Shown: positions 1 through 64,000 of the stretch, piece after piece
Layout of the letters: each line of letters begins with the position of its first letter
Numbering within the stretch: position 1 is the first letter of the stretch
DNA from: Geminocystis herdmanii PCC 6308
GTDB lineage: Bacteria > Cyanobacteriota > Cyanobacteriia > Cyanobacteriales > Cyanobacteriaceae
Direction of reading: 5' to 3'
Assembly (NCBI RefSeq): GCF_000332235.1
Contig: NZ_CM001775.1
Coordinates: 303,630-367,629 of the forward strand
Length of the DNA stretch: 64,000 bases
Made by a program: the position numbers and the translations under genes
The notes under the pieces: generated by a model
Database searches by the model: none
What the model was told of the DNA's origin: nothing
The model's input: the letters and a program-made list of their open reading frames with translations, nothing else

Positions 1-586
1 TTTTTTCACCATCATTTACTATGGCGAAGTCTTTTATTCCCAAGTCAATACCACAGACTTTCCCCGTAATAGTTACTTCAGGAAAATCTTGCTCAGTTTC
101 AAAGAGAATAGACGCAAAGTATTTACCCGTAGAGGTTTTACTTACAGTAACAGTTTTAATTTCTCCCTCAAATATTCGATGAATAGAGGCTTTGACTAAT
201 CCTAATTGTGGGATTTTCAGACAATTATCTATGATCGAGACACTTTGAGGGTACTGACAAGACTGTTTTCCATGAAAGGACTTGAATTTTGGATATTTTG
301 CTCTACCTTCAAAAAAGTTCCTAAACGCTTTAGTGAGATTAAGAGTCGCAGATTGCAACACTTGTGAATAGCAATCCTTCAACCAAAGTGTATCTTCTTC
401 TTTTTTGAGCTTCGGCAAATGCTTATTCAAAGCTATCTGAGTCAGCCCTTTGCCAGTTGCTTTATAGGTTTCGTTACACAAGTTTAGAGCGTAGTTATAC
501 CACCATCTAGCACAACCCATAACTTGACTCAGTTTTTGGGCTTGTTCATTTGTGGGGTATAATCTTACTTTTATTGCTTTGTGCAT
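1..586 (-). CDS. tnpB: TnpB/OrfB of an IS200/IS605-type element (partial, runs off the window)
   Basis: RNA-guided nuclease of the TnpB (OrfB_IS605) family; only the N-terminal 195 residues lie in the window. My own translation of the minus strand gives an uninterrupted frame starting MHKAIKVRLYPTNEQ, with the family N-terminal helix-turn-helix region (CARWWYNYALNLC), a middle beta-rich segment and, at the window edge, the RuvC-I strand GIDLGIKDFAIV carrying the first catalytic Asp. No tnpA is seen upstream, so the element is either tnpB-only or has tnpA beyond the edge. The 3' end, where the guide (omega) RNA would be encoded, is outside the window. The reading frame looks intact as far as it can be seen. 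Confidence 0.9.
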   Translation of the reverse strand, partial: MHKAIKVRLYPTNEQAQKLSQVMGCARWWYNYALNLCNETYKATGKGLTQIALNKHLPKLKKEEDTLWLKDCYSQVLQSATLNLTKAFRNFFEGRAKYPKFKSFHGKQSCQYPQSVSIIDNCLKIPQLGLVKASIHRIFEGEIKTVTVSKTSTGKYFASILFETEQDFPEVTITGKVCGIDLGIKDFAIVNDGEK

Positions 587-778
587 CTTTACTAACAATC
601 TTGGTTGATGATAAAAACCATCTTAGCATAAGATTTTGATTTTGGAGAAAGAAATGTCCTATCGGACTCTGTTATGATCAAAGAAATTCCTGCCGAAGGC
701 ACTGCGTAGCAGCCCCCACGCTGATTTTGTGGGCGTTTTTGTAGAAAAATTCAGCGTGGGACTTCTTTCTTTATTTAG
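587..778. other. Upstream end of the tnpB element, inverted repeat 715-760
   Basis: No gene seen. A 10-bp perfect inverted repeat (CCCACGCTGA at 715-724, TCAGCGTGGG at 751-760) lies between the tnpB start and the end of the GGDEF gene. On the plus strand CCCAC (715-719) can alternatively pair with GTGGG (729-733) followed by a T-run. It may be the subterminal hairpin of the IS element or the 3' hairpin of the GGDEF transcript; the sequence does not decide. Confidence 0.4.
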
Positions 779-2167
779 TTAAAAAGAAACAATTCGATCG
801 CGCCCTTGATTTTTCGCTTCATATAAAGCCTTATCCGCATTGCCGATTAAATCTTCTAAACCTAAATGCTCATTAGGAATTAAACAGGAAACCCCCATAC
901 TGAGGGTAACATAAGAATTGACCTTAGATTTTTCGTGGGGGATTTCAAAAGAAGCGATCGTACTTTGAATCAAATCAGCCATGATTAATCCCCCCTCAAT
1001 TTTCGTGTTAGACAAAATCACCGCAAATTCTTCCCCTCCGTAACGGGCAGTTAAATCTGTAGGGCGTTTAATAATCATCGCAATACCTTGAGCAACTCGG
1101 TAAATACATTCATCTCCTTGTTGATGTCCATAATGATCATTGTAAAGTTTAAAATAATCAATATCAATCATGATCAAAGTCAAAGGTTGTTGTTTTTCCA
1201 GATGTTTTTCCCATTGTTTCTTTAAATAATCATTAAAACAGCGACGATTAGCCACTTGAGTTAAACCATCTAAATTAGCAATTAATTGCAATTGACGATT
1301 ACCTTCTTGAAGTTGAATCTCAAATTTTTTACTCACCGTAATATCTCTCACGGTGATAGCAAAACCATCTTCTAATTTCACCGCTACCAATTGATACCAA
1401 GAATTTTCCTCTTGAGGATAATAAAAATCTTTCTCTAAAGACACCCCCGTTTCAACCACTGTCACAAAATCTTCAAAAAATTCTTGATTGATTTGAGCGA
1501 TTAAATTTTTTAATCCTACCTTACCAATAATCTCATTTTGACTACGATCGAACAGTTTCGCAAAAATAGGATTCACTACTAAGCAACGAAAATCTTTAAT
1601 TTTTTTTGTCTTGGAATGTCTTATGGACTGAAAGGCTGCGATCGCATCTTTAGAACTATTCAGCACACTTAAAATTAAAGCCCTCGAATTTTGTAATATA
1701 TCTTCTATTTTTTTGCGTTTTTTTATTTCTGCTTCTAAAAAATATTTTTGTCTTTGAATAGTCAATATCATTTCTAATTTTGTTACCACTTCAGTTAAGT
1801 AAAATGGTCTAATGATATAGTCTGTAATTCCACATTGAAAGGCTTTAATTTTATCAAGCTGTTCATTTAAAGTAACAATAAAAATAATAGGTATATTAAT
1901 TGTTTTCTGATGACGTTGAATAAATTGACAAATTTGATAGCAATTGACTTGAGGAGTATTAATGTTTAAAACAATGACATCGGGATGTTTCGCTTTTAAT
2001 ATTTTTCGTGCCATTTTGACACTGGTGACACTACGAACATTATAACCTAATAGCAGTAACTCACTTAACAACTGTAAATTATCTGATAAATCGTCAATTA
2101 AGAGGATATTACCCTTATTTTCGTAAAACTGATTCATAACATAGTGAGAAGTTACCAAAAAGGTCAA
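779..2167 (-). CDS. Diguanylate cyclase with degenerate receiver and PAS-like domain
   Basis: Predicted cyclic-di-GMP synthase of the PleD-like REC-PAS-GGDEF type, 462 residues, cytoplasmic. REC domain at about residues 18-135, a PAS-like sensor at about 165-280 and GGDEF at about 295-462. The active loop is GGEEF (377-381), and an inhibitory I-site RPTD (368-371) sits five residues before it, so both catalysis and product feedback look possible. The receiver is odd: the phospho-acceptor position in VIVLNINTP is Asn68 rather than Asp, and the conserved Lys before PF is Arg120, while the acidic pair Asp25/Asp26 is kept. Phosphorylation of this REC is therefore unlikely; it may act as a dimerisation module. 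Met11 is an alternative start, just before the REC domain. Confidence 0.88.
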   Translation of the reverse strand: MTFLVTSHYVMNQFYENKGNILLIDDLSDNLQLLSELLLLGYNVRSVTSVKMARKILKAKHPDVIVLNINTPQVNCYQICQFIQRHQKTINIPIIFIVTLNEQLDKIKAFQCGITDYIIRPFYLTEVVTKLEMILTIQRQKYFLEAEIKKRKKIEDILQNSRALILSVLNSSKDAIAAFQSIRHSKTKKIKDFRCLVVNPIFAKLFDRSQNEIIGKVGLKNLIAQINQEFFEDFVTVVETGVSLEKDFYYPQEENSWYQLVAVKLEDGFAITVRDITVSKKFEIQLQEGNRQLQLIANLDGLTQVANRRCFNDYLKKQWEKHLEKQQPLTLIMIDIDYFKLYNDHYGHQQGDECIYRVAQGIAMIIKRPTDLTARYGGEEFAVILSNTKIEGGLIMADLIQSTIASFEIPHEKSKVNSYVTLSMGVSCLIPNEHLGLEDLIGNADKALYEAKNQGRDRIVSF

Positions 2168-2311
2168 TTAGTGAATCGTGAGTTAATAATTAATATCGTT
2201 AATCTTAAATCATTTTTAACCCTATAGTGATCATTATCAGCAAATCAATGATTATCAGTTTTTGATCAATTTTTACCTTAACACCTAATACCTAACACCT
2301 AATACCTTAAT

Positions 2312-3154
2312 TTATTTACGCACCAAGAAAACAGGACAATTTGCATTTACTCGAATATAGTCGGATAAAGAAGTACCCAATAAACGGTCTAAATCAACCA
2401 AGTTTTTGGCAACGGAAGGACGTCGATCGGGCGAACCTAATAATAACAAATCAATATTTTTATCATCCGCTAATTGACAAATTTGTTTACCCGGTCTGCC
2501 TCCAGTTACAATACATTTAGTATTAATACCCATGCGTTTTGCTTTCATCAATGCTGGAGCTAAAATGGGGTTTTGTTCCATTTCCGCAGTGGATAAGTCT
2601 AAATCTGAACTCATATCGGGGTTAACCCTGACTAAATATAAATCTGCTTCCCGATAGTCTTTTAACATATGTAACGTTAATTCTAAGGCATATTCAGAGG
2701 ATTCTGATTTATCTAAAGCTAACATTACTCGTTTAATTTTACGCACATATATATCATCTTTCACCAATAGCATGGGTCGATCGGTCAATTGAAATACATA
2801 CTGGCTTACAGAATTTTCTAAGAAAGACTCAAGACGTTTTAAACCTCTCGAACCCATTAAAATAAGATCGGCGTTAATTTCTTGAGCAGTATTACAAACC
2901 GTGTCTTTAGGATCACCTTGTTTTAAAATAGTCGAAACTTTAGTAGGATCGATATGGACATTTTTCACAATATCCGAAAGCACTTTTCCGCCTTCTTCCC
3001 ATTTTTCTGCTAAGGCATCTGCCGACACTTGGGGGGGAATCACATGAAGAATGGTAATTTCACTGTGTTGAAATGCGGGAATATCTAATAAGGTTTTTAA
3101 CATTTCCTGAGTGTTGCCATTACCAGAATCAGCATATAAAATTTTATCTAGCAT
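2312..3154 (-). CDS. Tandem universal stress protein (UspA family)
   Basis: 280-residue protein made of two Usp domains (about 1-132 and 138-280), each with the alternating beta/alpha pattern. The first domain carries MGSRGLKRLESFL followed by NSVS, a variant of the ATP-binding G-x2-G-x9-G(S/T) motif with Asn for the third Gly; the second has LLLGSPDRR and ends VFLVRK. Usp proteins bind ATP or act as stress-linked dimers; substrate and partner cannot be read from the sequence. It stands alone on the minus strand between the GGDEF gene and the divergent min locus. Confidence 0.85.
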   Translation of the reverse strand: MLDKILYADSGNGNTQEMLKTLLDIPAFQHSEITILHVIPPQVSADALAEKWEEGGKVLSDIVKNVHIDPTKVSTILKQGDPKDTVCNTAQEINADLILMGSRGLKRLESFLENSVSQYVFQLTDRPMLLVKDDIYVRKIKRVMLALDKSESSEYALELTLHMLKDYREADLYLVRVNPDMSSDLDLSTAEMEQNPILAPALMKAKRMGINTKCIVTGGRPGKQICQLADDKNIDLLLLGSPDRRPSVAKNLVDLDRLLGTSLSDYIRVNANCPVFLVRK

Positions 3155-3345
3155 ATCTTACAATTTATTTTCTATAAAAGTCTTTATCTTTAAAATACAG
3201 CGATTCGGTACAGTAAAATTTAACATTTTGTAACAACTAATGGACACTTGAAAGTTGATAGTCAACACTTTTGACCTAATTCTTTATTTTTTTTGTATTT
3301 GTATATACTATATATAGCTCAAAAAACTTTTATTTTTCGTATTTC

Positions 3346-3425
3346 TCCTATCTCCTGTCTCCTGACTCCTCTCTCCTACCTTCATCAAAAGACTATGAAG
3401 CAACGCCTAATTATTAAAAATGTTG
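3346..3425. repeat. Heptamer array joined to a dispersed inverted-repeat end
   Basis: CTCCTRT-type 7-bp units at 3346-3380 run into a sequence whose complement reads TAATTAGGCGTTGC, then TTCATAGTCTTTTGATGAAGG. This matches the left end of the element at 43445-43702 (TAATTAGGGTTTG, then CATAGTCTTTTGATGAAGG). It is a partial copy of that dispersed element in the opposite orientation. Confidence 0.6.
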
Positions 3426-3499
3426 CTGAAAAATCAGTAAATCATTATCATAGTTATTAATATGGCTACTACGTTGGTGACTGCCAATCAAGTTTTTTG

Positions 3500-3640
3500 A
3501 TCTATACTTGAGTTATACGGAAACTGATAGTGTTCTAGTAGCAGTAAACCGAGCTTTTGTACTCGGAAACGAAAACAGAAACATTGGTGTCCACCCTGGT
3601 TATCCAGGTCATAAACTGAGGTAAAACGGCGTAGTGGCTT
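3500..3640 (+). ncRNA. Possible structured leader or small RNA upstream of minC
   Basis: Two short stem-loops occur in the 590-bp gap before minC: CCGAG/CTCGG (3549-3553 with 3562-3566) and CCTGG-TTAT-CCAGG (3595-3608), joined by an A-rich purine stretch containing GGAAACGAAAAC. CCAC (3591-3594) can also pair with GTGG (3634-3637). TATACT at 3503-3508 could be a -10 element. I do not recognise a known family and see no T-run terminator, so this is only a candidate RNA or minC leader. Confidence 0.2.
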
Positions 3641-3747
3641 TAATAAGTTCGATCGAATTGCTCTAATGGATTTAAAAAAGTTGTGATGGGCTAGGAGAAT
3701 AGATAATAGAAAGTTGTCAAGGACTGTAGAATTGAGTAAAGAAAAAA

Positions 3748-4548
3748 ATGACTGAATCGGATATTATTGAAAAAAAGATTGAATCTCCTCCTCTCAAGAC
3801 TTTAAGCAGTAAAGAGCAAATTAATTTAATCAAAAAAGGTGATATTGTCATCGTTACCTTACCATCAGTTAATAAAACTGAGGTGAATCAATGGCAACGG
3901 ATTATTGATGATTTTAAAATTAGGTTACAAAAAATTGATAAATCTTGGCAATTAGGCACAAAAACCCATTTACAAAGTCAGGATAGACTACTGGATACTC
4001 GTCAAATTACCGAGTTAAAAGGCATCTTAGAACAAATTGGCTTAACGTTGAGCTTGATTATTACCCGTCGCCGTCAAACGGCAGTAGCGGCTTCTAGTGC
4101 TGGTTTTTCGGTACAACAGGAAACTTTTACAGGAATTACTAACCCAGAGGATATAAGAGAGATAAATCAAGATTTAGCAGAACCATTATATCTGAAGACA
4201 ACTATTCGATCGGGCGTAGAAATCTGTCATCCTAGCACTGTGATTATTTTAGGAGACGTTAACCCCGGCGCAAATATTTTAGCAGGAGGAGATATATTCA
4301 TTTGGGGTAGTTTAAGGGGCATTGCCCATGCGGGATATATGGGAAATCGTCAAGCATCGATTATGGCATTAAAATTAGAAGCAACACAATTAAGAATTGC
4401 GGATTTAGTGGCAACAGTACCAGATAATACTCCTGATATGGCAGAAGTTGCTTATATTGGCAAGGAAGGTATTAAGATTCAATCAGCACAAAATTTTCAC
4501 CGTCTCCATGATTTTCTTACTTCTGAAAATTACTGGGTGATGAAATAG
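3748..4548 (+). CDS. minC: Septum site-determining protein MinC
   Basis: Inhibitor of FtsZ polymerisation; restricts the division ring to mid-cell together with MinD. 266 residues: a variable N-terminal domain (about 20-125) and the beta-helical MinC_C domain (about 150-255) with the typical Gly-rich turns ILGDVNPGANILAGGDI and WGSLRGIAHAGY used for dimerisation and MinD binding. The N-terminal extension before KGDIVIVTLP is longer than in enterobacteria, as is usual in cyanobacteria. It is the first gene of minC-minD-minE; the 110-bp spacer to minD contains a heptamer repeat. Confidence 0.96.
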   Translation: MTESDIIEKKIESPPLKTLSSKEQINLIKKGDIVIVTLPSVNKTEVNQWQRIIDDFKIRLQKIDKSWQLGTKTHLQSQDRLLDTRQITELKGILEQIGLTLSLIITRRRQTAVAASSAGFSVQQETFTGITNPEDIREINQDLAEPLYLKTTIRSGVEICHPSTVIILGDVNPGANILAGGDIFIWGSLRGIAHAGYMGNRQASIMALKLEATQLRIADLVATVPDNTPDMAEVAYIGKEGIKIQSAQNFHRLHDFLTSENYWVMK

Positions 4549-4558
4549 GAAAGAAAAA

Positions 4559-4600
4559 ATTTTCCATTCTCCATTTTCCATTCTCCATTCTCAATTATCA
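4559..4600. repeat. Short heptamer array between minC and minD
   Basis: Repeated ATTCTCC/ATTTTCC 7-bp units, the complement of the GGAGAAT/GGAAAAT units found after minE, lie in the minC-minD spacer. Confidence 0.6.
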
Positions 4601-4658
4601 ATGTACAATGAGTTTTGCTTAGTTATTATTTATATTTATTCCCTGAAAAATAATTTTT

Positions 4659-5471
4659 ATGAGTAGAGTTATTGTTATTACATCTGGAAAAGGTGGGGTG
4701 GGTAAAACCACCATTACAGCTAATTTAGGTACGGCGGTGGCACAGTTAGGGAAAAAAGTCTGTTTAATCGATGCGGATTTTGGTTTAAGAAATTTGGATT
4801 TATTGTTAGGATTAGAACAAAGGGTTGTTTACACTATTATTGATGTTTTATCGGGAGAGTGTACTTTAGAAAAGGCGATCGTCAAGGATAAAAGAACTCC
4901 GGGGTTAAATTTGTTACCTGCGGCACAAAATCGCACTAAGGATGCCATTACACCAGATCAAATGAAGGATGTAATTGAACAATTAAGCCCTAATTTTGAC
5001 TTTATTTTTGTGGATTGCCCTGCGGGTATTGAAATGGGATTTAGGAATGCGATCGTAGCCGCCCAAGAGGCTTTAATTGTGACAACTCCTGAAGTTGCTG
5101 CCGTTAGGGATGCCGATCGAGTAGTGGGACTGTTAGAAAGTGAGAATATGAAAAGTATTCGCCTAATCGTCAATCGTCTGCGTCCAGAAATGGTACAAGC
5201 CGATGAAATGTTAAGCGTAGAAGATATTTTAGACTTATTAGTCGTGCCTTTAATTGGTATTGTACCAGATGATAAGAGAATTATTACATCCGCTAACCGT
5301 GGTGAGCCTTTAGTAATCAGTGAACAAGAATCTCTCCCCGCTATGGCAATCAAAAATATTGCTAGAAGAATCGATGGTGTAGAAGTTCCTTATCTGGATT
5401 TAATGGCTAGTCAAGATACCCTTTTTACTCGATTAAAGCGTTTTTTCGGTTTATCCAATAAACAAAACTAA
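4659..5471 (+). CDS. minD: Septum site-determining ATPase MinD
   Basis: ParA/MinD-family membrane-associated ATPase that recruits MinC to the membrane and oscillates under MinE. 270 residues with the deviant Walker A KGGVGKTT (Lys11 signature, Lys16), switch I region DADFGLRNLD, Walker B-like FIFVDCPAGIE and a C-terminal amphipathic tail FTRLKRFFGLSNK that would act as membrane-targeting helix. Length and motif order fit the family. It is followed by minE after 130 bp. Confidence 0.97.
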   Translation: MSRVIVITSGKGGVGKTTITANLGTAVAQLGKKVCLIDADFGLRNLDLLLGLEQRVVYTIIDVLSGECTLEKAIVKDKRTPGLNLLPAAQNRTKDAITPDQMKDVIEQLSPNFDFIFVDCPAGIEMGFRNAIVAAQEALIVTTPEVAAVRDADRVVGLLESENMKSIRLIVNRLRPEMVQADEMLSVEDILDLLVVPLIGIVPDDKRIITSANRGEPLVISEQESLPAMAIKNIARRIDGVEVPYLDLMASQDTLFTRLKRFFGLSNKQN

Positions 5472-5603
5472 GACTAAGGTTGTTTGTGATCAATTAAGAC
5501 ACATCTAAGTTGATCAATAAGAGTTAAAACCGACAAAAAGTATCTACTTCAATTCTCAAATTTTTAATTATTAATTATCCCTGAATACCATAAATCAAAT
5601 GTT

Positions 5604-5885
5604 ATGTTCAAAGATATAGTCAATACGATTAGTACATGGGCTGCCCCCAAAAAAAGTCGCTATCGTGCTAAAAATAGACTAGAGTTAGTTATCGCGCACG
5701 ATCGAGCTGGAGTTAACCCCGAATTAATTGATAAAATGCGCCTAGAAATATTAGAAGTCGTGAGTCGTTATTTGGATGTGGATGTAGAAGAAATGGAGTT
5801 TTCGATTCAAAGTAACGATCGAGCTACATCTTTAAGTGCTAATTTACCCATTAAAAAAGTCAAAAGGACTCCTGACACCATCTAA
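5604..5885 (+). CDS. minE: Cell division topological specificity factor MinE
   Basis: 93-residue MinE: stimulates MinD ATPase and confines MinCD to the poles. The N-terminal part (about 1-40) holds the amphipathic/anti-MinCD region with RAKNRLELVIAHDRAG, and the C-terminal topological domain contains LIDKMRLEILEVVSRYLDVD, both typical. It is the last gene of the min cluster; the stop is followed within a few bases by a long heptamer array. Confidence 0.96.
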   Translation: MFKDIVNTISTWAAPKKSRYRAKNRLELVIAHDRAGVNPELIDKMRLEILEVVSRYLDVDVEEMEFSIQSNDRATSLSANLPIKKVKRTPDTI

Positions 5886-5890
5886 ATAAT

Positions 5891-5983
5891 GGAGAATGGA
5901 GAATGGAGAATGGAAAATGGAGAATGGAGAATGGAGAATGGAAAATGGAGAATGGAGAATGGAGAATGGAAAATGGAGAATGA
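5891..5983. repeat. Heptanucleotide array with 28-bp higher-order period
   Basis: Thirteen contiguous 7-bp units directly after minE. The order is three GGAGAAT then one GGAAAAT, repeated three times, plus one more GGAGAAT: a 28-bp higher-order repeat. It resembles the short tandemly repeated repetitive (STRR) heptamers described in cyanobacteria. A second array of TTACTCC units follows at 6031-6060. Confidence 0.9.
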
Positions 5984-6030
5984 GTTTTCAAAAAATTTAA
6001 TCCTCATTTCTCATTTATAATTCATAATTC

Positions 6031-6060
6031 ATTACTCCTTACTCCTTACTCCTTACTCCC
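6031..6060. repeat. TTACTCC heptamer array
   Basis: About four 7-bp units (TTACTCC) between minE and the convergent zinc-binding gene. The complement, GGAGTAA, partly pairs with the GGAGAAT array 50 bp upstream, so the two arrays could form an imperfect long hairpin. Confidence 0.7.
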
Positions 6061-6099
6061 TCTTAATTAAGCAAAAATTTGAAAATGAAACAACCCTGC

Positions 6100-6480
6100 T
6101 TAAATGCCGGGTTTACAAACGTTATAATCCTCATGGGAAACCACCGCTTCGGGGGCGACAAAACTGCCGTAATCCCTACAGATAAGGCGATAATTTCTCG
6201 TCACGGGAATACTAATAATAAATCGATCGTGCCGTAACCTTTTTCCCCTAAAATTGGTATAACTGGTATGATTTTGAATATTATGGATAATCTGTCTCGC
6301 TTTTAAGACGACATTTTTCGGTAAAGAGCTTAAATCAATGGGATCATTACAAAATGTCTCCTGCCAAGCATTCTTTTCTCGTCTTTTTTGCTCCCTAGCC
6401 ACAAGAGATTGCTCACATCTATGGCATTCTCTACCGTAACCACTGTGACCACAAGCAAACTTTTTCTTTCTTCTCGACAT
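6100..6480 (-). CDS. Small zinc-knuckle protein with RelE/ParE-like C-terminal part
   Basis: 126 residues. The N-terminus has a likely zinc ligand cluster (Cys10, His12, Cys19, His20, Cys22) preceded by a basic stretch, then a charged helix. The C-terminal half (about 55-126) has the rhythm of a RelE-type fold: ALKARQ-like helix, RHDRFIISIPVTRNYRLICRD (beta hairpin rich in Arg) and a terminal VVSHEDYN strand. RelE-type toxins cleave mRNA at the ribosome, but here no antitoxin gene is adjacent and a zinc module is attached, so toxicity is not assumed. I recall similar cyanobacterial proteins annotated only as zinc-binding; no function is claimed. It is convergent with minE. Confidence 0.6.
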   Translation of the reverse strand: MSRRKKKFACGHSGYGRECHRCEQSLVAREQKRREKNAWQETFCNDPIDLSSLPKNVVLKARQIIHNIQNHTSYTNFRGKRLRHDRFIISIPVTRNYRLICRDYGSFVAPEAVVSHEDYNVCKPGI

Positions 6481-7331
6481 GGTTTTTTCTCCTAATATGG
6501 GTTTTTATGGTGATAAGAGAATCATTCTGTCAGGGAAAATTATGTAAATCTAATTGCTGAATTTATCTGATTACAAAAAAGAGTTCGATCGAACTTACTT
6601 GTTTTAGACAAATCAAGGTCATTATTGCCATACAATTAGATTAATTCTTTATCAATTTATATCTTTGATCCTATTGTTTTGTCCATCAAAAGCTATTAAT
6701 AGAATTTCAACAATTATAGATACAAATATCCCTTTAATTACCCGTTTTTTAATGATTTATGTTATATTTTTATTAAGTTTTGTAAATAAGTTAAGGAAAA
6801 TTAGCTGATGAATTAGTAATTAGAAGAATGCTTATATTGAGATAATGAAATTATTAATAACTAGACTCAATGACTTTAGTTAATAAGATTAGACTTAAAC
6901 TAATAATGAATATTAAAGCCCTACTTTTAGATTGATCCCCACAATCTTAGGATACAAGATCATTCTCAGAATCAACAAACTTTGTTGCGAATTATTAAGA
7001 AAAGTGCTTAACAAAAGTTAATAAAATGAGGAGAAAGGAGTTCGGAAAAAGAAGATAGAAAAATGGTGAAGATAAGACTAGGAGGAAAGAAGGGGAAGCT
7101 AAAACGCACCTATTTGGCAATATTGAACCTTTTACAGAAAGTGATTTAGAGTATAAAAAAGGAAGATTAAATGCGTCTTAGCTTATCTCGACTACCCTCG
7201 ATAACCAGAGGGTAGAAAATTGTTAAAATAGATAAAAAAATCTTAATTAAATTTAGTAAATAAGTTTAAAAATTAATTTAATTAATTGATTTACCTTTAG
7301 AAAAACTAACTTAAAATCTCAAATATTTATT
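6481..7331. other. 850-bp AT-rich gap before phrB, hairpin 7192-7215
   Basis: No convincing gene on either strand. The only notable structure is a perfect 8-bp inverted repeat, CTACCCTC (7192-7199) and GAGGGTAG (7208-7215), 117 bp before the photolyase start; it could be an operator or an mRNA stem-loop. Single CGATCG sites occur; the rest is AT-rich spacer. Confidence 0.5.
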
Positions 7332-8756
7332 ATGAATAATTTAATCATTTTTTGGCATCGTAAAGATTTGAGAATTACTGATAATCTCGGCTTATTTTCT
7401 GCTAGGAAAAAAAACAATAAAATTATCGGAATATTTTGTCTTGATCCTGCTATTTTAAAAGGTGATGATATAGCCCCAGCAAGGGTAAAATATTTATTGG
7501 AATGTTTGGAAGAATTGCAAAAAAATTATCAAAAATTAGGGAGTGATTTACTAATTTTTCATGATTCTCCTCTGAATATTATCCCTTCTTTAGCAGAAGC
7601 ATTAAAAGCAGAAGCAGTTTATTGGAATCTTGATGTTGAGCCTTTTTCACGACAACGGGATAAGACGATCGAACTTGCATTACAAACAAAGGGTATCAGA
7701 ATTGAGACATTTTGGGATCAATTATTGCATCCCCCTGAGACAATTCTTTCTAAGTCTAATACTCCCTATACGGTTTATACTCCTTTTTGGAATAATTGGT
7801 CACAACAGGAAAAATTAAAACCCCTCCCCCCTATTCAAGATTTATCGAGTTTGACGGAGGAAGAATATACCGTTAGTAAAAAATTGGGGTTAATTCCTTT
7901 ACCCTCTTTGAAGGATTTAGGTTTTATTTGGGATAATGAATTGTTGCTTTCCGGGGGAGAAACTCCTGCACAGGAAAGATTAGAGTATTTTTGTCGTTAT
8001 TTGTTATGTGATTATAATGAGCAGAGAAATTATCCTGCGATGGATGGCACATCTCAATTAAGCGCAGCAATAAAATTTGGTTCGATCGCACCGAGAACTT
8101 TATGGCAAAATACAGTAGAGGAGTTAGAAAATACCCAAAGTGACGAAGCCAGAGAGAATATCATTACATGGCAAAAGGAGTTAGCATGGCGGGAATTTTA
8201 TCAACACTGTCTCTATTTTTTCCCTGCATTGGCGGAGGGTGCGTATCGACAACAATTTAAAAACTTTCCTTGGCAAAATGACGAGAAATTATTTCAAGCA
8301 TGGTGTGAAGGCAAAACAGGTTATCCCATTGTGGATGCGTCTATGAGACAGTTAAACGAAACGGGATGGATGCACAATCGTTGTCGCATGATAGTTGCCA
8401 GTTTCTTAACCAAAGACTTGATTATTGATTGGCGTTGGGGGGAGAAATACTTTATGCAGAAACTCTATGATGGTGACTTAGCCTCTAATAATGGCGGTTG
8501 GCAATGGAGTGCCTCCAGTGGTATGGATGCCAAGCCGTTACGGATTTTTAACCCTGCTTCTCAAGCCCAAAAATTTGACAATGAAGGGGAGTATATTCGC
8601 CGATGGTTGCCCGAAATTAGTCATCTTGATACGGCAGAATTAGTCACGGGCAAAATATCCCCTATTCTAGCTCAAAGTTGTGATTATCCCAGTCCCATTG
8701 TAGATCATAGTCAACAACAAAGACTATTTAAACAAATTTATAGCAGTTTAAAGTAA
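7332..8756 (+). CDS. phrB: Deoxyribodipyrimidine photolyase (class I CPD photolyase)
   Basis: FAD-dependent light-driven repair of cyclobutane pyrimidine dimers. 474 residues, normal length. N-terminal alpha/beta antenna domain begins [14 protein letters not shown]; the C-terminal FAD-binding domain holds the conserved WREFYQH, the Trp-rich [13 protein letters not shown] and [20 protein letters not shown] followed by RIFNP, which line the FAD pocket and electron-transfer chain. The antenna is probably 8-HDF, as in other cyanobacterial class I enzymes (inference from family). It stands alone, with a repeat-rich 270-bp region downstream. Confidence 0.95.
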
Positions 8757-8765
8757 TGTCGTAAT

Positions 8766-8803
8766 GTAGGTTGGGTTAGCGTTAGCGTTAGCGTAACCCA
8801 ACA
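8766..8803. repeat. GTAGGTTGGGTT palindrome with TTAGCG hexamers
   Basis: Partial copy of the GTAGGTTGGGTT/AACCCAACCTAC palindromic family also seen at 27321-27417 and 60230-60311. Here the loop consists of tandem TTAGCG hexamers. Confidence 0.7.
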
Positions 8804-8819
8804 AAACTTGATTTAGGGG

Positions 8820-9008
8820 ATGATGAAAACTAGACAGGAGGACAAGTGGACAAGTGGACAGGGAGAAAAATTCTCAATATTTGATGTACTTTTGAGAGAA
8901 TTTTATTCATTCACCAGAAATACAATCTGCCTGTCTGCCTGTCTGCCTGTCTGCCTGTCTTCCTGTCTTCCAAGTCAGCCCCCACCTATTTTTATATCGA
9001 ACTGAGGT
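8820..9008. mobile_element. Non-autonomous inverted-repeat element, copy A (left end degenerate)
   Basis: The interior matches, in reverse complement, the element at 35544-35738: GATGAAAACTAGACAGG, GGACAAGTGGACAAGTGGACAGG, a shared AATATTTGATGTACTTTTGAG core, then CTGCCTGT octamers ending in CAAGTCAG. The right end, read in complement, is ACCTCAGTTCGATATAAA, matching the family terminal repeat. The left terminal repeat is not recognisable, so this copy is truncated or diverged. Confidence 0.8.
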
Positions 9009-9030
9009 AATTTTGAGGGAAATATAAAAT

Positions 9031-9318
9031 CTATAATTCTAATTGAATTTCTTTAATAATTTGTTCTCTTTCTGACTCAGAAGAAATATGCTTACTTAAA
9101 ACTTTTAGAGTAGAGTTCATTAATTTTTGAGCAAATTTTTGACTAATTTCTTCCCTTAAATTTTTGCCTATATAAAATCTGATTAAAGCCTCCAAAGACA
9201 TATCTTTTTCTTGAGCTATTTCTTCTAATTGTTTAAGGGTATCTGAAGGAATTTTAATAGATATTATTTCCTCAGAACGAGGCTTGATTGTTAAAGTATA
9301 ATCTTTATGATTGTTCAT
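9031..9318 (-). CDS. brnA: BrnA-like antitoxin
   Basis: Antitoxin partner of the BrnT toxin encoded just upstream. About 95 residues from the Met that begins MNNHKDYTL; two in-frame Met codons lie a little upstream (up to 9345), still inside brnT. The middle segment (ISIKIPSDTLKQLEEIAQEKDMSLEALIRFYIGKNLREE) is the ribbon-helix-helix core expected for DNA binding and autoregulation. The reading frame overlaps the 3' end of brnT, as is usual in brnTA operons. Called from context plus RHH pattern. Confidence 0.75.
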   Translation of the reverse strand: MNNHKDYTLTIKPRSEEIISIKIPSDTLKQLEEIAQEKDMSLEALIRFYIGKNLREEISQKFAQKLMNSTLKVLSKHISSESEREQIIKEIQLEL

Positions 9319-9598
9319 ATAATTTTTGTTCATAACGAGTAGCAAGACGGGCGGAAATAATACGATTTCTTTGATTTTTTTCCATAAAAATGACTAATAA
9401 AAGACGATATTTTAAAGAGTAACCGAGAATAAATTCTCTTTGCTCATTGTTTCTAGTAGCATCTCCTGTTTGATAAAATGGATCTAAAAAAACCTCTACA
9501 GCTTCTTCAAATGTGACTCCATGTTTAATAACATTACTATCAGCTTTATTACTATCCCATTCAAACTCTATTCCTTGTAAATTATAAACAATATTCAT
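9305..9598 (-). CDS. brnT: BrnT-family ribonuclease toxin
   Basis: 97 residues with the clear BrnT signature: FEWDSNKADSNVIKHGVTF then EEAVEVFLDP near the N-terminus, and C-terminal ISARLATRYEQKLYE. BrnT is a RelE-fold ribonuclease that halts translation and is neutralised by BrnA. The toxin is the first gene and overlaps the antitoxin by some 14 bp or more, the typical order for this family. No truncation is seen. Confidence 0.88.
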   Translation of the reverse strand: MNIVYNLQGIEFEWDSNKADSNVIKHGVTFEEAVEVFLDPFYQTGDATRNNEQREFILGYSLKYRLLLVIFMEKNQRNRIISARLATRYEQKLYEQS

Positions 9599-9619
9599 TA
9601 GTTTTTATCTGAGCTTGAG

Positions 9620-11953
9620 CTAAAATAAACTTAATTGCCCTTCTCCTTTCAATTTCCAATGGTTTTCTCCTACCCTCTCCGCAATGTCTTCTAACACTGT
9701 TAAAATAGTTTGATTTTCGGGAGTTGTACCATTTTTTAATAAGGGTAAAATATTCAAGACAATTTCATCAAAAGTGCTGGTTTTATTTTCTCTTTCCATC
9801 CTTCTTAAATAACTGATTAAATAGTATTTAATTCTTAGTTTTACGTCTATGTGAGACTTAAACTTAGTATCTTTTTTAATAGTAAATAATTCGCTATTTT
9901 CATCATAGTCAAAGTTGTCTAATAATATCGGAGTTAAATCTGAATATTCTTTCTTCAATAAATCTAAAAACCCCAATTCTAAGCCTTTTATAATCAATTC
10001 ATCATTAATTTGCTCAAGGGTAGCCCCATCATTTTTAGCAATTACACCCTCGATCGTCTGGATAACAATTTCTGCTATATCCATTCCCAAATTAGCCTTT
10101 AAAATAGTTCGAGGAGTACGAACTTTACAAAAATTTATGATTAATTGTCCAGATAAGACGGTAAAGGGATTTTGACGTTTTTTGAAGCTAGTTTGTCCAT
10201 TTTTTTGAGCAACTGCGCCCTTATATTCAAAACCGCAACTTTCAGCAGTATCGATGATGAGATGCCAAAATTCGGGGTCTTTATGAGCGAATACAAACGA
10301 CAACCATCGATCGAACTTTAAAACTCGATACATTTCCTTGATACTTTGGGCGATTAATTCGTTATATTCATCCTTAGATTTGTGGTTTTCTCCTCCTTCA
10401 ATTGCCTCTAAATTATAGTCATTTTCAGTGACTTCTAAATCTAGCCAACCATTCCACATAGTCGATAAATCTAGGTAGGGAATTTTTTTGCCGTAGGGTG
10501 GATCAGTGTAAATATAATCTATACTTTCATTAGGTATAAAACTTAAATCTGTCGCCGATGCTTTGAGAATTTGAGCGTTAGAAATGGTGTTTTCATTAAT
10601 ATTATATTCCATCTCTTTTTTAGCAGAAATTACTTTTTTATACTTAGTTTCATAAATTTTTAATAAAGGCATTTCACCCGGTGATGGTGCTATTCTATAA
10701 CGATAATATCTAAAAATAGAACTGTCTCCTCCTCCTTCAGTTTTTGTATAATGAAACGTTAAATTATATTTATTTACTGTGCTAGAAAAAGCCAACATTA
10801 AAGAGTTTCTAATATTTTTATTTTTCTCTTTATTAATGAGATGTTTTAAGAAAGCTAATTGAGCTAATTGTTTATCACTAAATAATTTTTCGATAGTATC
10901 CACATCCGAACCTTTAGGCAGTTTTAAACCCTGCGGATAAGGATATTTTAGCAAGGCTTTTTTGATTTCATCTTCGGTAATAGGTTCATGTTTTTGATAA
11001 GCTGATTTTACCCTTTCAAATGCCTTGTTTAAGTCATCAAAATTTACAGGAGAAATGAGGGAATTAACGAGAAAAATAGCAAGGGGATTAATGTCAATAC
11101 TGATGGCTTTTCTATTATTCATTAAAGCCTCAATGGCAGTGACACCACTACCTCCAAAGGGATCAAGAATAGTATCATTAGGTTGACTAAAATTTTTAAT
11201 ATATTCAGCCACCACATTCCACACTTGTTTAGTGAAATAACCATGCACCCCAAAATGTCTTTTTGCCGCTTGTTTTTTCGGGATAATTTCAGCTAATAAA
11301 GGGCGATTTAAGTAGTCAAATGATCCCCCCCAGCCCCCCTTAATAAGGGGGGAGTTAGACGAAAAATTATCCTTAATAAGGAGGAAGTTAGACGAGAAAG
11401 TCCCCTTTTCTAAGGGGGATTTAGGGGGATCATTTATTGGGGATTTAGGGGGATGATCATAACTAAAACCCTTCCCAAATTGAAAACTATTTAAGGACAA
11501 AAATTTACTTAAACGATCGAAATAATGAGAAAATTCATCAAGAGAAAAGAATAAAATAGGGGTATCAGTAGCAGTAGTTTTAAACAAACTAAACTCGACA
11601 CCATTACAGAGGGCAAAATAATTACTTCTCACTTCAGGATGACTAGCATAACAATAAACTTGCTCAATATGATCACCATTTTTAATATTCTCATTAGGGG
11701 CTTTTGCATCCAATACCCAAGCATAATTATTTTCAATTTTTAAGAGATAATCAGGTATTAAATTAATTTTGCGTTTTTTACTGCCAATTTTAAGGAAAGG
11801 ATGCTGTAAAGTTTTACTGCGAATAATATTATTTTCGGTATAACCTAATGAATTTAGTAGGGGTAAAATAATCACTTCTCTAACGCTATCTTCTTTAAAG
11901 TCTGGATTATTTTTGATAGTATTAAAATTAATTTCTGAGAAAATATTTAGCAT
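9620..11953 (-). CDS. HSDR_N-type nuclease domain fused to an N6/N4 DNA methyltransferase
   Basis: 777 residues. The N-terminal part (about 1-160) looks like the HsdR_N/RecB-type nuclease fold: PDYLLKI (Asp), LDAKAP (D-x-K), EQVYCYA (Q-x3-Y motif) and LCNGVEFSLF. Residues about 166-212 are a repeat-derived insert (next entry). The methylase follows: AdoMet motif I DPFGGSG near residue 266, catalytic motif IV TDPPYG near 483, then SFVFAHKDPEFW. Motif I precedes motif IV. The C-terminus is QLSLF (773-777), which matches the consensus for binding the DNA sliding clamp. Specificity is unknown, and whether the nuclease part cuts, binds or is a specificity relic cannot be told. It lies next to brnTA on the same strand. 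Confidence 0.8.
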   Translation of the reverse strand: MLNIFSEINFNTIKNNPDFKEDSVREVIILPLLNSLGYTENNIIRSKTLQHPFLKIGSKKRKINLIPDYLLKIENNYAWVLDAKAPNENIKNGDHIEQVYCYASHPEVRSNYFALCNGVEFSLFKTTATDTPILFFSLDEFSHYFDRLSKFLSLNSFQFGKGFSYDHPPKSPINDPPKSPLEKGTFSSNFLLIKDNFSSNSPLIKGGWGGSFDYLNRPLLAEIIPKKQAAKRHFGVHGYFTKQVWNVVAEYIKNFSQPNDTILDPFGGSGVTAIEALMNNRKAISIDINPLAIFLVNSLISPVNFDDLNKAFERVKSAYQKHEPITEDEIKKALLKYPYPQGLKLPKGSDVDTIEKLFSDKQLAQLAFLKHLINKEKNKNIRNSLMLAFSSTVNKYNLTFHYTKTEGGGDSSIFRYYRYRIAPSPGEMPLLKIYETKYKKVISAKKEMEYNINENTISNAQILKASATDLSFIPNESIDYIYTDPPYGKKIPYLDLSTMWNGWLDLEVTENDYNLEAIEGGENHKSKDEYNELIAQSIKEMYRVLKFDRWLSFVFAHKDPEFWHLIIDTAESCGFEYKGAVAQKNGQTSFKKRQNPFTVLSGQLIINFCKVRTPRTILKANLGMDIAEIVIQTIEGVIAKNDGATLEQINDELIIKGLELGFLDLLKKEYSDLTPILLDNFDYDENSELFTIKKDTKFKSHIDVKLRIKYYLISYLRRMERENKTSTFDEIVLNILPLLKNGTTPENQTILTVLEDIAERVGENHWKLKGEGQLSLF
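11323..11457. repeat. GGGGGATC palindromic repeat inserted in frame in the methylase gene
   Basis: A C-rich/G-rich inverted repeat (GATCCCCCC ... GGGGGATC units with CCTTAATAAGG stems) sits inside the coding region and is translated as PPKSPLEKG- and SPLIKGGWGG-type peptides (residues about 166-212). Translated repeats of the type PPKSPL.KG are common in cyanobacterial genomes. The reading frame stays open, so the insert probably falls in a loop between the nuclease and methylase domains. Confidence 0.85.
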
Positions 11954-12173
11954 TTTTTGGAGACAAAATAATAGGATTTTCGGCTAAAGCCTCTACTACA
12001 AGCCTATAAGAATTTTCCTATTATGTGATAATTTGTAATATTTTTTAACAAAAAAGAAGGTTTCGTAGATTGCTTCGTTACCTAACAATGACAAAAAGAC
12101 GATCGAACAATGAAAAAATTATGCTATGATGTTAACAAAATTTAATAAAACTTCATATTTGACAACTAAAGTT

Positions 12174-12344
12174 ATGACACAATCTCAACCCTCCAAAACT
12201 CCTAACATTGATGAGCCTAAATTCGGTTTTAATAGCTATGCTGAAAAGTTAAATGGTAGAGCCGCCATGATAGGCTTTATTATTACTCTTTCGATCGAAT
12301 TTTTTACCAAACAAGGTTTATTAAGCTGGTTAGGTTTACAATAG
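12174..12344 (+). CDS. hliD: High-light-inducible protein (HliD-like, CAB/ELIP/HLIP family)
   Basis: Single-helix thylakoid protein that binds chlorophyll and carotenoid and protects nascent chlorophyll proteins and photosystem assembly intermediates. From the Met of MTQSQPSKTPN it has 56 residues, close to the 57 of HliD; an upstream ATG at 12126 would add 16 residues with no family support. The chlorophyll-binding motif AEKLNGRAAMIGF is complete and is followed by one membrane helix and a short WLGLQ end. Expected to be stress-induced; no regulator site was identified. Confidence 0.92.
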   Translation: MTQSQPSKTPNIDEPKFGFNSYAEKLNGRAAMIGFIITLSIEFFTKQGLLSWLGLQ

Positions 12345-12354
12345 ACATAGTAAA

Positions 12355-12371
12355 ACAGGCATCTTGCCTGT
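12355..12371 (+). terminator. Hairpin after hliD (ACAGGCA/TGCCTGT)
   Basis: Perfect 7-bp stem ACAGGCA/TGCCTGT with a 3-nt loop, 10 bp after the hliD stop, followed by ATTTCT. The same 20-bp sequence GTAAAACAGGCATCTTGCCT recurs after the methyltransferase gene at 57872-57888, so it may be a dispersed repeat used as a terminator. Confidence 0.5.
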
Positions 12372-13026
12372 ATTTCTACCAGATGGTAAGGTGGCTATAT
12401 CTACCTTCATCTCGTTTAATTTCTCATTTTGGGTAATCATTCGATTACTCAGTTGCATGATTAATTCTTTTACCTGTTATATAAAACTTACGTCATAGTT
12501 ACCTATGACGTTTACTTCTTGCTTCTACCAGTCAAGTCGGCTTGATACTGTCCACAAGCGTTGATTCGGGTGTAACCCACCCTACTTTTATTATTCTAAT
12601 TAATTGATTAATCTTGAATAATAACTAATTTTTTATTTAATTTAATCTTTAAATTAAATAGTTTTAACAGTCTTGGTTATCGACTTCATTAAAAGCTAAC
12701 ATATTTTAAAAAAATGTCAACCTTTATCCCGTGAGTAGGTATAAAAAACTATAATAAATTATTAGTTAACAGTTAAAAGCTCTTTTAAATCGTTTTCTGT
12801 TACAGTACTCATATTAGAATTTCTTTAAGTTATAAAAATGATCAAGGAGTAGTTGAGTGCTATTCTTTTTTGTTTTATTCTAGCCTTTTTTTGAAAAAAA
12901 ATGATATTGAAATAAAAGTAGTTGATTATTCAAGAAAATTTTAAGTTAGAAAAAGAACTTTAAATAAACTTAAAAATAATTTGTATAAAATCCTTAACTT
13001 AATAGTCTAAATAATTAGAAAAAATT
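12372..13026. other. 655-bp gap between hliD and the Uma2 cluster
   Basis: No gene seen. It contains a strong hairpin at 12490-12511 (ACGTCATAG, loop TTAC, CTATGACGT), not followed by a T-run, and a GGGTGTAACCCACCC fragment near 12570. The rest is AT-rich. Confidence 0.5.
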
Positions 13027-13593
13027 ATGACTACTGTATTAAATATTCAGTCAATTACGGCTTTAAATAGACAACAATTTTATCAACTTTGTCTCAATAA
13101 TCCAGAATTATCCTTAGAAAGAAATCCTCAAGGAGAGTTAATTATTATATCCCCCGTTGGTGGTATAAGTGGCAGAAAAGAATCTGACTTAAATTTTAAA
13201 ATTAGTCTTTGGAATGAAGAAAAAAAATTAGGCATTGTGTTTAGTTCATCGACTATATTTAGTTTACCAAATGGGGGCGATAGAAGTCCAGATGTGGCTT
13301 GGGTATCTTTAGAAAAATGGGAAACATTAAGCGAAAAAGAAAAGGAAGGATTCCCCCCTATTTGCCCTGATTTTGTCATAGAATTAAGATCAAAAAGTGA
13401 TAGACTTAAACCGTTACAAGAAAAAATGAGAGAGTATTTAGACTCAGGATTAAAGTTAGGATGGTTAATTAATCCACAGGATAAAACCGTAGAAATTTAT
13501 CGTCCAAATCAAGTGGTTGAAGTAGTAAAAATGCCCGTTAATTTATCAGGAGAAAATGTTTTATTAGGCTTAGAAATAACTTTAGATTACTAA
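13027..13593 (+). CDS. Uma2-family (DUF820) protein, copy 1 of 3
   Basis: 188 residues, Uma2/DUF820 family with a PD-(D/E)XK nuclease fold; these proteins are massively expanded in cyanobacteria and mostly uncharacterised. Fold residues visible: SPDVAWV (Asp89) and DFVIELRSKSD (Glu119, Lys123). It is the first of three tandem, nearly identical genes, each separated by the same 21-bp spacer. Compared with copies 2 and 3 it differs mainly within residues 41-71 (GGISGRKESDLNFKISLWN here). The function is not known; a DNA-binding or nuclease role is only suggested by the fold. Confidence 0.9.
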   Translation: MTTVLNIQSITALNRQQFYQLCLNNPELSLERNPQGELIIISPVGGISGRKESDLNFKISLWNEEKKLGIVFSSSTIFSLPNGGDRSPDVAWVSLEKWETLSEKEKEGFPPICPDFVIELRSKSDRLKPLQEKMREYLDSGLKLGWLINPQDKTVEIYRPNQVVEVVKMPVNLSGENVLLGLEITLDY

Positions 13594-13614
13594 CTAAATA
13601 ATTAGAAAAAAATT

Positions 13615-14181
13615 ATGACTACTGTATTAAATCTTCAGTCAATTACTGCTTTAAATAGACAACAATTTTATCAACTTTGTCTCAATAATCCCGAATTATC
13701 ATTAGAAAGAAATCCTCAAGGAGAATTAATTATTATGTCCCCCGTTGGTGGTATAAGTGGAAAAAAAGAAGCTAATTTAATTGGTGATTTAATTGTTTGG
13801 AATCGTCAAAAAAAACTAGGAGAGGTTTTTAGCTCATCGACTATATTTAGTTTACCAAATGGGGGCGATCGAAGTCCAGATGTGGCTTGGGTATCTTTAG
13901 AAAAATGGGAAACATTGAGCGAAAAAGAAAAGGAAGGATTCCCCCCTATTTGCCCTGATTTTGTCATAGAATTAAGATCAAAAAGCGATAGACTTAAACC
14001 GTTACAGGAAAAAATGAAGGAGTATTTAGACTCAGGATTAAAGTTAGGATGGTTAATTAATCCACAGGATAAAACCGTAGAAATTTATCGTCCAAATCAA
14101 GCTGTAGAAGTATTGAAAATGCCCGTTAATTTATCAGGAGAAAATGTTTTATTAGACTTAGAAATAACTTTAGATTACTAA
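13615..14181 (+). CDS. Uma2-family (DUF820) protein, copy 2 of 3
   Basis: 188 residues; near-identical to the neighbouring copies over residues 1-40 and 72-188, including SPDVAWV and ELRSKSD. The central segment reads GGISGKKEANLIGDLIVWNRQKKLGEVF and differs from both others. It also has small unique changes near the end (AVEVLKMP, LLDLEI). The upstream spacer CTAAATAATTAGAAAAAAATT is the same as before copy 3, which fits unequal crossing-over as the origin. Confidence 0.9.
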   Translation: MTTVLNLQSITALNRQQFYQLCLNNPELSLERNPQGELIIMSPVGGISGKKEANLIGDLIVWNRQKKLGEVFSSSTIFSLPNGGDRSPDVAWVSLEKWETLSEKEKEGFPPICPDFVIELRSKSDRLKPLQEKMKEYLDSGLKLGWLINPQDKTVEIYRPNQAVEVLKMPVNLSGENVLLDLEITLDY

Positions 14182-14202
14182 CTAAATAATTAGAAAAAAA
14201 TT

Positions 14203-14769
14203 ATGACTACTGTATTAAATCTTCAGTCAATTACTGCTTTAAATAGACAACAATTTTATCAACTTTGTCTCAATAATCCAGAATTATCATTAGAAAGAAA
14301 TCCTCAAGGAGAATTAATTATTATGTCCCCCGTTGGTGCTGAAAGTGGCGAAAAAGAAGCTAATTTAATCACAGATATTAATAACTGGAATCGTCAAAAA
14401 AAACTAGGGAAAGTATTTAGTTCATCGACTATATTTAGTTTACCAAATGGGGGCGATCGAAGTCCAGATGTGGCTTGGGTATCTTTAGAAAAATGGGAAA
14501 CATTAAGCGAAAAAGAAAAGGAAGGATTCCCCCCTATTTGCCCTGATTTTGTCATAGAATTAAGATCAAAAAGTGATAGACTTAAACCGTTACAAGAAAA
14601 AATGAAGGAGTATTTAGACTCAGGATTAAAGTTAGGATGGTTAATTAATCCACAGGATAAAACCGTAGAAATTTATCGTCCAAATCAAGTGGTTGAAGTA
14701 GTAAAAATGCCCGTTAATTTATCAGGAGAAAATGTTTTATTAGGCTTAGAAATAACTTTAGATTACTAA
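14203..14769 (+). CDS. Uma2-family (DUF820) protein, copy 3 of 3
   Basis: 188 residues; the conserved parts match copies 1 and 2, with the same putative active-site residues. The central segment is GAESGEKEANLITDINNWNRQKKLGKVF. The C-terminal 60 residues agree with copy 1 rather than copy 2 (VVEVVKMP, LLGLEI), so the copies look mosaic, as expected after gene conversion. It ends the cluster and is convergent with the esterase gene. Confidence 0.9.
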   Translation: MTTVLNLQSITALNRQQFYQLCLNNPELSLERNPQGELIIMSPVGAESGEKEANLITDINNWNRQKKLGKVFSSSTIFSLPNGGDRSPDVAWVSLEKWETLSEKEKEGFPPICPDFVIELRSKSDRLKPLQEKMKEYLDSGLKLGWLINPQDKTVEIYRPNQVVEVVKMPVNLSGENVLLGLEITLDY

Positions 14770-14808
14770 CTTTTTAAATATTTTAAATATTGTCAGATGA
14801 CAAAAAAA

Positions 14809-15474
14809 TTATTTTAAGGCTTTGGTAAAATCCACGATTTCTAACCACATTTGATCTACACAATCACCTAGAGTATGATCACTGTTAAACTCTTTTAAGA
14901 TAACTTGAGGACGATTTTGGGCATATTCTCGACTAACTTCAATAGGAATAGTAGCATCTTCTGTGCCATGAAAAATTAAAGTGGGAATATCATGATTTAC
15001 GATCGAATCATCATAAGTTATTAAGTCTTTCCAAAAATGATAACTCAATAATAATTCTTTATTTTCGCCATGATGATAAACAGAAATAAAACCTTTTTCT
15101 TGCCATTGTTTTAAGGTTTCTTCTGTCAACTTTGGTAGCCAACTTTTAGCAAAGTTTAAGGCTGGTGCAATTAACACTAAAGCCTTGATTCTATCAGTAT
15201 ATTTATAGCCTATCCAATTAGCAGTTAATCCGCCAAAACTCGAACCGATTAAGATAAATTGTTGATGAGGGTTATCTTCAATAATCTGACTAACTTGATT
15301 AATTTGACGAGTAAGACTAAGATTCACAAAATCTGGTTGATTAAAGTCGAGAATATTTAAGGTAATACCTATTTCTTGGTATTTTTGGTTAAAATATACC
15401 GCTTTATAAGATTTTGGGCTTGAGGTAAAACCATGTAAGTAAAGATATTGATAATTTTGTGTGGGTTGATTCAT
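14809..15474 (-). CDS. YqiA/YcfP-type alpha/beta-hydrolase (esterase)
   Basis: Small serine hydrolase of about 222 residues. Motifs: LYLHGFTSSPKSYKA (oxyanion/His-Gly), nucleophile elbow GSSFGG, acid in HGTEDATIP and catalytic His in NSDHTLGD near the C-terminus. The family has carboxylesterase activity; its physiological substrate is unknown. I start at MNQPTQNYQ (15474). A longer frame to 15561 would add 29 residues that read through a dispersed repeat (GAGATTGCTTCGTTACC, also near 12065) and look non-coding. Confidence 0.85.
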   Translation of the reverse strand: MNQPTQNYQYLYLHGFTSSPKSYKAVYFNQKYQEIGITLNILDFNQPDFVNLSLTRQINQVSQIIEDNPHQQFILIGSSFGGLTANWIGYKYTDRIKALVLIAPALNFAKSWLPKLTEETLKQWQEKGFISVYHHGENKELLLSYHFWKDLITYDDSIVNHDIPTLIFHGTEDATIPIEVSREYAQNRPQVILKEFNSDHTLGDCVDQMWLEIVDFTKALK

Positions 15475-15685
15475 GAAATAAAAAAAACAGGAGAAGAAAT
15501 AAATAGTTCTGGGCTTTTTGATGATAACATGACATTTTGAGATTGCTTCGTTACCCCCCAATGACTATTTACTTAACTTGACTTTCTCAATTTTCAATTT
15601 TCAATTCTTTTCGTTGTATATTTGATTAGAATCAAGAATTTTACTATTCTTATTAAGACATCTCGATCGAATAGGTAAATATATC

Positions 15686-16930
15686 ATGTCAAATCAAATT
15701 CAGTGGGTTAATGGTTTATCAACTAATGCGTCTTTAGAAAAAGCCATTGATGAAGTGGTGACAAAAATTAAATCTAAATTAACCACTAATCCCGATATAG
15801 GTATTGTCTTTATTTCTTCCGCTTTTGCTAGTGATTATCCTCGACTGATGCCCATTTTATTAGAGAAACTTCCGTTACCTTGTGTTATTGGTTGTGGAGG
15901 AGGAGGCATTGTCGGCATGAAAAATGATTATCAACCGAAAGAAGTAGAAGGATACCCCGCTTTGAGTTTGACAGTAGCTAGTTTGCCTGATGTGGAAATA
16001 AATCCTTTTTATGTGACTTCTCAAGATTTGCCTGATTTGGATAGCGCACCAAATGAATGGTGGCAGATGATTGGGGTAAGTATGGAAAAGCAACCTAATT
16101 TTATTCTATTATCGGATTCTTTCTCTACCAAAATCAATGAGTTATTAGAAGGTTTAGATTTTGCCTATCCGAATACCATTAAGTTAGGAGGGTTAGCTAG
16201 TGCTAGTACAATGGGAGTCGGTAGTGGTTTATTCTATTTTGATGGGGAAGATTCCGATGAATATTTCTTCTCTCAAGGTACTGTAGGAGTCGCCCTTAGT
16301 GGTAATATAAAAGTAGATTCGATCGTAGCGCAAGGTTGTCGCCCCATTGGAGATATTTTTCAAGTCACCCAAGGAGAAAGAAATATTATTGTGGAAATGA
16401 CAGACAATGCAGGTAATACCGATAACCCCTTAAAATTATTAAGACAACTAATAGCACAACTTAGCCCTGAAGATCAAGAATTAGCACAATATGCTCTTTT
16501 TATTGGCATCGTGGGCGATGAATTTAAGTTACAACTCAAACCGGGGGATTTTCTCATTCGTAATCTTGTCGGTGTTGATCCTAAATACGGTGCGATCGCA
16601 GTAGGTGACAAAATTAGAACAGGGCAAAGAGTACGTTTTCACCTCAGAGATGCTAAGGCTTCCGCCGATGATTTAGAAACCCTATTAACTAATTATTGTA
16701 ACGAAAAATCTGATACTGCTTCTTCCGTGGGTGCGTTGATGTTTTCCTGCATGGGTAGAGGTGAGGGTTTATACGGTAAACCGAATTTCGATTCTCAGTT
16801 ATTCCTTGACTATGTCACAGATATTCCCGTAGCTGGTTTTTTCTGTAATGGGGAAATTGGGCAAGTAGGAGGCACTACTTTCTTACATGGATATACTTCG
16901 GTTTTTGGTATCTTCTCTCAAGTATCATAA
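15686..16930 (+). CDS. FIST-domain sensory protein
   Basis: 414 residues with FIST_N (about 20-215) and FIST_C (about 220-400): IGIVFISSAFASDYPRL, IGCGGGGIVG, then GVALSGNIKVDSIVAQGCRPIG and a C-terminal FFCNGEIGQVGG. FIST domains are thought to bind small ligands, perhaps amino acids, in signal transduction proteins. No output domain is fused, so this is a stand-alone soluble sensor. It is followed after 209 bp by ecfT on the same strand; no functional link is established. Confidence 0.85.
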   Translation: MSNQIQWVNGLSTNASLEKAIDEVVTKIKSKLTTNPDIGIVFISSAFASDYPRLMPILLEKLPLPCVIGCGGGGIVGMKNDYQPKEVEGYPALSLTVASLPDVEINPFYVTSQDLPDLDSAPNEWWQMIGVSMEKQPNFILLSDSFSTKINELLEGLDFAYPNTIKLGGLASASTMGVGSGLFYFDGEDSDEYFFSQGTVGVALSGNIKVDSIVAQGCRPIGDIFQVTQGERNIIVEMTDNAGNTDNPLKLLRQLIAQLSPEDQELAQYALFIGIVGDEFKLQLKPGDFLIRNLVGVDPKYGAIAVGDKIRTGQRVRFHLRDAKASADDLETLLTNYCNEKSDTASSVGALMFSCMGRGEGLYGKPNFDSQLFLDYVTDIPVAGFFCNGEIGQVGGTTFLHGYTSVFGIFSQVS

Positions 16931-17035
16931 CCTGAGTATAATTTTAACCCTCTTTTTAGCAATTTTTGATACCTAAAACTATTGTAGAGATGTAAAATTT
17001 TACGTCTCTACCGAAATTATGGGAGATGTTTATTA

Positions 17036-17098
17036 TTTCTCCTGTCTCCTGTTATTATTTCTCCTGTCTCCTGTCTCCTATCTCCTCTTTCCTAACTC
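17036..17098. repeat. CTCCTGT heptamer array
   Basis: Imperfect 7-bp CTCCTGT units between the FIST gene and ecfT; the same unit is found at 3346-3380 and, in complement, at 43478-43515. Confidence 0.65.
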
Positions 17099-17139
17099 CC
17101 TAATCGATAGACTTTTTCACATCTTCCTAATTATTAACT

Positions 17140-18012
17140 ATGGATTTATTACGATCGCTCCCCATTGGATTATACTTAGAGAAACCCTTAACATGGTTAC
17201 ATAAACTCGATCCGAGAGTTAAATTAGCATGGTTGATGAGTTTAATTCTGTCTCCTTTATTGGCTAATCCCTATTGGCGTATTTTTTTAGTCTTATTTTT
17301 AATCGTCATTACTGGTTTAGCTTTCATTCCTTGGCGAGTGCAAAAAAAACAACTAAGTTGGTTACTGTTTTTCTCAACTCTCATTTTCATCCTCACATCA
17401 TTTTCACCCGATGGCTTTAATCTTACCTATCAACCAAGATTACCTAGTAGTGATATTTCTATTAGTCAACCTACCAATTATCAATATATAATTTATCAGA
17501 TAGGAAACTTTAAAGTTACTCGTCGCTCGTTAGATTTAGCTATTAGAGTTAGTACTTTATTTTTTACTCTAATTTATAGCAGTAATTTATATTTATTAAC
17601 CACCGCATCAGAGCAAATTACCGCAGGAATTGAAGAATTATTATCCCCTTTAAGAAGGTTTAAATTGCCCATAACCGAAATAGTTTTAACCTTAACTTTA
17701 GCTTTAAGATTTATTCCCTTAGTCTTAGAAGAAATCCAAAATTTAATTCGATCGATCAGCACCAGAGCGATACAATGGAAAAAATTAGGGATTAAAAAAA
17801 GTTTGCAAATTTGGGTAATTGTCGCCGAAAGACTATTAGAAAATATACTTTTAAGGGCAGAACAAATTTCGATCGCAATGGAAGTACGAGGATTTACAAC
17901 ACCTAACGAACATCAAGTACAATGGCATCAATTAAAACTTAGTATTTATGATTTTTTAGCTTTATTATCTCTCATTTTATTCTGGTTTGCACGAATTTTC
18001 ATCGGCAGTTAA
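17140..18012 (+). CDS. ecfT: Energy-coupling factor transporter transmembrane protein (EcfT/CbiQ family)
   Basis: Transmembrane scaffold of an ECF-type vitamin or metal importer. 290 residues: opening WLHKLDPRVKLAWLM, hydrophobic helices at about 30-50, 54-72, 78-90 and 145-165, and the coupling region with the two short basic motifs (SISTRAIQW, then MEVRGFTTP) that contact the ATPase subunits. A last helix closes the protein. Neither an ATPase nor an S component is adjacent, so it probably works with a shared EcfA module elsewhere; the substrate is unknown. Confidence 0.85.
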   Translation: MDLLRSLPIGLYLEKPLTWLHKLDPRVKLAWLMSLILSPLLANPYWRIFLVLFLIVITGLAFIPWRVQKKQLSWLLFFSTLIFILTSFSPDGFNLTYQPRLPSSDISISQPTNYQYIIYQIGNFKVTRRSLDLAIRVSTLFFTLIYSSNLYLLTTASEQITAGIEELLSPLRRFKLPITEIVLTLTLALRFIPLVLEEIQNLIRSISTRAIQWKKLGIKKSLQIWVIVAERLLENILLRAEQISIAMEVRGFTTPNEHQVQWHQLKLSIYDFLALLSLILFWFARIFIGS

Positions 18013-18019
18013 TAATTAT

Positions 18020-18862
18020 TTATAAATAAACTAAGTCTTCAGGTAATTCCGATAACTTAAAAATAGCATCTTCTTGAATAATAATATCTCGAAAAAGTTT
18101 TTTAGTTTGAGCAGGTAAAACTAAGACTTTTTCTGATTTTACCACAGAATATTTAAAACCTTCTAACTCTTGATTTGTCTCTAAATAACTCACCAGACGG
18201 CGAAACAATTTAGGTAAAATAACAATTTCTTTTTCCTCATCAAATAAATCCCAAACATGGAAACCTTTATTGGTTGAATCACTTTTCCAAACCCCTAAAT
18301 TATTTTTTCTGGCATGATTAACTGCTACCGTCATTTTTTTTCTTAAAGTAGGTGCTAAACCACGATAATAAGTCGGATAAGATTCCCCATATAACAAACT
18401 TTGATAATTGATAGATTGAAAAAATAATTCCAGAGGCAAAAAGAAAATTTCCCCATCTTTAACATCTATATTTCCTTTAAAAACAAACCCTAAAGGGCGC
18501 CCATGTTGATCTGTTTTTTTTGCTAAAATAAAACCTTGAATATTATCTTCAGCTTTAATAATAATATTTTGCTCTTGATTCCATTTTACTCCATCAATTT
18601 CGAGATATTTTAACAAGAAATTGGCGGCACTTAAAGCCCATTTTACACTTTGTTTACACTGAAGAAAATGAGTCTCTAAGCTATCCATACCAATCAACCG
18701 AATTTGTACATGATTAAATTCATTTAATTGAGGTGGAATACCGATTAATTTTGACCAATTTTCAGGGTTATTAGCTTTAAAGCGAATGGAATCACCATCA
18801 GGAGAATAACCCAAGGCGTGAAAAGTGCCTTTGATTAAGGTAAAAGACATTGTTTGATCCAA
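18020..18862 (-). CDS. Staphylococcal-nuclease-like (SNase/TNase) protein
   Basis: 280 residues. The SNase core is recognisable: SPDGDSIRF (Ca2+-binding Asp), then VQIRLIGMDSLETH, matching the R-L-x-G-x-D-x-x-E active-site signature, and AVNHARKNNLGVWKSD in the position of the C-terminal Arg motif. The core is longer than in the staphylococcal enzyme because of an extra segment between the signatures, and a 70-residue C-terminal extension follows. There is no signal peptide, so it is likely cytoplasmic. It is convergent with ecfT, only 7 bp apart. Confidence 0.75.
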   Translation of the reverse strand: MDQTMSFTLIKGTFHALGYSPDGDSIRFKANNPENWSKLIGIPPQLNEFNHVQIRLIGMDSLETHFLQCKQSVKWALSAANFLLKYLEIDGVKWNQEQNIIIKAEDNIQGFILAKKTDQHGRPLGFVFKGNIDVKDGEIFFLPLELFFQSINYQSLLYGESYPTYYRGLAPTLRKKMTVAVNHARKNNLGVWKSDSTNKGFHVWDLFDEEKEIVILPKLFRRLVSYLETNQELEGFKYSVVKSEKVLVLPAQTKKLFRDIIIQEDAIFKLSELPEDLVYL

Positions 18863-19050
18863 TACTTAATAATGTTTCCTAATTATACTTGGATTTGGAT
18901 AAATCTGATCTTTTATTTGTTAACACAAACCGACATATTCTTCTCATCTACAATATTATTTCCTTACCATTAATATTCTTAAAAATATCAAATTTTTTCT
19001 AAAAATACTTGTCAAATCAAAATTTTATTGTTATAATATAAACATAAAAT

Positions 19051-19094
19051 AAAGCCACTTTTCTTGATCCTTAGCGGTCGGGGAGGGTGGCTTT
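19051..19094 (-). terminator. Stem-loop terminator after the DUF1997 gene
   Basis: AAAGCCAC (19051-19058) and GTGGCTTT (19087-19094) form an 8-bp stem, with GC-rich bases in the loop and an AT-rich (ATTTTAT) run on the minus-strand side. It is placed right behind the stop of the DUF1997 gene. Confidence 0.55.
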
Positions 19095-19103
19095 TGCTTA
19101 TTT

Positions 19104-19760
19104 TTAGGAAGGATAATTGCTAGGGAATAAGGCATGGTTAAAGGTGTTCATTTTTTCCTCTTGAGAAAAGGTATAATAATCCTGCAATAGTTGAGAAACT
19201 AATTGATGTTTAATCCGCATCAAAACTCCTTTTAATAAACTATTTCCAGTAGTCTGTAAAATAGATTTTGGTGTAAACCATAGAGGGGGGGGTAAATCCA
19301 CTTTTACTGTCAAATTAGCTTTGCCTTGTAAGTAAGTTTTTCCATCTCTTTCTATGGCTGTTAATTTACCTTTTAAGTTGAGAGAAAATCTTTGATTTAT
19401 ATAGTCAATTCCTTTGATTTCGCAAGATTCAGATTGCAAATAGACATTTCCACTTGCACCAGTCCAAACTTTTAAAATAACCGTGGGTTGAAAGTGATAT
19501 ATCTCTAAAAAGTTAATTGGTTTCATCTGCAGTTGATAACGATCGAAACCTAAAACTTTCATTAACCTTTCATTGGCGATGGTTTTGACAAGACGAAAGG
19601 GTTGTCGAAGGTAATGTTGAATGGGGATAGTTTGTTGTTTGACTTCCAAATCAACGGTTTCCTGTGCCTGAAAATAAATTTCGGTATTGCTAAACAATGA
19701 TTCCAACTCCTTACTAAAAGGATAAATTAATTGTCTATTGTACGCTAGAATTAGCCTCAA
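19104..19760 (-). CDS. DUF1997-like protein
   Basis: 218 residues, no signal peptide. The pattern IPIQHYLRQPFRLVKTIANERLMK, then GFDRYQLQMKPINF and QPTVILKVW resembles the DUF1997 family of cyanobacteria and plastid-bearing plants, whose function is unknown. The protein is beta-rich with alternating polar and hydrophobic strands, compatible with a lipid-binding START-like fold, but that is only a guess. It lies between the SNase gene and psbA on the same strand, with separate terminators. Confidence 0.6.
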   Translation of the reverse strand: MRLILAYNRQLIYPFSKELESLFSNTEIYFQAQETVDLEVKQQTIPIQHYLRQPFRLVKTIANERLMKVLGFDRYQLQMKPINFLEIYHFQPTVILKVWTGASGNVYLQSESCEIKGIDYINQRFSLNLKGKLTAIERDGKTYLQGKANLTVKVDLPPPLWFTPKSILQTTGNSLLKGVLMRIKHQLVSQLLQDYYTFSQEEKMNTFNHALFPSNYPS

Positions 19761-19813
19761 TCTCCATTCAAAAAAGTGAACATAAGAGAGGAGACTAACC
19801 TAAAGACAGCAAA

Positions 19814-19843
19814 AAGCACCCCCTAAGTTAATAGAGAGTGCTT
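19814..19843 (-). terminator. psbA terminator
   Basis: AAGCAC (19814-19819) and GTGCTT (19838-19843) with partly paired C/G bases between; on the minus strand the stem is followed by TTTTT. It lies 37 bp after the psbA stop. Confidence 0.7.
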
Positions 19844-19879
19844 CTTGTTTGTTTATTTAATTTTACTAACCTTTAGAGA

Positions 19880-20947
19880 TTAACCGTTGATTACGGGTGC
19901 AGATACTGCATCAGCAGAGGCTAAGTCTAAGGGGAAGTTGTGAGCATTACGTTCGTGCATTACTTCGATACCGATGTTAGCACGGTTTAATACGTCTGCC
20001 CAAGTTCCAATTACATGACCTTGGCTATCTAAGATAGATTGGTTGAAGTTGAAACCATTTAAGTTGAAAGCCATGGTTGATACACCCATTGCGGTGAACC
20101 AAATACCGATGACAGGCCATGCACCTAAGAAGAAGTGTAACGCGCGGCTATTGTTGAAGGAAGCATATTGGAAAATTAAGCGACCGAAATAACCGTGAGC
20201 TGCTACGATGTTGTAGGTTTCTTCTTCTTGACCGAATTTGTAACCATAGTTTTGAGACTCGGTTTCGGTGGTTTCACGAACTAAAGAAGAAGTTACGAGA
20301 GAACCGTGCATTGCGGAGAATAAAGAACCACCAAACACACCTGCTACTCCTAACATATGGAAGGGGTGCATTAAAATGTTGTGTTCTGCTTGGAATACTA
20401 ACATGAAGTTGAATGTTCCAGAGATTCCTAAAGGCATAGCATCAGAGAAAGAACCTTGACCGATGGGGTAGATTAAGAATACAGCAGTTGCAGCAGATAC
20501 AGGTGCAGAGTAAGCAACACAGATCCAAGGGCGCATTCCTAAGCGGAAAGATAATTCCCACTGACGACCCATGTAGCAGAAGATTCCGATTAAGAAGTGG
20601 AATACTACTAATTGGTAAGGACCACCGTTGTATAACCATTCATCTAAGGAAGCTGCTTCCCAAATGGGGTAGAAGTGTAAACCGATAGCGTTCGAGGAAG
20701 GAACAACTGCACCAGAGATGATGTTGTTTCCGTATAACAAAGAACCAGCTACAGGCTCACGAATACCGTCAATGTCCACGGGAGGAGCTGCGATGAAAGC
20801 GATAATAAAACAAGTGGTGGCAGTTAAGAGGGTAGGGATCATTAAAGTACCGAACCAACCTACATATAAGCGGTTGTTGGTAGAAGTGATCCACTGACAA
20901 AACTGCTCCCATGCGGAAGACTGTTGTTGCTGTAAAGTGGTAGTCAT
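19880..20947 (-). CDS. psbA: Photosystem II reaction centre protein D1
   Basis: Core D1 subunit that binds P680 chlorophylls, pheophytin, QB and most Mn4Ca ligands. 355 residues with five membrane helices; [13 protein letters not shown] carries the Gln of a D1:1-like form, and the C-terminal [21 protein letters not shown] supplies Mn ligands (His, Glu) and the processing site after DLA. Family numbering is shifted by one because the N-terminus ([16 protein letters not shown]) is one residue shorter than in Synechocystis. The tail removed by CtpA is only [12 protein letters not shown], shorter than the usual 16 residues. SFSDAMPLG has Ala where Gly is common. A strong consensus promoter precedes the gene. 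Confidence 0.99.
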
Positions 20948-21017
20948 CTTTTTATGATTTCTTTATGTGTGTATAATATTTTCGAGGTACGATTAGGCGA
21001 TTGCTCACCTATTAATA

Positions 21018-21046
21018 ATTATAATTGGGATATAAAGTTTTGTCAA
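21018..21046 (-). promoter_or_regulatory. psbA sigma-70-type promoter
   Basis: On the minus strand TTGACA (21046-21041) and TATAAT (21023-21018) are separated by exactly 17 bp, a perfect consensus. Transcription would start near 21011, giving a 5' leader of about 60 nt that includes a GGTGAGCAATCGCC stretch. Confidence 0.85.
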
Positions 21047-21071
21047 GTTTTTTTCAGTTTTGTTTTTAAAG

Positions 21072-22454
21072 TTATTTTAATGCTGAAACTTCTTGACTTA
21101 CTCGCAATCCGCTAAGATAAGCACCATGTACGGTGGCAGGATAATCTAAGGAAGTTGCTTCCCCTGCGAAAAAAATTTGTTGATTGATAGGTTTAGCTAA
21201 TTCTCGACGATGGTTCGGTGTTGAATTAGTGGCATAATAAGAGTAAGAACCATAGGTAAAAGTATCTTGACTCCAGCGAGTTAACTGATAATCTATTGGT
21301 TGGGGGATAGAATTACCAAAAATTTGTCGTAAATTTTTCATGGCATCGGTGACGATTTTTTCATCACTCCATGACTCTATTTCTCTCCCGAATTTTCCTG
21401 CATTAAACCCTAATAATATCGGCTTTTTCAGTGGCAATTCAAGATTTACCCATTGACTCCATTGCCCTTTTTGATGGGAAATTTTGCCAATCCAATCATA
21501 ATTTTTTTCCCAAAATTGATGAGGAAAACGGAGATATAATTTATTTAAAACTCCCATACCTAATTGATTAATTGCCTTTAATTTTTCTTTTGGTAAAGGC
21601 GGAGAAAATTTAACTATATTTTTCTGTAAAACTCCTAATGGTAGAGTTACTATTACTATATCTCCTCGAAAATTACCTTGATTAGTCAGAATATTAATTC
21701 CTTGATTGTTAGATTCGATCGACTCTACTTGATGATTAAGTTTAATATCTAATCCTGTGGCTAAATAGTCACTAATCAGATTATAACCTTTAACAAATAG
21801 TAAATCATTTCCATCAAATTCTTTGGTTTCATCAAAATAGAAAGCTGAAAGTTGAGATATATCTTCGGCGTATTCTTGTTCGATAATCGAGTTAAATAAA
21901 TACTCAAAATTAGCTCGATCAAAATCGGATAATTGATGCCAATTTAATTCTTTTTCTACGGCTTTTTGTAAAGAAATATCGTCATTATAATTATCTTGAA
22001 TTGTGCTAATAATCGTTTCTAATTTTGTCGTTAATTTTTCTAAATTTTCTTCTTGTTTATCAGTAATTATCTTACCATTAAGATCATAAATAATCGAGCT
22101 TTCACTCTTAGTAGGAAAAACTTGAGCATTAATAGAATTAGCTAATTTGGCTATAGGATTACCTTCTTTTCCATGAATCCAAGAAGCCCCCATATCCACA
22201 AAAGCATCATTCCATTTTTTACTTGTCCATAAACGTCCACCTATACGATTTCTACCCTCTAATAAAAGCACATCGAAACCTTGATTTTGTAAAGTTTTAC
22301 CTGCACTTAATCCGGCTATTCCTGCACCGATAATAATAATTTTCTGTTTAGATTTATTGCTAGAATTTTTTTGATTATCAGCTAAGTTTTTAGATGCAAA
22401 AATATGAGCAAATATGACACTAGATACTATTAGAAAAAAACGACGATTAATCAT
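21072..22454 (-). CDS. FAD-dependent amine oxidase, probably exported
   Basis: Monoamine/polyamine/L-amino-acid oxidase family. About 460 residues from MINRRFFLIVSSVIFAH, a basic-hydrophobic leader that looks like a signal peptide; a further 9 upstream residues are possible (22481). Rossmann FAD site IIIIGAGIAGLSAGK with the following LLEGRNRIGGR, substrate-domain DMGASWIHG and C-terminal FAD motif FFAGEATSLDYPATVHGAY are all complete. The substrate cannot be read; related cyanobacterial enzymes act on L-amino acids or polyamines. It is divergent from chlH across a heptamer-rich gap. Confidence 0.85.
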   Translation of the reverse strand: MINRRFFLIVSSVIFAHIFASKNLADNQKNSSNKSKQKIIIIGAGIAGLSAGKTLQNQGFDVLLLEGRNRIGGRLWTSKKWNDAFVDMGASWIHGKEGNPIAKLANSINAQVFPTKSESSIIYDLNGKIITDKQEENLEKLTTKLETIISTIQDNYNDDISLQKAVEKELNWHQLSDFDRANFEYLFNSIIEQEYAEDISQLSAFYFDETKEFDGNDLLFVKGYNLISDYLATGLDIKLNHQVESIESNNQGINILTNQGNFRGDIVIVTLPLGVLQKNIVKFSPPLPKEKLKAINQLGMGVLNKLYLRFPHQFWEKNYDWIGKISHQKGQWSQWVNLELPLKKPILLGFNAGKFGREIESWSDEKIVTDAMKNLRQIFGNSIPQPIDYQLTRWSQDTFTYGSYSYYATNSTPNHRRELAKPINQQIFFAGEATSLDYPATVHGAYLSGLRVSQEVSALK

Positions 22455-22520
22455 GAATAATGAACAATTAACAGTGTACAATTGAGAGGTGTCAGGTGTC
22501 AGGTTTTATTTAACTCTCCC

Positions 22521-22566
22521 TACTCCCTACTCCCTACTCTCTACTCTCTACTCCCTACTCCCTACT
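22521..22566. repeat. TACTCCC heptamer array upstream of chlH
   Basis: About six to seven TACTCCC/TACTCTC 7-bp units in the divergent spacer between the amine oxidase and chlH genes. Confidence 0.75.
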
Positions 22567-22642
22567 GAATTTAACCTAATCGCCATGCTAGAATGTTTTA
22601 CATTACTTAACAAAAATCGAGATTACCTTAGAGGCAACGCAG

Positions 22643-25600
22643 ATGAAACGCATCGTATTAATAACAGGATTTGAGACTTTTAATAGTAGTTTATACCGTC
22701 AATCAGCTTCGATCGCAACATCTCGCTGTGAAGGTTTAGAAGTTATCGTTTTCACCGATGGGGATATTAATACTCAAAGAGAAAAAGTGGAATCTGCGTT
22801 ACAAACTGCTGATGTTTTCTTTGCTAGTCTTATTTTCGACTATGATCAAGTAATGTGGTTAAGGGAAAAAGTTGCTCATATTCCCATTCGTTTGGTTTTC
22901 GAGTCGGCTTTAGAGTTGATGAGTTTAACCCAGATAGGCAAGTTTTCGATCGGTGATAAGCCTAAAGGGATGCCTAAACCTGTACAATTCATCTTGAGTA
23001 AGTTTACCAATAGCAAAGAAGAAGATAAACTTGCAGGATATATCAGCTTCTTAAAAACAGGGCCTAAATTATTAAAGTACATTCCTGTCAAAAAAGTCCA
23101 AGATTTACGCAACTGGTTGATTATTTACGGTTATTGGAATGCAGGGGGCGTTGATAATGTTGCCTCTATGTGTTGGTTTATTGCAGAAAATTATCTCGGT
23201 TTAAAGGTATCGGAAATTCCTCCTGTTATGGAAACTCCTAATATGGGGTTATTACATCCTGACTATGATGGTTATTTTACCTCTCCCCGTGAGTATTTGA
23301 CTTGGTATCAAAAGAGATTAGATGATGATAAGACAGGAAGACAGGCAGACAGGAAGACAGGCAGACAGGAAGACAGGAAGACAGGCAGACAGGAAGACAG
23401 GCAGACAGGAAGAAAGGAAGAAAATATTAATGATGAAAGAGGGTTAATGCCATTAACCCCTACAAGCAACCATCAATTGCCAACAGTGGGGGTTTTGTTA
23501 TATCGTAAGCACGTTATCAGTAAACTACCTTATATTCCTCAACTGATTCGTTATTTTGAAGAAGCAGGATTGATTCCCCTTCCCATTTTCATCAATGGAG
23601 TAGAAGGTCATGTTGCTGTAAGAGATTGGATGACAACGGATTATGAACAAGAAAAACGTAGTCAGGGTATTAATGAAACTCTCTCTTTATCAAAAGATGC
23701 TGTAAAAGTAGATGCGGTTATCTCTACCATCGGTTTTCCTTTGGTGGGTGGTCCAGCTGGTAGTATGGAAGCTGGAAGACAGGTAGAAGTGGCTAAACGT
23801 ATTTTAACGGCAAAAAATATTCCCTACATTGTCGCTGCGCCTCTATTAATACAAGATATTCATTCATGGGTAAGAAAGGGGATCGGTGGTTTGCAAAGTG
23901 TGGTATTATACGCTTTACCTGAGCTAGATGGTTCGATCGACACTATCCCATTGGGTGGTTTAGTGGGAGAAGATATATACCTTATTCCTGAGAGGGTTAA
24001 GCGTCTCACTGGTAGAGTTAATAACTGGATTAAGTTAAGACGAAAGGAAAAGTTCGATCGAAAAGTTGCTATTATTTTATATGGTTTCCCCCCCGGATAC
24101 GGTGCAACCGGCACAGCAGCCTTATTGAATGTGCCTAAATCTCTGCAAAAATTACTAACAGCATTGAAGGAAGAAGGTTATAACGTTGACAACATCCCCG
24201 AAGACGGCGAGGAAATTCTTAAACAAGTCAAAACCGCCGATGATTTTATTTCATACTCTGCCCCTAAATCCCCAAAATTGGGGACTTTTTCACCCTCAAA
24301 CTTGAACAAAGAAGGGCAAATTTCACCCCCAAACTTGGGGGAAGGGGGGCAAAATGGTGGCAAAAACACAGTTGATGTGAAGACGCTCGATCGATGGTTA
24401 GGGTATATACTAATCAATAAGATACAAAAACAATGGGGAAATCTCACTCAAACAGGCATAAAAACCATCGGTGATAAATTCCAAATCGGCGGTATTCAAC
24501 TCGGTAACGTCTGGATTGGAGTACAACCTCCTCTCGGTATAGCGGGTGATCCCATGCGACTCATGTTTGAGAAGGATTTAACCCCCCATCCCCAATACAC
24601 CGCCTTTTATAAATGGTTGCAAAATGACTTTCAAGCCGATGCGATTATCCACTTCGGAATGCACGGCACAGTGGAATGGTTGCCCGGTAATCCTCTTGGT
24701 AATACGGGTTATTCGTGGTCAGATGTACTATTGGGCGATATTCCTAACCTCTACATTTACGCCGCCAATAATCCCTCCGAATCCATGTTGGCAAAAAGAA
24801 GGGGTTATGGTGTGATTATCTCTCATAACGTGCCTCCTTACGGTAGGGCAGGGTTATATAAAGAGTTAATGGCATTAAAAGAGTTAATTAACGAGTATCG
24901 AGAAGATACAGAGAAAAATCAGCTATTAAAAGGGGATATTATCCAGAAAATAGTCGATAGTGGCTTATATAAAGATTGCAAATTTACCGAAGGGGAAAAA
25001 CTAGGTATCGAATTTACTGCTGACAATGCCAAATTATTTAGTAAACAAGCCCTTAACGATTATTTTGTGCAAATTTACGACTATTTGCAAATTGTTGAGC
25101 AAAGATTATTTTCCTCGGGTTTACACATCTTAGGAGAAAAACCCAATCCAGAGCAACTGCAATCTTACCTTGAGGCTTATTTTAATGATACTTATAGTCA
25201 ACAAAACTTCGCCCAAGAGTTAAATAATAGTGACTTATTCGCCAGAGTTGAGAAAAAAGCCGAAAAAGAGGAAGAATTGAAACAACGTTTTGCGCAACAA
25301 CAGTTAATCAGTGACTTGTTAATGCAAACGGAAGACGAATTAACTAATTTACTACGAGGCTTAAACGGTGAATATATCCCTCCTGCGCCCGGCGGTGATT
25401 TACTCAGAGATGGTGCTGGAGTATTACCTACAGGTCGTAACATCCACGCATTAGACCCTTATCGGATGCCTTCTCAGGGTGCATATTTACGGGGTAGGGA
25501 GATTGGCAAGAAGATTATTGAGCAAAATTTAGCAGAAAACGGCAGTTATCCTGAGACTGTAGCCGTCATGTTATGGGGTTTAGATGCCATTAAAACTAAG

Positions 25601-26605
25601 GGGGAGTCGATCGGCATTTTACTAGAATTAGTGGGTGCAGAGCCTGTTAAAGAAGGCACAGGGCGCATAGTTAGATATGAGTTGATGCCCTTAGAAAAAG
25701 TTGGACATCCTCGCATCGATATTTTAGGCAATTTATCAGGGATTTTTCGAGATACTTTTACTAATATTATCGAATTGTTGGATGATTTGTTCGATCGAGC
25801 TTCTACTGCGGAGGAATCGATCGAAAATAACTATATTCGCAAACATTACCTTGAATTAAAGGAGAAAGGTATAGATAACCCCTCCGCACGACTGTTTTCT
25901 AATCCTAGCGGTGATTTTGGCTCATTAGTAAATGATCAAGTTGTGGATGGTAACTGGGAATCGGGGGATGAATTAGCGGATACATGGAAAAGTCGCAATG
26001 TTTTTAGCTACGGTAGAAAGGATAAAGGGCAAACGCGCCCCGAAATTTTAGATAAACTATTAGAAACTAGCGCTACGGTGGTGCAGGAAATCGACTCGGT
26101 AGAGTATGGCTTGACGGATATTCAAGAATATTATGCCAATACGGGAGGCTTGAAACGTGCCGCCGAAAAACAAAGCGGTAAAAAAGTATCTGCTAGTTTT
26201 ATTGAAAGTTTCTCTCAGGATACCACTCCTCGCAAATTAGACCAAGTTTTGCGCATGGAATACCGCACTAAATTACTTAACCCCAAATGGGCGAAAGCTA
26301 TGGCTGATCAGGGTTCTGGCGGTGCTTATGAAATATCTCAACGGATGACAGCGTTAATCGGTTGGGGAGGAGTAGCAGATTTTACCGATAATTGGGTATA
26401 TGATCAAGCGGTTGATACTTATGTATTAGATCAAGACATGGCAAATAAGTTAAGGGAAGCGAATCCCGAAGCCTTCCGCAATATTGTGGGGAGGATGTTG
26501 GAGGCGAATGGGCGCGGTTTTTGGGATGCGGATGAGGAGAAATTAGATAAACTCAAAGATTTATATGAGAAAACGGAGGATGAATTGGAGGGGGTTACTG
26601 TTTAA
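22643..26605 (+). CDS. chlH: Magnesium-chelatase-type large subunit (ChlH/BchH family) with two repeat insertions
   Basis: Porphyrin-binding large subunit that, with ChlI/ChlD-type AAA+ subunits, inserts Mg2+ into protoporphyrin IX. 1320 residues. The N-terminal domain includes FETFNSSLYRQSAS, GMPKPVQFILSKF and ETPNMGLLHPDYDGYF; the CobN/Mg-chelatase domain runs from about residue 280 to 1300 with FHFGMHG-like IIHFGMHGTVEWLPG, PTGRNIHALDP and YELMPLEKVGHPRID. The N-terminus differs from the canonical 1330-residue cyanobacterial ChlH as I remember it, so this is probably the shorter paralogue; native length would be about 1240, because residues about 230-262 and 538-573 are repeat-derived inserts. 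CobN is less likely, but only a phylogeny would settle it. Confidence 0.88.
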   Translation: MKRIVLITGFETFNSSLYRQSASIATSRCEGLEVIVFTDGDINTQREKVESALQTADVFFASLIFDYDQVMWLREKVAHIPIRLVFESALELMSLTQIGKFSIGDKPKGMPKPVQFILSKFTNSKEEDKLAGYISFLKTGPKLLKYIPVKKVQDLRNWLIIYGYWNAGGVDNVASMCWFIAENYLGLKVSEIPPVMETPNMGLLHPDYDGYFTSPREYLTWYQKRLDDDKTGRQADRKTGRQEDRKTGRQEDRQTGRKEENINDERGLMPLTPTSNHQLPTVGVLLYRKHVISKLPYIPQLIRYFEEAGLIPLPIFINGVEGHVAVRDWMTTDYEQEKRSQGINETLSLSKDAVKVDAVISTIGFPLVGGPAGSMEAGRQVEVAKRILTAKNIPYIVAAPLLIQDIHSWVRKGIGGLQSVVLYALPELDGSIDTIPLGGLVGEDIYLIPERVKRLTGRVNNWIKLRRKEKFDRKVAIILYGFPPGYGATGTAALLNVPKSLQKLLTALKEEGYNVDNIPEDGEEILKQVKTADDFISYSAPKSPKLGTFSPSNLNKEGQISPPNLGEGGQNGGKNTVDVKTLDRWLGYILINKIQKQWGNLTQTGIKTIGDKFQIGGIQLGNVWIGVQPPLGIAGDPMRLMFEKDLTPHPQYTAFYKWLQNDFQADAIIHFGMHGTVEWLPGNPLGNTGYSWSDVLLGDIPNLYIYAANNPSESMLAKRRGYGVIISHNVPPYGRAGLYKELMALKELINEYREDTEKNQLLKGDIIQKIVDSGLYKDCKFTEGEKLGIEFTADNAKLFSKQALNDYFVQIYDYLQIVEQRLFSSGLHILGEKPNPEQLQSYLEAYFNDTYSQQNFAQELNNSDLFARVEKKAEKEEELKQRFAQQQLISDLLMQTEDELTNLLRGLNGEYIPPAPGGDLLRDGAGVLPTGRNIHALDPYRMPSQGAYLRGREIGKKIIEQNLAENGSYPETVAVMLWGLDAIKTKGESIGILLELVGAEPVKEGTGRIVRYELMPLEKVGHPRIDILGNLSGIFRDTFTNIIELLDDLFDRASTAEESIENNYIRKHYLELKEKGIDNPSARLFSNPSGDFGSLVNDQVVDGNWESGDELADTWKSRNVFSYGRKDKGQTRPEILDKLLETSATVVQEIDSVEYGLTDIQEYYANTGGLKRAAEKQSGKKVSASFIESFSQDTTPRKLDQVLRMEYRTKLLNPKWAKAMADQGSGGAYEISQRMTALIGWGGVADFTDNWVYDQAVDTYVLDQDMANKLREANPEAFRNIVGRMLEANGRGFWDADEEKLDKLKDLYEKTEDELEGVTV
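23332..23419. repeat. GACAGG(A/C)A octamer array inside chlH
   Basis: Ten perfect 8-bp units, GACAGGAA or GACAGGCA, plus one degenerate GAAAGGAA, all within the coding region. Because 8 is not a multiple of 3 the frame cycles every 24 bp, giving a period-8 peptide of the type KTGRQEDR. The same octamers form the arms of the elements at 8820-9008 and 35544-35738. Confidence 0.95.
24262..24360. repeat. Second in-frame repeat insert in chlH
   Basis: Palindromic C/G-rich stretches (ATCCCCAAAATTGGGGA and CCCCCAAACTTGGGGG) encode a Pro/Gly/Asn-rich peptide, residues about 538-573, absent from what I expect of the family. It lies in a loop just before a conserved segment DVKTLDRWLGYI. Confidence 0.8.
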
Positions 26606-26654
26606 TAGGTTTTCATCAATAATCGGCAATCCGTCTCGTCAATTTATTGCGAGG

Positions 26655-27068
26655 CTATGGGAATATATGAAAAAAATTTACTGTTTCAGTTTGAATTAAA
26701 TTAAAGTGTCTCCTGTCTAAAGTTAAAATTTGTTTGATTTTATTATATTCAGCTAAAACAACTATACTGGCATCAACAAAGCCTAAAGGTAAGTCTTTGT
26801 ATTTTGCCATTAATTTAGTTACTGTATAAATGTTTTCTACATCGATTTCTAAATATTCAAAACATCCTTCCCCTAAGTCTTCAATAAAACTTCTCGCTAC
26901 TTTTTCTCCTAAATATTTAGTTACGAGATAGTCAACTTCGGGTAAAACCGTAACAGGTACATAAATTTGATATTGCTGAAAAATTTTTACTACTGAAGAA
27001 TGATATTGATCATCTCTATCTAAAAAAGCGATAATACCACTGGTATCTGCTATTATTTTTCTGTCCAT
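26655..27068 (-). CDS. PIN-domain toxin (VapC-like)
   Basis: 137 residues with the PIN ribonuclease acid residues in place: IIADTSGIIAFL (Asp8), Glu in VLPEVDYL, and DLPLGFVDASIVVLAE with Asp, followed by ILTLDRRHF. VapC toxins cleave tRNA or rRNA. The upstream antitoxin gene overlaps by 16 bp, forming a type II module. Both genes look intact. Location right behind chlH marks the start of the accessory island. Confidence 0.85.
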   Translation of the reverse strand: MDRKIIADTSGIIAFLDRDDQYHSSVVKIFQQYQIYVPVTVLPEVDYLVTKYLGEKVARSFIEDLGEGCFEYLEIDVENIYTVTKLMAKYKDLPLGFVDASIVVLAEYNKIKQILTLDRRHFNLIQTETVNFFHIFP

Positions 27069-27271
27069 AATAATTCATCAACTTTAGAAGATAAATCACC
27101 TCTACCACTCGCCCCCATTCCCATGGATTTCGGTAGTTTTTTCGGCTGATTTTCTATTTGATTAATAACAATTTCTTGGATTACTTCAGCAACAGTTTTT
27201 CCTTTTTCCTGACATATTTTTTCTAGTTTGTTTTGCGTTTCTGTAGGTAAATAAATAGTTGTCGGTTGCAT
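27053..27271 (-). CDS. Ribbon-helix-helix antitoxin partner of the PIN toxin
   Basis: 72 residues. N-terminal RHH core TTIYLPTETQNKLEKIC and AEVIQEIVINQ for DNA binding, then a Gly/Ser-rich linker and a C-terminal DLSSKVDELLW that probably occupies the toxin's active site. It is first in the operon; the downstream toxin starts inside it. Confidence 0.8.
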   Translation of the reverse strand: MQPTTIYLPTETQNKLEKICQEKGKTVAEVIQEIVINQIENQPKKLPKSMGMGASGRGDLSSKVDELLWTEK

Positions 27272-27320
27272 AAGTTTTGATTAATTAAATCTCATTCTTT
27301 TTTTATTATCTCATAAAATT

Positions 27321-27417
27321 GTAGGTTGGGTTGAGGTAACGAAACCCAACACTTCACAAAAGTAATGATTTTCAACATCGGCTATTGTTGGGTTGCACTT
27401 CGTTTAACCCAACCTAC
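27321..27417. repeat. GTAGGTTGGGTT palindromic element
   Basis: 97 bp beginning GTAGGTTGGGTT and ending AACCCAACCTAC: a long inverted repeat (inner CCCAACA/TGTTGGG). The same type occurs at 8766-8803 and 60230-60311. It can form a long hairpin in DNA or RNA. Confidence 0.85.
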
Positions 27418-27435
27418 ATTCTGTTATTTTAAAAA

Positions 27436-27783
27436 TTAATTATTAATCTCAAATAAAATCCATTTAGGAGTTTCATCGAAGTCTTGAGCATATTTACTAT
27501 GTTTTAAAACTGTTGGCATTAATGGTGAAAATTTATAGTTTTTGACTTCTTTTTCTCCTGGCTTCATTGAGTTAAAAACCCATGCTTCTTTTTGTGCCCA
27601 TATAGTTACTCCTTGGTCATTTAAGACAAGTATATCTATATTCGGTTTAATGGGACTTTCTCCTTTGTTTCTTAAACTTAAAGTACATTGGATTTTAGAA
27701 AACTCAATACGTTGAATAATTCCATTATTTACTGAAATTTCTTCGTCTAATTCAAATTCTATGCAATTTTCATGGGGTTTCAT
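27436..27783 (-). CDS. Small beta-rich protein of unknown function
   Basis: 115 residues, no signal peptide or membrane segment. Alternating hydrophobic strands with SKIQCTLSLRNKGESPIKPNIDILVLND and FNSMKPGEKEVKNYKF resemble an immunoglobulin-like FxLYD/CARDB beta-sandwich, but I do not recognise a family. It lies between the VapBC pair and the divergent HTH gene; codon use and AT content are like those of the island. It could be an island accessory protein. Confidence 0.6.
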   Translation of the reverse strand: MKPHENCIEFELDEEISVNNGIIQRIEFSKIQCTLSLRNKGESPIKPNIDILVLNDQGVTIWAQKEAWVFNSMKPGEKEVKNYKFSPLMPTVLKHSKYAQDFDETPKWILFEINN

Positions 27784-27870
27784 ATCTATATTTTTTCCTT
27801 TATATACAAAGTTTAATGTTCTTTTAAGATTTATAATATCTATAATGAAATAATATAGAATATATGTAAA

Positions 27871-27929
27871 GCGGAAAAAGACGGCTATTTTTTTATGAGA
27901 TTTAGGCGGATTTTAGCGGAAAAAGACGG
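27871..27929. promoter_or_regulatory. Two 14-bp direct repeats upstream of the HTH-MNT-methylase operon
   Basis: GCGGAAAAAGACGG occurs at 27871-27884 and again at 27916-27929, spaced 45 bp start to start, ending 29 bp before the next ATG. Perfect repeats so close to a start suggest an operator, perhaps for the HTH protein itself (inference). Confidence 0.5.
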
Positions 27930-27958
27930 AATTTTAAACTTAGTCAATTAGACATTTT

Positions 27959-28342
27959 ATGGAAACCCAAGAGTTAATTAATTATTTAGATGAGTTGTTA
28001 GTTTCTCAAACAGGAAAACACCTTGATAATTTACAGCTATCGATATTAAAAGGAGTTTTAAATGGACAAAAATATGCCGATATAGCTGAAGAATATTGTT
28101 GTACTAATGGTCATACAAAAGATAAGGCTTATGAGTTATGGAAAATTCTTTCAGAGGCATTAGGAGAAGATATAAATAAATCAAATTTAAAAGCAACTAT
28201 TGAAAGATTAGGAATAGCGAATAATTACTCTAAATTATTTAATCCCGTGCAAATTGGTGAAATAAATCTTTGTTCAAATAAAAGAGAAAATGAGCAAAAA
28301 GAAAAAAAAATAGAAAAAAATATAAAGAAAAATTACACTTAA
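27959..28342 (+). CDS. Stand-alone vMAP-type N-terminal HTH protein
   Basis: 127 residues. Residues about 5-85 match the helix-turn-helix module that usually opens vWA-MoxR-associated (vMAP) and other large cyanobacterial conflict proteins: LDNLQLSILKGVLNGQKYADIAEE, then DKAYELWKILSEALGE and SNLKATIERLG. No effector is fused; the chain ends in a Lys/Glu-rich tail at an A-rich tract. Nine consecutive A (28302-28310) lie just before the stop, and a shift there would extend the protein into the next feature. First gene of a likely operon with the MNT and C5 methylase genes. Confidence 0.7.
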   Translation: METQELINYLDELLVSQTGKHLDNLQLSILKGVLNGQKYADIAEEYCCTNGHTKDKAYELWKILSEALGEDINKSNLKATIERLGIANNYSKLFNPVQIGEINLCSNKRENEQKEKKIEKNIKKNYT

Positions 28343-28452
28343 AAATTAACGAAAAAGCTATTCAAAAGTTAAAAGATTTAGGATTAACAGATGAGCAAAT
28401 TGCAGAGGCTTTGGAGATTTCGATCGAGCAAATAGATAATGTCATAAAATAA
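28294..28452 (+). pseudogene. Out-of-frame tail with second HTH-like segment
   Basis: In the frame next to the HTH gene, open from 28294 to the TAA at 28450-28452, the translation runs LKINEKAIQKLKDLGLTD and EQIAEALEISIEQIDNVIK. Such EQIAEAL tails commonly end Rpn/PD-(D/E)XK-type or similar cyanobacterial proteins. It has no start codon of its own and would join the preceding gene after slippage at A9. Either a frameshifted 3' end or a fragment of a lost gene. Confidence 0.4.
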
Positions 28453-28474
28453 AATCAAATTGTTAGCTAATGAT

Positions 28475-28972
28475 ATGTCGATCGAAGAAATTTTAAGAAA
28501 GTATCCTGATTTACAATTAGAGAATATTCAAGCCTCCCTTAGCTATGCCTCCTTGTTTAGCCAACGAAACTTTTTAAGAATGACAAATTTACTTACAGAT
28601 ACTCAAAAACAAGAAATTATTGAAGATATTTTAGTCAAAAAAAATAATCAACAAAATTTTTTAAGATTAATGAAACAAAGACGAGAAAAAGGAATGATAA
28701 TTGCTAGAAAATCTGCTGATTTTTTAAAGCAAAATTATGGAGTGAGTAAAGTTATTCTATTCGGCTCTTTATTAGATTATAGGAAGATGAATTTTAATTC
28801 TGATATTGATTTAGCTGTCTGGAATTTATCAGAAAAAGATTATTTTAAAGCAGTGGGTTTTTTATTAGAAATAGCAGAAGATTTTTCGATCGACTTAGTA
28901 GAAATACAAAATGCAAAACCTTATATTTTAGAATCAATAAGTGAGGGAATTGAGTTAAAAATAAGTGAATGA
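28475..28972 (+). CDS. DUF433-like remnant fused to an MNT nucleotidyltransferase
   Basis: 165 residues from the first ATG; a TTG at 28460 would add five. The N-terminus MSIEEILRKYPDL and IQASLSYAS matches the second half of DUF433, an antitoxin-type HTH, without its first half. The C-terminal part (about 80-165) is a minimal nucleotidyltransferase: GVSKVILFGS, then NSDIDLAVW, with Gly-Ser and the Asp pair, and a later IDLVEI Asp. MNT proteins pair with HEPN toxins and inactivate them by adenylylation; no HEPN gene is next to it. Its stop overlaps the methylase start (ATGA). Confidence 0.75.
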   Translation: MSIEEILRKYPDLQLENIQASLSYASLFSQRNFLRMTNLLTDTQKQEIIEDILVKKNNQQNFLRLMKQRREKGMIIARKSADFLKQNYGVSKVILFGSLLDYRKMNFNSDIDLAVWNLSEKDYFKAVGFLLEIAEDFSIDLVEIQNAKPYILESISEGIELKISE

Positions 28973-29967
28973 AAGTTTTAAAAGAGCTAAAATTTATCGA
29001 TTTATTTGCAGGAATTGGCGGTTTTCATCAAGTATTAAGTTATTATGGTGCTAAATGTGTTTTTGCGTCTGAATGGGATAAACATTGTCAAGAAATTTAC
29101 TTAAAAAATTATGGTATTTTACCTGAAGGAGATATAACAATAATTCCCGAAAATCAGATTCCTAGTCATGATATTTTGTGTGCAGGTTTTCCTTGTCAAG
29201 CCTTTAGTATTTCTGGTAAACAATTAGGATTTAATGATACTAGGGGTACTTTATTTTTTGATATAGTGAGAATTGCTAAATATCATCAACCGTCATTATT
29301 AATCTTAGAAAATGTGAAAAATTTTGCTAGGCATGATGAGGGAAAAACCTTAAAAGTTGTCGAAAATACTTTAAATGAGATTGGTTATGATGTTTTTTAT
29401 CAAGTCTTAAATGCTTCTAATTTTGGTGTACCTCAAAAGCGAGAAAGAATCTATATTTTAGGTTTTAGAAAAGATTTAAAAGTCAAAAAGTTTGCTTTTC
29501 CGAATAGCTATAGTAAGGCAACCAGTTTAATAGATTTTTGTTTAGATGACTCAGAAACTAAAGATTTTATAATTAATAGAAGTGATATAAAAATTAAGGA
29601 AAATTTAGAGATAACTAGAGATATTTTAGGTAATTATCCGCAAAAACCGATTAGAATTGGTACTATTAATAAAGGTGGGCAGGGTGAAAGAATTTATCAC
29701 CAATACGGTCATGCTATCACGTTATCGGCTTATGGTGGCGGTATTGGGGCGAAAACTGGTATTTATTTAATTAATGGTAAAATCCGAAAATTAGCACCGA
29801 GAGAATGTGCCAGAATTATGGGATTTCCTGATGATTTTATTATTAGTAATAGTAACAATATTGCTTATAAACAATTCGGTAATAGTGTGGTTGTTAATGT
29901 GTTAAGTTCGATCGTTGAAAATGTTTTAGAGATTAATAATTTATTTGCTGATTTAATTTTGTTATAA
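28969..29967 (+). CDS. C5-cytosine DNA methyltransferase 1
   Basis: 332 residues with the complete motif set: I FIDLFAGIGGFHQ, IV AGFPCQAFS (catalytic Cys), VI LENVKNF, VIII QKRERIYILGF, IX APRECARIMGFP and X FGNSVVVNV. The target-recognition region is short (about residues 185-265). Transfers a methyl group to cytosine C5; the recognition sequence is not deducible here. It overlaps the MNT gene by 4 bp. No restriction endonuclease follows, so it appears orphaned or works with the HTH/MNT partners. Confidence 0.92.
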   Translation: MKVLKELKFIDLFAGIGGFHQVLSYYGAKCVFASEWDKHCQEIYLKNYGILPEGDITIIPENQIPSHDILCAGFPCQAFSISGKQLGFNDTRGTLFFDIVRIAKYHQPSLLILENVKNFARHDEGKTLKVVENTLNEIGYDVFYQVLNASNFGVPQKRERIYILGFRKDLKVKKFAFPNSYSKATSLIDFCLDDSETKDFIINRSDIKIKENLEITRDILGNYPQKPIRIGTINKGGQGERIYHQYGHAITLSAYGGGIGAKTGIYLINGKIRKLAPRECARIMGFPDDFIISNSNNIAYKQFGNSVVVNVLSSIVENVLEINNLFADLILL

Positions 29968-30003
29968 TTTTATGTGTATATTAACTTTAGTTTTAGGTAT
30001 TTT

Positions 30004-30219
30004 ATGTCGATCGTAGATTTAATTAAAGCAGAAATTGATAACATTCCCGAAGATAAATTAACAGAATTATATCAGTATATTAAACAGTTAGTAAAACCAC
30101 AAAAAACTCTTAACAATTTATGGCTAAAAATAGATGAATTAGGAGAAGATGAAAAACAATTATCAATGGAAGAAATCGTATCTTTAGTAAAAGAAATTAG
30201 AGAAAATAAGACTAAATAA
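30004..30219 (+). CDS. Small antitoxin-like protein without a toxin
   Basis: 71 residues from MSIVDLIKAEI (an upstream Met at 29974 adds ten). Begins with an amphipathic helix MSIVDLIKAEIDNIPEDKL followed by YQYIKQLVK and an acidic C-terminal helix, the layout of small type II antitoxins. No toxin gene follows; the next pair is on the opposite strand. An orphan antitoxin is the likeliest reading. Confidence 0.55.
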   Translation: MSIVDLIKAEIDNIPEDKLTELYQYIKQLVKPQKTLNNLWLKIDELGEDEKQLSMEEIVSLVKEIRENKTK

Positions 30220-30274
30220 TCAAACTTTTATTAAAATAGGTTTGTTGGGTTGCATCTAGCTTCTCAAAGCTACA

Positions 30275-30655
30275 TTATTTAATGGATTGATATAATTTTA
30301 AGCCTTCGATAAAACGAAAATCTTTTTGATTGAGGGTGTATAAATCGAATTGATAAATTAATGCGGTTGAGGCAATTAAAGCATCTGGGATAGTTAATTT
30401 ATGACTGAGGGAATATGTTTCCATGAGTTGGATAAATTGATTTGACACTTTTAAGTCAATGGGTAAAATACGAATTGATGTTAAATGTTTTTTGATTTTA
30501 TTTAACTCCGCTTTATTAATAGCACCATAGTATAACTCGCTTTGAGTAATAATACTAATAGCCAATTTCTTGACTCCAATTTGATTTAATTCACCAATAA
30601 CTTGAGGATTATTTTTATACAACTCTATCAAAATATTTGTATCACAGAGTATCAT
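30275..30655 (-). CDS. vapC: VapC-type PIN toxin
   Basis: 126 residues. PIN acidic residues: MILCDTNILIELY (Asp5), SIITQSELYYG (Glu), TIPDALIASTALIY (Asp) and LYTLNQKDF. Complete family length. The start overlaps the antitoxin stop by 4 bp (ATGA). Expected activity is Mg2+-dependent cleavage of tRNA or rRNA when not bound by the antitoxin. Confidence 0.9.
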   Translation of the reverse strand: MILCDTNILIELYKNNPQVIGELNQIGVKKLAISIITQSELYYGAINKAELNKIKKHLTSIRILPIDLKVSNQFIQLMETYSLSHKLTIPDALIASTALIYQFDLYTLNQKDFRFIEGLKLYQSIK

Positions 30656-30939
30656 TTATTTCTGTCCAACCATGCTTGTTTACGAATTAATTCGATCGAG
30701 ATTTCTCTATCTTGCCATAAACCTGCTAAGGAAAAAAAATCTTCATCATCAATATCTTTTAAAGAGTCGTCGCAAGTATCTTTTAATTTGTCCATATGAC
30801 TTTTTATGAGAGACTTATCTTGTGTCAAATTTTCTTGATGATATTTTTCTTGAAGATACTCCGCATAATGTAATAATTCCGCTTGGAGAGACACGGGCAT
30901 TTTTTCCACTGTTTCCCATATTCTAGTTTTTAATTCCAT
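30652..30939 (-). CDS. Antitoxin partner of VapC (DUF2281-like)
   Basis: 95 residues: an N-terminal helix MELKTRIWETVEKMPVSLQ and HYAEYLQEKY of the DUF2281 type, then an acidic linker and SLAGLWQDREISIELIRKQAW, a motif typical of cyanobacterial antitoxins that wrap the PIN active site. First gene of the pair. Confidence 0.8.
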   Translation of the reverse strand: MELKTRIWETVEKMPVSLQAELLHYAEYLQEKYHQENLTQDKSLIKSHMDKLKDTCDDSLKDIDDEDFFSLAGLWQDREISIELIRKQAWLDRNK

Positions 30940-31075
30940 TTATTTTTCTCATAATTTTCTAATTCTTTTGACACTATTTTATACTAATTTATTAATCATT
31001 AAAGTATAATTATAAGTTCGATCGAGCCTGTTAATAGCAACCATCAATATAGGGTGGGCGGAATGTGGGTTATAA

Positions 31076-31321
31076 TTATATTGAGGCAAAATCTCGTACG
31101 GTTAAAATTTGATTTTCTTCTAAAGAATTAACTGCGCTTTGAGGTACTATTATTACATTAACTGATTCTCCGATGGCGTTAAATATTTCTAAAATATATC
31201 CATTTTCTCCACCTTCAGGATGAGGTACAGTATCAATTAGAGTGGCAATATCTCCTTTTTTTAATTCAAATTCTGGAAAATCTTTATTTAAACAGACTCT
31301 TTGATATAATTTAATCATCAT
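31076..31321 (-). CDS. DUF4926-like protein
   Basis: 81 residues: LYQRVCLNKDFPEFELKKGD, then TLIDTVPHPEGGENGYILEI, the DUF4926 pattern, a small SH3-like beta barrel. It follows the DUF6883-like gene with a 4-bp ATGA overlap, a common pairing in cyanobacteria that is often regarded as toxin-antitoxin-like, without biochemical proof. Confidence 0.75.
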   Translation of the reverse strand: MMIKLYQRVCLNKDFPEFELKKGDIATLIDTVPHPEGGENGYILEIFNAIGESVNVIIVPQSAVNSLEENQILTVRDFASI

Positions 31322-31650
31322 TTTTTTTCCTTCTTTGGTTTCAAAGTGATAAACTGAATTTGATCATCTATTTTTCGTTTTAACCAAATCGTAATTACAG
31401 ATAAATTGTAATTATTTATTCCTTTTAATTCCCCTGATACTTGATAAAATATACCATATTCATTAACTTTATCTTCTATGGCATCATAGTCTTTAGTTAA
31501 TTGAATAATAGCAGATTTTAATTGTTCTGGATTTGTCAATGTAAATCCTGCTTGTGCTAAAAACTTTGATTTATCATCTTGCTCTCTATATATTAATAAA
31601 TATTGGGTAATTTTAGCAGTGGGAATAATAATATTTTCACCTAATTTCAT
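31318..31650 (-). CDS. DUF6883-like protein
   Basis: 110 residues: ENIIIPTAKITQYLL, FLAQAGFTLTNPEQLKSAI and VITIWLKRKIDDQIQFITLKP, matching the DUF6883 pattern as I know it. The C-terminal basic strands resemble small RNase-like toxins, but no catalytic set can be defined. Translationally coupled to the DUF4926-like gene. Confidence 0.7.
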   Translation of the reverse strand: MKLGENIIIPTAKITQYLLIYREQDDKSKFLAQAGFTLTNPEQLKSAIIQLTKDYDAIEDKVNEYGIFYQVSGELKGINNYNLSVITIWLKRKIDDQIQFITLKPKKEKK

Positions 31651-31721
31651 GTTTAAAAGTTACCATATAAAATTATCACTAAAGCTATAATTACAAACTT
31701 TACTTATATTTTTTATTTTAA

Positions 31722-32981
31722 ATGAAAAGACCAATTGCGATCGACCTTTTTTCAGGATGTGGAGGAATGTCATTAGGTTTAGAAGCATCTGGATTCGATG
31801 TTGTCGTTGCCGTAGAATTTGACGCTATTCATGCCTTAATTCATCATTTGAATTTTCCCTACACTCATACTATTTGTCAAGACATAAACCATCTCAACAC
31901 TGACTATTTAAAAGAGATTTTGCAAGATAAAGGCATTGATGAAGTTGATTTAATCGCAGGAGGTCCACCCTGTCAAGGGTTTTCTCTCATGGGGAAACGG
32001 CAATTAGATGATCCTCGTAATTCATTAGTGTTTGAATATGTGCGAGTGATTCGAGATTTGCAACCAAAATATTTTGTCTTTGAAAATGTACCGGGTATCG
32101 CTGTTGGTAATCATAAACAATTTTTAGAAGAATTAATCAACGAATTTGAGTTATTGGGTTATCACATCGCAAAACCCATTCAAATTCTCGATGCCAGTCT
32201 TTTTGGCGCACCCCAGAAGAGAAAACGTCTTATCCTCATGGGTAGTCGTCATGATATGCCTCTCGTTAACTATCCCCTCGAAACAGGGGAATATAATGAC
32301 GTTGAGAATACTATCAGTGATTTAAGCAATATTCCTGCTTTTATCGGTAAAAATGAAGGTATAGACGCAAATAAGCTCGATTATTCAGGATTTAGACGTA
32401 ATTTTGCTTTAAAACCTCAAGGTATTTATCGATTATGTCACGATCGCGCAGCGCCACTTCGTGATCGACAAAGAGATAATTTCGTTTATAATCATGTAGG
32501 CTCAAACCATACAGAAAAATCAAAACAACGTTTTCAAAATACTCCTCAAGGAGAAGTAGAAAAAACCAGTCGTTTCTTGAAACTTTCACCTACAGGATTG
32601 TGTAATACTCTAAGGGCTGGAACTGCCAGAGATAAAGGGGCTTACACCGCCGCTCGTCCAATCCACTACAATCAGCCAAGATGTATTACAGTAAGAGAAG
32701 CGGGAAGACTGCATACATTTCCCGATTGGTTTTTATTTCATGAGACAATTTGGCATGGTTTTCGAGAAATTGGCAACGCAGTTATTCCCATGTTAGCTAA
32801 GGCAATTGGAGACGAAATAATTAAGGTTTTAGAAGTGAACATTAACCGATTAGAAGTGAGAAAATTAGCAAAAATAGAGCTAGAATTTATGAAATATAAT
32901 ATGGATAAAGCATCCAATTATTGGAATATTTCTAATGAGATTATTCCTAAAAGAAAAAGATTAGAAATGAGTGTTTTATGA
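31722..32981 (+). CDS. C5-cytosine DNA methyltransferase 2 (possible CGATCG enzyme)
   Basis: 419 residues. Motifs: I AIDLFSGCGGMSLGLE, IV GGPPCQGFS with catalytic Cys, VI FENVPGI, VIII QKRKRLILMG, IX TVREAGRLHTFP and X GNAVIPMLA. A longer target-recognition region (about 190-300) than in the first methylase. The overall pattern resembles the cyanobacterial orphan enzyme M.Ssp6803I, which methylates CGATCG; the assignment of specificity is inference. The stop codon overlaps the ATG of a truncated gene (32978). Confidence 0.92.
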   Translation: MKRPIAIDLFSGCGGMSLGLEASGFDVVVAVEFDAIHALIHHLNFPYTHTICQDINHLNTDYLKEILQDKGIDEVDLIAGGPPCQGFSLMGKRQLDDPRNSLVFEYVRVIRDLQPKYFVFENVPGIAVGNHKQFLEELINEFELLGYHIAKPIQILDASLFGAPQKRKRLILMGSRHDMPLVNYPLETGEYNDVENTISDLSNIPAFIGKNEGIDANKLDYSGFRRNFALKPQGIYRLCHDRAAPLRDRQRDNFVYNHVGSNHTEKSKQRFQNTPQGEVEKTSRFLKLSPTGLCNTLRAGTARDKGAYTAARPIHYNQPRCITVREAGRLHTFPDWFLFHETIWHGFREIGNAVIPMLAKAIGDEIIKVLEVNINRLEVRKLAKIELEFMKYNMDKASNYWNISNEIIPKRKRLEMSVL

Positions 32982-33064
32982 GTAAATATGATGACATTAT
33001 AGAAACAGTTTTCTTTAACAATTATAAGCAAGGTGATCAAAAAGTATCATTTGTTAGAGAATAA
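32978..33064 (+). pseudogene. 5' stump of a gene coupled to the C5 methylase, probably a restriction enzyme
   Basis: ATGA overlap with the methylase stop, then 28 codons (MSKYDDIIETVFFNNYKQGD and KVSFVRE) ending in TAA. The opening resembles N-termini I associate with type II restriction-type endonucleases, where VSF.REEL continues into a DNA-binding module. After the stop no frame continues, and a transposon-like element begins at 33112. Best read as the remnant of the partner of the methylase. Confidence 0.5.
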
Positions 33065-33111
33065 TTTAGTTATTGTTTTAGAATCAGTTTATTGGCATAC
33101 ACATTACATAA

Positions 33112-33324
33112 ACCTCAGTTCGATGCAAGAATGTTTGATAAGGGCAGGTTTCAGGTTGCAGGTTGCAGGTTTCAGGTGTAATTTTCAGAAGATTATATAA
33201 TTCGATCAAAGAATTGAAGATAAAAAAATCAATTAGGATATATTTTTTGTCAATTCTTTAACCCTTTCCGATACCTGACACCTGACACCTTTACAGCATC
33301 AAAAATCTTATGATTCATTCAGGT
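33112..33324. mobile_element. Non-autonomous inverted-repeat element, copy B
   Basis: 213 bp, beginning ACCTCAGTTCGATGCAAG and ending ATGATTCATTCAGGT. Flanked by a perfect 7-bp target duplication TACATAA (33105-33111 and 33325-33331). The interior carries CAGGTTGCAGGTTTC-type minisatellite and CACCTGACACCT repeats and is nearly identical to copy D at 50399-50604. It encodes no protein. Confidence 0.9.
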
Positions 33325-33381
33325 TACATAAAGACTCAAAACCTTGATTTTTCATTATTTAACTAAAACCTAATACCTTCC

Positions 33382-33412
33382 CTCATCAAAAAACTTTTTC
33401 AGCAAACCTTAA
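33382..33412. repeat. Single end of the GTTTGCTGAAAAAGT repeat
   Basis: CATCAAAAAACTTTTTCAGCAAACC is the complement of the end seen at 50370-50398 (GGGGTTGCTGAAAAAGTC, then TTTTGATGA). It lies in the spacer before cruA. Confidence 0.6.
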
Positions 33413-33439
33413 ATACAGTTTTGCTATCAAATGGCACAA

Positions 33440-35434
33440 TTAAGATTTTCGATGCAAAGTTGAGCTAAAGGCGAGTAATTTAAACCATAATTTGGGGTTA
33501 GATTTCGGTAGCCATGAATTTTGTTTTTCAAGCCAACTATTAAACCATGCACTGAATAATAAATTTTTCAAAGCATCAAGGGTAAAGGCATTATACGCAC
33601 CTAACCAGCGAAATATGTCAGCACTTCCTGCCATTTGCCATATCCATAATAACAGAGGTGGATTTTTCCTCGCCGCTTTTAGGGCTAAACGGTTAAATGT
33701 TAACCAATCTGTGCGATCCTTAATAAAGACTTCTGCGGTTTTTGGTTCATCTGCTAGTAAACCAAAAAAAGTGTTTAACATAGAGTTAATCCTTGCTGGT
33801 GGTAGGGTTTTATGGGTAGGCACCATCATTCCTTTGGAGAATAACCATGTTACCGCTATATTGCTTTGATAGGCTTGAATTTGATTAAGAGATTCTCCAT
33901 CGAGGAGGTTATATTTAAGTGCAGAATCTAATAAGCTGGTTAATTTGCCTAAATTTCGCACTAATGAGCCAAATCCTGTGAAAATTAAGGGGGATTGTAG
34001 GGAAGCGGCATCTCCTATGGATAATACTCGATCGAGCGCTATTTTTCGATCGTTTTTTTTGATGGTAAACTTACCCGGTATGTAACCAAAAGTGGGTTTT
34101 TTCCAGATTAATTTATCCAGATCACAACGGCGATATTCAGGTAAAATACTAAAAAAGTCCTCATACATTTCTAATAATGAACCGGGATTGTCAGGGTGAA
34201 CTTGATGATAGTGGAATAGATAAATTGTCACGTTATTATCTTCAACGGGGAATAACTCCCAAATAAGTTGTCTGCCTCTGGATATATCTCCATGGGAAAA
34301 TAGTACATCTCCATATTCCATATCCCACACTTCGGGTGATAAACCTTCCACCACGGCGCCAACGGTAGGGCAAACACTATCAAAAGCCTGATTTCCTGAC
34401 ATTTGCCACGCAATGGGGGAAGCTGTACCCATGGCATCAATTAGTAATCTTGCACTAATTTCTTTTGCTTCTCCAGTGGTTAAATTGGTGGTGTTAATGG
34501 TGACTAAATCTTTACCAATAGTACCTCGATTAAACTCTGTTTCTTCCCAAATTTGCGCACCATATTTTCTTAATTTTTCTCCGCATAAAGTTAATAATTT
34601 AGTGGTGTCGATCGCAATATTTAACACCGTGGGAGTATGTAAAACTTGAGCTTTTAAATTATCAGGATTATTAGCATCAAAAAACTTACTAAAACCGTCT
34701 TTATATTCTGCGGAAATAATCGATTCAAATTCTTTTTTAGTAAATAAACCATTATCAATTAAAACCTGAAATTCTTGACGAGAAATATTCCATTCTCGAT
34801 TCATTCTACCAAATTTTAACCGTTCAATTAAAAGAACACTATAACCTAATTTTGCCATTAAACAGGCATGGATAGCACCTAAAGCTCCTCCCACATAAAC
34901 AATATCATAGTCAGCTTTTCCAGTGGTTTCATCCTTAAATAAAACTTGTTTAGGGTTATTAGTTTTTACTTTATTTTTGACACTTTCTCGCCAAGTTTTT
35001 TCCCACCAATAAACTCTCTTTAAATCATATTCTCCTTGAGGCATTTTTTGAAAATATTTAACGGTATTAGGATAATAAGATTCTAAGGCAGAAAATATCG
35101 AATTGTTCTCTAAATCAATCTCAGGTAAAAGAGGATAATTAGTCGGAAATTGTTGATTAATAGCTATTTCTAATTCTCGTTTTATTTTATTTTCTACAAA
35201 TACTTGTTTTTCACCCCAACGAAACATTTTTAGATAAGTAGTGCGCTGTAGTGTCCAGATAAAAACTGACAACTCATGATTATCAGCTAATTCTAAAACA
35301 ATACCATCAGTAGTATGATTTTTTTTACCTTGAGAGGGTTGCCATGTATTCTGTAACCAATGACAAACTATCTCAGGATTAGGATGAGGAATTTCTAAAT
35401 ATAAAATTTCGGTTAAATTCATGATATAAGTCAT
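33440..35434 (-). CDS. cruA: CruA-type lycopene cyclase (FAD-dependent)
   Basis: 664 residues, in the size range of CruA rather than the shorter CruP. FAD/NAD-binding Rossmann segment DYDIVYVGGALGAIHACLMA near residue 185, LLIDAMGTASPIAW, and a C-terminal FAD contact RVLSIGDAASLQSPLIFTGFGS. CruA-type enzymes cyclise lycopene to gamma- or beta-carotene and are membrane-associated flavoproteins. A possible Met4 start (MNLTEIL) is equally good. The assignment is from overall pattern and length; no carotenoid genes are adjacent. Confidence 0.8.
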   Translation of the reverse strand: MTYIMNLTEILYLEIPHPNPEIVCHWLQNTWQPSQGKKNHTTDGIVLELADNHELSVFIWTLQRTTYLKMFRWGEKQVFVENKIKRELEIAINQQFPTNYPLLPEIDLENNSIFSALESYYPNTVKYFQKMPQGEYDLKRVYWWEKTWRESVKNKVKTNNPKQVLFKDETTGKADYDIVYVGGALGAIHACLMAKLGYSVLLIERLKFGRMNREWNISRQEFQVLIDNGLFTKKEFESIISAEYKDGFSKFFDANNPDNLKAQVLHTPTVLNIAIDTTKLLTLCGEKLRKYGAQIWEETEFNRGTIGKDLVTINTTNLTTGEAKEISARLLIDAMGTASPIAWQMSGNQAFDSVCPTVGAVVEGLSPEVWDMEYGDVLFSHGDISRGRQLIWELFPVEDNNVTIYLFHYHQVHPDNPGSLLEMYEDFFSILPEYRRCDLDKLIWKKPTFGYIPGKFTIKKNDRKIALDRVLSIGDAASLQSPLIFTGFGSLVRNLGKLTSLLDSALKYNLLDGESLNQIQAYQSNIAVTWLFSKGMMVPTHKTLPPARINSMLNTFFGLLADEPKTAEVFIKDRTDWLTFNRLALKAARKNPPLLLWIWQMAGSADIFRWLGAYNAFTLDALKNLLFSAWFNSWLEKQNSWLPKSNPKLWFKLLAFSSTLHRKS

Positions 35435-35543
35435 CTATAAAAAATTTCTTTTATCCATTATCTAACAATCAGCGTATAAGAGCCAATATCAAGACATTTT
35501 CTCGATCACTAAAAGTGGTGCTGCGCGATCGAGCCTAAATCAT

Positions 35544-35738
35544 ACCTGAGTGAACTATAGAAATAGATGAGGACTGACTTGGAAGACAGGCAGACAGGCA
35601 GACAGGAAGATTGTATCTCTTGTGAATGAATAAAATTCTCTCAAAAGTACATCAAATATTAAGAATTTTTCTCCCATTCGACTTGTCCACTTGTCCACCT
35701 GTCTAGTTTTCATCATTTTCTTTATGGTTCACTGAGGT
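35544..35738. mobile_element. Non-autonomous inverted-repeat element, copy C (intact)
   Basis: 195 bp with terminal inverted repeats ACCTGAGTGAACTATAG (left) and, in complement, ACCTCAGTGAACCATAAAG (right). Perfect 7-bp target duplication AAATCAT at 35537-35543 and 35739-35745. The arms contain GACAGGCA octamers and GTCCACTT/CACCTGTC repeats, so the ends can also fold back on each other. The interior matches copy A in inverse orientation. It is the clearest copy in the window. Confidence 0.95.
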
Positions 35739-35821
35739 AAATCATGTGTAATAATAGGAACACCTACAGATATTTTATCTTCAGGTTAAATATTACAACT
35801 CAATATTTGTCTATATTTTCA

Positions 35822-37042
35822 TTAAAGTTTTCTAATACCTTGAAAGGGCAAATCTTTAATAATAATCGCCTTTGCCATAGCTAAGGATGCACCAGTAGTG
35901 CCGATTCTTTCTTTACCATTGATTACACACTGCTCTAAAAATTCTCGATCGTCTAAAACTTCTATAATCTTATAAGCGGTTTTTTCACACATTACCTGAT
36001 TATCCTTATTTTCTTCCATCGTAATTGTACTACTGCCTAACAATCTCATTTGTGCTTCAGCAAATCGATAGGTAAATTGAGGACCTTTTCCCGGTATCTG
36101 TATTACTGGTTTTCCTAAGCCCACAGCCTGTTCTACAGCAGTTCCTGCCATACCCAAGACAAGATTACATTGTAATAAAATATCCGCAAAAGCGTCATGA
36201 TAAACCTTCACGGTGATATGTTTCCCGTCAATTTCCTTACTTAAAACTCCTGAGTCATATTCCCAACCTTCAATATTGCTTAAATCTTCTTCTGTAATAG
36301 TTGGTACTAATGCACCCAGAAATTGCCAATTTTCAGAGGAAATGTTGACTAATTTTTCACATACCGCTAATTGTAAACTAAAATTTCTCAAGGCTTCGGG
36401 TAATCGACTCCCCGGAAGTAAAGCAATCATGGTTTTTTCGGAACATAATTCAAGATTTTTCCCTGTAGGTTTCAAATCATCCATAATGGGATAACCGACA
36501 CATATTGTTTTAGTAAATCCTTGATTTTGTAAATCTTGAGCGGTGTATTTATCTTTAGCAAAAATTAGTTGACAACGGTTCGATCGAAGTAGTAATTTAG
36601 TTAAGAAAGGAAGTTTTAATTTACCCTCATAATAACTAGAATTAGCCACAAGAAAACTGATATATTTTTTACCTGTTAAATAAGCAAAAAAAAGTGGTAC
36701 AATATCTCCCACAGCGATAACTAAATCATAATTATTTTTAATTTTAGTAATGGTAATTATTTGTTGAATAGTTAGGCCAATTAAGCCAGAAAATAAGTCT
36801 TTAATTAAGTTAATAATATTGAGATAAAATATTCCTCCTGATGGCATCGATTTAAGATGTGCGACTATTTTTATACCTTTTTTTATATAAGATTTTCCTT
36901 CTCCCACAATAGGAAAAGCATCAACAGTTAAATTAGGTTTAACAGAGCTTAAAGCATCACCAATTAAACTACTATTTAAGTCTTCTCCATGACCATTACT
37001 AATTAATAAAATTCGAGTTATTTTTAACTTAAAATCATCCAT
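35822..37042 (-). CDS. Lipid-A-disaccharide-synthase-related glycosyltransferase
   Basis: 406 residues, GT-B fold like LpxB: N-terminal LLISNGHGEDLNSSLI, central DLVIAVGDIVPLFFAYLTGKKYISFLVA, and C-terminal nucleotide-sugar site LLPGSRLPEALRNF, VLGMAGTAVEQAVGLGKPVIQIPG. It belongs to the LpxB-related family of cyanobacteria that lack the GlcNAc-type lipid A path; its acceptor is unknown. Single gene with a MITE on one side and the cation exchanger divergently on the other. Confidence 0.85.
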   Translation of the reverse strand: MDDFKLKITRILLISNGHGEDLNSSLIGDALSSVKPNLTVDAFPIVGEGKSYIKKGIKIVAHLKSMPSGGIFYLNIINLIKDLFSGLIGLTIQQIITITKIKNNYDLVIAVGDIVPLFFAYLTGKKYISFLVANSSYYEGKLKLPFLTKLLLRSNRCQLIFAKDKYTAQDLQNQGFTKTICVGYPIMDDLKPTGKNLELCSEKTMIALLPGSRLPEALRNFSLQLAVCEKLVNISSENWQFLGALVPTITEEDLSNIEGWEYDSGVLSKEIDGKHITVKVYHDAFADILLQCNLVLGMAGTAVEQAVGLGKPVIQIPGKGPQFTYRFAEAQMRLLGSSTITMEENKDNQVMCEKTAYKIIEVLDDREFLEQCVINGKERIGTTGASLAMAKAIIIKDLPFQGIRKL

Positions 37043-37181
37043 ATTTATAAATTATTATAATTAACAATATTTGAAAATAAACTTGATAAATAATAATTGA
37101 AAAGTAAAGTTATATAAAATAAATTTGATCATCTTATAAAAAGAAAGTGTATGATTATTAATCATGCTAAGTGTCTAAAAT

Positions 37182-38276
37182 ATGTACAAAAATCTGATCT
37201 TTTCCATTTTATTGGTATTTATACCTATCTCGATCGTGGGGCATTTCCTTCATTGGAGTGAAGCCGTTATCTTTATTACCGCAGGTCTTGCTATTATACC
37301 CTTAGCTGGATTTATGGGAACAGCTACCGAAGAAATTGCCGTAGTATTAGGACCTAATTTGGGAGGCTTACTAAATGCAACTTTTGGTAATGCTACTGAA
37401 TTAATTTTAGCCTTTATCGCCTTAAAAAGTGGCTTAGTGCAAGTAGTTAAAGCGACTTTAAGCGGTTCAATTATTGGTAACTTACTGTTAGTTATGGGAT
37501 TTGCCATGTTTTTAGGAGGATTGCGCTACAAAGAGCAAAATTTTCAACCAACCGCCGCCCGTTTAAATGCTTCTTCCATGAATTTAGCCGTCATCGCCCT
37601 ACTTTTGCCCACTGCCGTAGAATATACCTCTACAGGATTAACGGAGATTACCATACAACGGTTATCCATCGGAGTTGCGATCGTACTCATTAGTGTATAT
37701 TTACTAACCTTACTTTTTTCCATGAAAACCCACTCCTACTTATATGATGTAGGTATGGCAGAAAACGAGAATGAAGATAAAGAAGAAGCACCCCATAAAC
37801 CAAATCTTGTGCTGTGGGTAGGAGTATTATTAATCGTCACCCTTGGGGTTGCCGTAGAATCAGAATTATTAGTAGAATCCTTAGAAAAAGCCACAGAAGT
37901 TTTAGGCTTACCCGCTTTATTCACTGGGGTAATTTTCTTACCGATTATTGGTAACGCCGCCGAACACGCTACGGCTGTAACCGTTGCCATGAAAGATAAA
38001 ATGGATTTATCGGTGTCTGTGGCGGTGGGTTCGAGTTTACAAATAGCGCTATTTGTAGCACCAGTTTTAGTCTTAGCAGGTTGGGTAATTGGGCAACCCA
38101 TGGACTTAAATTTCAACCCTTTTGAATTGGTAGCGGTAGCAGTATCGGTATTAATTGCCAACTCTATCAGTTCTGATGGTAACTCAAATTGGTTAGAAGG
38201 AGTTTTATTACTGGCGACTTATGTTGTCATTGCTTTAGCCTTTTATTTTCATCCCGCCATCGAGGGATTAAGTTAA
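37182..38276 (+). CDS. Calcium/proton antiporter (CAX/CaCA family)
   Basis: 364 residues, about 11 membrane helices, inner or thylakoid membrane. The two alpha-repeat signatures are present: GGLLNATFGNATELILA in the N-half and FLPIIGNAAEHATAVTVA in the C-half, with acidic residues for Ca2+ binding. A short acidic loop (ENENEDKEEAPHK) separates the halves, as in bacterial CAX. Exports or sequesters Ca2+ in exchange for H+. Confidence 0.92.
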   Translation: MYKNLIFSILLVFIPISIVGHFLHWSEAVIFITAGLAIIPLAGFMGTATEEIAVVLGPNLGGLLNATFGNATELILAFIALKSGLVQVVKATLSGSIIGNLLLVMGFAMFLGGLRYKEQNFQPTAARLNASSMNLAVIALLLPTAVEYTSTGLTEITIQRLSIGVAIVLISVYLLTLLFSMKTHSYLYDVGMAENENEDKEEAPHKPNLVLWVGVLLIVTLGVAVESELLVESLEKATEVLGLPALFTGVIFLPIIGNAAEHATAVTVAMKDKMDLSVSVAVGSSLQIALFVAPVLVLAGWVIGQPMDLNFNPFELVAVAVSVLIANSISSDGNSNWLEGVLLLATYVVIALAFYFHPAIEGLS

Positions 38277-38350
38277 TATTTGATCCATGATCAAAAATTA
38301 TTAACTCAATGCCCGTAGAGTTACGCTATTAGCAATGAAATTTATGAGTC

Positions 38351-38545
38351 TGTTGGCGAAACATTTTGTTACATAAAATTTGACAAAATCAACGAATTAT
38401 GTATCCGTTTGATGTGAAAAAAATGTACAAATATTGATAATTTTGGCATCTTTCCACTTGTCCACCTGTCCACTTGTCCACCTGTCTCATCTTCATAATT
38501 TGCTTTATTTCTAATTAATACAGGTTAAGATTTGTTTCGCCAACA
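38351..38545. mobile_element. 195-bp inverted-repeat element with TGTTGGCGAAACA ends
   Basis: 13-bp perfect terminal inverted repeats, TGTTGGCGAAACA (38351-38363) and TGTTTCGCCAACA (38533-38545), enclose a (GTCCACCTGTCCACTT)-type minisatellite at 38456-38497. The ends differ from those of copies A-D, but the minisatellite is shared. No coding capacity. Confidence 0.8.
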
Positions 38546-38849
38546 AGATCATTTATTTCATTGTGGAATAATGGTTTTCACCAATAAACCGCTTTGCGAT
38601 AAATTGACAAAGCTAACAGTTAAAGTCTGCTAAAGCCACTAAAAAACAATTTTACTGCGACTTTGAAAAAACCCTGCGTTAAATGGCGGAAATGGATGAT
38701 TTACTTTCAAATCTCTACAACATAATACTGCATAATTTCCGTTTTTTCTACTGATAGATAATATAGGGGGAAAAAATACTTGTACTATGATCCTATATAG
38801 TGTGGGTAATACCCATGATCAATTAAAAGTCTAAATAAAAATACTTTTT
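38546..38849 (+). promoter_or_regulatory. Upstream region of the ParA-like gene with palindrome 38803-38815
   Basis: No gene seen. The 13-bp interrupted palindrome TGGGTAATACCCA lies 35 bp before the ATG of the ParA-like gene, directly after an AT-rich stretch (TATATAG) that could be a -10 region. A role as operator for the downstream pair is a guess. Confidence 0.35.
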
Positions 38850-40220
38850 ATGACTGAATCCAATCTCAAAAAAACATGGTTAGCCTTATCTTCCGAAGCC
38901 ATTGAAGGTGATATACTAACCCAATTTATTATTCCTGCCTTATTACCATCATGGAATTTTGAAGGTAATGAGTTTTGTATCCAATGTCCTACGGGTAAAG
39001 GTGCACAGAAAGTTGATTTAGCCGTCAGAAAAAACACCACTACCGATATTTTTGCTCACAGTAAAACGAATCCATTTTTGATTATCGAATTAAAAAGAAG
39101 GATGCTAGATATTTCTACAGGTAGTAAAAGTTATCATAATGCAGTGTTACAACTAAAGCGTTATTTAGCTCCCAGTGCTACTAATTGTAAAACTGTTCGT
39201 TGGGCAATTTTAACTAATGGCAATTATATTCAACTTTTTCGCCGTCATGGGAAAGTTGTTTATCCTTATACAGAAAATATCCTGTTAACTCTTGATAATA
39301 TTGATGAGAAAATAGCACTGATCAAAAAATATATTGATCAACCCGAAAAAGCCTTATCAGTTGCCTTGTATAACAATAAAGGAGGAGTAGGCAAAACTAC
39401 AACAACTATTAATTTAGCAGGAGTTTTATCATTACCTGCCCCTTTTGGCTTTAATAAAAAAGTGTTAGTAGTAGATTTTGATCCCAATCAAAAAGATTTA
39501 TCTGATTTACTTGATTTTAAAACCCCTTCCCTCAAATTATCAGAATTTTTTTTAGACTACAAAAATCAAAATATTAAAGATGTGATTTCTACCTATAGAC
39601 TAAAAGCTAATAATAAAGTATTCGGCTTTGATATTATTCCCGCTGATGATCAGTTTTTGGAAATGGATCGAAATACTATTAATTCTTTAGGTATTGGCAC
39701 TTTAAGAAAATCTTTATCGAGTTTGAGAAATATTTATGATTATATTCTCATTGACTCTCCCCCCGGAAATGAATTTTTTAATAAAGATTCGATCGCAGCT
39801 TCTGATGTGGTGCTGATACCTTCTAAACATAATGGCATTGCCTCCTTCAAAAATGCCGCTTCAGCCATTACCAAAATTTTTCCGTCTATAGGAGAAAAGC
39901 GTCGCACCTATCAAGCAGAATTAGGAAATCCTTTTCCTTTACCTATTTTCTTTAATGGAGAACAAATTAGTAGTGCTGCCAAACAACAAGCACAAAAAGC
40001 TATTTCAGATATTATTAAACAGGCTAAAATAGAAGAACAAATGGACTTAACACCCTTTTTCTTTCCTAAATATACCAATGCTCAAAAAAATTTAGAAATA
40101 TTTGAATTGCCTAACTATGCTCATATTGCCTCTGCATCATTTTCTAAACGTCCTGCGGTTTTTACCAGTAAAAAAGCCCGTGAATATTATACTGATTTAG
40201 TAAGGGAATATTTTATCTAA
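38850..40220 (+). CDS. HSDR_N-type nuclease domain fused to a ParA/MinD-type ATPase
   Basis: 456 residues with two clear parts. Residues about 15-155 show the type I restriction HsdR_N/RecB-like nuclease signature: Glu19 region EGDILTQFIIP, KVDLAV (Asp56), IIELKRR (Glu80-x-Lys82), LQLKRY (Gln101-x3-Tyr105) and LTNGNYIQLF. Residues about 168-450 are a ParA ATPase: deviant Walker A NNKGGVGKTTTT (Lys177, Lys182), VVDFDPNQKDLS, Walker B IILIDSPPG-like YILIDSPPGNEF, and a late SKHNGIASF. ParA proteins normally segregate plasmids or position complexes; the nuclease domain is not a usual partner. The stop TAA overlaps the start of the ParB-like gene by one base (TAATG). I do not know a described system with this architecture. 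Confidence 0.85.
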   Translation: MTESNLKKTWLALSSEAIEGDILTQFIIPALLPSWNFEGNEFCIQCPTGKGAQKVDLAVRKNTTTDIFAHSKTNPFLIIELKRRMLDISTGSKSYHNAVLQLKRYLAPSATNCKTVRWAILTNGNYIQLFRRHGKVVYPYTENILLTLDNIDEKIALIKKYIDQPEKALSVALYNNKGGVGKTTTTINLAGVLSLPAPFGFNKKVLVVDFDPNQKDLSDLLDFKTPSLKLSEFFLDYKNQNIKDVISTYRLKANNKVFGFDIIPADDQFLEMDRNTINSLGIGTLRKSLSSLRNIYDYILIDSPPGNEFFNKDSIAASDVVLIPSKHNGIASFKNAASAITKIFPSIGEKRRTYQAELGNPFPLPIFFNGEQISSAAKQQAQKAISDIIKQAKIEEQMDLTPFFFPKYTNAQKNLEIFELPNYAHIASASFSKRPAVFTSKKAREYYTDLVREYFI

Positions 40221-40924
40221 TGAAACAAGAAATCGGAACATTATTACATCTTTATTTAGATGAAATTGAATTAAAAGAACCCATAGAAACCCATCCTTTT
40301 TTAATTAATAATGGGGCTAAAGCAATTAATGAAGCAAAGGGAAGAAATTGGATTCCTTTAGTTGTGAAACAAATTGATTCAGATCAATATGAAGTAATTG
40401 CCAATAGTTTTATTTTTGTTTGCGCCCAAGAAGCAGGGCTTAAAAAAGTTTGGTGTTTGATTGCCGATGACTCTCCAATAACGGAAGAATCAGCGAAAAT
40501 TTTGGCACAAGAAAAAATAGCAAAAATTGATTTAGCGACTGCTTCAAGAGAGGAAATAAAATTAGGACTTGACTATTTAATTAAACGTTCTATTAATCCT
40601 TTAGTTGGGGTAAATATAGCCACTGCTACAGAAAGAATCGATCGAGCTAATCGCAGTTTATGGAAAGAAAATTTAGCAAAAATTCCTGATTTAAAATGTG
40701 GAATTACTAAGGGGAAAAAACTAGATATTTTTAAAGAAGTATTTTATATTAAATCTTCAGTTTCTTCAGGAGAATCTGAAGCAAAATCTAATGAAATAGA
40801 AGAAATAAACGCTCAAGATTTTAATAAATTAACATTAAAAACTTTAAAAGCAATGGCAAAAGAAAAGGGTTATTCTGGTTATTCAAAAATGAAAAAACAA
40901 GAACTTATTAAGTTGTTATCATAG
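40220..40924 (+). CDS. ParB-like protein with C-terminal Rho_N/SAP-type domain
   Basis: 234 residues. Residues about 40-95 (NWIPLVVKQIDSDQYEVIAN, then AQEAGLKKVWCLIAD) follow the ParB/Srx N-terminal pattern, without the usual GxxRxxA box being convincing. A helical middle region with RANRSLWKENL follows, then a low-complexity linker and a terminal Rho_N/SAP-like module (residues about 203-234: LTLKTLKAMAKEKGYSGYSK) expected to bind nucleic acid. There is no ParB-type HTH. Coupled to the upstream ParA-nuclease gene, it is likely its partner or adaptor. Confidence 0.7.
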   Translation: MKQEIGTLLHLYLDEIELKEPIETHPFLINNGAKAINEAKGRNWIPLVVKQIDSDQYEVIANSFIFVCAQEAGLKKVWCLIADDSPITEESAKILAQEKIAKIDLATASREEIKLGLDYLIKRSINPLVGVNIATATERIDRANRSLWKENLAKIPDLKCGITKGKKLDIFKEVFYIKSSVSSGESEAKSNEIEEINAQDFNKLTLKTLKAMAKEKGYSGYSKMKKQELIKLLS

Positions 40925-41144
40925 TCAGATTAGCAGAGGATTAAAAATTTATATAGCGTTTTTTAAAATTATGGGGTACATTTTTTTTGCCTATTGCCTT
41001 TCGACGACAATTTTTGTACCTCATCAAAAGGAGAATTGTTATATATAAGTTCGATCGACTTTTCTGGAAAGATTTTGATTGTATTCTAAAACCAATATAA
41101 TAATCATAATATTAGAAATTTAAGTTAAAATAAGTACCAGTTTT

Positions 41145-42305
41145 TTGATGAATTTTATGACGACAGATAGAGAAAAAATTTATTGGTTATCGTGGTCAAA
41201 AATAAGAGGTTTGGGAGCAGTTTCTTTAAAAAAAATTTATGATCATTTTGGTAGTTTAGAACGAGCTTGGACAGTATCACCTCAAGAATTGCTTAAAATT
41301 GATGGTATCGGCAATAAATTATGTAATTCAATCCAAGAAGAAAAACAAAAAATTGATCCAGAGAAACTATTTTTAAAACATATCGAAAAAAATCCTAACT
41401 TTTGGAATCCGCACGAAACAGAATATCCTCAATTATTATTAGAAATTCCTAGTTCTCCATCGATTTTATACTATCAAGGTACAGTTAATTTATCAGAAAA
41501 TCAAGGCATCACTCCTTTAATCGGCATTGTCGGCACAAGAAAGCCCACAGAACACGGAAGACGATGGACGTATAACATCGCTAAGACATTAGCAGAAAAT
41601 GGTTTTACGGTGGTGTCTGGTTTAGCGGAAGGCATTGATACGGTAGCGCATCGGGGTTGCCTAGATGGTGGCGGTAGAACTATTGCTATATTGGGTAATG
41701 GACTCGATCGAGTTTATCCTACCAGTAATCGGCAATTAATGAGAGAAATTAGTGAAAAAGGACTAATTTTGACAGAATATGAGTATGGAAGCCAACCCGA
41801 AAGGGGTAACTTTCCAGCTCGAAACCGTATTGTTGCAGGGATGTGTCGAGCGATTTTAGTCATGGAAGCGCCCGAAAAATCAGGGGCGTTAATTACTGCT
41901 CGTTATGCCAATGAATTTAATCGAGATGTTTATACATTACCCAATACTCCCGATAATCCTCAAGCAAGGGGATGTTTAAGGTTAATTCATAATGGGGCAG
42001 AAGTCATTATTACAGAGGAGGAGCTACTATCTAGTTTAGGAGTGATTCCCAGTTTAGACCAAACTCAACAATTATCTTTATTTTCTGTAGCTTCTCCTTC
42101 TTTACCCGAAAAAACAAAGGAAGAACCCAGTTTATCTTCTACTTTTAAGATAGTTTATGATTCGATCGAAGTCAACCCCACAATTTTTGATATGATTGTC
42201 GAAAAAAGTAATCTAAACAGTGGAGAAGTTTCAGGAATTTTACTACAACTGGAATTAGAAGGCTTAATAACTCAACTCCCCGGCATGATGTACATTAAAG
42301 AGTGA
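41145..42305 (+). CDS. dprA: DNA-processing protein DprA
   Basis: Loads RecA on incoming single strands in natural transformation. 386 residues; Met5 (MTTDREKIYW) is an equally good start. N-terminal SAM/HhH-like part (IRGLGAVSLKKIY, KIDGIGNKLCNSI), Rossmann-like core with GIVGTRKPTEHGRRW, VVSGLAEGIDTVAHRG, AILGNGLDRVYP and NFPARNRIVAGM, and a C-terminal winged-helix part (residues about 330-386). Residues 309-313 are QLSLF, a good match to the sliding-clamp binding consensus, between core and winged helix. Confidence 0.95.
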   Translation: MMNFMTTDREKIYWLSWSKIRGLGAVSLKKIYDHFGSLERAWTVSPQELLKIDGIGNKLCNSIQEEKQKIDPEKLFLKHIEKNPNFWNPHETEYPQLLLEIPSSPSILYYQGTVNLSENQGITPLIGIVGTRKPTEHGRRWTYNIAKTLAENGFTVVSGLAEGIDTVAHRGCLDGGGRTIAILGNGLDRVYPTSNRQLMREISEKGLILTEYEYGSQPERGNFPARNRIVAGMCRAILVMEAPEKSGALITARYANEFNRDVYTLPNTPDNPQARGCLRLIHNGAEVIITEEELLSSLGVIPSLDQTQQLSLFSVASPSLPEKTKEEPSLSSTFKIVYDSIEVNPTIFDMIVEKSNLNSGEVSGILLQLELEGLITQLPGMMYIKE

Positions 42306-42378
42306 ACAATGAACAATTAATAATGTTGTCTAATTCCTCATTTCTCATTCCTCATTCTTAACATCTAATACTAAAATT

Positions 42379-43269
42379 ATGGTCAATATAATTTTATCCT
42401 CAGTTTTTCCCGTAGCTTTAGTAATTTTAATGGGATATATAGCGAATAAAACCTTAAAATTAGATCAATCTACCCTTTCACAAATAAGTGTTTATATTCT
42501 AGCTCCTGCCATCGTTATTGATAGTTTTTATCGCACTAATATGTCCATAGAAGAAGCTATTAGGCTATTATTAGGATATGTTTTAAGTACCTCAATAATT
42601 TATGGATTAGTATTAATAGTTAGTAATTTTTTTAAACTATCTACGGATGATGATAAAGGTTTATTTGCTATTAGCTTATGCCCAAATAACGGAAATATGG
42701 GATTATCAATTATTGCCTTTTCTTTAGGAGAAGAGGGATTAGAAAGAGCAGTAATGTATATGATTTTTTCAAGTATTGTTTTGTTTGGAATCTTACCAGT
42801 AATGTTAAAAGGTGATAATTTAATCGTCACTTTAAAATCTCTATGGAAATTACCTTTAATTTGGTCAATGTTTATTGGTATTTTTTTGTATTTTACTAAT
42901 ATAACGATGCCTTTTAATATCGGAAAAAGTGTGGAATGGTTGGGTATTTCTTCTATTCCCATCGCCTTAATTATCTTAGGAATACAATTAAGTAAAACAA
43001 AATTTGAATTTGGTATGACGGAATTTTATGCTACGATCGGACGACTTGCTATTGCTCCCTTAATCGCCTATGGTATAGGTATAATGGTAGGATTAGAAGG
43101 ATTAGATTTAAAAGTATTAACCTTGCAAACAGCCATGCCAACGGCAGTAAATGCGGTAATCATGGTAAAAGAATTTGGGGGAAATACCACGATGGTAGCA
43201 AGAACAATTATTATTTCTACATTGCTGAGTTTTGCTACTTTACCTTTTATAATTTGGTTACTAACGTGA
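42379..43269 (+). CDS. Auxin efflux carrier (AEC) family transporter
   Basis: 296 residues with ten predicted membrane helices in two 5-helix halves. Characteristic spots: LMGYIANKTLKLD, LCPNNGNMGLSIIAFSLG in the first half with the conserved Asn-Gly, and LQTAMPTAVNAVIMVKEFG in the second. Bacterial members move small organic anions such as malonate or malate; the substrate is not deducible. Follows dprA on the same strand after 73 bp. Confidence 0.88.
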   Translation: MVNIILSSVFPVALVILMGYIANKTLKLDQSTLSQISVYILAPAIVIDSFYRTNMSIEEAIRLLLGYVLSTSIIYGLVLIVSNFFKLSTDDDKGLFAISLCPNNGNMGLSIIAFSLGEEGLERAVMYMIFSSIVLFGILPVMLKGDNLIVTLKSLWKLPLIWSMFIGIFLYFTNITMPFNIGKSVEWLGISSIPIALIILGIQLSKTKFEFGMTEFYATIGRLAIAPLIAYGIGIMVGLEGLDLKVLTLQTAMPTAVNAVIMVKEFGGNTTMVARTIIISTLLSFATLPFIIWLLT

Positions 43270-43444
43270 ACTACCCAATACGAACCTAACGGTATAGTGT
43301 TGGCTTCATCTTTCATAGGCTCACGCCTCAAGACTTTGGTCTTACAGTGCCTCCAGATGCAGAAACGGCTGTTCTATCCGTTTGTATTATTCTGATGCCT
43401 TCCCCTCTAATATTTTTACTCATTTTTTATTTTTGAGTAAGGCA

Positions 43445-43702
43445 TAATTAGGGTTTGTCTCATAGTCTTTTGATGAAGGTAGGAGATAGGAGTTAGGAGA
43501 CAGGAGATAGGAGAAATACTGAAACATCAAGGTTTTGATGCTGTTAATAGATAGAATGAGTATAGTTGTATTTTAAAAAATAAGATTAAAAGTGTTGAAT
43601 TTTTGAATAAAAATCCTTAAAACTGCACACTTTTTGGTTAATGTATTATGCCTAAACTGTTGATTTTAATAGCTTTCTGATTTATTCAGCAAACCCTAAT
43701 TA
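43445..43702. mobile_element. 258-bp inverted-repeat element with TAATTAGGGTTTG ends
   Basis: TAATTAGGGTTTG (43445-43457) and CAAACCCTAATTA (43690-43702) are perfect 13-bp inverted termini. Inside are CATAGTCTTTTGATGAAGG and AGGAGAYAGGAG-type heptamers. Single ends of this family (GGGGTTGCTGAAAAAGTC, TTTTGATGA) recur near 3384-3425, 33382-33412, 47663-47695, 50370-50398 and 52829-52860. No coding capacity. The stretch 43270-43444 before it holds nothing recognisable. Confidence 0.8.
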
Positions 43703-43801
43703 ATGTTAAAACCTTATTTTGTCGTGATTTTAACATATAATTTGAGTTCAATCCTCGTCAAAGGCTTTTTATACTGGTGTACAGTGTCCAATTAATTATT
43801 A

Positions 43802-43879
43802 TCGATCGAGCAGATAGCAGAAGCATTAAACTTAGAGATAGAATTAGTCAAAAAAGTAGCTCAATCATCACAAAACTAA
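43802..43879 (+). pseudogene. C-terminal fragment of a lost gene (EQIAEALNL tail)
   Basis: A 25-codon open stretch, SIEQIAEALNLEIELVKKVA, ending QSSQN and TAA, with stop codons directly before it. It resembles the tail at 28372-28452 and the C-termini of cyanobacterial Rpn/PD-(D/E)XK-type transposase-like proteins. It has no start codon and is probably debris. Confidence 0.4.
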
Positions 43880-43956
43880 GGTATTGTTACTGAATTTTTT
43901 TGGAAATATCCAATTATTTTGATTTATTTCATCAGATTTTTCCCGTAAAATGAAAA

Positions 43957-45876
43957 ATGTTCCAAAAAAAATCTGATGCCATGAGTAAGCTAGTCGTGTT
44001 AAATTTGGGTGCGGGAGACTTAAATAAAGGATTCCCTTATATTACCGCTCAATTAAGGACAGATAATGGCGGATTTGAGCAATTTACTGGTAGTTTGCCC
44101 CCGAATCCAGAATTAGCAACACTCTACTATAATTGGCAAACCCTTTATCAAGCCTTACATCAGTGTTTTGATGTAGCTAGACGCAGACTATTTGAAGTGA
44201 AAGGGCAAGGATTAACTAATATTTCTGTCAAAGAATTTCAAGAACTTTGTCAAGAAATTGAAACAAAATTTAATCTTTGGCTAGAGTCTTCCAGTTTTTC
44301 CCCCATCGATAAAAAATTACGCACTAAATTAACTCCTGATGAAGAAATACAAATAATTGTGGAAACTAAAGATATTATTTTACATGGTTTTCCTTGGCAT
44401 TTATGGCATTTTTTAGAAGATTATCAACAAGCAGAAATAGGCATTAGTACCCCTGAATATAGTTTAATAAATATTAGTAAAAAATCGAGAAATAAGTTAA
44501 GAATATTAGCTGTGTTAGGCCATAGTGAAGGTATAAATATAGAACTCGATCGAGCCTTAATTCAAGAAATTAAAAATGCAGAAATTACCTTTTTAGTTGA
44601 GCCTAAATCAGCAGAATTTCATCAAAAATTATGGGATGAAGAAGGATGGGATATGTTATTTTTTGCAGGGCATAGCCACACGGAAAATCATCAAGGAATT
44701 ATCTTTATTAATCCGAAAGAAAGTCTAACTATTAAAGAATTAAAAACTGCTTTAAATCAAGCCATTAAACAAGGATTAAAACTAGCTATATTTAACTCCT
44801 GTGATGGTATCGGATTAGCCCAAGAATTGACTAAATTAAACATTCCCCAAGTCATTGTTATGAGGGAAGGAGTACCAGATTTAATTGCCCAAGAATTTTT
44901 GAAATATTTTTTAACCGCTTTACAACAAAATAAATCCGTTTTTTGTGCTTTAAGGGAAGCCAGAGAAAGATTACAGGCATGGGACAAAGACTTTCCGGGA
45001 GGAAGTTGGCTACCGATGATTTGTCAAAATTTATCAACTTTTAATCTGGAAATAAAATTACAAGAAAGTCTTAAAATTTTTCCTAATTTATCCGTTGATT
45101 TTTGGCATAAAAATAATGATATTGATTTAGAAAATACTATTTTTTATAAAAAGATAAAAGAGACAAATTTATTCGTAAAAATAATCGATATTACTACCTT
45201 AGATGTTGACGTGATCGTCAGTTCCGATGATAATTATTTAAAAATGGGTGGTGGTGTTTCCGCTTCTATATTGAAAAAAGGAGGCAATAGTATTAAAGAA
45301 CACGCCTTAAAATTTGCACCGATAAAATTAGGGGATGTAATCATGACAAGTGCTGGTAATTTGTCAGCAAAATATGTTTTTCATGCCGCAGTTTTAGACT
45401 ATGAATTATATTATCATGCTCGATCGAAAAAACCAACTATTAATATTGTTCAAGAAGTCACAAAAAAATGTTTAAAACTAGCGGAGTCAGTTAATGCCCA
45501 ATCCATTGCTTTTCCTGCTTTAGCTACGGGTGTAGGAGGACTTCCTCCTGAACAATCTGCTCTTGGTATCATGATTGAAATTATGAAGGTTTTGAAATCA
45601 AATACTTCTCTGAAAACTATTATTATTGCTCTTTATGGACATCAAAATAGTAATGTAAATACCATCAAAGAAATTAAAAATCATTTTTTGAATCAAGTTT
45701 CACACTTTATTGACATTTATCAACAAATGGAAACTCGTTATGAATTATTAAAGGATTTAGAAAATATTTTTAGTAGTTATGATATTAAATTAGCCAGTGA
45801 TATAACATCTCAATATCAAGAAAAATTAACGGAAATTATGAATCAATATATAGATAATATAAGTAATGGAGAATGA
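43957..45876 (+). CDS. CHAT-domain protease fused to a macrodomain
   Basis: 639 residues; Met9 (MSKLVVLNL) is an equally good start. N-terminal segment with VLNLGAGDLNKGFP and a helical part is typical for cyanobacterial CHAT proteins. The caspase-like CHAT domain (about 130-360) carries the putative catalytic pair His239 in FFAGHSH and Cys282 in FNSCDGIGLA. A macrodomain follows (about 403-568): DITTLDVDVIVSSDDN, MGGGVSASILKKGG and AFPALATGVGGLP, with SSDDN in place of the usual NAAN, so ADP-ribose binding may be altered. A helical tail of 70 residues ends the chain. CHAT proteases cut partner proteins in defence and cell-death systems; macrodomains read or erase ADP-ribose. No partner gene is adjacent. 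The stop codon lies inside a heptamer array. Confidence 0.85.
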   Translation: MFQKKSDAMSKLVVLNLGAGDLNKGFPYITAQLRTDNGGFEQFTGSLPPNPELATLYYNWQTLYQALHQCFDVARRRLFEVKGQGLTNISVKEFQELCQEIETKFNLWLESSSFSPIDKKLRTKLTPDEEIQIIVETKDIILHGFPWHLWHFLEDYQQAEIGISTPEYSLINISKKSRNKLRILAVLGHSEGINIELDRALIQEIKNAEITFLVEPKSAEFHQKLWDEEGWDMLFFAGHSHTENHQGIIFINPKESLTIKELKTALNQAIKQGLKLAIFNSCDGIGLAQELTKLNIPQVIVMREGVPDLIAQEFLKYFLTALQQNKSVFCALREARERLQAWDKDFPGGSWLPMICQNLSTFNLEIKLQESLKIFPNLSVDFWHKNNDIDLENTIFYKKIKETNLFVKIIDITTLDVDVIVSSDDNYLKMGGGVSASILKKGGNSIKEHALKFAPIKLGDVIMTSAGNLSAKYVFHAAVLDYELYYHARSKKPTINIVQEVTKKCLKLAESVNAQSIAFPALATGVGGLPPEQSALGIMIEIMKVLKSNTSLKTIIIALYGHQNSNVNTIKEIKNHFLNQVSHFIDIYQQMETRYELLKDLENIFSSYDIKLASDITSQYQEKLTEIMNQYIDNISNGE

Positions 45877-45909
45877 AGAATGGAGAATGGAGAATGGAGA
45901 ATGAAGAAT
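45868..45909. repeat. GGAGAAT heptamer array at the CHAT-macro stop codon
   Basis: Six units of GGAGAAT/GAAGAAT begin within the last three codons of the CHAT-macro gene, and the array supplies the TGA stop. The same unit follows minE. The gap to 46160 holds only a few more such units (ATTTTCC type near 46130). Confidence 0.8.
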
Positions 45910-46160
45910 TAAATTAGAGTGTTAGATTTATTCATAAAAATTATAAGCAAAGGCTCATGAAATTTAGAATAATCGCTTTAGCAAATTTAAACGATAAGCC
46001 TTGAGATTGCTTCATGTCGATAGGGATGAATCAACGATGCTAAGTCAGATAATTCTCATTAGACTTCTCCAAAAATTAAAATCGAAATCATTAATTTTAT
46101 ATAGTTTATTATTATTAATTGTTAATTTTCCATTTTCCATTTTCCATTCTCAATTTTCCA

Positions 46161-47555
46161 TTAATTTAGCTCTCTTACATCGGAGACTTTACCATTAATA
46201 GCGGCGGCGACAACCATAGCAGGGCTCATTAATAATGTGCGCCCTTGGGCTGATCCTTGACGACCTTTAAAGTTACGATTAGAGGATGATGCACTAATTT
46301 GATCTCCTTGTAATTTGTCAGGATTCATTGCTAAACACATAGAGCAACCGGGCTCGCGCCATTCAAAACCCGCATTCAAAAAGATTTCGTGTAATCCTTC
46401 GGCTTCGGCTTCTTGTTTTACTCTTTCTGAACCGGGTACGACAAAGGCTTTTACATTATTGGCTACTTTATGCCCTTGTGCCAGTTTCGCCGCTTCTCTT
46501 AAATCGCTAATTCTTCCATTAGTACAACTACCAATAAAGCATACATCGATCGATGTGCCTTTGATGGGTTGCCCCGGTTGCAGTTGCATATATTTAAAGG
46601 CTTCGATCGCAATCTCTTTGTCATTTTCTGGTAAAGTTTCAGGCATGGGTAAAGATTCATTGATACCGATACCCTGACTAGGAGTGATTCCCCATGTTAC
46701 CGTAGGTTCAATGTCACTGGCATTGAAGGTGACAATATCATCATATTCGGCATCGGCATCACTACGGATACTTTCCCACCATGTCACCGCTTCTGCCCAA
46801 TTCTTGGGGGCAAAATCTCTACCTTTGAGATAATTGTAGGTGACTTCATCGGGGTTGATATACCCACAACGAGCGCCTCCTTCGATCGACATATTACAAA
46901 CTGTCATGCGTTCTTCCATGTTCATATTCTCGAAGGTTGTACCAGCGTACTCATAGGCATAACCCACACCGCCATTTACCCCTAATTTGCGGATAAGATG
47001 AAGGATAACGTCTTTAGCATATACTCCCGTAGGTAAAGCTCCGTTTACCTCAATTTTACGCACTTTTAACTTAGTTAACGATAGGGTTTGAGAGGCTAAC
47101 ACATCTCTTACTTGGGATGTACCGATACCAAAGGCGATCGCACCAAACGCTCCATGGGTGGAAGTATGAGAGTCACCACAGGCGATCGTCATACCCGGTT
47201 GAGTCAAACCTTGTTCGGGAGCAATTACATGGACAATACCTTGATTCCCAGAGTTAGTATTATAAAATTTAATACCGTTTTCCTTAGTATTATTTTCTAA
47301 GGCTTGAATCATCTCCTCTGCTAAAGTGTCGGCAAATGGACGAGCTTGATTTTCTGTGGGTACAATGTGATCTACGGTAGCAACAGTTCGATCGGGAAAA
47401 AGTACTTTAAGATTACGTTCTCTAATCATAGCAAAGGCTTGAGGGCTAGTTACCTCATGTATCAAATGTAAGCCTATAAATAATTGAGTTTGTCCTGATG
47501 GTAGAGTACCAACGGTATGTAAATCCCAGACTTTATCAAATAACGTTCTTTTACT
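46161..47555 (-). CDS. leuC: 3-isopropylmalate dehydratase large subunit
   Basis: Isomerises 2- and 3-isopropylmalate in leucine synthesis as a heterodimer with LeuD. About 464 residues from [14 protein letters not shown]; a longer frame to 47591 would add twelve. Aconitase-type 4Fe-4S ligands are all present: [10 protein letters not shown] and [12 protein letters not shown] near the C-terminus. [12 protein letters not shown] and [13 protein letters not shown] are typical of the family. leuD is not adjacent, as often in cyanobacteria. Confidence 0.97.
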
Positions 47556-47780
47556 CATATCAATTTTATATATAGCAATCCTAATTTTCATTATCCTTGA
47601 GAAATGACGATTTTAGCAATCACAAATCAATAATGAGATTAGACTTCTTGCACAAGTCGAGTAATAGGTAATGAATAAGACTTTTTGAGCAACCTCTAAT
47701 TATTGTTGATTTTCTAGGAATTTGAAAATACTGCTAAGATTAAAATTGTTTAGTTCCTTTAATTATTAGTTTTAAAAATA

Positions 47781-48650
47781 GTGTTGTTTCGTAATTCTTT
47801 ATTATCTATTATTACGGTTTTTAGTCTTTTCTCCTTTTCCTCTCCTTTAAAAGCTCAAGCATTATTACCCTATACTCCTGAATTAAATCAAGATTTTTTT
47901 GATGAATATGGTTCGCAGTTGTTACAGGATGCTGTGCAATTAACCCGTTTTCGAGAGTATGAATTAGCTGTGGCAAGGGCGAGATTAGCGGTACAATTGT
48001 CTCCCCATCGTTATGAATCTTGGTTTATTTTGGGTACTTTAGAAATTCAAGACAATAATCTTGATGGTGGAGTTAAAGCCTTACAAGAAGCGAAAAGACT
48101 TGCACCAGAACAAGCTGATGTGTTATTTTCTCTGGGTAATTCTTATTTTCAGGTGGGAGATTATGAATCTTCTGTCAAGGAAATACAAGCGGGTTTGAAG
48201 TTAAATAAAGAAATTCCTCAGTCTTATTTTGATTTGGGTAATGCTTACTATAGGTTAAGTAAATATTCTGATGCGATCGAATCCTATCAACAAGCGATCA
48301 AATTAGAACCTCAATTTTGGCCTGCTATTAACAATATCGGTTTAGTGGAATATGAACAAGGAAAAATCAATGAAGCCTTAGAATCATGGCGTAAAGCCTT
48401 AAAAATTGACGAAAATCAAGCTGAACCAACGTTAGCTATCGCAGTAGCCCTTTACCGTCAAGGAAAAAGGGAAGAAGCCCTAAATTTAGGACAATCTGCC
48501 CTTAAAATGGATAATAGCTATGGCAGTATGGCATTTTTAAAGGAAAATCTTTGGGGGGATAAGTTATTAGAAGATACTCGCAAATTCTTTGCTAATCCAG
48601 AGATTGCCCCTTTAGTGAAAAAAGAAACTCCTGAAAAAACGGCGGAGTAG
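47781..48650 (+). CDS. Exported TPR-repeat protein
   Basis: 289 residues starting at a GTG, or a TTG directly behind it. Signal peptide MLFRNSLLSIITVFSLFSF with cleavage probably after LKAQA. Residues about 50-245 form at least five tetratricopeptide repeats (SWFILGTLEIQDNNLDGGVK, SYFDLGNAYYRLSKYSDAIE, and so on) that form a protein-binding superhelix. Similar thylakoid-lumen or periplasmic TPR proteins assist photosystem or membrane complex assembly; the partner here is not known. Confidence 0.85.
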   Translation: MLFRNSLLSIITVFSLFSFSSPLKAQALLPYTPELNQDFFDEYGSQLLQDAVQLTRFREYELAVARARLAVQLSPHRYESWFILGTLEIQDNNLDGGVKALQEAKRLAPEQADVLFSLGNSYFQVGDYESSVKEIQAGLKLNKEIPQSYFDLGNAYYRLSKYSDAIESYQQAIKLEPQFWPAINNIGLVEYEQGKINEALESWRKALKIDENQAEPTLAIAVALYRQGKREEALNLGQSALKMDNSYGSMAFLKENLWGDKLLEDTRKFFANPEIAPLVKKETPEKTAE

Positions 48651-48736
48651 GAATCGACTTTCTTCAAATCGTCATCAAGATAACCATAATCAACGGAGTC
48701 TAGTTTTATTGTAGAGAAAATAGGAAATAAAGGTTT

Positions 48737-49150
48737 ATGAACGCATCTGAACAAGCAAAAGGATTACAAATAACTACTAAAATTGCCGCTATTGTTAACT
48801 TATTTAAACAATATTTTCCCGACAGTAAAGCCGATCTCAACCCTTGGCATAATGATCCTGATACTATTAATTTAGTTGATCCAGATTCGATCGATATTGC
48901 CTTTCATTTCCCCGGTTGGAGTCGTAAAATCCAAAGTCGCAGTATTTTACTACAAATAAGATTTCATCAAGACTCCGTAGATCAACAACAGCGTTTAATT
49001 GGCATTGAAACCGCTGGATTTAATCATACTGGGGAAGTGTGGAGACTTTCAACGGTGGATAATTGGCAACTAGAGGGTAGAAATTTACCCACGGAAGAAA
49101 TTAGGGAAAAACTGAAACAATTTTGTCGAGAGATATTTCAATTATTTTAA
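48737..49150 (+). CDS. Conserved cyanobacterial protein of unknown function
   Basis: 137 residues, soluble. An N-terminal amphipathic helix (ITTKIAAIVNLFKQYFPDS) is followed by an antiparallel beta region (DIAFHFPGWSRKIQSRSILLQIRF) and a C-terminal helix ending REIFQLF. The pattern looks like a conserved orphan family of cyanobacteria, but I cannot name it. It is co-directional with the TPR gene, 86 bp downstream, and with the DUF5331-like gene after it. Confidence 0.6.
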   Translation: MNASEQAKGLQITTKIAAIVNLFKQYFPDSKADLNPWHNDPDTINLVDPDSIDIAFHFPGWSRKIQSRSILLQIRFHQDSVDQQQRLIGIETAGFNHTGEVWRLSTVDNWQLEGRNLPTEEIREKLKQFCREIFQLF

Positions 49151-49213
49151 AAAATTCTTAGGGGTTGAATATTATTTCGCCCCTATTTTACCCAAAATTA
49201 TGATCACAATATT

Positions 49214-49660
49214 ATGGAAAATTTTGAAGAAATAAAGAAAAGATTAAAGAAAAAATGGTTGCAATATTATAAACATAATCGCAAATGGATTAATAAATAT
49301 TGTCAAGAAAACTGTTTTGTCTCCGTGCAAGGCTCTTTAGAAGGAGAAACATGGGGAACTGGAGAACGTAGTTTGGATGATAAAAGATTCTCAGAAGTTC
49401 ATCCTCCTAGTGAATTGATTATCGGAGTAATCACCGCTTTAGAGCCTCTTTTAGCTCAATATTGGTTAACTGCTTTTGTGGATTTGTATGCCAATAAAGA
49501 GAAAATACTTGTGGCTTTAGGGTTAAATTTTGATCCTGAATTAGAGTTAAAAAAAATTGAACAAAAAAATTGGGAACATCAACAATTAGTCATCGAACCT
49601 GAGATAATTTTAGATGATCATAATTTAACAGAAAAACATTATTTATCTACAGAATCATAA
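49214..49660 (+). CDS. DUF5331-like protein, paralogue 1
   Basis: 148 residues. The family signature seen four times in this window is here KKKWLQYYKHNRKWI at the N-terminus and LVALGLNFDPELELKKIE in the second half. Between them lies a variable region (SELIIGVITALEPLLAQYW). The function is unknown. Three other paralogues sit between chlN and chlL (60320-61835). This copy has an extra acidic C-terminal tail. Confidence 0.75.
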   Translation: MENFEEIKKRLKKKWLQYYKHNRKWINKYCQENCFVSVQGSLEGETWGTGERSLDDKRFSEVHPPSELIIGVITALEPLLAQYWLTAFVDLYANKEKILVALGLNFDPELELKKIEQKNWEHQQLVIEPEIILDDHNLTEKHYLSTES

Positions 49661-49778
49661 GTGACATCCTCTTGTGCAAATAAATTTGGACGGCGATTCA
49701 TCCCACGCCGTAAACACGTTAAAAGTTGATTAAGAATTGAAAATATAAGAAGGGAAAGGAATGTTCTCTCCATATTGT

Positions 49779-49917
49779 CATGCTGTTTCTAACCATACTT
49801 GTTTGTCATATATAATATTTTCCATCGCTTCTTGTAGGGTATAACCTTCTAAATCTTGAATAATTACAGTATATCCTTCCTCATTTTCAGGATAAAATGT
49901 TAATTTGATAAAAATTA
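49779..49917 (-). pseudogene. Remnant of a HicB-type antitoxin
   Basis: On the minus strand the frame IKLTFYPENEEGYTVII, QDLEGYTLQEAMENIIYDKQ ends WLETA-stop. It follows the HicB pattern but lacks the usual GCITQGD segment and has no ATG start. No HicA gene is next to it. Most likely a decayed antitoxin. Confidence 0.4.
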
Positions 49918-49929
49918 CTATACTTTATA

Positions 49930-50346
49930 ATGATTAAGCATATCAAATTATTATTACTAATTTTGATGATCAATGGCGGTTTATTCGGTTGTTTTAATAC
50001 TAAAAAAGCTGAATGTAATAAAATTGTAGAAATTAGTAATCAATTAGCAGAAGTAACTCAGTCTAATATGAATATAGAAGATACGAATAAAGTTTTAGAA
50101 ATGGCGGATAAGTTCGATCGAACTGCCCAAGAAATATTCGATAAAAAAATTAAGGATCAACAATTAGAAGAATATAGCAAAAATTTAGGTATAATTTATC
50201 AAAAATATGGCGAATTTACTAGAAATTTTATCACCGCTTTTGAAAATAAAAATACAGAAAATGCTATTTTATCTAAAGAACAATTAATGAATTTATCTCA
50301 AGAACAAGAAAATCTTGTAAATAATCTTAACAATTATTGTCAATAA
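49930..50346 (+). CDS. Small lipoprotein of unknown function
   Basis: 138 residues. Signal sequence MIKHIKLLLLILMINGG with lipobox GLFGC (Cys21), so it should be lipid-anchored. The mature part is helical and highly charged, with a coiled-coil-like pattern (about 30-130) and two further Cys (29 and 137) that could form a disulphide. The family is not recognised. Confidence 0.7.
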   Translation: MIKHIKLLLLILMINGGLFGCFNTKKAECNKIVEISNQLAEVTQSNMNIEDTNKVLEMADKFDRTAQEIFDKKIKDQQLEEYSKNLGIIYQKYGEFTRNFITAFENKNTENAILSKEQLMNLSQEQENLVNNLNNYCQ

Positions 50347-50398
50347 AATTAGACAGACATAAATTTAATTAGGGGTTGCTGAAAAAGTCTTTTGATGA

Positions 50399-50604
50399 AC
50401 CTCAGATCGATGCAAGAATGTTTGATAAGGGCAGGTTTCAGGTTGCAGGTTTCAGCGGTAATTTTCAGAAGATTATATAATTCGATCAAATAATTGAAGA
50501 TAAAAAAATCAATTAGGATATATTTTTTGTCAATTCTTTAACCCTTTCCGATACCTGACACCTGACACCTTTACAGCACCAAAAATTTTATGGTTCACTC
50601 AGGT
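50399..50604. mobile_element. Non-autonomous inverted-repeat element, copy D (nested)
   Basis: 206 bp, starting ACCTCAGATCGATGCAAG and ending ATGGTTCACTCAGGT, nearly identical to copy B. Flanks are TTTGATGA at 50391-50398 and 50605-50612, i.e. a 7-8 bp target duplication. The target is itself a copy of the GGGGTTGCTGAAAAAGTC-TTTTGATGA repeat (50370-50398), so this is a nested insertion. Confidence 0.9.
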
Positions 50605-50689
50605 TTTGATGAGGGTAGTCGAACCATCACCATTTTTCTTGATCTAGATCTAATTCAAGTTAACAAAGCAAAGCTTATGGTGATCATTC

Positions 50690-51028
50690 CTATCCGTCAA
50701 GTTTGGAATGTACCAACATTTGCATACCGATAGGTTGATTAACCAGATTAGCAATTACAGAACATTTGACCTTAAATAAGAAAAAGATATTGCCTAACTC
50801 ATTGCTGAGAGTCTCGAAATTTCCTTGCCCCTTAGCGATGATCAAATCAGCTTCGGCAAAGCGACGACGAAATTCTTCACTGCAATCATTTAAGATCGTA
50901 CCCGGTGCATCTGAACCATTGTCGATCGTATCTACAATTCGATCGATCCCCACTGTTTCCACGTCACCAAGAGTTGCATCATTGAGAACAGGAGCACCTC
51001 GGACAACGAGGGTAACTATGAGTAAGTT
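50690..51028 (-). pseudogene. 3' fragment of a DUF89 (ARMT1-like) gene
   Basis: About 112 codons open to the stop at 51029-51031, in the same frame as the rhodanese gene before it. The sequence LLIVTLVVRGAPVLND and DLIIAKGQGNFETLS, IFFLFKVKC matches the C-terminal third of DUF89 damage-control phosphatases, which carries an Asp-containing metal site and the GQGNFE motif. The N-terminal two-thirds is missing. A GTG at 50962 is the only plausible internal start. Likely non-functional. Confidence 0.75.
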
Positions 51029-51508
51029 TTATATAACAGGAAAGCCCTTCACATTATCATAATTGAGCAAATGCAACGTCATCACTCCCATAGAAGAACG
51101 ATAACCTGTCGAACAGTACAGCACCACAGGGCGATCGCTAGGAATTTTATTCAAATTTCGAGATAGTGTACGCAATGGAATATTTATGGCACTAGGGATA
51201 TGACCAGAGCGGTACTCAGAAGGCTCTCGAACATCAACCAATAAAGGTTGACTGTTTGCCATCAAATCTTTTAATTCTTCCACATTGCCGATCGTGTAAT
51301 ATTCTGATGGCATCGACATGAGATAGCGATCGACAGCAACGTCCAATGTGGGATACCCTTGCACACTTGACAGAACATTCGTTTCAACTATTGGATTTGA
51401 TAAAGTGGAAATTTCTGATGCCATCAAGTTTGGTTCAAGATTAAAAAAGAAACAAAACGACAAAATGAATCCGAGTAGTAGAATTTGGATCGACTTTTTA
51501 AACTTCAT
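51029..51508 (-). CDS. Exported rhodanese-like protein, C-terminally truncated
   Basis: 159 residues. A signal peptide (MKFKKSIQILLLGFILSFCF) is followed by a rhodanese domain at about 70-159 with the DVREPSEYRSGHIP motif and active-site loop YCSTGYRS (Cys132). Sulphurtransferase or persulphide carrier in the periplasm or lumen. The chain stops at DNVKGFPVI, where rhodaneses usually continue for another 10-20 residues, and a DUF89 fragment continues in the same frame. A deletion probably removed the end of this gene. Confidence 0.8.
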   Translation of the reverse strand: MKFKKSIQILLLGFILSFCFFFNLEPNLMASEISTLSNPIVETNVLSSVQGYPTLDVAVDRYLMSMPSEYYTIGNVEELKDLMANSQPLLVDVREPSEYRSGHIPSAINIPLRTLSRNLNKIPSDRPVVLYCSTGYRSSMGVMTLHLLNYDNVKGFPVI

Positions 51509-51556
51509 AAATTTTTCCTAAAAGATTTTTCTCAATTCCCTAGCACCAATCAATTT

Positions 51557-52219
51557 TTAGGGGTTAACTGAATCTTGAATTACCTTTTTCACATCGTCTG
51601 GAATAAAGACAGCATACATTCCCCGTAAGTCCCCAACTTTGAAGTTATACGCCAAATCTTGAGGATAGCCATCTTGGACAAACTGAGGACGGCTATCTTT
51701 CAAACCGTGACAGACTAAACAAGTGGCTTCTACATCTATACGGCGGTAATAGCGTGTTCCTGTCTCCTGATTAATTGTTTCTCTGTCCCAAAAACCGATT
51801 AGCTCGGAGTTTTGTTCAAATTTTGCCAAAGCTATCTTGTCATGTAGATTATTGGGAGCATGATCGGGATTACGATATTTATTGGCAATTTGTTTCACCT
51901 GCCAACCATTTTCTTTACTGAGTTCCATAGCTTTCATGCCCACAGGACGACAAACCTCCTTCATGGTCTGTTTTGTTGGTACTTCAGTACTTCCTTCTAA
52001 GGTTGAAGCTAAACCAGTTCGCATGGCATCTAAAGTCTCAATTTCTTGAACTGCGTGTACTAATTCATCTGGATGGGGAATAATGGGAGCGGCTAAAACG
52101 ATCGCAGGACTCCAAACGATCGAAAACAAACTGAAACTAATCAGCACAAAAAGTTTCACAGGGATGCTTAAAACAAGGTGATGTAATTTTTGAAAAGATT
52201 TCTGAATCAGATTTAGCAT
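51557..52219 (-). CDS. Tll0287-like (DUF3365) c-type haem protein
   Basis: 220 residues. Signal anchor at about 18-43 (LFVLISFSLFSIVWSPAIVLAAP), with export likely after LAAP. A single haem c motif CLVCH (Cys167, Cys170, His171) lies in the DUF3365 domain, known structurally from Tll0287, which has a PAS-like fold with one covalent haem and suggests a redox or gas sensor role. It is 48 bp upstream of the rhodanese gene on the same strand and probably co-transcribed. Confidence 0.85.
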   Translation of the reverse strand: MLNLIQKSFQKLHHLVLSIPVKLFVLISFSLFSIVWSPAIVLAAPIIPHPDELVHAVQEIETLDAMRTGLASTLEGSTEVPTKQTMKEVCRPVGMKAMELSKENGWQVKQIANKYRNPDHAPNNLHDKIALAKFEQNSELIGFWDRETINQETGTRYYRRIDVEATCLVCHGLKDSRPQFVQDGYPQDLAYNFKVGDLRGMYAVFIPDDVKKVIQDSVNP

Positions 52220-52494
52220 AAATTTCTCATGTCTTAGTTTAATAAAAATCTATTTATATAATTAATGGTTTTTGTATTTTAAGTATTATTATATAGAGAT
52301 AGTTTAACTTCACCTAAATCTTAGCTTTCCTCGCTCAATATGTCTGTACGTTATCGTACCGTATTATTATTTCTTAATATTTAACTCAGATTTTGCACTG
52401 ACGTTGTTAATTTTTAATTCTCAATGGTTATTTTTGCTCTTATTATTTGTTGTTAAAGTAAGAAATTTAATAGTAATATATTAAAATATCACTA

Positions 52495-52830
52495 TTATAA
52501 TTTTTCTAATTTAAAGGATAATCCACAGGTACAATGTTCTTTAATATCGATATTTTTAAACTGAAACCCCCCTCCCATTAAATCTTCTATATAATCTATG
52601 GTTAAATTCTCTAAATATTCATAGTGAGTTCGATCGATCACAATCGTTACATCTAAATCAGGGGATATTGTGTGATCATTTTCTTCTATTTCTTGAGCAA
52701 AACTTAATTGATAAACATAATCTTTACATCCTCCTTTTTCTATTTTTATTCTCACATAGGAAGTATCTAAATCATAATTATTTTTGAGTCTTTTTAGTTC
52801 TTCGATCGCAGTTTGTGTACAATTTATCAT
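52495..52830 (-). CDS. IscA/SufA-type iron-sulphur carrier
   Basis: 111 residues of the HesB/IscA A-type family, delivering Fe-S clusters to apo-proteins. The three family cysteines are present: Cys35 (KGGCKDY) and Cys100/Cys102 (EHCTCGLSF). Normal size. The Cys-Thr-Cys-Gly replaces the commoner Cys-Gly-Cys-Gly. Alone on the minus strand; the region 52220-52494 upstream of the haem gene holds nothing else recognisable. Confidence 0.88.
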   Translation of the reverse strand: MINCTQTAIEELKRLKNNYDLDTSYVRIKIEKGGCKDYVYQLSFAQEIEENDHTISPDLDVTIVIDRTHYEYLENLTIDYIEDLMGGGFQFKNIDIKEHCTCGLSFKLEKL

Positions 52831-52862
52831 AGTTAGGGGTTGGTTAAAAAGTATTTTGGTGA
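52829..52862. repeat. Single end of the AGGGGTTG repeat
   Basis: AGTTAGGGGTTGGTTAAAAAGT and TTTGGTGAAGG is a diverged end of the family seen at 43445 and 50370. It lies directly upstream of the IscA-type gene. Confidence 0.45.
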
Positions 52863-53032
52863 AGGGGAGGTGTTAGGTTTTAGGTTATAAAGTCGCTTCG
52901 ATTTCGGTTATCGACTTCCACTGAGGGTTAGTCGAAGTGTCGTAGTCGAGACAAAATACAGAGAATACGATCGCACTTTAGCCGTGTAATTTACTACACT
53001 TTAAGTTATGGATGAACATCTCAAATAATTAT

Positions 53033-53434
53033 TTATTGTCTCGAATAGTCATCTTGAAAACGAACAATATCATCTTCTCCTAAATATTCGCCGTTTTGCA
53101 CTTCAATTAAGATTAATTTAATCACTCCCGGATTTTCTAAGCGATGAGTGGTACATTGAGGTACATAAGTTGATTGATTCGCCGCTAAAATCTTGACTTC
53201 ATCACCACATTCTACTTTAGCAGTACCAGAAACCACAATCCAGTGTTCACTACGATGATGGTGCATTTGTAGGCTTAAACGATGACCGGGGTTAACTTCT
53301 ATGCGTTTAATTTTATAGCCTGTGCCTTCTTCTAGGGTGGTAAAAGTACCCCAAGGGCGAGTTTCGGTAATATGATTTGTTAAGGGATGAAAAGAAGATA
53401 GGGTTTCTTGAGGTTGTTCTTGAAGTTGAATCAT
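53033..53434 (-). CDS. Cupin of the mannose-6-phosphate isomerase type II family
   Basis: 133 residues. It matches the C-terminal cupin half of bifunctional ManC/PMI enzymes: RPWGTFTTLEEG, the metal-binding HRLSLQMHHHRSEHW (three His) and VPQCTTHRLENPG. Stand-alone versions isomerise mannose-6-phosphate or remodel nucleotide sugars; here no pyrophosphorylase half is fused. Likely part of polysaccharide sugar supply. Confidence 0.85.
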   Translation of the reverse strand: MIQLQEQPQETLSSFHPLTNHITETRPWGTFTTLEEGTGYKIKRIEVNPGHRLSLQMHHHRSEHWIVVSGTAKVECGDEVKILAANQSTYVPQCTTHRLENPGVIKLILIEVQNGEYLGEDDIVRFQDDYSRQ

Positions 53435-53498
53435 AATTAATTATACTAAAGTTTTTAATATTTTTTTGTCATCTTAACCGATAAATCAAAATAACTCA

Positions 53499-53524
53499 AA
53501 AAAAATCCTAGCGGTAAAGCTAGG
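53499..53524 (-). terminator. ftsH terminator
   Basis: CCTAGC (53507-53512) and GCTAGG (53519-53524) form a 6-bp stem with a 6-nt loop; on the minus strand it is followed by a run of eight T. It lies 65 bp past the ftsH stop. Confidence 0.8.
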
Positions 53525-53588
53525 TTATAACAAAAATAAAGATTATACATCTTCATTGAGAGTTGGTGGGCGGTGCATCGCCCTACAC

Positions 53589-55469
53589 TTAGAGTTGAGG
53601 TACGAACTGTTCTTTTTCAGGTACGATCGTATATTCCGCTACGATTTGACGAAATTCCTCACCGTCAATGGTTTCTTTCTCAATCAGTAAATCCACTAAT
53701 CGATCGATCACTTCCCGATTTTCCCGTACAATTTGACAAGCAATTTGATGACCATGTTCTGCTAACATCTTGATTTGGGAGTCAATGCGAGATGCGGTTT
53801 CTTCAGAATATTCCGCACGATTCATGAAGCCTCCTCCGAGGAAAACTTCTCCTCCTTGCCCTTCTAAGGAAAGTGAGCCTAGTTCACTCATGCCAAAACG
53901 TGTTACCATTTGACGAGCCATGCCTGTTACTTGCTGTAAATCGCCTCCTGCACCAGTGGTAACTTCATCATGTCCAAAGACTTCTTCTTCGGCAGCACGT
54001 CCACCCATAGCACCCGCAATTCGTGCCATTAACTGCGCTTTGGTGGTTAATCCTTGTTCTTCGTTAGGGGTAAACCATGTTAAACCTTGCGCTTGTCCAC
54101 GGGGAATTAAGGTTACTTTTTGTACGGGATCATGATCTTTCAATAAAGTACCCACAATGGCGTGACCAACTTCATGGTAAGCAATCAAGCGTTTACTCTT
54201 ACTATCCACTAAAGGAGTGCCTTCCATCCCTGCGATAACTCGATCGACTGCCGCATCAATTTCTGATATGGTAATCTCAGGTTTACGGCGACGAGCTGTT
54301 AAAATGGCCGCCTCATTGAGTAAATTCGCTAAGTCTGCACCACTGAAACCGGGAGTACGACGGGCGATCGCCTCTAAGGAAACACTAGAAGCAATTTTTT
54401 TGTTGCGAGCATGAACGTCTAAAACTCCTAATCTGCCTTTGAAATCGGGGGGATCAACCATTACTTGTCGATCGAAACGACCCGGACGCATTAAGGCACT
54501 ATCAAGGACATCCGCGCGGTTAGTAGCGGCGATCACGATAATACCAGTATTGCCTTCAAAACCATCCATTTCCGTTAAGAGTTGGTTTAAAGTTTGCTCT
54601 CTTTCATCGTTACCACCGCCGATACCTGCGCCTCTTTGTCTTCCCACAGCGTCAATCTCATCGATAAAAATGAGACAGGGAGCGTTTTCTTTGGCTTTTT
54701 TGAATAAATCCCGTACACGAGAAGCACCAACCCCGACAAACATCTCCACAAATTCTGAACCAGAAATGCTGAAGAAAGGTACACCTGCTTCCCCTGCAAT
54801 GGCTTTCGCTAGTAAGGTTTTACCCGTCCCCGGAGGTCCTACTAATAACACACCTTTAGGGATTCTTGCACCTACGGCGGTGAATTTCTCAGGTTGTTTT
54901 AAGAAAGTTACTACTTCTTGTAATTCTTCTTTCGCTTCATCGATACCAGCTACATCATCGAACATGATACCTGTTTTGGCTTCCATCATAAAACGAGCTT
55001 TCGACTTGCCAAAATTCATGGCTTGTCCGGGTCCTCCGGGCATATTACTAGAACGGCGGAAAAGGAAGAATAACGAGCCAATCAACAATACGGGGAAAAC
55101 TAAGTTACCTAAAATACCCCAGATTGCGCCCTCGTTGCGTAAAGGATGAGAGTCGAAGTTAACCCCAGATTCTCTTAATTTGGTGATTAACTCAGGGGAT
55201 GCACCGGGTAAGTCAACTCTTAATCTTTGTACTTGACGTAATTCAGGATCGATCGCTTCTACAATAGCAGTACGTCCATTTTCGTATAAGTCAACACTGC
55301 TGACTCGTCCTTTATCAAGGTATTCTAAAAATCTACCGTAAGTCATACGAGTACTAGCGGTATTGTTAGTATCGCTAACATTAGTGGCAAAACTGCCTTG
55401 CCAGATGAAAAACCCAATTACTAAAAAGGGTATTGTCCATAGTAGGACGGAACGCCAAGATAATTTCAT
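53589..55469 (-). CDS. ftsH: ATP-dependent zinc metalloprotease FtsH
   Basis: 626 residues. Membrane-anchored AAA+ protease; thylakoid FtsH degrades photodamaged D1 during photosystem II repair. Helices at about 9-25 and 114-137 flank a lumenal domain. AAA domain: Walker A GPPGTGKT (211-218), Walker [13 protein letters not shown] and [24 protein letters not shown]. Protease domain: zinc site HEVGH (432-436). Length and the [10 protein letters not shown] segment are like the FtsH2 type of cyanobacteria, but which of the four paralogues it is needs comparison. Confidence 0.96.
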
Positions 55470-55825
55470 AATTTTTTATAGTTTTTGTGAAAAGAAAGAA
55501 TTAAGTAGTTAACTTGTTCTTATCTTTGATTTTTAACTTAATGATCTAATTGTAACAACTATTGCTTAACTAAACTTAACATATCTCTCATTTTTTATGC
55601 AAATACTATCATATTCGGTTTTCCCTCTCGATCGAAAACTGGGGGAGGAAGGGGAAAATACTTTAACTCCTTAATTTACTCAGAAGCCTAATGATTTAGA
55701 TATGTTGTTATCTATATAATAGGCTTATAAGGTTCGATCGAGCAGTCTTGCTATCAAAACGAGCAAAACTACAATAATCGCTTTAACAGACAAAAATTAT
55801 TATTTTCATTTATTCTTTAAAAATT
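55470..55825. other. 356-bp gap upstream of ftsH
   Basis: No gene seen. Contains two CGATCG sites and AT-rich spacer; the ftsH promoter should lie here on the minus strand, but I could not single out a -35/-10 pair. Confidence 0.4.
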
Positions 55826-56074
55826 ATGAGTTTATTAACAGAAATAAGCATAAAAGTTAGTGAAGAAATTGCTCAAGATTATCAAAATATTTCTGAACTT
55901 GAAAAACAAGAAATACAACTAAAAATTAACGAGATTATAGTTTTAGAGTTAGAAAAAAGAAAAGATAAATCTAAGGATAAACTAGGTAAACTTATGGACG
56001 AAATTAGCAAAAAAGCTATGGCAAGAGGTTTAACACCTGAATTATTAGAACAAATATTAAATGAAGATGAATAA
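55826..56074 (+). CDS. Antitoxin-like protein coupled to a broken PIN toxin
   Basis: 82 residues, all-helical and highly charged: ISIKVSEEIAQDYQNISE, EKQEIQLKINEIIVLELEK, then MDEISKKAMARGLTPELLEQIL. The C-terminal motif ARGLTPE.LE.IL is typical of antitoxins paired with PIN toxins of cyanobacteria. The next ATG (56067) lies inside its last codons, the usual coupling, but that toxin frame is truncated. Confidence 0.7.
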   Translation: MSLLTEISIKVSEEIAQDYQNISELEKQEIQLKINEIIVLELEKRKDKSKDKLGKLMDEISKKAMARGLTPELLEQILNEDE

Positions 56075-56126
56075 GTATAAAATTGTTGTTGATGTCAATA
56101 TTATACTTGGCGAGGGCATAATTTGA
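56067..56126 (+). pseudogene. 5' stump of a PIN-domain toxin
   Basis: Nineteen codons, MNKYKIVVDVNIILGEGII then TGA. The opening matches PIN toxins (normally KIVVDTNV, with the first catalytic Asp present here). The rest is replaced by AGGCAARAGGCAA-type repeat sequence (56135-56175) and AT-rich spacer. A decayed type II toxin. Confidence 0.6.
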
Positions 56127-56329
56127 GTTTGGTGAAGGTAGGCAAAAGGCAAGTAGGCAAGAGGCAACTATACATTTTGCAACATCAGATTATAACCTTG
56201 ATGAGTATATTATAAGTGCTTTACTCATTCAGTTAATAATATCGATACGTTAAGTATTATTACAAAAGAATTTAAAGTTTTAAAAAGAAGTTATCTTGAA
56301 AGAATACTCTAAAAATATTTTGATAAGTT

Positions 56330-57841
56330 TTGATGATGAATAATCAATTATTTTATGGCGATAATTTAGACGTTTTAAGAAGACATATTAAAGATGAAAC
56401 TGTGGACTTATGTTATATCGATCCGCCTTTTAATTCTAAGCGCAATTATAACCAAATTTATAACAACATCGGTAAAGAAGATCGAGCCCAAGCTCAGGCT
56501 TTTATTGATACTTGGACATGGGATGATTTAGCTAATTATGGTTTAGCTGAAATTAAGGAAAATTATCATGGAAAATTCACCCAACAAACGATCGATCTTA
56601 TTTGTGGATTAGACAAAGTTTTAGGTAAAGGAAGTTTATTTGCTTATCTGGTAAATATGACTTTAAGAATAGTAGAAATTCATCGAGTTTTAAAGCCAAC
56701 GGGCAGTTTTTATCTTCATTGTGATCCCACTGCAAGTCATTATTTAAAATTAGTTTTAGATACTATTTTTTGTTCTCAAGGTGGAGATTTTAGAAATGAA
56801 ATTATATGGAGTTATAAAAAATGGGCAGTAGCTGAAAAAACTTTTTCTAAAAATCATGATATAGTTTTGTTCTATAATAAAAATGCAAATAAAATTCTTT
56901 TTAATGTTTTATTACAAGAACGTGCGCCATCAACTTTAAAACGATTTGGCAAGAAAAAAATAGTATCTGGACATGATGAAACGGGAAAAAGAATTCCATC
57001 ACAAACCACTAATGAAGATTCTACAGGGGTTAAAATGTCGGATGTTTGGGATATTCCAATTATTGCACCTTCTTCTAAAGAAAGATTAGGCTATCCCACC
57101 CAAAAACCCAAGGCATTATTAGAGCGGATAATTAAAGCCAGTAGTAATGAAGGAGATGTGATATTAGATGCCTTTTGCGGTTGCGGTACGACTGTTGAAG
57201 TTGCCCAATTACTAGATAGAAAATGGATAGGAATTGATATAACTTATCAAAGTATTGGGGTAATAATTAAACGATTAGAAGACAGTTTCGGTAAAGAAGT
57301 TTTAGAAAATATCACCCTTAATGGTATTCCTAAAGATATAGAATCCGCTCAAGCATTGGCATTGAAAAAGGACGATCGAACTCGCAAAGAATTTGAAAAA
57401 TGGGCAGTTTTAACCTATACCAATAATAGGGCAATAATCAACGATAAAAAAGGAGCAGATAAAGGTATTGACGGTATCGCATTTTTTGATAGTGGCAAAG
57501 ATAACCCAGAAAAAATTATTATTCAAGTCAAGTCCGGGAAGGTAAAATCAGGAGATATTCGGGATTTATTAGGCACAATTACCATAAACGAGGCTACTTT
57601 AGGAATATTTATTACTCTTAATGAGCCCACAAAAGACATGATTAAGACTGCGAAAGAAGCAGGAATTTATCAAAGCCAATTTATGAGTAATCCTGTCGAT
57701 AAAATTTCGATCGTCACCGTAAGAGAAATTATCGAAGAACAAAAACGCCTTGATATAAGATTAGTTTTAGAAGTGTTAAAAAGTGCCGAAAAACAGAAGG
57801 AAATTAAAAGCGATCAAATCAAAATCAACTTTGCGGATTGA
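56330..57841 (+). CDS. Beta-class DNA methyltransferase with C-terminal Mrr-like nuclease domain
   Basis: 503 residues. N-terminal N6-adenine/N4-cytosine methylase in beta order: motif IV YIDPPFNSKRNY near residue 30, then AdoMet motif I LDAFCGCGTT near residue 284 followed by VAQLLDRKWIGIDIT. The C-terminal part (about 345-460) is an Mrr-type PD-(D/E)XK domain: KGADKGIDGIAFF (Asp), IIIQVKSGKVKSG (Q-x-K) and DIRDLLGTI. One chain thus has modification and nuclease modules, possibly a single-protein modification/restriction enzyme. MMMNNQ offers three adjacent start codons. Downstream hairpin at 57872-57888. Confidence 0.88.
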   Translation: MMMNNQLFYGDNLDVLRRHIKDETVDLCYIDPPFNSKRNYNQIYNNIGKEDRAQAQAFIDTWTWDDLANYGLAEIKENYHGKFTQQTIDLICGLDKVLGKGSLFAYLVNMTLRIVEIHRVLKPTGSFYLHCDPTASHYLKLVLDTIFCSQGGDFRNEIIWSYKKWAVAEKTFSKNHDIVLFYNKNANKILFNVLLQERAPSTLKRFGKKKIVSGHDETGKRIPSQTTNEDSTGVKMSDVWDIPIIAPSSKERLGYPTQKPKALLERIIKASSNEGDVILDAFCGCGTTVEVAQLLDRKWIGIDITYQSIGVIIKRLEDSFGKEVLENITLNGIPKDIESAQALALKKDDRTRKEFEKWAVLTYTNNRAIINDKKGADKGIDGIAFFDSGKDNPEKIIIQVKSGKVKSGDIRDLLGTITINEATLGIFITLNEPTKDMIKTAKEAGIYQSQFMSNPVDKISIVTVREIIEEQKRLDIRLVLEVLKSAEKQKEIKSDQIKINFAD

Positions 57842-57871
57842 GACAAAAACTGTAAATCCATCTCCCGTAAA

Positions 57872-57888
57872 ACAGGCATCTTGCCTGT
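57872..57888 (+). terminator. Hairpin after the methylase-Mrr gene
   Basis: ACAGGCA/TGCCTGT stem identical to the one after hliD (12355-12371), 30 bp past the stop. No T-run; it may be a dispersed palindrome. Confidence 0.45.
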
Positions 57889-58101
57889 GACAATAATTTC
57901 GACTTTCCCCTTGACAAACCTTGACATTTTTGATAAAATTTAGATAATGGGAATATTGCTAATTTTGGAGATAGATAGTCAGATTTCCATTATGATCTTT
58001 ATAATTTCTATTATTACCAAAAAGAGAGAAAAAGTCAAGGAAAATCGATTTTTTTTTCATGATTTAAAACATTAAGATCGATCATTTTTTTCTTAAGAAT
58101 T

Positions 58102-58400
58102 TTAGACATCATCTAAGAATAAAGAATCTAAATTTCTATAGCCACTAATAATTCTAATAATTTCAATATCATCATTAATTACACGATAAAAAATAATATA
58201 GTTAGCTAAATTTAAACCTCGTAGAGATGGCTTAAGATGATCATAATTACGTCCAATATTAGGAAAATTAGCAAGATATTTACATTTTTTCTCAAACTCA
58301 TTGATAAAGTTTTCCCCGCAGAAACATTGTGATTAGAAAAATAATCGATAATTTCTTCTAAATCTTTGATAGCAGGTTGAGAAATAATATGACGTTTCAT
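58102..58400 (-). pseudogene. ParE-type toxin gene with a single-base frameshift
   Basis: The frame starts MKRHIISQPAIKDLEEIIDYF then NHNVSAG, and after a GCGGGGAAAAC stretch near 58315 the homology continues in the neighbouring frame: ENFINEFEKKCKYLANFPNI, LRGLNLANYIIFYRV and IIRIISGYRNLDSLF to the stop at 58102. A loss of one G from a G-run explains it. Joined, the two parts give a normal ParE of about 99 residues (RelE/ParE fold, gyrase poison). True mutation or sequencing error cannot be told apart here. Confidence 0.8.
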
Positions 58401-58402
58401 GA

Positions 58403-58669
58403 TTAATTTACTTTTGTTTTATGTAATCTTTGTTGTAAGTTATTAACCACGATTTCCCCCTCAATTCCTTCCCCTCTTTCTAAGGATTCAATGCCTTCTC
58501 CTATTTTGATTTGAGTTTCCTCTAACCATTCTTCATAATCACCTTGTATTCTCTCAAAAACTAAAAACATTTTATCTACTACTTCTTGGGGAGAATTATA
58601 TTTACCAGTGGCGACTTGTGCTTTTAGGAATTTTTCTTGTTCTGGTTTTAGTTCGATCGTCATAATCAA
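58403..58669 (-). CDS. parD: ParD-type antitoxin
   Basis: 88 residues. Ribbon-helix-helix N-terminus IELKPEQEKFLKAQVATGKY and NSPQEVVDKM, typical of ParD, then an acidic toxin-binding tail. Two bases before the ParE start. Intact, in contrast to its toxin. Confidence 0.8.
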   Translation of the reverse strand: MIMTIELKPEQEKFLKAQVATGKYNSPQEVVDKMFLVFERIQGDYEEWLEETQIKIGEGIESLERGEGIEGEIVVNNLQQRLHKTKVN

Positions 58670-58788
58670 TCCTCCTATTTTTACTATTAATATAACAAAT
58701 CATTAGACTTCTCCAGAAGTTAGATTTTTCATAGCTAAAACTATTGTAAAGACGTAAAATTTTACGTCTCTACTTCCGTGTCGATAAT

Positions 58789-60222
<1,434 letters not shown>

Positions 60223-60229
60223 TTAATTC

Positions 60230-60311
60230 GTAGGTTGGGTTAGCGAAAGCGTAACCCAACAATTTATATATTCTTTGATAATTTTGGGTTTCGTACCTCA
60301 ACCCAACCTAC
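60230..60311. repeat. GTAGGTTGGGTT palindromic element upstream of chlN
   Basis: 82 bp from GTAGGTTGGGTT to AACCCAACCTAC, with inner CGAAAGCG-TAACCCAAC. It separates chlN from the DUF5331-like genes and could fold into a long hairpin in a polycistronic message. Confidence 0.85.
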
Positions 60312-60319
60312 AATGTTTT

Positions 60320-60754
60320 TTAGGTATTTAAGTCAAAGCCTTTAAATAATTTATTCATCTCATTTTGAAAGTTATTAATTCCTTCTTGAATGTCTGGAAA
60401 AGCAAATTCTTGATTGGATTTATCGGTTTCTGGGGAATTTTCAGACGGATTATTTGTTTTTTCTAACTCTTTTCGAGGATCAAAATTTAATCCTAAAGTC
60501 TCTACAATTTTTTCTAAGTTATCGTCAGCTATATATAACGTATAAAGAAGTTTACTAAAATTGCGATGTTTTCCTGCTAAAAATCCTAAAATCCATTCTG
60601 CTTTTACTCGATAACCTCCATCGGGAGTGCCTACTCTGGTAAACCAATTTTCGGTAATTCGATCGAACAAAGTCGCATTTTCTTGATAATATTCAAGCCA
60701 AGATTTCCTAATAATTGCTTTATTTTTTTCGATAAAATATAAATGATTTTCCAT
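60320..60754 (-). CDS. DUF5331-like protein, paralogue 2 (chlL-chlN locus)
   Basis: 144 residues. N-terminal RKSWLEYYQENATLFD and later VETLGLNFDPRKELEK share the family signature. Central variable part (RVKAEWILGFLAGKHRNFSKL). A long acidic Ser/Asn-rich linker and a terminal amphipathic helix (NNFQNEMNKLFKGF) distinguish it. Function unknown; location inside the dark protochlorophyllide reductase locus suggests a link to chlorophyll synthesis or regulation (inference). Confidence 0.75.
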   Translation of the reverse strand: MENHLYFIEKNKAIIRKSWLEYYQENATLFDRITENWFTRVGTPDGGYRVKAEWILGFLAGKHRNFSKLLYTLYIADDNLEKIVETLGLNFDPRKELEKTNNPSENSPETDKSNQEFAFPDIQEGINNFQNEMNKLFKGFDLNT

Positions 60755-60780
60755 AGATTTTTATTAGTAACTTGATAAAA

Positions 60781-61179
60781 TTAATTGTTAGTCATATTAG
60801 TTGATTCTTTGATTTTTTGACGCAACTCATCTAATGGAGAAACTGGAGGTAATAAATGAGCTTCTTGTTGAGTTTTTTCTCTTTCCTCTCGTCTTTTTTT
60901 TAACTCAATATCGGGATCAAAATTAAGTCCTAAAGACTGAATTAAAGCATCAGAATCTTTATTTAAAGATACCAAAGTTTCCATAAAATCTTTGGCAAAA
61001 TCAGGCTCTAAACCACAGATTATTCCTAAGATAATATCTGGACGTTTTCCCTCGTCTGGTGTTTTCTTCCATCTATTTGATGAATAGTTACAAAATAGTA
61101 TTATCCATTTACGGTTTATTTCCCAATAATCTAACCATTTTTCTTTTAAATCTTTTTTTACTTCTGTAAGAGTCCTCAT
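60781..61179 (-). CDS. DUF5331-like protein, paralogue 3 (chlL-chlN locus)
   Basis: 132 residues. LKEKWLDYWEINRKWI at the start, IQSLGLNFDPDIELKKRREE in the second half, then PVSPLDELRQKI. The middle (RPDIILGIICGLEPDFAKDF) resembles paralogue 1 (SELIIGVITALEPLLA). 26 bp upstream of paralogue 2, same strand, probably one transcript. It lacks the long acidic tail. Confidence 0.78.
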   Translation of the reverse strand: MRTLTEVKKDLKEKWLDYWEINRKWIILFCNYSSNRWKKTPDEGKRPDIILGIICGLEPDFAKDFMETLVSLNKDSDALIQSLGLNFDPDIELKKRREEREKTQQEAHLLPPVSPLDELRQKIKESTNMTNN

Positions 61180-61439
61180 TATCGTATTTTTTTCATTTTA
61201 TTAAAAAATTTTTTTCAGTCGCTTTAGCCGACTTTTGCTGTTAGCCTTGTCAATTTATTGCAAGGCGGTTTATTAATTTTAACTGTTGATTAATGTAACA
61301 ATTTAATTAATTGAATCATAATTTTTATGATTAATTGATAGTTTTAGGTGATGAACCATAATCCGCAAAGAAATAAATTTCATTGCTAATAGCTCAAGTC
61401 TGCTAAAGCGACTAATTCTGAATATCATAAAGAGAATTT

Positions 61440-61835
61440 TTAGAAATTTTTATTCCTAAATTCATCTAAAGGAGAAGGAGGCTCAATTAATTGATTTTTT
61501 GCCCTTTCTTCTTTCCTTTTTTCGAGTTCAATTTTAGGATCAAAATTTAAACCTAATAATTCCACTATTCTATATGTATCATTTGTCGCCATTGATAAAA
61601 ATTGTATATAATCTTTAGTCTTTTGATCAAAAGAAATAATAATCGATAAAATTATAGAATCAATAGGTCTAATTTGATATTCTTTTGCACCAGTGTTAAC
61701 ATTGTTAACTGGAAATTCACATTGAAGAATTTGCAATTTATTTTTTTCTAAACACGATAAATTAACCTGATAATAATTAAGCCATTTTTCTTTTAATTGA
61801 GCCTTAAATTCTTCAAACTCTTCCACAATTCCCAT
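61440..61835 (-). CDS. DUF5331-like protein, paralogue 4 (chlL-chlN locus)
   Basis: 131 residues. LKEKWLNYYQVNLSCLEK, then VELLGLNFDPKIELEKRKEE and PPSPLDEFRNK; the closest match within the window is paralogue 3. It is 54 bp downstream of chlL on the same strand. The 260-bp gap after it (61180-61439) contains no gene. Confidence 0.78.
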   Translation of the reverse strand: MGIVEEFEEFKAQLKEKWLNYYQVNLSCLEKNKLQILQCEFPVNNVNTGAKEYQIRPIDSIILSIIISFDQKTKDYIQFLSMATNDTYRIVELLGLNFDPKIELEKRKEERAKNQLIEPPSPLDEFRNKNF

Positions 61836-61889
61836 ACACTAAATAGATAAAAATAATTCTTAATTCTTAATTCTTAATTGTTCATTAAT

Positions 61890-62762
61890 TTACACCATCA
61901 TTAATTCTAATTCGTCTCTTTCCTGTTTAGGCGCATCCGCAGGAGGATTTAAGTAGTAATCGGAAAGTAAACCAAACAACTCTCGATCGAGCGCTTCACT
62001 AGGCACAACTCCTTCGGGTAATGCTAAAATCTGATCAGCGATATTAAGATAATATTGGCACACATAATCTAAACTAGGGTCTTTTTCTGCCATTTCAAAC
62101 AAGGTTTTACCCTTTACTCTCGATACTCGGATGTCTTCAATGAGAGGTAAAACTTCTAATACAGGCATTGCTACATGGGAAATGTATTTATCGATTAAAT
62201 CCCGTTTCGAGGTGCGATTACCAATTAAACCTGCTAACTTGAGGGGATGAGTGCGCGCTTTTTCTCTGACGGAAGCGGCAATACGATTAGCGGCGAATAA
62301 GGCATCAAAACCATTATCGGTGACGATTAAACAATAATCTGCATAGTTGAGAGGCGCTGCAAAACCTCCGCAAACTACGTCACCCAACACATCAAATAAA
62401 ATCACGTCATATTCATCAAAGGCGTTTAACTCTTTTAACAGTTTGACGGTTTCGCCTACCACATAACCACCACAACCAGCCCCGGCAGGAGGACCTCCTG
62501 CCTCTACACAGTCAACACCTGCGTAACCTTTATAAATAACGTCTTCTGCCCAAATATCTTCATAGTGGAAATCTTTTTCCTGTAGGGTGTCGATAATAGT
62601 GGGAATTAAAAAGCCAGTAAGGGTAAAGGTACTATCATGTTTTGGATCACATCCAATCTGTAATACTTTTTTACCTCTTTTTGCCAAGGCTGTGGAGATG
62701 TTGCAACTGGTGGTTGATTTGCCGATACCGCCTTTTCCGTAAACTGCTAATGTCAAAGTCAT
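61890..62762 (-). CDS. chlL: Light-independent protochlorophyllide reductase iron-sulphur ATP-binding protein
   Basis: NifH-like reductase that passes electrons to ChlN-ChlB in ATP-dependent steps. 290 residues. P-loop GKGGIGKST (9-17 region, Lys15), 4Fe-4S ligands Cys97 (AGAGCGGYV) and Cys131 ([10 protein letters not shown]), switch segments GCDPKHDST and FDVLGDV. Oxygen-sensitive enzyme used in darkness. First gene of the chlL-DUF5331x3-chlN cluster. Confidence 0.98.
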
Positions 62763-63192
62763 GTTTTTATGATTCCTGATTTATTTGCACTGATTGCATT
62801 ATTGACTAATTTTTCGGAAATGAAAAGGGGTACAAGTTTTAGTTTGGGTAGTAAATAGACGAAAATTTGAGTATAATTTCATTTAATTTATTTAATTAAC
62901 TCTAATTGTTGTTCAAGATTAAATTTGACTAATTTTAAAATTTTGCTAATCAATAAACTATAATTTTGTATAAAAGCAAAAAAAGGTAACAATATCTTTA
63001 CATAAACCAGAAAAACCTTATTTAATAAGGCTTTCTGATGTTCAAGAGTTCGATCGAACTTGAGTAATTATACTTAAAGAATTGGCAAAATTAGCAATAT
63101 ATCTGGGTGAAAAAAGATGATTGTTAATATTTACAACAATTTTTGATTAGTAAAGAAAAATAAGTATAAATACTCAGAAAAAATATTGGGTT
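62763..63192. other. 430-bp gap upstream of chlL
   Basis: No gene seen. AT-rich, with one TTCGATCGAA site near 63050. The chlL promoter must lie here on the minus strand, but no clear consensus pair stands out. Confidence 0.4.
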
Positions 63193-64000
63193 TTAAATTT
63201 GAATCACCTTATAAACCGTTGTACCATTTTGGTAGAAAGTTTGATAATAGATACCAGCACAATCATAATATTGAGTATTTCCCATTTGAGTCACGGTGCA
63301 TCCATCGGGGAGATAACTGACGACAGCACCCACAGGAGGAGAAATAATGACATAGTTTCCGTTACTAGGTTGCATATAAACTCCATCGGAATAGATATAA
63401 GAAGTTGAGCCAATATAAATAGTATCGTAATAGGGAGGCGGAGTCGCAACACTCGCACCAATAGCTAATCCAGCAGTTAAGCCCACTGCCGCAGTCCAAG
63501 CACCCCAACCGGGAGGAGCATAGTAGCCTCCACCGTACCAACCACCACCACGCCAGTTATCATTGACAAAATCCTGACGGTTATCTTGGCGATTTCCTGC
63601 ATTATTTTGACGATTATCTTGGCGATTCCCTGCATTATCTTGACGATTACCTTGATTAGTTTGACGGTTATCTTGACGATCGCCTTGAGCATTACTACGG
63701 TTAGTTTGTCTTTCTCCTTGATTAGTCTGACGATCGCCTTGAGCATCACTACGGTTAGTTTGTCTTTCTCCCTGATTAGTCTGACGATTACCTTGAGCAT
63801 CACTACGGTTAGTTTGTCGTTGCCCTTGATTACCCTGACGACTGGAAGAATTACTAAAGTTGCCTCTATTTTGTAAACTGGTACTACTATTTACCCGTTG
63901 AGATGCACCACCACCTCTTGCACCGCTCGATCGATTGACACTGCTGGTTCTTGCACCTCCTCCACCTCTTGCACCGCCACCCCGTCCACCACGTCCTGCG
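63193..64000 (-). CDS. RGG- and repeat-rich DUF6515-like protein (partial, runs off the window)
   Basis: My minus-strand translation gives one open frame from the window edge to the stop at 63193 (269 residues visible, N-terminus missing). Order: Arg/Gly-rich start (GRGGRGGGARGGGGAR), Ser/Asn-rich stretch, then three copies of an 18-residue repeat of the type QTNRSDAQGDRQTNQGER, shorter NRQDN repeats, a Trp/Gly/Tyr segment (WRGGGWYGGGYYAPPGW), a hydrophobic AVGLTAGLAIGASVA helix and a C-terminal DUF6515-like domain (ISPPVGAVVSYLPDGCT, YYDCAGIYYQTFYQNG). Two Cys could form a disulphide. Probably exported or membrane-bound; function unknown. Confidence 0.8.
   Translation of the reverse strand, partial: AGRGGRGGGARGGGGARTSSVNRSSGARGGGASQRVNSSTSLQNRGNFSNSSSRQGNQGQRQTNRSDAQGNRQTNQGERQTNRSDAQGDRQTNQGERQTNRSNAQGDRQDNRQTNQGNRQDNAGNRQDNRQNNAGNRQDNRQDFVNDNWRGGGWYGGGYYAPPGWGAWTAAVGLTAGLAIGASVATPPPYYDTIYIGSTSYIYSDGVYMQPSNGNYVIISPPVGAVVSYLPDGCTVTQMGNTQYYDCAGIYYQTFYQNGTTVYKVIQI

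Follow-up and report, generated by a model that had tools for sequence, protein, structure and literature searches.

The window analysed here is a stretch of 64,000 nucleotides from Geminocystis herdmanii PCC 6308 (NZ_CM001775.1). The genome around it measures 4.26 Mb in a single contig, and the closest named relative among the matches is Geminocystis sp. GBBB08. Positions 38850-40924 on the plus strand hold two coupled genes, ORF1 and ORF2, which overlap by one base within the sequence TAATG, as a preliminary description made from the sequence had stated. A 28-base pattern search around TAATG was uninformative. The features of the locus are as follows.

38716..38849, plus strand: upstream segment of the unit, included in the block common to another Geminocystis copy
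38803..38815, no strand assigned: palindrome TGGGTAATACCCA in the promoter region, a candidate operator, unconserved in the closest relative
38850..40220, plus strand: ORF1, 456 aa, coordinates with stop codon, fusion of an HsdR_N-type PD-(D/E)XK domain with a ParA ATPase (Pfam, AlphaFold2, structure search)
38892..39269, plus strand: predicted nuclease domain, residues 15-140, with E19, D56, E80-x-K82 and Q101-x3-Y105
39345..40217, plus strand: ParA ATPase domain, residues 166-456, with the deviant Walker A motif KGGVGKT (K177 and K182)
40220..40924, plus strand: ORF2, 234 aa, coordinates with stop codon, ParB-like putative DNA-binding partner (Pfam, predicted structure, structure search)
40238..40516, plus strand: ParB N-domain fold of ORF2, residues 7-99 (structural match to 7bnk; alignment)
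40517..40753, plus strand: ComEA-like helix-hairpin-helix (HhH) domain of ORF2, residues 100-178 (match to 8dss; HHH_6 in a distant homologue)
40799..40921, plus strand: predicted Rho_N/SAP nucleic-acid-binding tail of ORF2, residues 194-234 (Pfam Rho_N; 1a8v)

Similarity to the other Geminocystis copy spans 38716-40937, and the flanks beyond are unrelated. Across both genes, dN/dS between the two copies ranges from 0.12 to 0.28 (0.12 for the ParA domain, 0.15 for the nuclease domain, 0.28 for ORF2), which indicates that all three are under purifying selection. Outside this block, about five tandem 8-bp units (CACYTGTC) lie at 38447-38486, ~370 bp upstream of ORF1.

The C-terminal part of ORF1 gives a strong Pfam match to ParA at residues 171-330 (AAA_31, E=2e-26). 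In the AlphaFold2 model (mean pLDDT 81.5, pTM 0.86), residues 166-456 form a complete ParA ATPase, superposing on Helicobacter pylori Soj with Z 24.5 and an rmsd of 3.0 over 251 residues. Both lysines of the deviant Walker A motif are nearly invariant among homologues (K177 in 45/46, K182 in 46/46), so that the full ParA reported in the preliminary description is upheld.

The N-terminal part is recognised more faintly. A Pfam scan returned a weak and consistent HSDR_N_2/HSDR_N match over residues 40-132, and the window's own domain reaches E=4.5e-5 against HSDR_N_2, its best score of 24.0 bits falling just under the curated cut-off (25). When 37 family members were scanned individually, 26 matched HSDR_N_2 (best E=1e-7), 10 HSDR_N, four MmeI_N and one NucS_C; MmeI_N and NucS_C are also PD-(D/E)XK families. 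Unrelated Pfam kinds appeared as three stray matches only, in one member each. The secondary structure of the model (helix 19-34; strands 42-47, 54-59 and 77-81; helix 93-106; strands 118-122 and 126-133) follows the order expected of a PD-(D/E)XK fold, and D56, E80-x-K82 and Q101-x3-Y105 fall in the expected elements. Structural comparison of ORF1 produced a match list filled by ParA structures, and comparison of the nuclease domain with solved structures by sequence gave no meaningful match.

Among 46 homologues, many with less than 45% identity to the window protein, conservation is 44/44 for E19, 43/44 for D56, 46/46 for E80, 45/46 for K82 and 40/46 for Q101; P75, N123, Q128 and P139 are also constant, and a single member (L076) lacks both D56 and K82. 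In the divergent clade III (see below), E11, E13, D46, E69 and K71 are invariant in 15 sequences. The HsdR_N-type PD-(D/E)XK domain of the preliminary description is therefore real by profile, with its signature and order of elements in place and its catalytic residues conserved, and is a predicted nuclease. It resembles the N-terminal domain of type I restriction HsdR in its D, ExK and QxxxY motifs, but is fused to ParA rather than to an SF2 helicase motor and has no HsdM or HsdS partner: no SF2 motor, HsdM or HsdS domain was found in the pair or as a recurrent neighbour.

ORF2 is a composite of three domains. In its predicted structure, residues 7-99 match the ParB N-domain 7bnk (Z 12.9, rmsd 2.0 over 89), residues 100-178 the HhH domain of ComEA (8dss, Z 7.2, rmsd 2.2 over 62) and residues 194-234 the N-terminus of Rho (1a8v, Z 5.8, rmsd 1.3 over 41; Pfam Rho_N, E=3e-6). 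Pfam HHH_6 is matched by a distant homologue (7e-5), and residues 103-178 are repeated in the homologues L094, L083, L074 and L082. By sequence and model, the HhH and Rho_N/SAP domains are predicted to bind nucleic acid. The ParB-like N-terminal region and the Rho_N/SAP tail were already proposed in the preliminary description, which overlooked the HhH domain between them; no HTH profile matched ORF2, the middle domain resembling ComEA HhH instead. The CTP-binding GERR (GERRxRA) motif of ParB is missing in every clade: the alignment has ANSF at this place in the window protein, GNSF in most relatives and a DGHFEYY-type sequence in the clade III partner. The ParA-binding motif LG-R/K-GL was not found at the N-terminus of ORF2, which begins MKQEIGTLLH and conserves only G6 and L8.

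Clades, replicons and fate within the genus

Cyanobacterial members of the family fall into three main clades: I, which includes the window pair and occurs on chromosomes and some plasmids; II, mostly on plasmids; and III, with one copy per chromosome. A tree of the ParA domain strongly supported clades I, III and IIIb, and II less so; I and II were sisters, and a single origin of the fusion was not resolved by the tree. Within a sample of 386 cyanobacterial genomes, ORF2-like proteins were present in 41 (E<=1e-4), and the figure for clade I ORF1 is much the same (41 at E<=1e-40, by our count). A profile made from the divergent clade III set brought in another group, present in 68 genomes (E<=1e-8), with strong matches in about 60. 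By the union of the two lists, clade I or III is carried by about 80 of the 386 genomes (~1 in 5), some copies being truncated. The clade III examples that we read join a 450-510-aa HsdR_N-ParA protein to a downstream ParB-like protein whose tail is of the HhH or SAP/Rho_N kind; each complete genome has one copy, on the chromosome. In several genomes (L157, L158, L159 and L174), a second, divergently transcribed gene adjoins this pair; it encodes ParA only (294-333 aa) and forms its own clade in the ParA tree.

The two genes are conserved as a pair, a point on which the preliminary description had made its reading depend: the ORF2 family adjoins ORF1 in 43 of 49 loci, mostly overlapping it or directly after it, and these loci are not confined to plasmid partition regions. 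No neighbour besides ORF2 recurred across the 49. An ORF1 that lacks its partner was seen in G305 and in a set of four related genomes, L085-L088. Three of these (L086-L088), of one genus, carry the solitary clade I ORF1 at the same chromosomal place beside rpsB/tsf-like genes, with the nuclease motif intact. Phage genomes gave no match to ORF2, and among the matches listed, those to ORF1 were confined to the ParA domain and its surroundings. The ORF2 profile gave no match by pattern in IMG/VR; a 58 kb IMG/VR contig reached via ORF1 carries both genes of a clade I pair. Outside cyanobacteria, matches were also noted on Vibrio and Piscirickettsia plasmids. In six close Microcystis-like sequences (L101, L106, L108-L111), dN/dS was 0.6-0.67 for ORF1 against 0.12 for ORF2, a mosaic pattern that suggests recombination or diversification of ORF1 and that, given the mosaic differences, is not counted as evidence here.

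Most complete genomes with clade I have it on the main chromosome. Nostoc sp. UHCC 0870 also has it on plasmids, one of 35.7 kb and one of 55 kb; these plasmids, NZ_CP091922 and NZ_CP091917, bear ParM and Soj-type partition genes as well, so that partition is otherwise provided there. Clade II is carried by another UHCC 0870 plasmid, by Pseudanabaena ABRG53g, by pPg_01 and by Leptolyngbya boryana pLBA; the last of these has a terminase gene and therefore looks like a phage-plasmid. Neither ABRG53g (12.6 kb) nor pLBA (77.8 kb) has an annotated ParA-type gene other than that of the clade II pair.

Within Geminocystis, the unit is accessory, mobile and decaying. One relative has a pseudogene with four stops (G386), another a deletion remnant (G145) and a third no copy at all (G387); the second Geminocystis copy is intact but at a different place. 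An 'empty site' at cax-dprA proved undefinable because gene order is reshuffled within the genus. The pseudogene and the remnant are what would be expected if the operon were a relic of plasmid partition, functionless in the genome of the window. This is very improbable, however, given the intact frames, the invariant catalytic residues and the low dN/dS between the two Geminocystis copies. The suggestion in the preliminary description of a maintenance system for a lost plasmid stands in part: it agrees with the plasmid location of clade II and with the mixed, plasmid and chromosomal location of clade I. Active sites that are conserved on chromosomes, and purifying selection, speak against mere relics.

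Centromere, origin and defence associations

No shared palindrome, iteron or motif was found upstream of clade I and III operons or flanking 25 loci. The palindrome TGGGTAATACCCA was rejected as a parS site: the genome holds three exact copies only, near-matches are not much more frequent than in a reversed control (16 against 9), and it is unconserved in the closest relative. On ABRG53g, an array of about 11 TGTAACAG-type 8-bp repeats (positions 411-697 of locus L071) lies ~0.4-0.7 kb downstream of the clade II pair. Such repeats may be the iterons of a plasmid replication origin, or a centromere; since pPg_01 has no such array next to its near-identical pair, the array could represent the replication origin of ABRG53g. 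With dnaN as a proxy for oriC, the distances of the loci from the origin were uniform (KS p 0.25 for clade I, n=12; 0.68 for clade III, n=17).

These results bear on what we regard as the strongest rival to the reading developed below, namely ParABS-like partition with an added nuclease. ORF2 would then be a CTP-independent centromere binder, the nuclease-like domain would bind DNA or resolve linked or multimeric copies, and the chromosomal copies would be captured plasmid modules. The pair shares with ParABS/Soj-Spo0J a ParA fold with deviant Walker A, a partner with the ParB N-domain and the operon order parA-parB, and its clade II form is what one would expect of partition on the two plasmids that have no other annotated ParA-type ATPase. 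Moreover, no canonical ParB was found in the genome of the window, and ORF1/ORF2 is therefore the sole ParA/ParB-like pair found there; relatives without the pair survive. A precedent for a ParB-like protein that works with ParA independently of CTP is ParT, of the ParATS system of plasmid SCP2, but ParT is entirely devoid of a CTPase domain and its ParA has no nuclease (PMC12260392); ParA-linked ParT homologues are almost all from Actinomycetota (PMC12260392).

Unlike in ParABS, however, ParA bears here an HsdR_N nuclease domain, ORF2 lacks the GERR motif and has HhH and Rho_N/SAP domains in place of the parS-binding HTH of ParB, and the pair shows neither a recognisable centromere nor linkage to the origin. 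Loss and decay in close relatives, the other partition genes on clade I plasmids and an intact catalytic site, which a partition ATPase does not need, also argue against partition, which we consider rather unlikely. The presence of clade II on small plasmids supports it all the same, and our confidence in the preferred reading is limited for this reason.

The preliminary description had also proposed a defence device and predicted its enrichment in defence islands, a prediction that failed. In a comparison of 150 proteins neighbouring 17 clade I loci with 150 control proteins, PADLOC matches were no commoner beside the loci than at controls ~200 kb away, which contained a CRISPR locus. The clade I neighbours are ordinary housekeeping genes, and the best match of the pair to known-defence profiles (PADLOC-DB 2.0.0) had E=2e-4 and covered the ParA part only. 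Taken together, the lack of a defence-gene or origin link, the lack of a recognisable centromere and the relocation, decay and absence within the genus argue against both essential chromosome partition and the defence-island prediction.

The housekeeping neighbourhood would suit a chromosome-maintenance or repair device of polyploid cyanobacteria, cutting or clearing aberrant nucleoid DNA, of which clade III would be the fixed form and clade I the form that spread. Such a role would agree with the single chromosomal copy of clade III in about 60 of 386 genomes and with the known involvement of HhH and SAP/Rho_N domains in DNA transactions. It is poorly reconciled with the absence of any form from most sampled cyanobacteria, the decay in Geminocystis and the occurrence on plasmids, and we judge it improbable.

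A possible ATP-switched nuclease

Sequence profiles and predicted structures point to a real, conserved variant of the ParA/ParB-like pair with a built-in nuclease domain, which is apparently undescribed. To our knowledge, ParA/ParB pairs have been described as movers of DNA and not as DNA-cutting systems. The retention of the active site across the three main clades, on plasmids and chromosomes, suggests that a ParA switch has been recruited to control DNA cleavage. In line with the preliminary description, which knew of no such design, neither an HsdR_N-ParA fusion nor the ORF1/ORF2 pair turned up in the open-access journal literature that we searched in full text.

Among known proteins, PadC, other ParB-fold adaptors and the ParB-DUF3850 fusion encoded beside parA (PMC12704722) likewise place a ParB-like fold, coupled to ParA, in a setting other than canonical partition. 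A 2025 survey of the ParB fold singled out ParB-DUF3850 as the one fusion that consistently accompanies parA (PMC12704722); ORF2 scores 20.6 bits against the Pfam cut-off of 26.3 bits used there, and would therefore have been missed.

Our preferred reading, to which we assign a probability of about 0.42, is that of an accessory two-gene module of plasmids and chromosomes, an ATP-switched nuclease on a ParA/ParB-type chassis that is steered by its partner and used in replicon competition. ATP-dependent dimerisation and non-specific DNA binding are features of the ParA family, established for Soj/ParA. Beyond a conserved nuclease, a ParA and a DNA-binding ParB-like partner, we infer the following steps. 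The partner would bind DNA through its HhH and Rho_N domains and use its ParB-like domain to contact the ATP-bound dimer of ParA, and dimerisation of ParA on DNA would pair two nuclease domains. Cutting would take place only where the partner licenses it and would end upon ATP hydrolysis; the ParB-like partner could both load the fusion at particular DNA and trigger its release. Least certain is the target, which might be other replicons, such as competing plasmids, phage-plasmids or incoming DNA; equally tentatively, the pair may act as a weapon or exclusion module when carried by a plasmid, and provide captured accessory immunity when it sits on a chromosome.

We favour replicon competition because the carriers include plasmids and a possible phage-plasmid, the captured chromosomal copies are patchy and lie outside defence islands, and the nuclease is intact. 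The recurrence of the same two-gene design in separate clades, with a partner that has HhH or SAP/Rho_N domains, also speaks for it, as do the conserved pairing, the purifying selection on the nuclease domain, the IMG/VR contig, the accessory behaviour in Geminocystis and the separate partition genes of the clade I plasmids. Against it stand the partition-like setting of clade II on ABRG53g and pLBA; the stable single chromosomal copy of clade III in many genomes, unusual for a defence system; and the lack of defence-gene enrichment and of a known-defence profile match. Both the cleavage and its target are predictions.

In a related and tentative formulation, to which we give somewhat less than even odds, the family would be a distinct DNA-targeting class common in cyanobacteria, neither classical partition nor catalogued defence, in which the ParA cycle switches and positions the fused nuclease and a CTP-independent ParB-like HhH/SAP protein picks the DNA. 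The interest of the family lies in its conserved catalytic site and its breadth. If the nuclease reading is true, it would represent a new way of policing replicons, with consequences for the transformation of biotechnologically used cyanobacteria and the stability of their plasmids.

Other features of the window

Three consecutive 188-aa ORFs at 13027-14769 (plus strand), of which the first and third, those scanned, are Uma2-family putative restriction endonucleases, are apparently PD-(D/E)XK genes that expanded in tandem. The window also encodes two DNA methyltransferases, one of the N6/N4 type at 9620-11953 (minus strand) and one of the C5-cytosine type at 31722-32981 (plus strand). At 30275-30939 (minus strand), a two-gene unit resembles a DUF6883/DUF4926 pair that lies beside clade I and II loci on the Nostoc UHCC 0870 plasmids, and is a possible toxin-antitoxin-like module. 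Finally, a 639-aa protein at 43957-45876 (plus strand), 3 kb downstream of the pair, joins a CHAT protease to a macro domain; this pairing of domains is unusual, and the protein could be an ADP-ribose-linked effector.

Follow-up and report, generated by a model that had tools for sequence, protein, structure and literature searches.

The building blocks of the protein described here are already known: both CHAT proteases and macrodomains have been described, as has the design in which a caspase-like peptidase stays constant and its C-terminal domains are swappable. TPR-CHAT (Csx29), which belongs to the type III-E Craspase, is an autoinhibited protease that is switched allosterically (PMC9729208). 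In the EACC1-caspase two-gene conflict system, a constant N-terminal caspase-superfamily peptidase is combined with many alternative C-terminal domains (PMC7159879), and the MoxR-vWA-iSTAND ternary conflict systems include fusions of caspase-like peptidases with iSTAND (Kaur et al. 2020, PMC7159879; PMC8195603), with macrodomains and GUN4 listed among the attached domains (PMC7159879, PMC8195603). No published description of a CHAT-macrodomain fusion was found in the open-access literature.

The protein analyzed here is encoded in a 64,000-nucleotide stretch of cyanobacterial DNA, hereafter the window. With TPR-CHAT/Csx29 and eukaryotic separase it shares the CHAT/separase fold (aa 9-361) and the His/Cys dyad. 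Unlike TPR-CHAT/Csx29, it is solitary, has no TPR match and no neighboring CRISPR gRAMP/Cas7-11 gene, and carries a macrodomain at its C-terminus. The cyanobacterial CHAT-CHASE2, CHAT-nSTAND1-WD40, and CHAT-TPR proteins have an N-terminal CHAT module 40-55% identical to that of the window protein but a different C-terminal module. This arrangement of a constant N-terminal peptidase with a varying C-terminus is also that of the EACC1-caspase system, although no EACC1-type gene adjoins the window gene (its flanks are, by gene identity, Mem_trans and leuC) and its peptidase belongs to the CHAT/separase branch. MacroH2A-like and TTHA0132-type macrodomains have the fold, Asp411, the loop glycines, and the TG loop in common with the C-terminal half, whereas the window protein has SSDD in place of NAAN, Ser435 at the GVD position, and a fused protease. 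Finally, a MoxR-vWA-iSTAND-type operon of genome G540 contains the relative closest to the window macrodomain and also encodes a CHAT-iSTAND protein, while MoxR, vWA, and iSTAND are absent among the neighbors of the window gene.

Domain organization and predicted structure

The CHAT-macrodomain gene is an intact open reading frame of 639 aa at 43957..45876 of the window, on the forward strand like all protein features below, as established from the ORF listing and its translation. Since the N-termini of relatives correspond to Met9, the true start is probably the ATG at 43981, giving a protein of 631 aa. The initial annotation had read this frame as a CHAT protease and a macrodomain in a single polypeptide, and both halves were recovered by profile: Pfam CHAT (PF12770) matches aa 114-343 (E 3e-14, 53.5 bits against a curated cut-off of 24) and Pfam Macro (PF01661) matches aa 425-535 (E 1e-21, 77.5 bits against a curated cut-off of 22). 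The separase/caspase-like CHAT module, supported by Pfam, VIA-align, and dN/dS, occupies aa 9-361 (43981..45039) and is followed by a probably flexible linker (aa 363-390; 45043..45126), the macrodomain (aa 391-566; 45127..45654), and a C-terminal helical hairpin (aa 567-639; 45655..45873) that aligns with a longer CHAT-macrodomain form described below.

The AlphaFold2 model of the ORF product has a mean pLDDT of 81 and a pTM of 0.57, and the mutual placement of the CHAT and macrodomain halves is not fixed in it. Its N-terminal CHAT module is well predicted, the linker is disordered-looking (mostly pLDDT 28-43), the macrodomain pocket loops (425-432, 480-490, and 524-527) are of low confidence, and two helices (567-607 and 611-636) form the terminal hairpin. 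When the halves were compared with solved structures using VIA-align, the CHAT part (about aa 9-361) matched separase 5fc2 (Z 23.4, 302 residues, 3.5 A) and Csx29/TPR-CHAT 8eey (Z 21.1), and the macrodomain part (about aa 391-588) matched macrodomain 5lcc (Z 20.2, 178 residues, 2.6 A), with the macrodomains of macroH2A1.1, PARP9, and PARP14 also among the best structural matches. Among macrodomains of solved structure, TTHA0132 is the closest in sequence (E 9e-26). The region 403-568, which had been named as the macrodomain from the letters, is thus a macrodomain by both Pfam and the model (Z about 20), and the protein is confirmed to be a caspase/separase-like protease module joined to a macrodomain.

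A constant CHAT module with varying C-termini

The proposed catalytic pair, His239 in FFAGHS (44671..44673) and Cys282 in FNSCDG (44800..44802), does not vary across 31 aligned relatives, so that the loss in homologs that would have undermined it was looked for and not seen. For the CHAT module, dN/dS is 0.17 relative to the 84%-identical paralog L002 and 0.19 relative to L008, indicating that it evolved under purifying selection. With the dyad intact, protease activity is predicted for this module.

Relatives were detected at E <= 1e-20 in 94 of 386 genomes of the phylum, and nearly all match about aa 8-360 only. Beyond this region their C-termini consist of CHASE2, nSTAND1, or TPR, as determined by direct reading and by Pfam on examples, and L002 and L008 carry a membrane-spanning segment followed by a tail with no Pfam match. 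The CHAT module is thus the constant part, and what varies is the C-terminal module, which in most cases is a sensor or scaffold. The genome that holds the window contains seven CHAT matches, one of which (G000:C1:268618-269532) lies inside a 2923-aa open frame.

The pairing of CHAT with a macrodomain has a composite history. A tree of the CHAT domains places the window protein with L002 and L008 (support 100/100) and gives the long CHAT-macrodomain proteins a clade of their own (100/99), while the CHAT-macrodomain protein of G540 stands apart. A tree constrained to unite the CHAT domains of all CHAT-macrodomain proteins, a group named after the unconstrained tree had been viewed, is worse by 146 log units (p-AU 3.8e-45), and a single ancestral CHAT-macrodomain protein was ruled out for the CHAT domain on this basis. 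The macrodomains of these same proteins fall with the SSDD subfamily described below, with moderate support (82/91). The disagreement between the two trees implies that CHAT either joined such macrodomains repeatedly or was swapped under them. Within its family, a single genome was found to have the short form whose pocket is intact.

The long sister form, a protein of 822-835 aa, runs from CHAT through a degenerate macrodomain and a helical region to a C-terminal domain with a relationship to phage Gp157. It is present in all genomes sampled from two genera of the family as well as in G401, from another family (L003:1501-4002, forward strand; also L028, L031, L037, L038, L040, L043, and L146), and is vertically kept; its members in family f1 have lost the pocket residues. 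The C-terminus of L028 matches Pfam Gp157 at 4.5e-6 and 27.2 bits, just under the cut-off of 28.6, and that of L003 matches a Mu-Gam-like PHROG at 6.6e-6. A profile of this C-terminal region also matches free-standing proteins, and the Gp157 cut-off was passed by four of the five tested. The region is poorly modeled (pLDDT 50) and its PDB sequence matches are helical or designed proteins, so the Gp157 identity rests on profiles only. On contig 6 of G145, one free-standing Gp157 protein adjoins a Rad52-like gene (L130:755-1926), itself a sub-threshold match, and the pair resembles a module for phage recombination. A role of the long-form Gp157-like domain as a sensor of phage recombination is speculation.

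A macrodomain subfamily with an SSDD motif

At the position of the canonical NAAN motif, the macrodomain reads SSDD (aa 422-425; 45220..45231). The substitution noticed in the initial annotation is therefore real, but the motif is S422-S423-D424-D425 rather than SSDDN, the N being merely the next residue. As the NAAN position varies in other macrodomains too, SSDD does not exclude membership in the macrodomain family. Related macrodomains were collected by searching 388 genomes of the order, fetching the loci, and calling their domains, and 11 of the 12 subfamily members that were aligned read exactly SSDD, the twelfth reading TSND instead; motif decay, or an oddity of a single gene, was ruled out accordingly. 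A 12-member profile scores the subfamily at 140-266 bits (about 16 of 388 genomes) and other macrodomains at or below about 109, a gap that is evidence for the grouping but comes from a profile that recovers its own building members and thus characterizes the set without being an independent test of it.

SSDD-type macrodomains are fused to a STAND-like AAA_35 module (L149), AAA_35-GUN4 (L150 and L151), AAA_35-WD40 (L153), Ser/Thr kinases (L154 and L155), kinase-FGE (L152), GUN4 (L147, from G540), and CHAT with a zinc ribbon (L148, a second CHAT-SSDD-macrodomain protein, also from G540); one lies in a short ORF (L156). A 963-aa protein at L164:4365-7256 brings together a macrodomain, SLOG, GUN4, pentapeptide repeats, and two receiver domains.

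Catalysis in MacroD-type hydrolases relies on the Asn of NAAN and the Asp of GVD. In the window protein these are replaced by Asp425 and Ser435, whereas most of Asp411, the loop glycines, and the TG loop is preserved. A pocket that is largely preserved while the MacroD catalytic residues are absent fits a binding domain lacking MacroD-type hydrolysis. The earlier suggestion that the altered motif may indicate a different ligand is strengthened by the loss of these residues and by the sharing of SSDD across the subfamily, and conservation of the motif over unrelated fusions predicts a common non-canonical ligand.

Genomic setting and links to conflict systems

The gene had been described as a single gene without an adjacent trigger, which agrees with its flanks: dprA and a Mem_trans transporter gene lie upstream, and leuC, identified by reading, lies downstream on the opposite strand. 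These three are also the immediate neighbors in the place where a gasdermin-activating protease pair would have its gasdermin gene. A synteny common to the family was ruled out, as leuC and the Mem_trans gene occupy separate places in relatives. Upstream of the gene is a MITE-like repeat of 258 bp, bounded by perfect 13-bp terminal inverted repeats (43445..43702), of which at least 18 further copies exist in the genome, and an element with 41-nt inverted arms of GGAGAATG-type repeats (45872..46162) starts within the CHAT-macrodomain stop codon. Fragments of related genes occur in four genomes, several of them with stops, including a macrodomain remnant in G109 that is 56% identical, and the paralog L002 carries an in-frame stop. 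Plasmid and phage carriage were both considered and rejected: among the matches listed, those to plasmids covered CHAT only, the single phage match was weak and restricted to the macrodomain, and no record covered most of the query. Scans for promoters and terminators gave chance-level results only.

Two further features of the window lie nearby. Positions 43800-43880 read EQIAEALNLEIELVKKVAQSSQN, which resembles the end of an Rpn-type nuclease/transposase and is possibly a remnant. At 38850-40924, a ParA-like ATPase with an HSDR_N-like N-terminus is followed by a ParB_N/Rho_N protein, a partition- or restriction-like chromosomal pair.

A link to conflict systems comes through the closest relative of the window macrodomain, which is 52% identical and is encoded in G540 directly after a vWA gene. 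The run in which it lies (L196:6977-14668 and L197, contig C72) encodes a MoxR-type AAA+ ATPase, vWA, CHAT-iSTAND, SSDD-macrodomain-GUN4, and JAB-ThiF, and by comparison with the published systems matches the MoxR-vWA-iSTAND ternary type. This is guilt by association for the relative rather than for the window gene. The same contig also carries, at a distance of about 24 kb, the CHAT-macrodomain gene of G540, amid other CHAT and DUF1822 genes. Within 30 kb past the run, more CHAT genes (with kinase, pentapeptide, and macrodomain modules) and DUF1822 genes were observed. For the window gene itself, which belongs to no named defense system, none of the PADLOC defense families matched at E up to 1, and a search of the genome for TIR_2 domains came up empty; a genome-wide iSTAND search was empty, but its control was equally silent. 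The proposal that this protein is an immune effector thus gains a conflict association via its relative, but not from its own locus, where PADLOC matches are absent and the neighbors are of housekeeping type.

Proposed function and alternative explanations

We consider the window protein to be a solitary caspase-like conflict or cell-death effector allosterically gated by its nucleotide-binding macrodomain, a reading to which we assign a probability of about one half. The ligand, gating, substrate, and immune role are all parts that we infer. The CHAT module would be the output, a cysteine protease kept inactive until a signal comes, and the C-terminal macrodomain would be the input, because the same place holds CHASE2, nSTAND-WD40, or TPR in sister CHAT proteins. 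The conserved-SSDD pocket would bind a nucleotide, most likely derived from NAD or ADP-ribose, and this binding, passed on through the linker and the helical tail, would switch the protease on or off, allowing it to cleave a host protein during a stress, conflict, or cell-death response. More broadly, bacterial defense or cell-death circuits probably employ this macrodomain repeatedly as an input module. In the vWA-linked relative from G540, however, the macrodomain occupies the effector position, and input may thus be the wrong role.

In the main alternative, the macrodomain would not switch the protease but direct it, reading ADP-ribosylated proteins or nucleic acids (e.g., marks left by phage ADP-ribosyltransferases) and bringing the protease to them, so that it would act as an address. 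Such targeting is compatible with the flexible linker of the model, with a pocket that resembles binding-only macrodomains in keeping most of its features without the MacroD catalytic residues, and with the structural matches to macroH2A1.1, PARP9, and PARP14. We nevertheless consider it unlikely, as the same subfamily is found on kinases and STAND-like ATPases, which need not be addressed in this way, and no ADP-ribosyltransferase partner was seen. The lack of this partner also counts against a built-in hydrolase that strips ADP-ribose from its own protein or from the signal and thereby ends the response. Some macrodomains without MacroD residues do hydrolyze ADP-ribosyl bonds via other residues, and yet with Asp425 and Ser435 in place of the NAAN Asn and the GVD Asp we regard this activity as very improbable here.

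A regulator that couples NAD or tetrapyrrole/redox status to proteolysis, with no conflict role, would account for the attachment of subfamily macrodomains to GUN4, kinase, and WD40 modules and for the ordinary genes around the window gene. It appears improbable given the patchy spread, pseudogenes, and domain shuffling, all more typical of conflict genes, and the position of one relative in a ternary conflict operon. These signs of turnover could alternatively reflect a transient chimera, produced by paralog shuffling beside mobile repeats and with no lasting function: repeats flank the gene on both sides, only one genome of the family has it, stop-containing fragments occur in four genomes, L002 has an in-frame stop, and the CHAT and macrodomain trees disagree. 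The full-length frame, the intact dyad and SSDD motif, the CHAT dN/dS of about 0.17, and the second CHAT-SSDD-macrodomain protein in G540 make this improbable in our view.

The window protein is small and intact, and it brings together two elements of immunity and cell death, namely a protease of the separase/caspase-like kind and a pocket of the ADP-ribose type. If the effector reading holds, it would represent a direct switch from an NAD-derived signal to a protease in bacteria, and would provide a biochemical route to the ligand. As a tentative and rather doubtful extension, the SSDD macrodomains of cyanobacteria may be receptors for an unrecognized second messenger derived from NAD. A single ligand-binding module would then have been built time and again into caspase-like proteases, STAND-like ATPases, Ser/Thr kinases, and ternary conflict systems, with the window protein as the minimal one-gene form, messenger in and proteolysis out.
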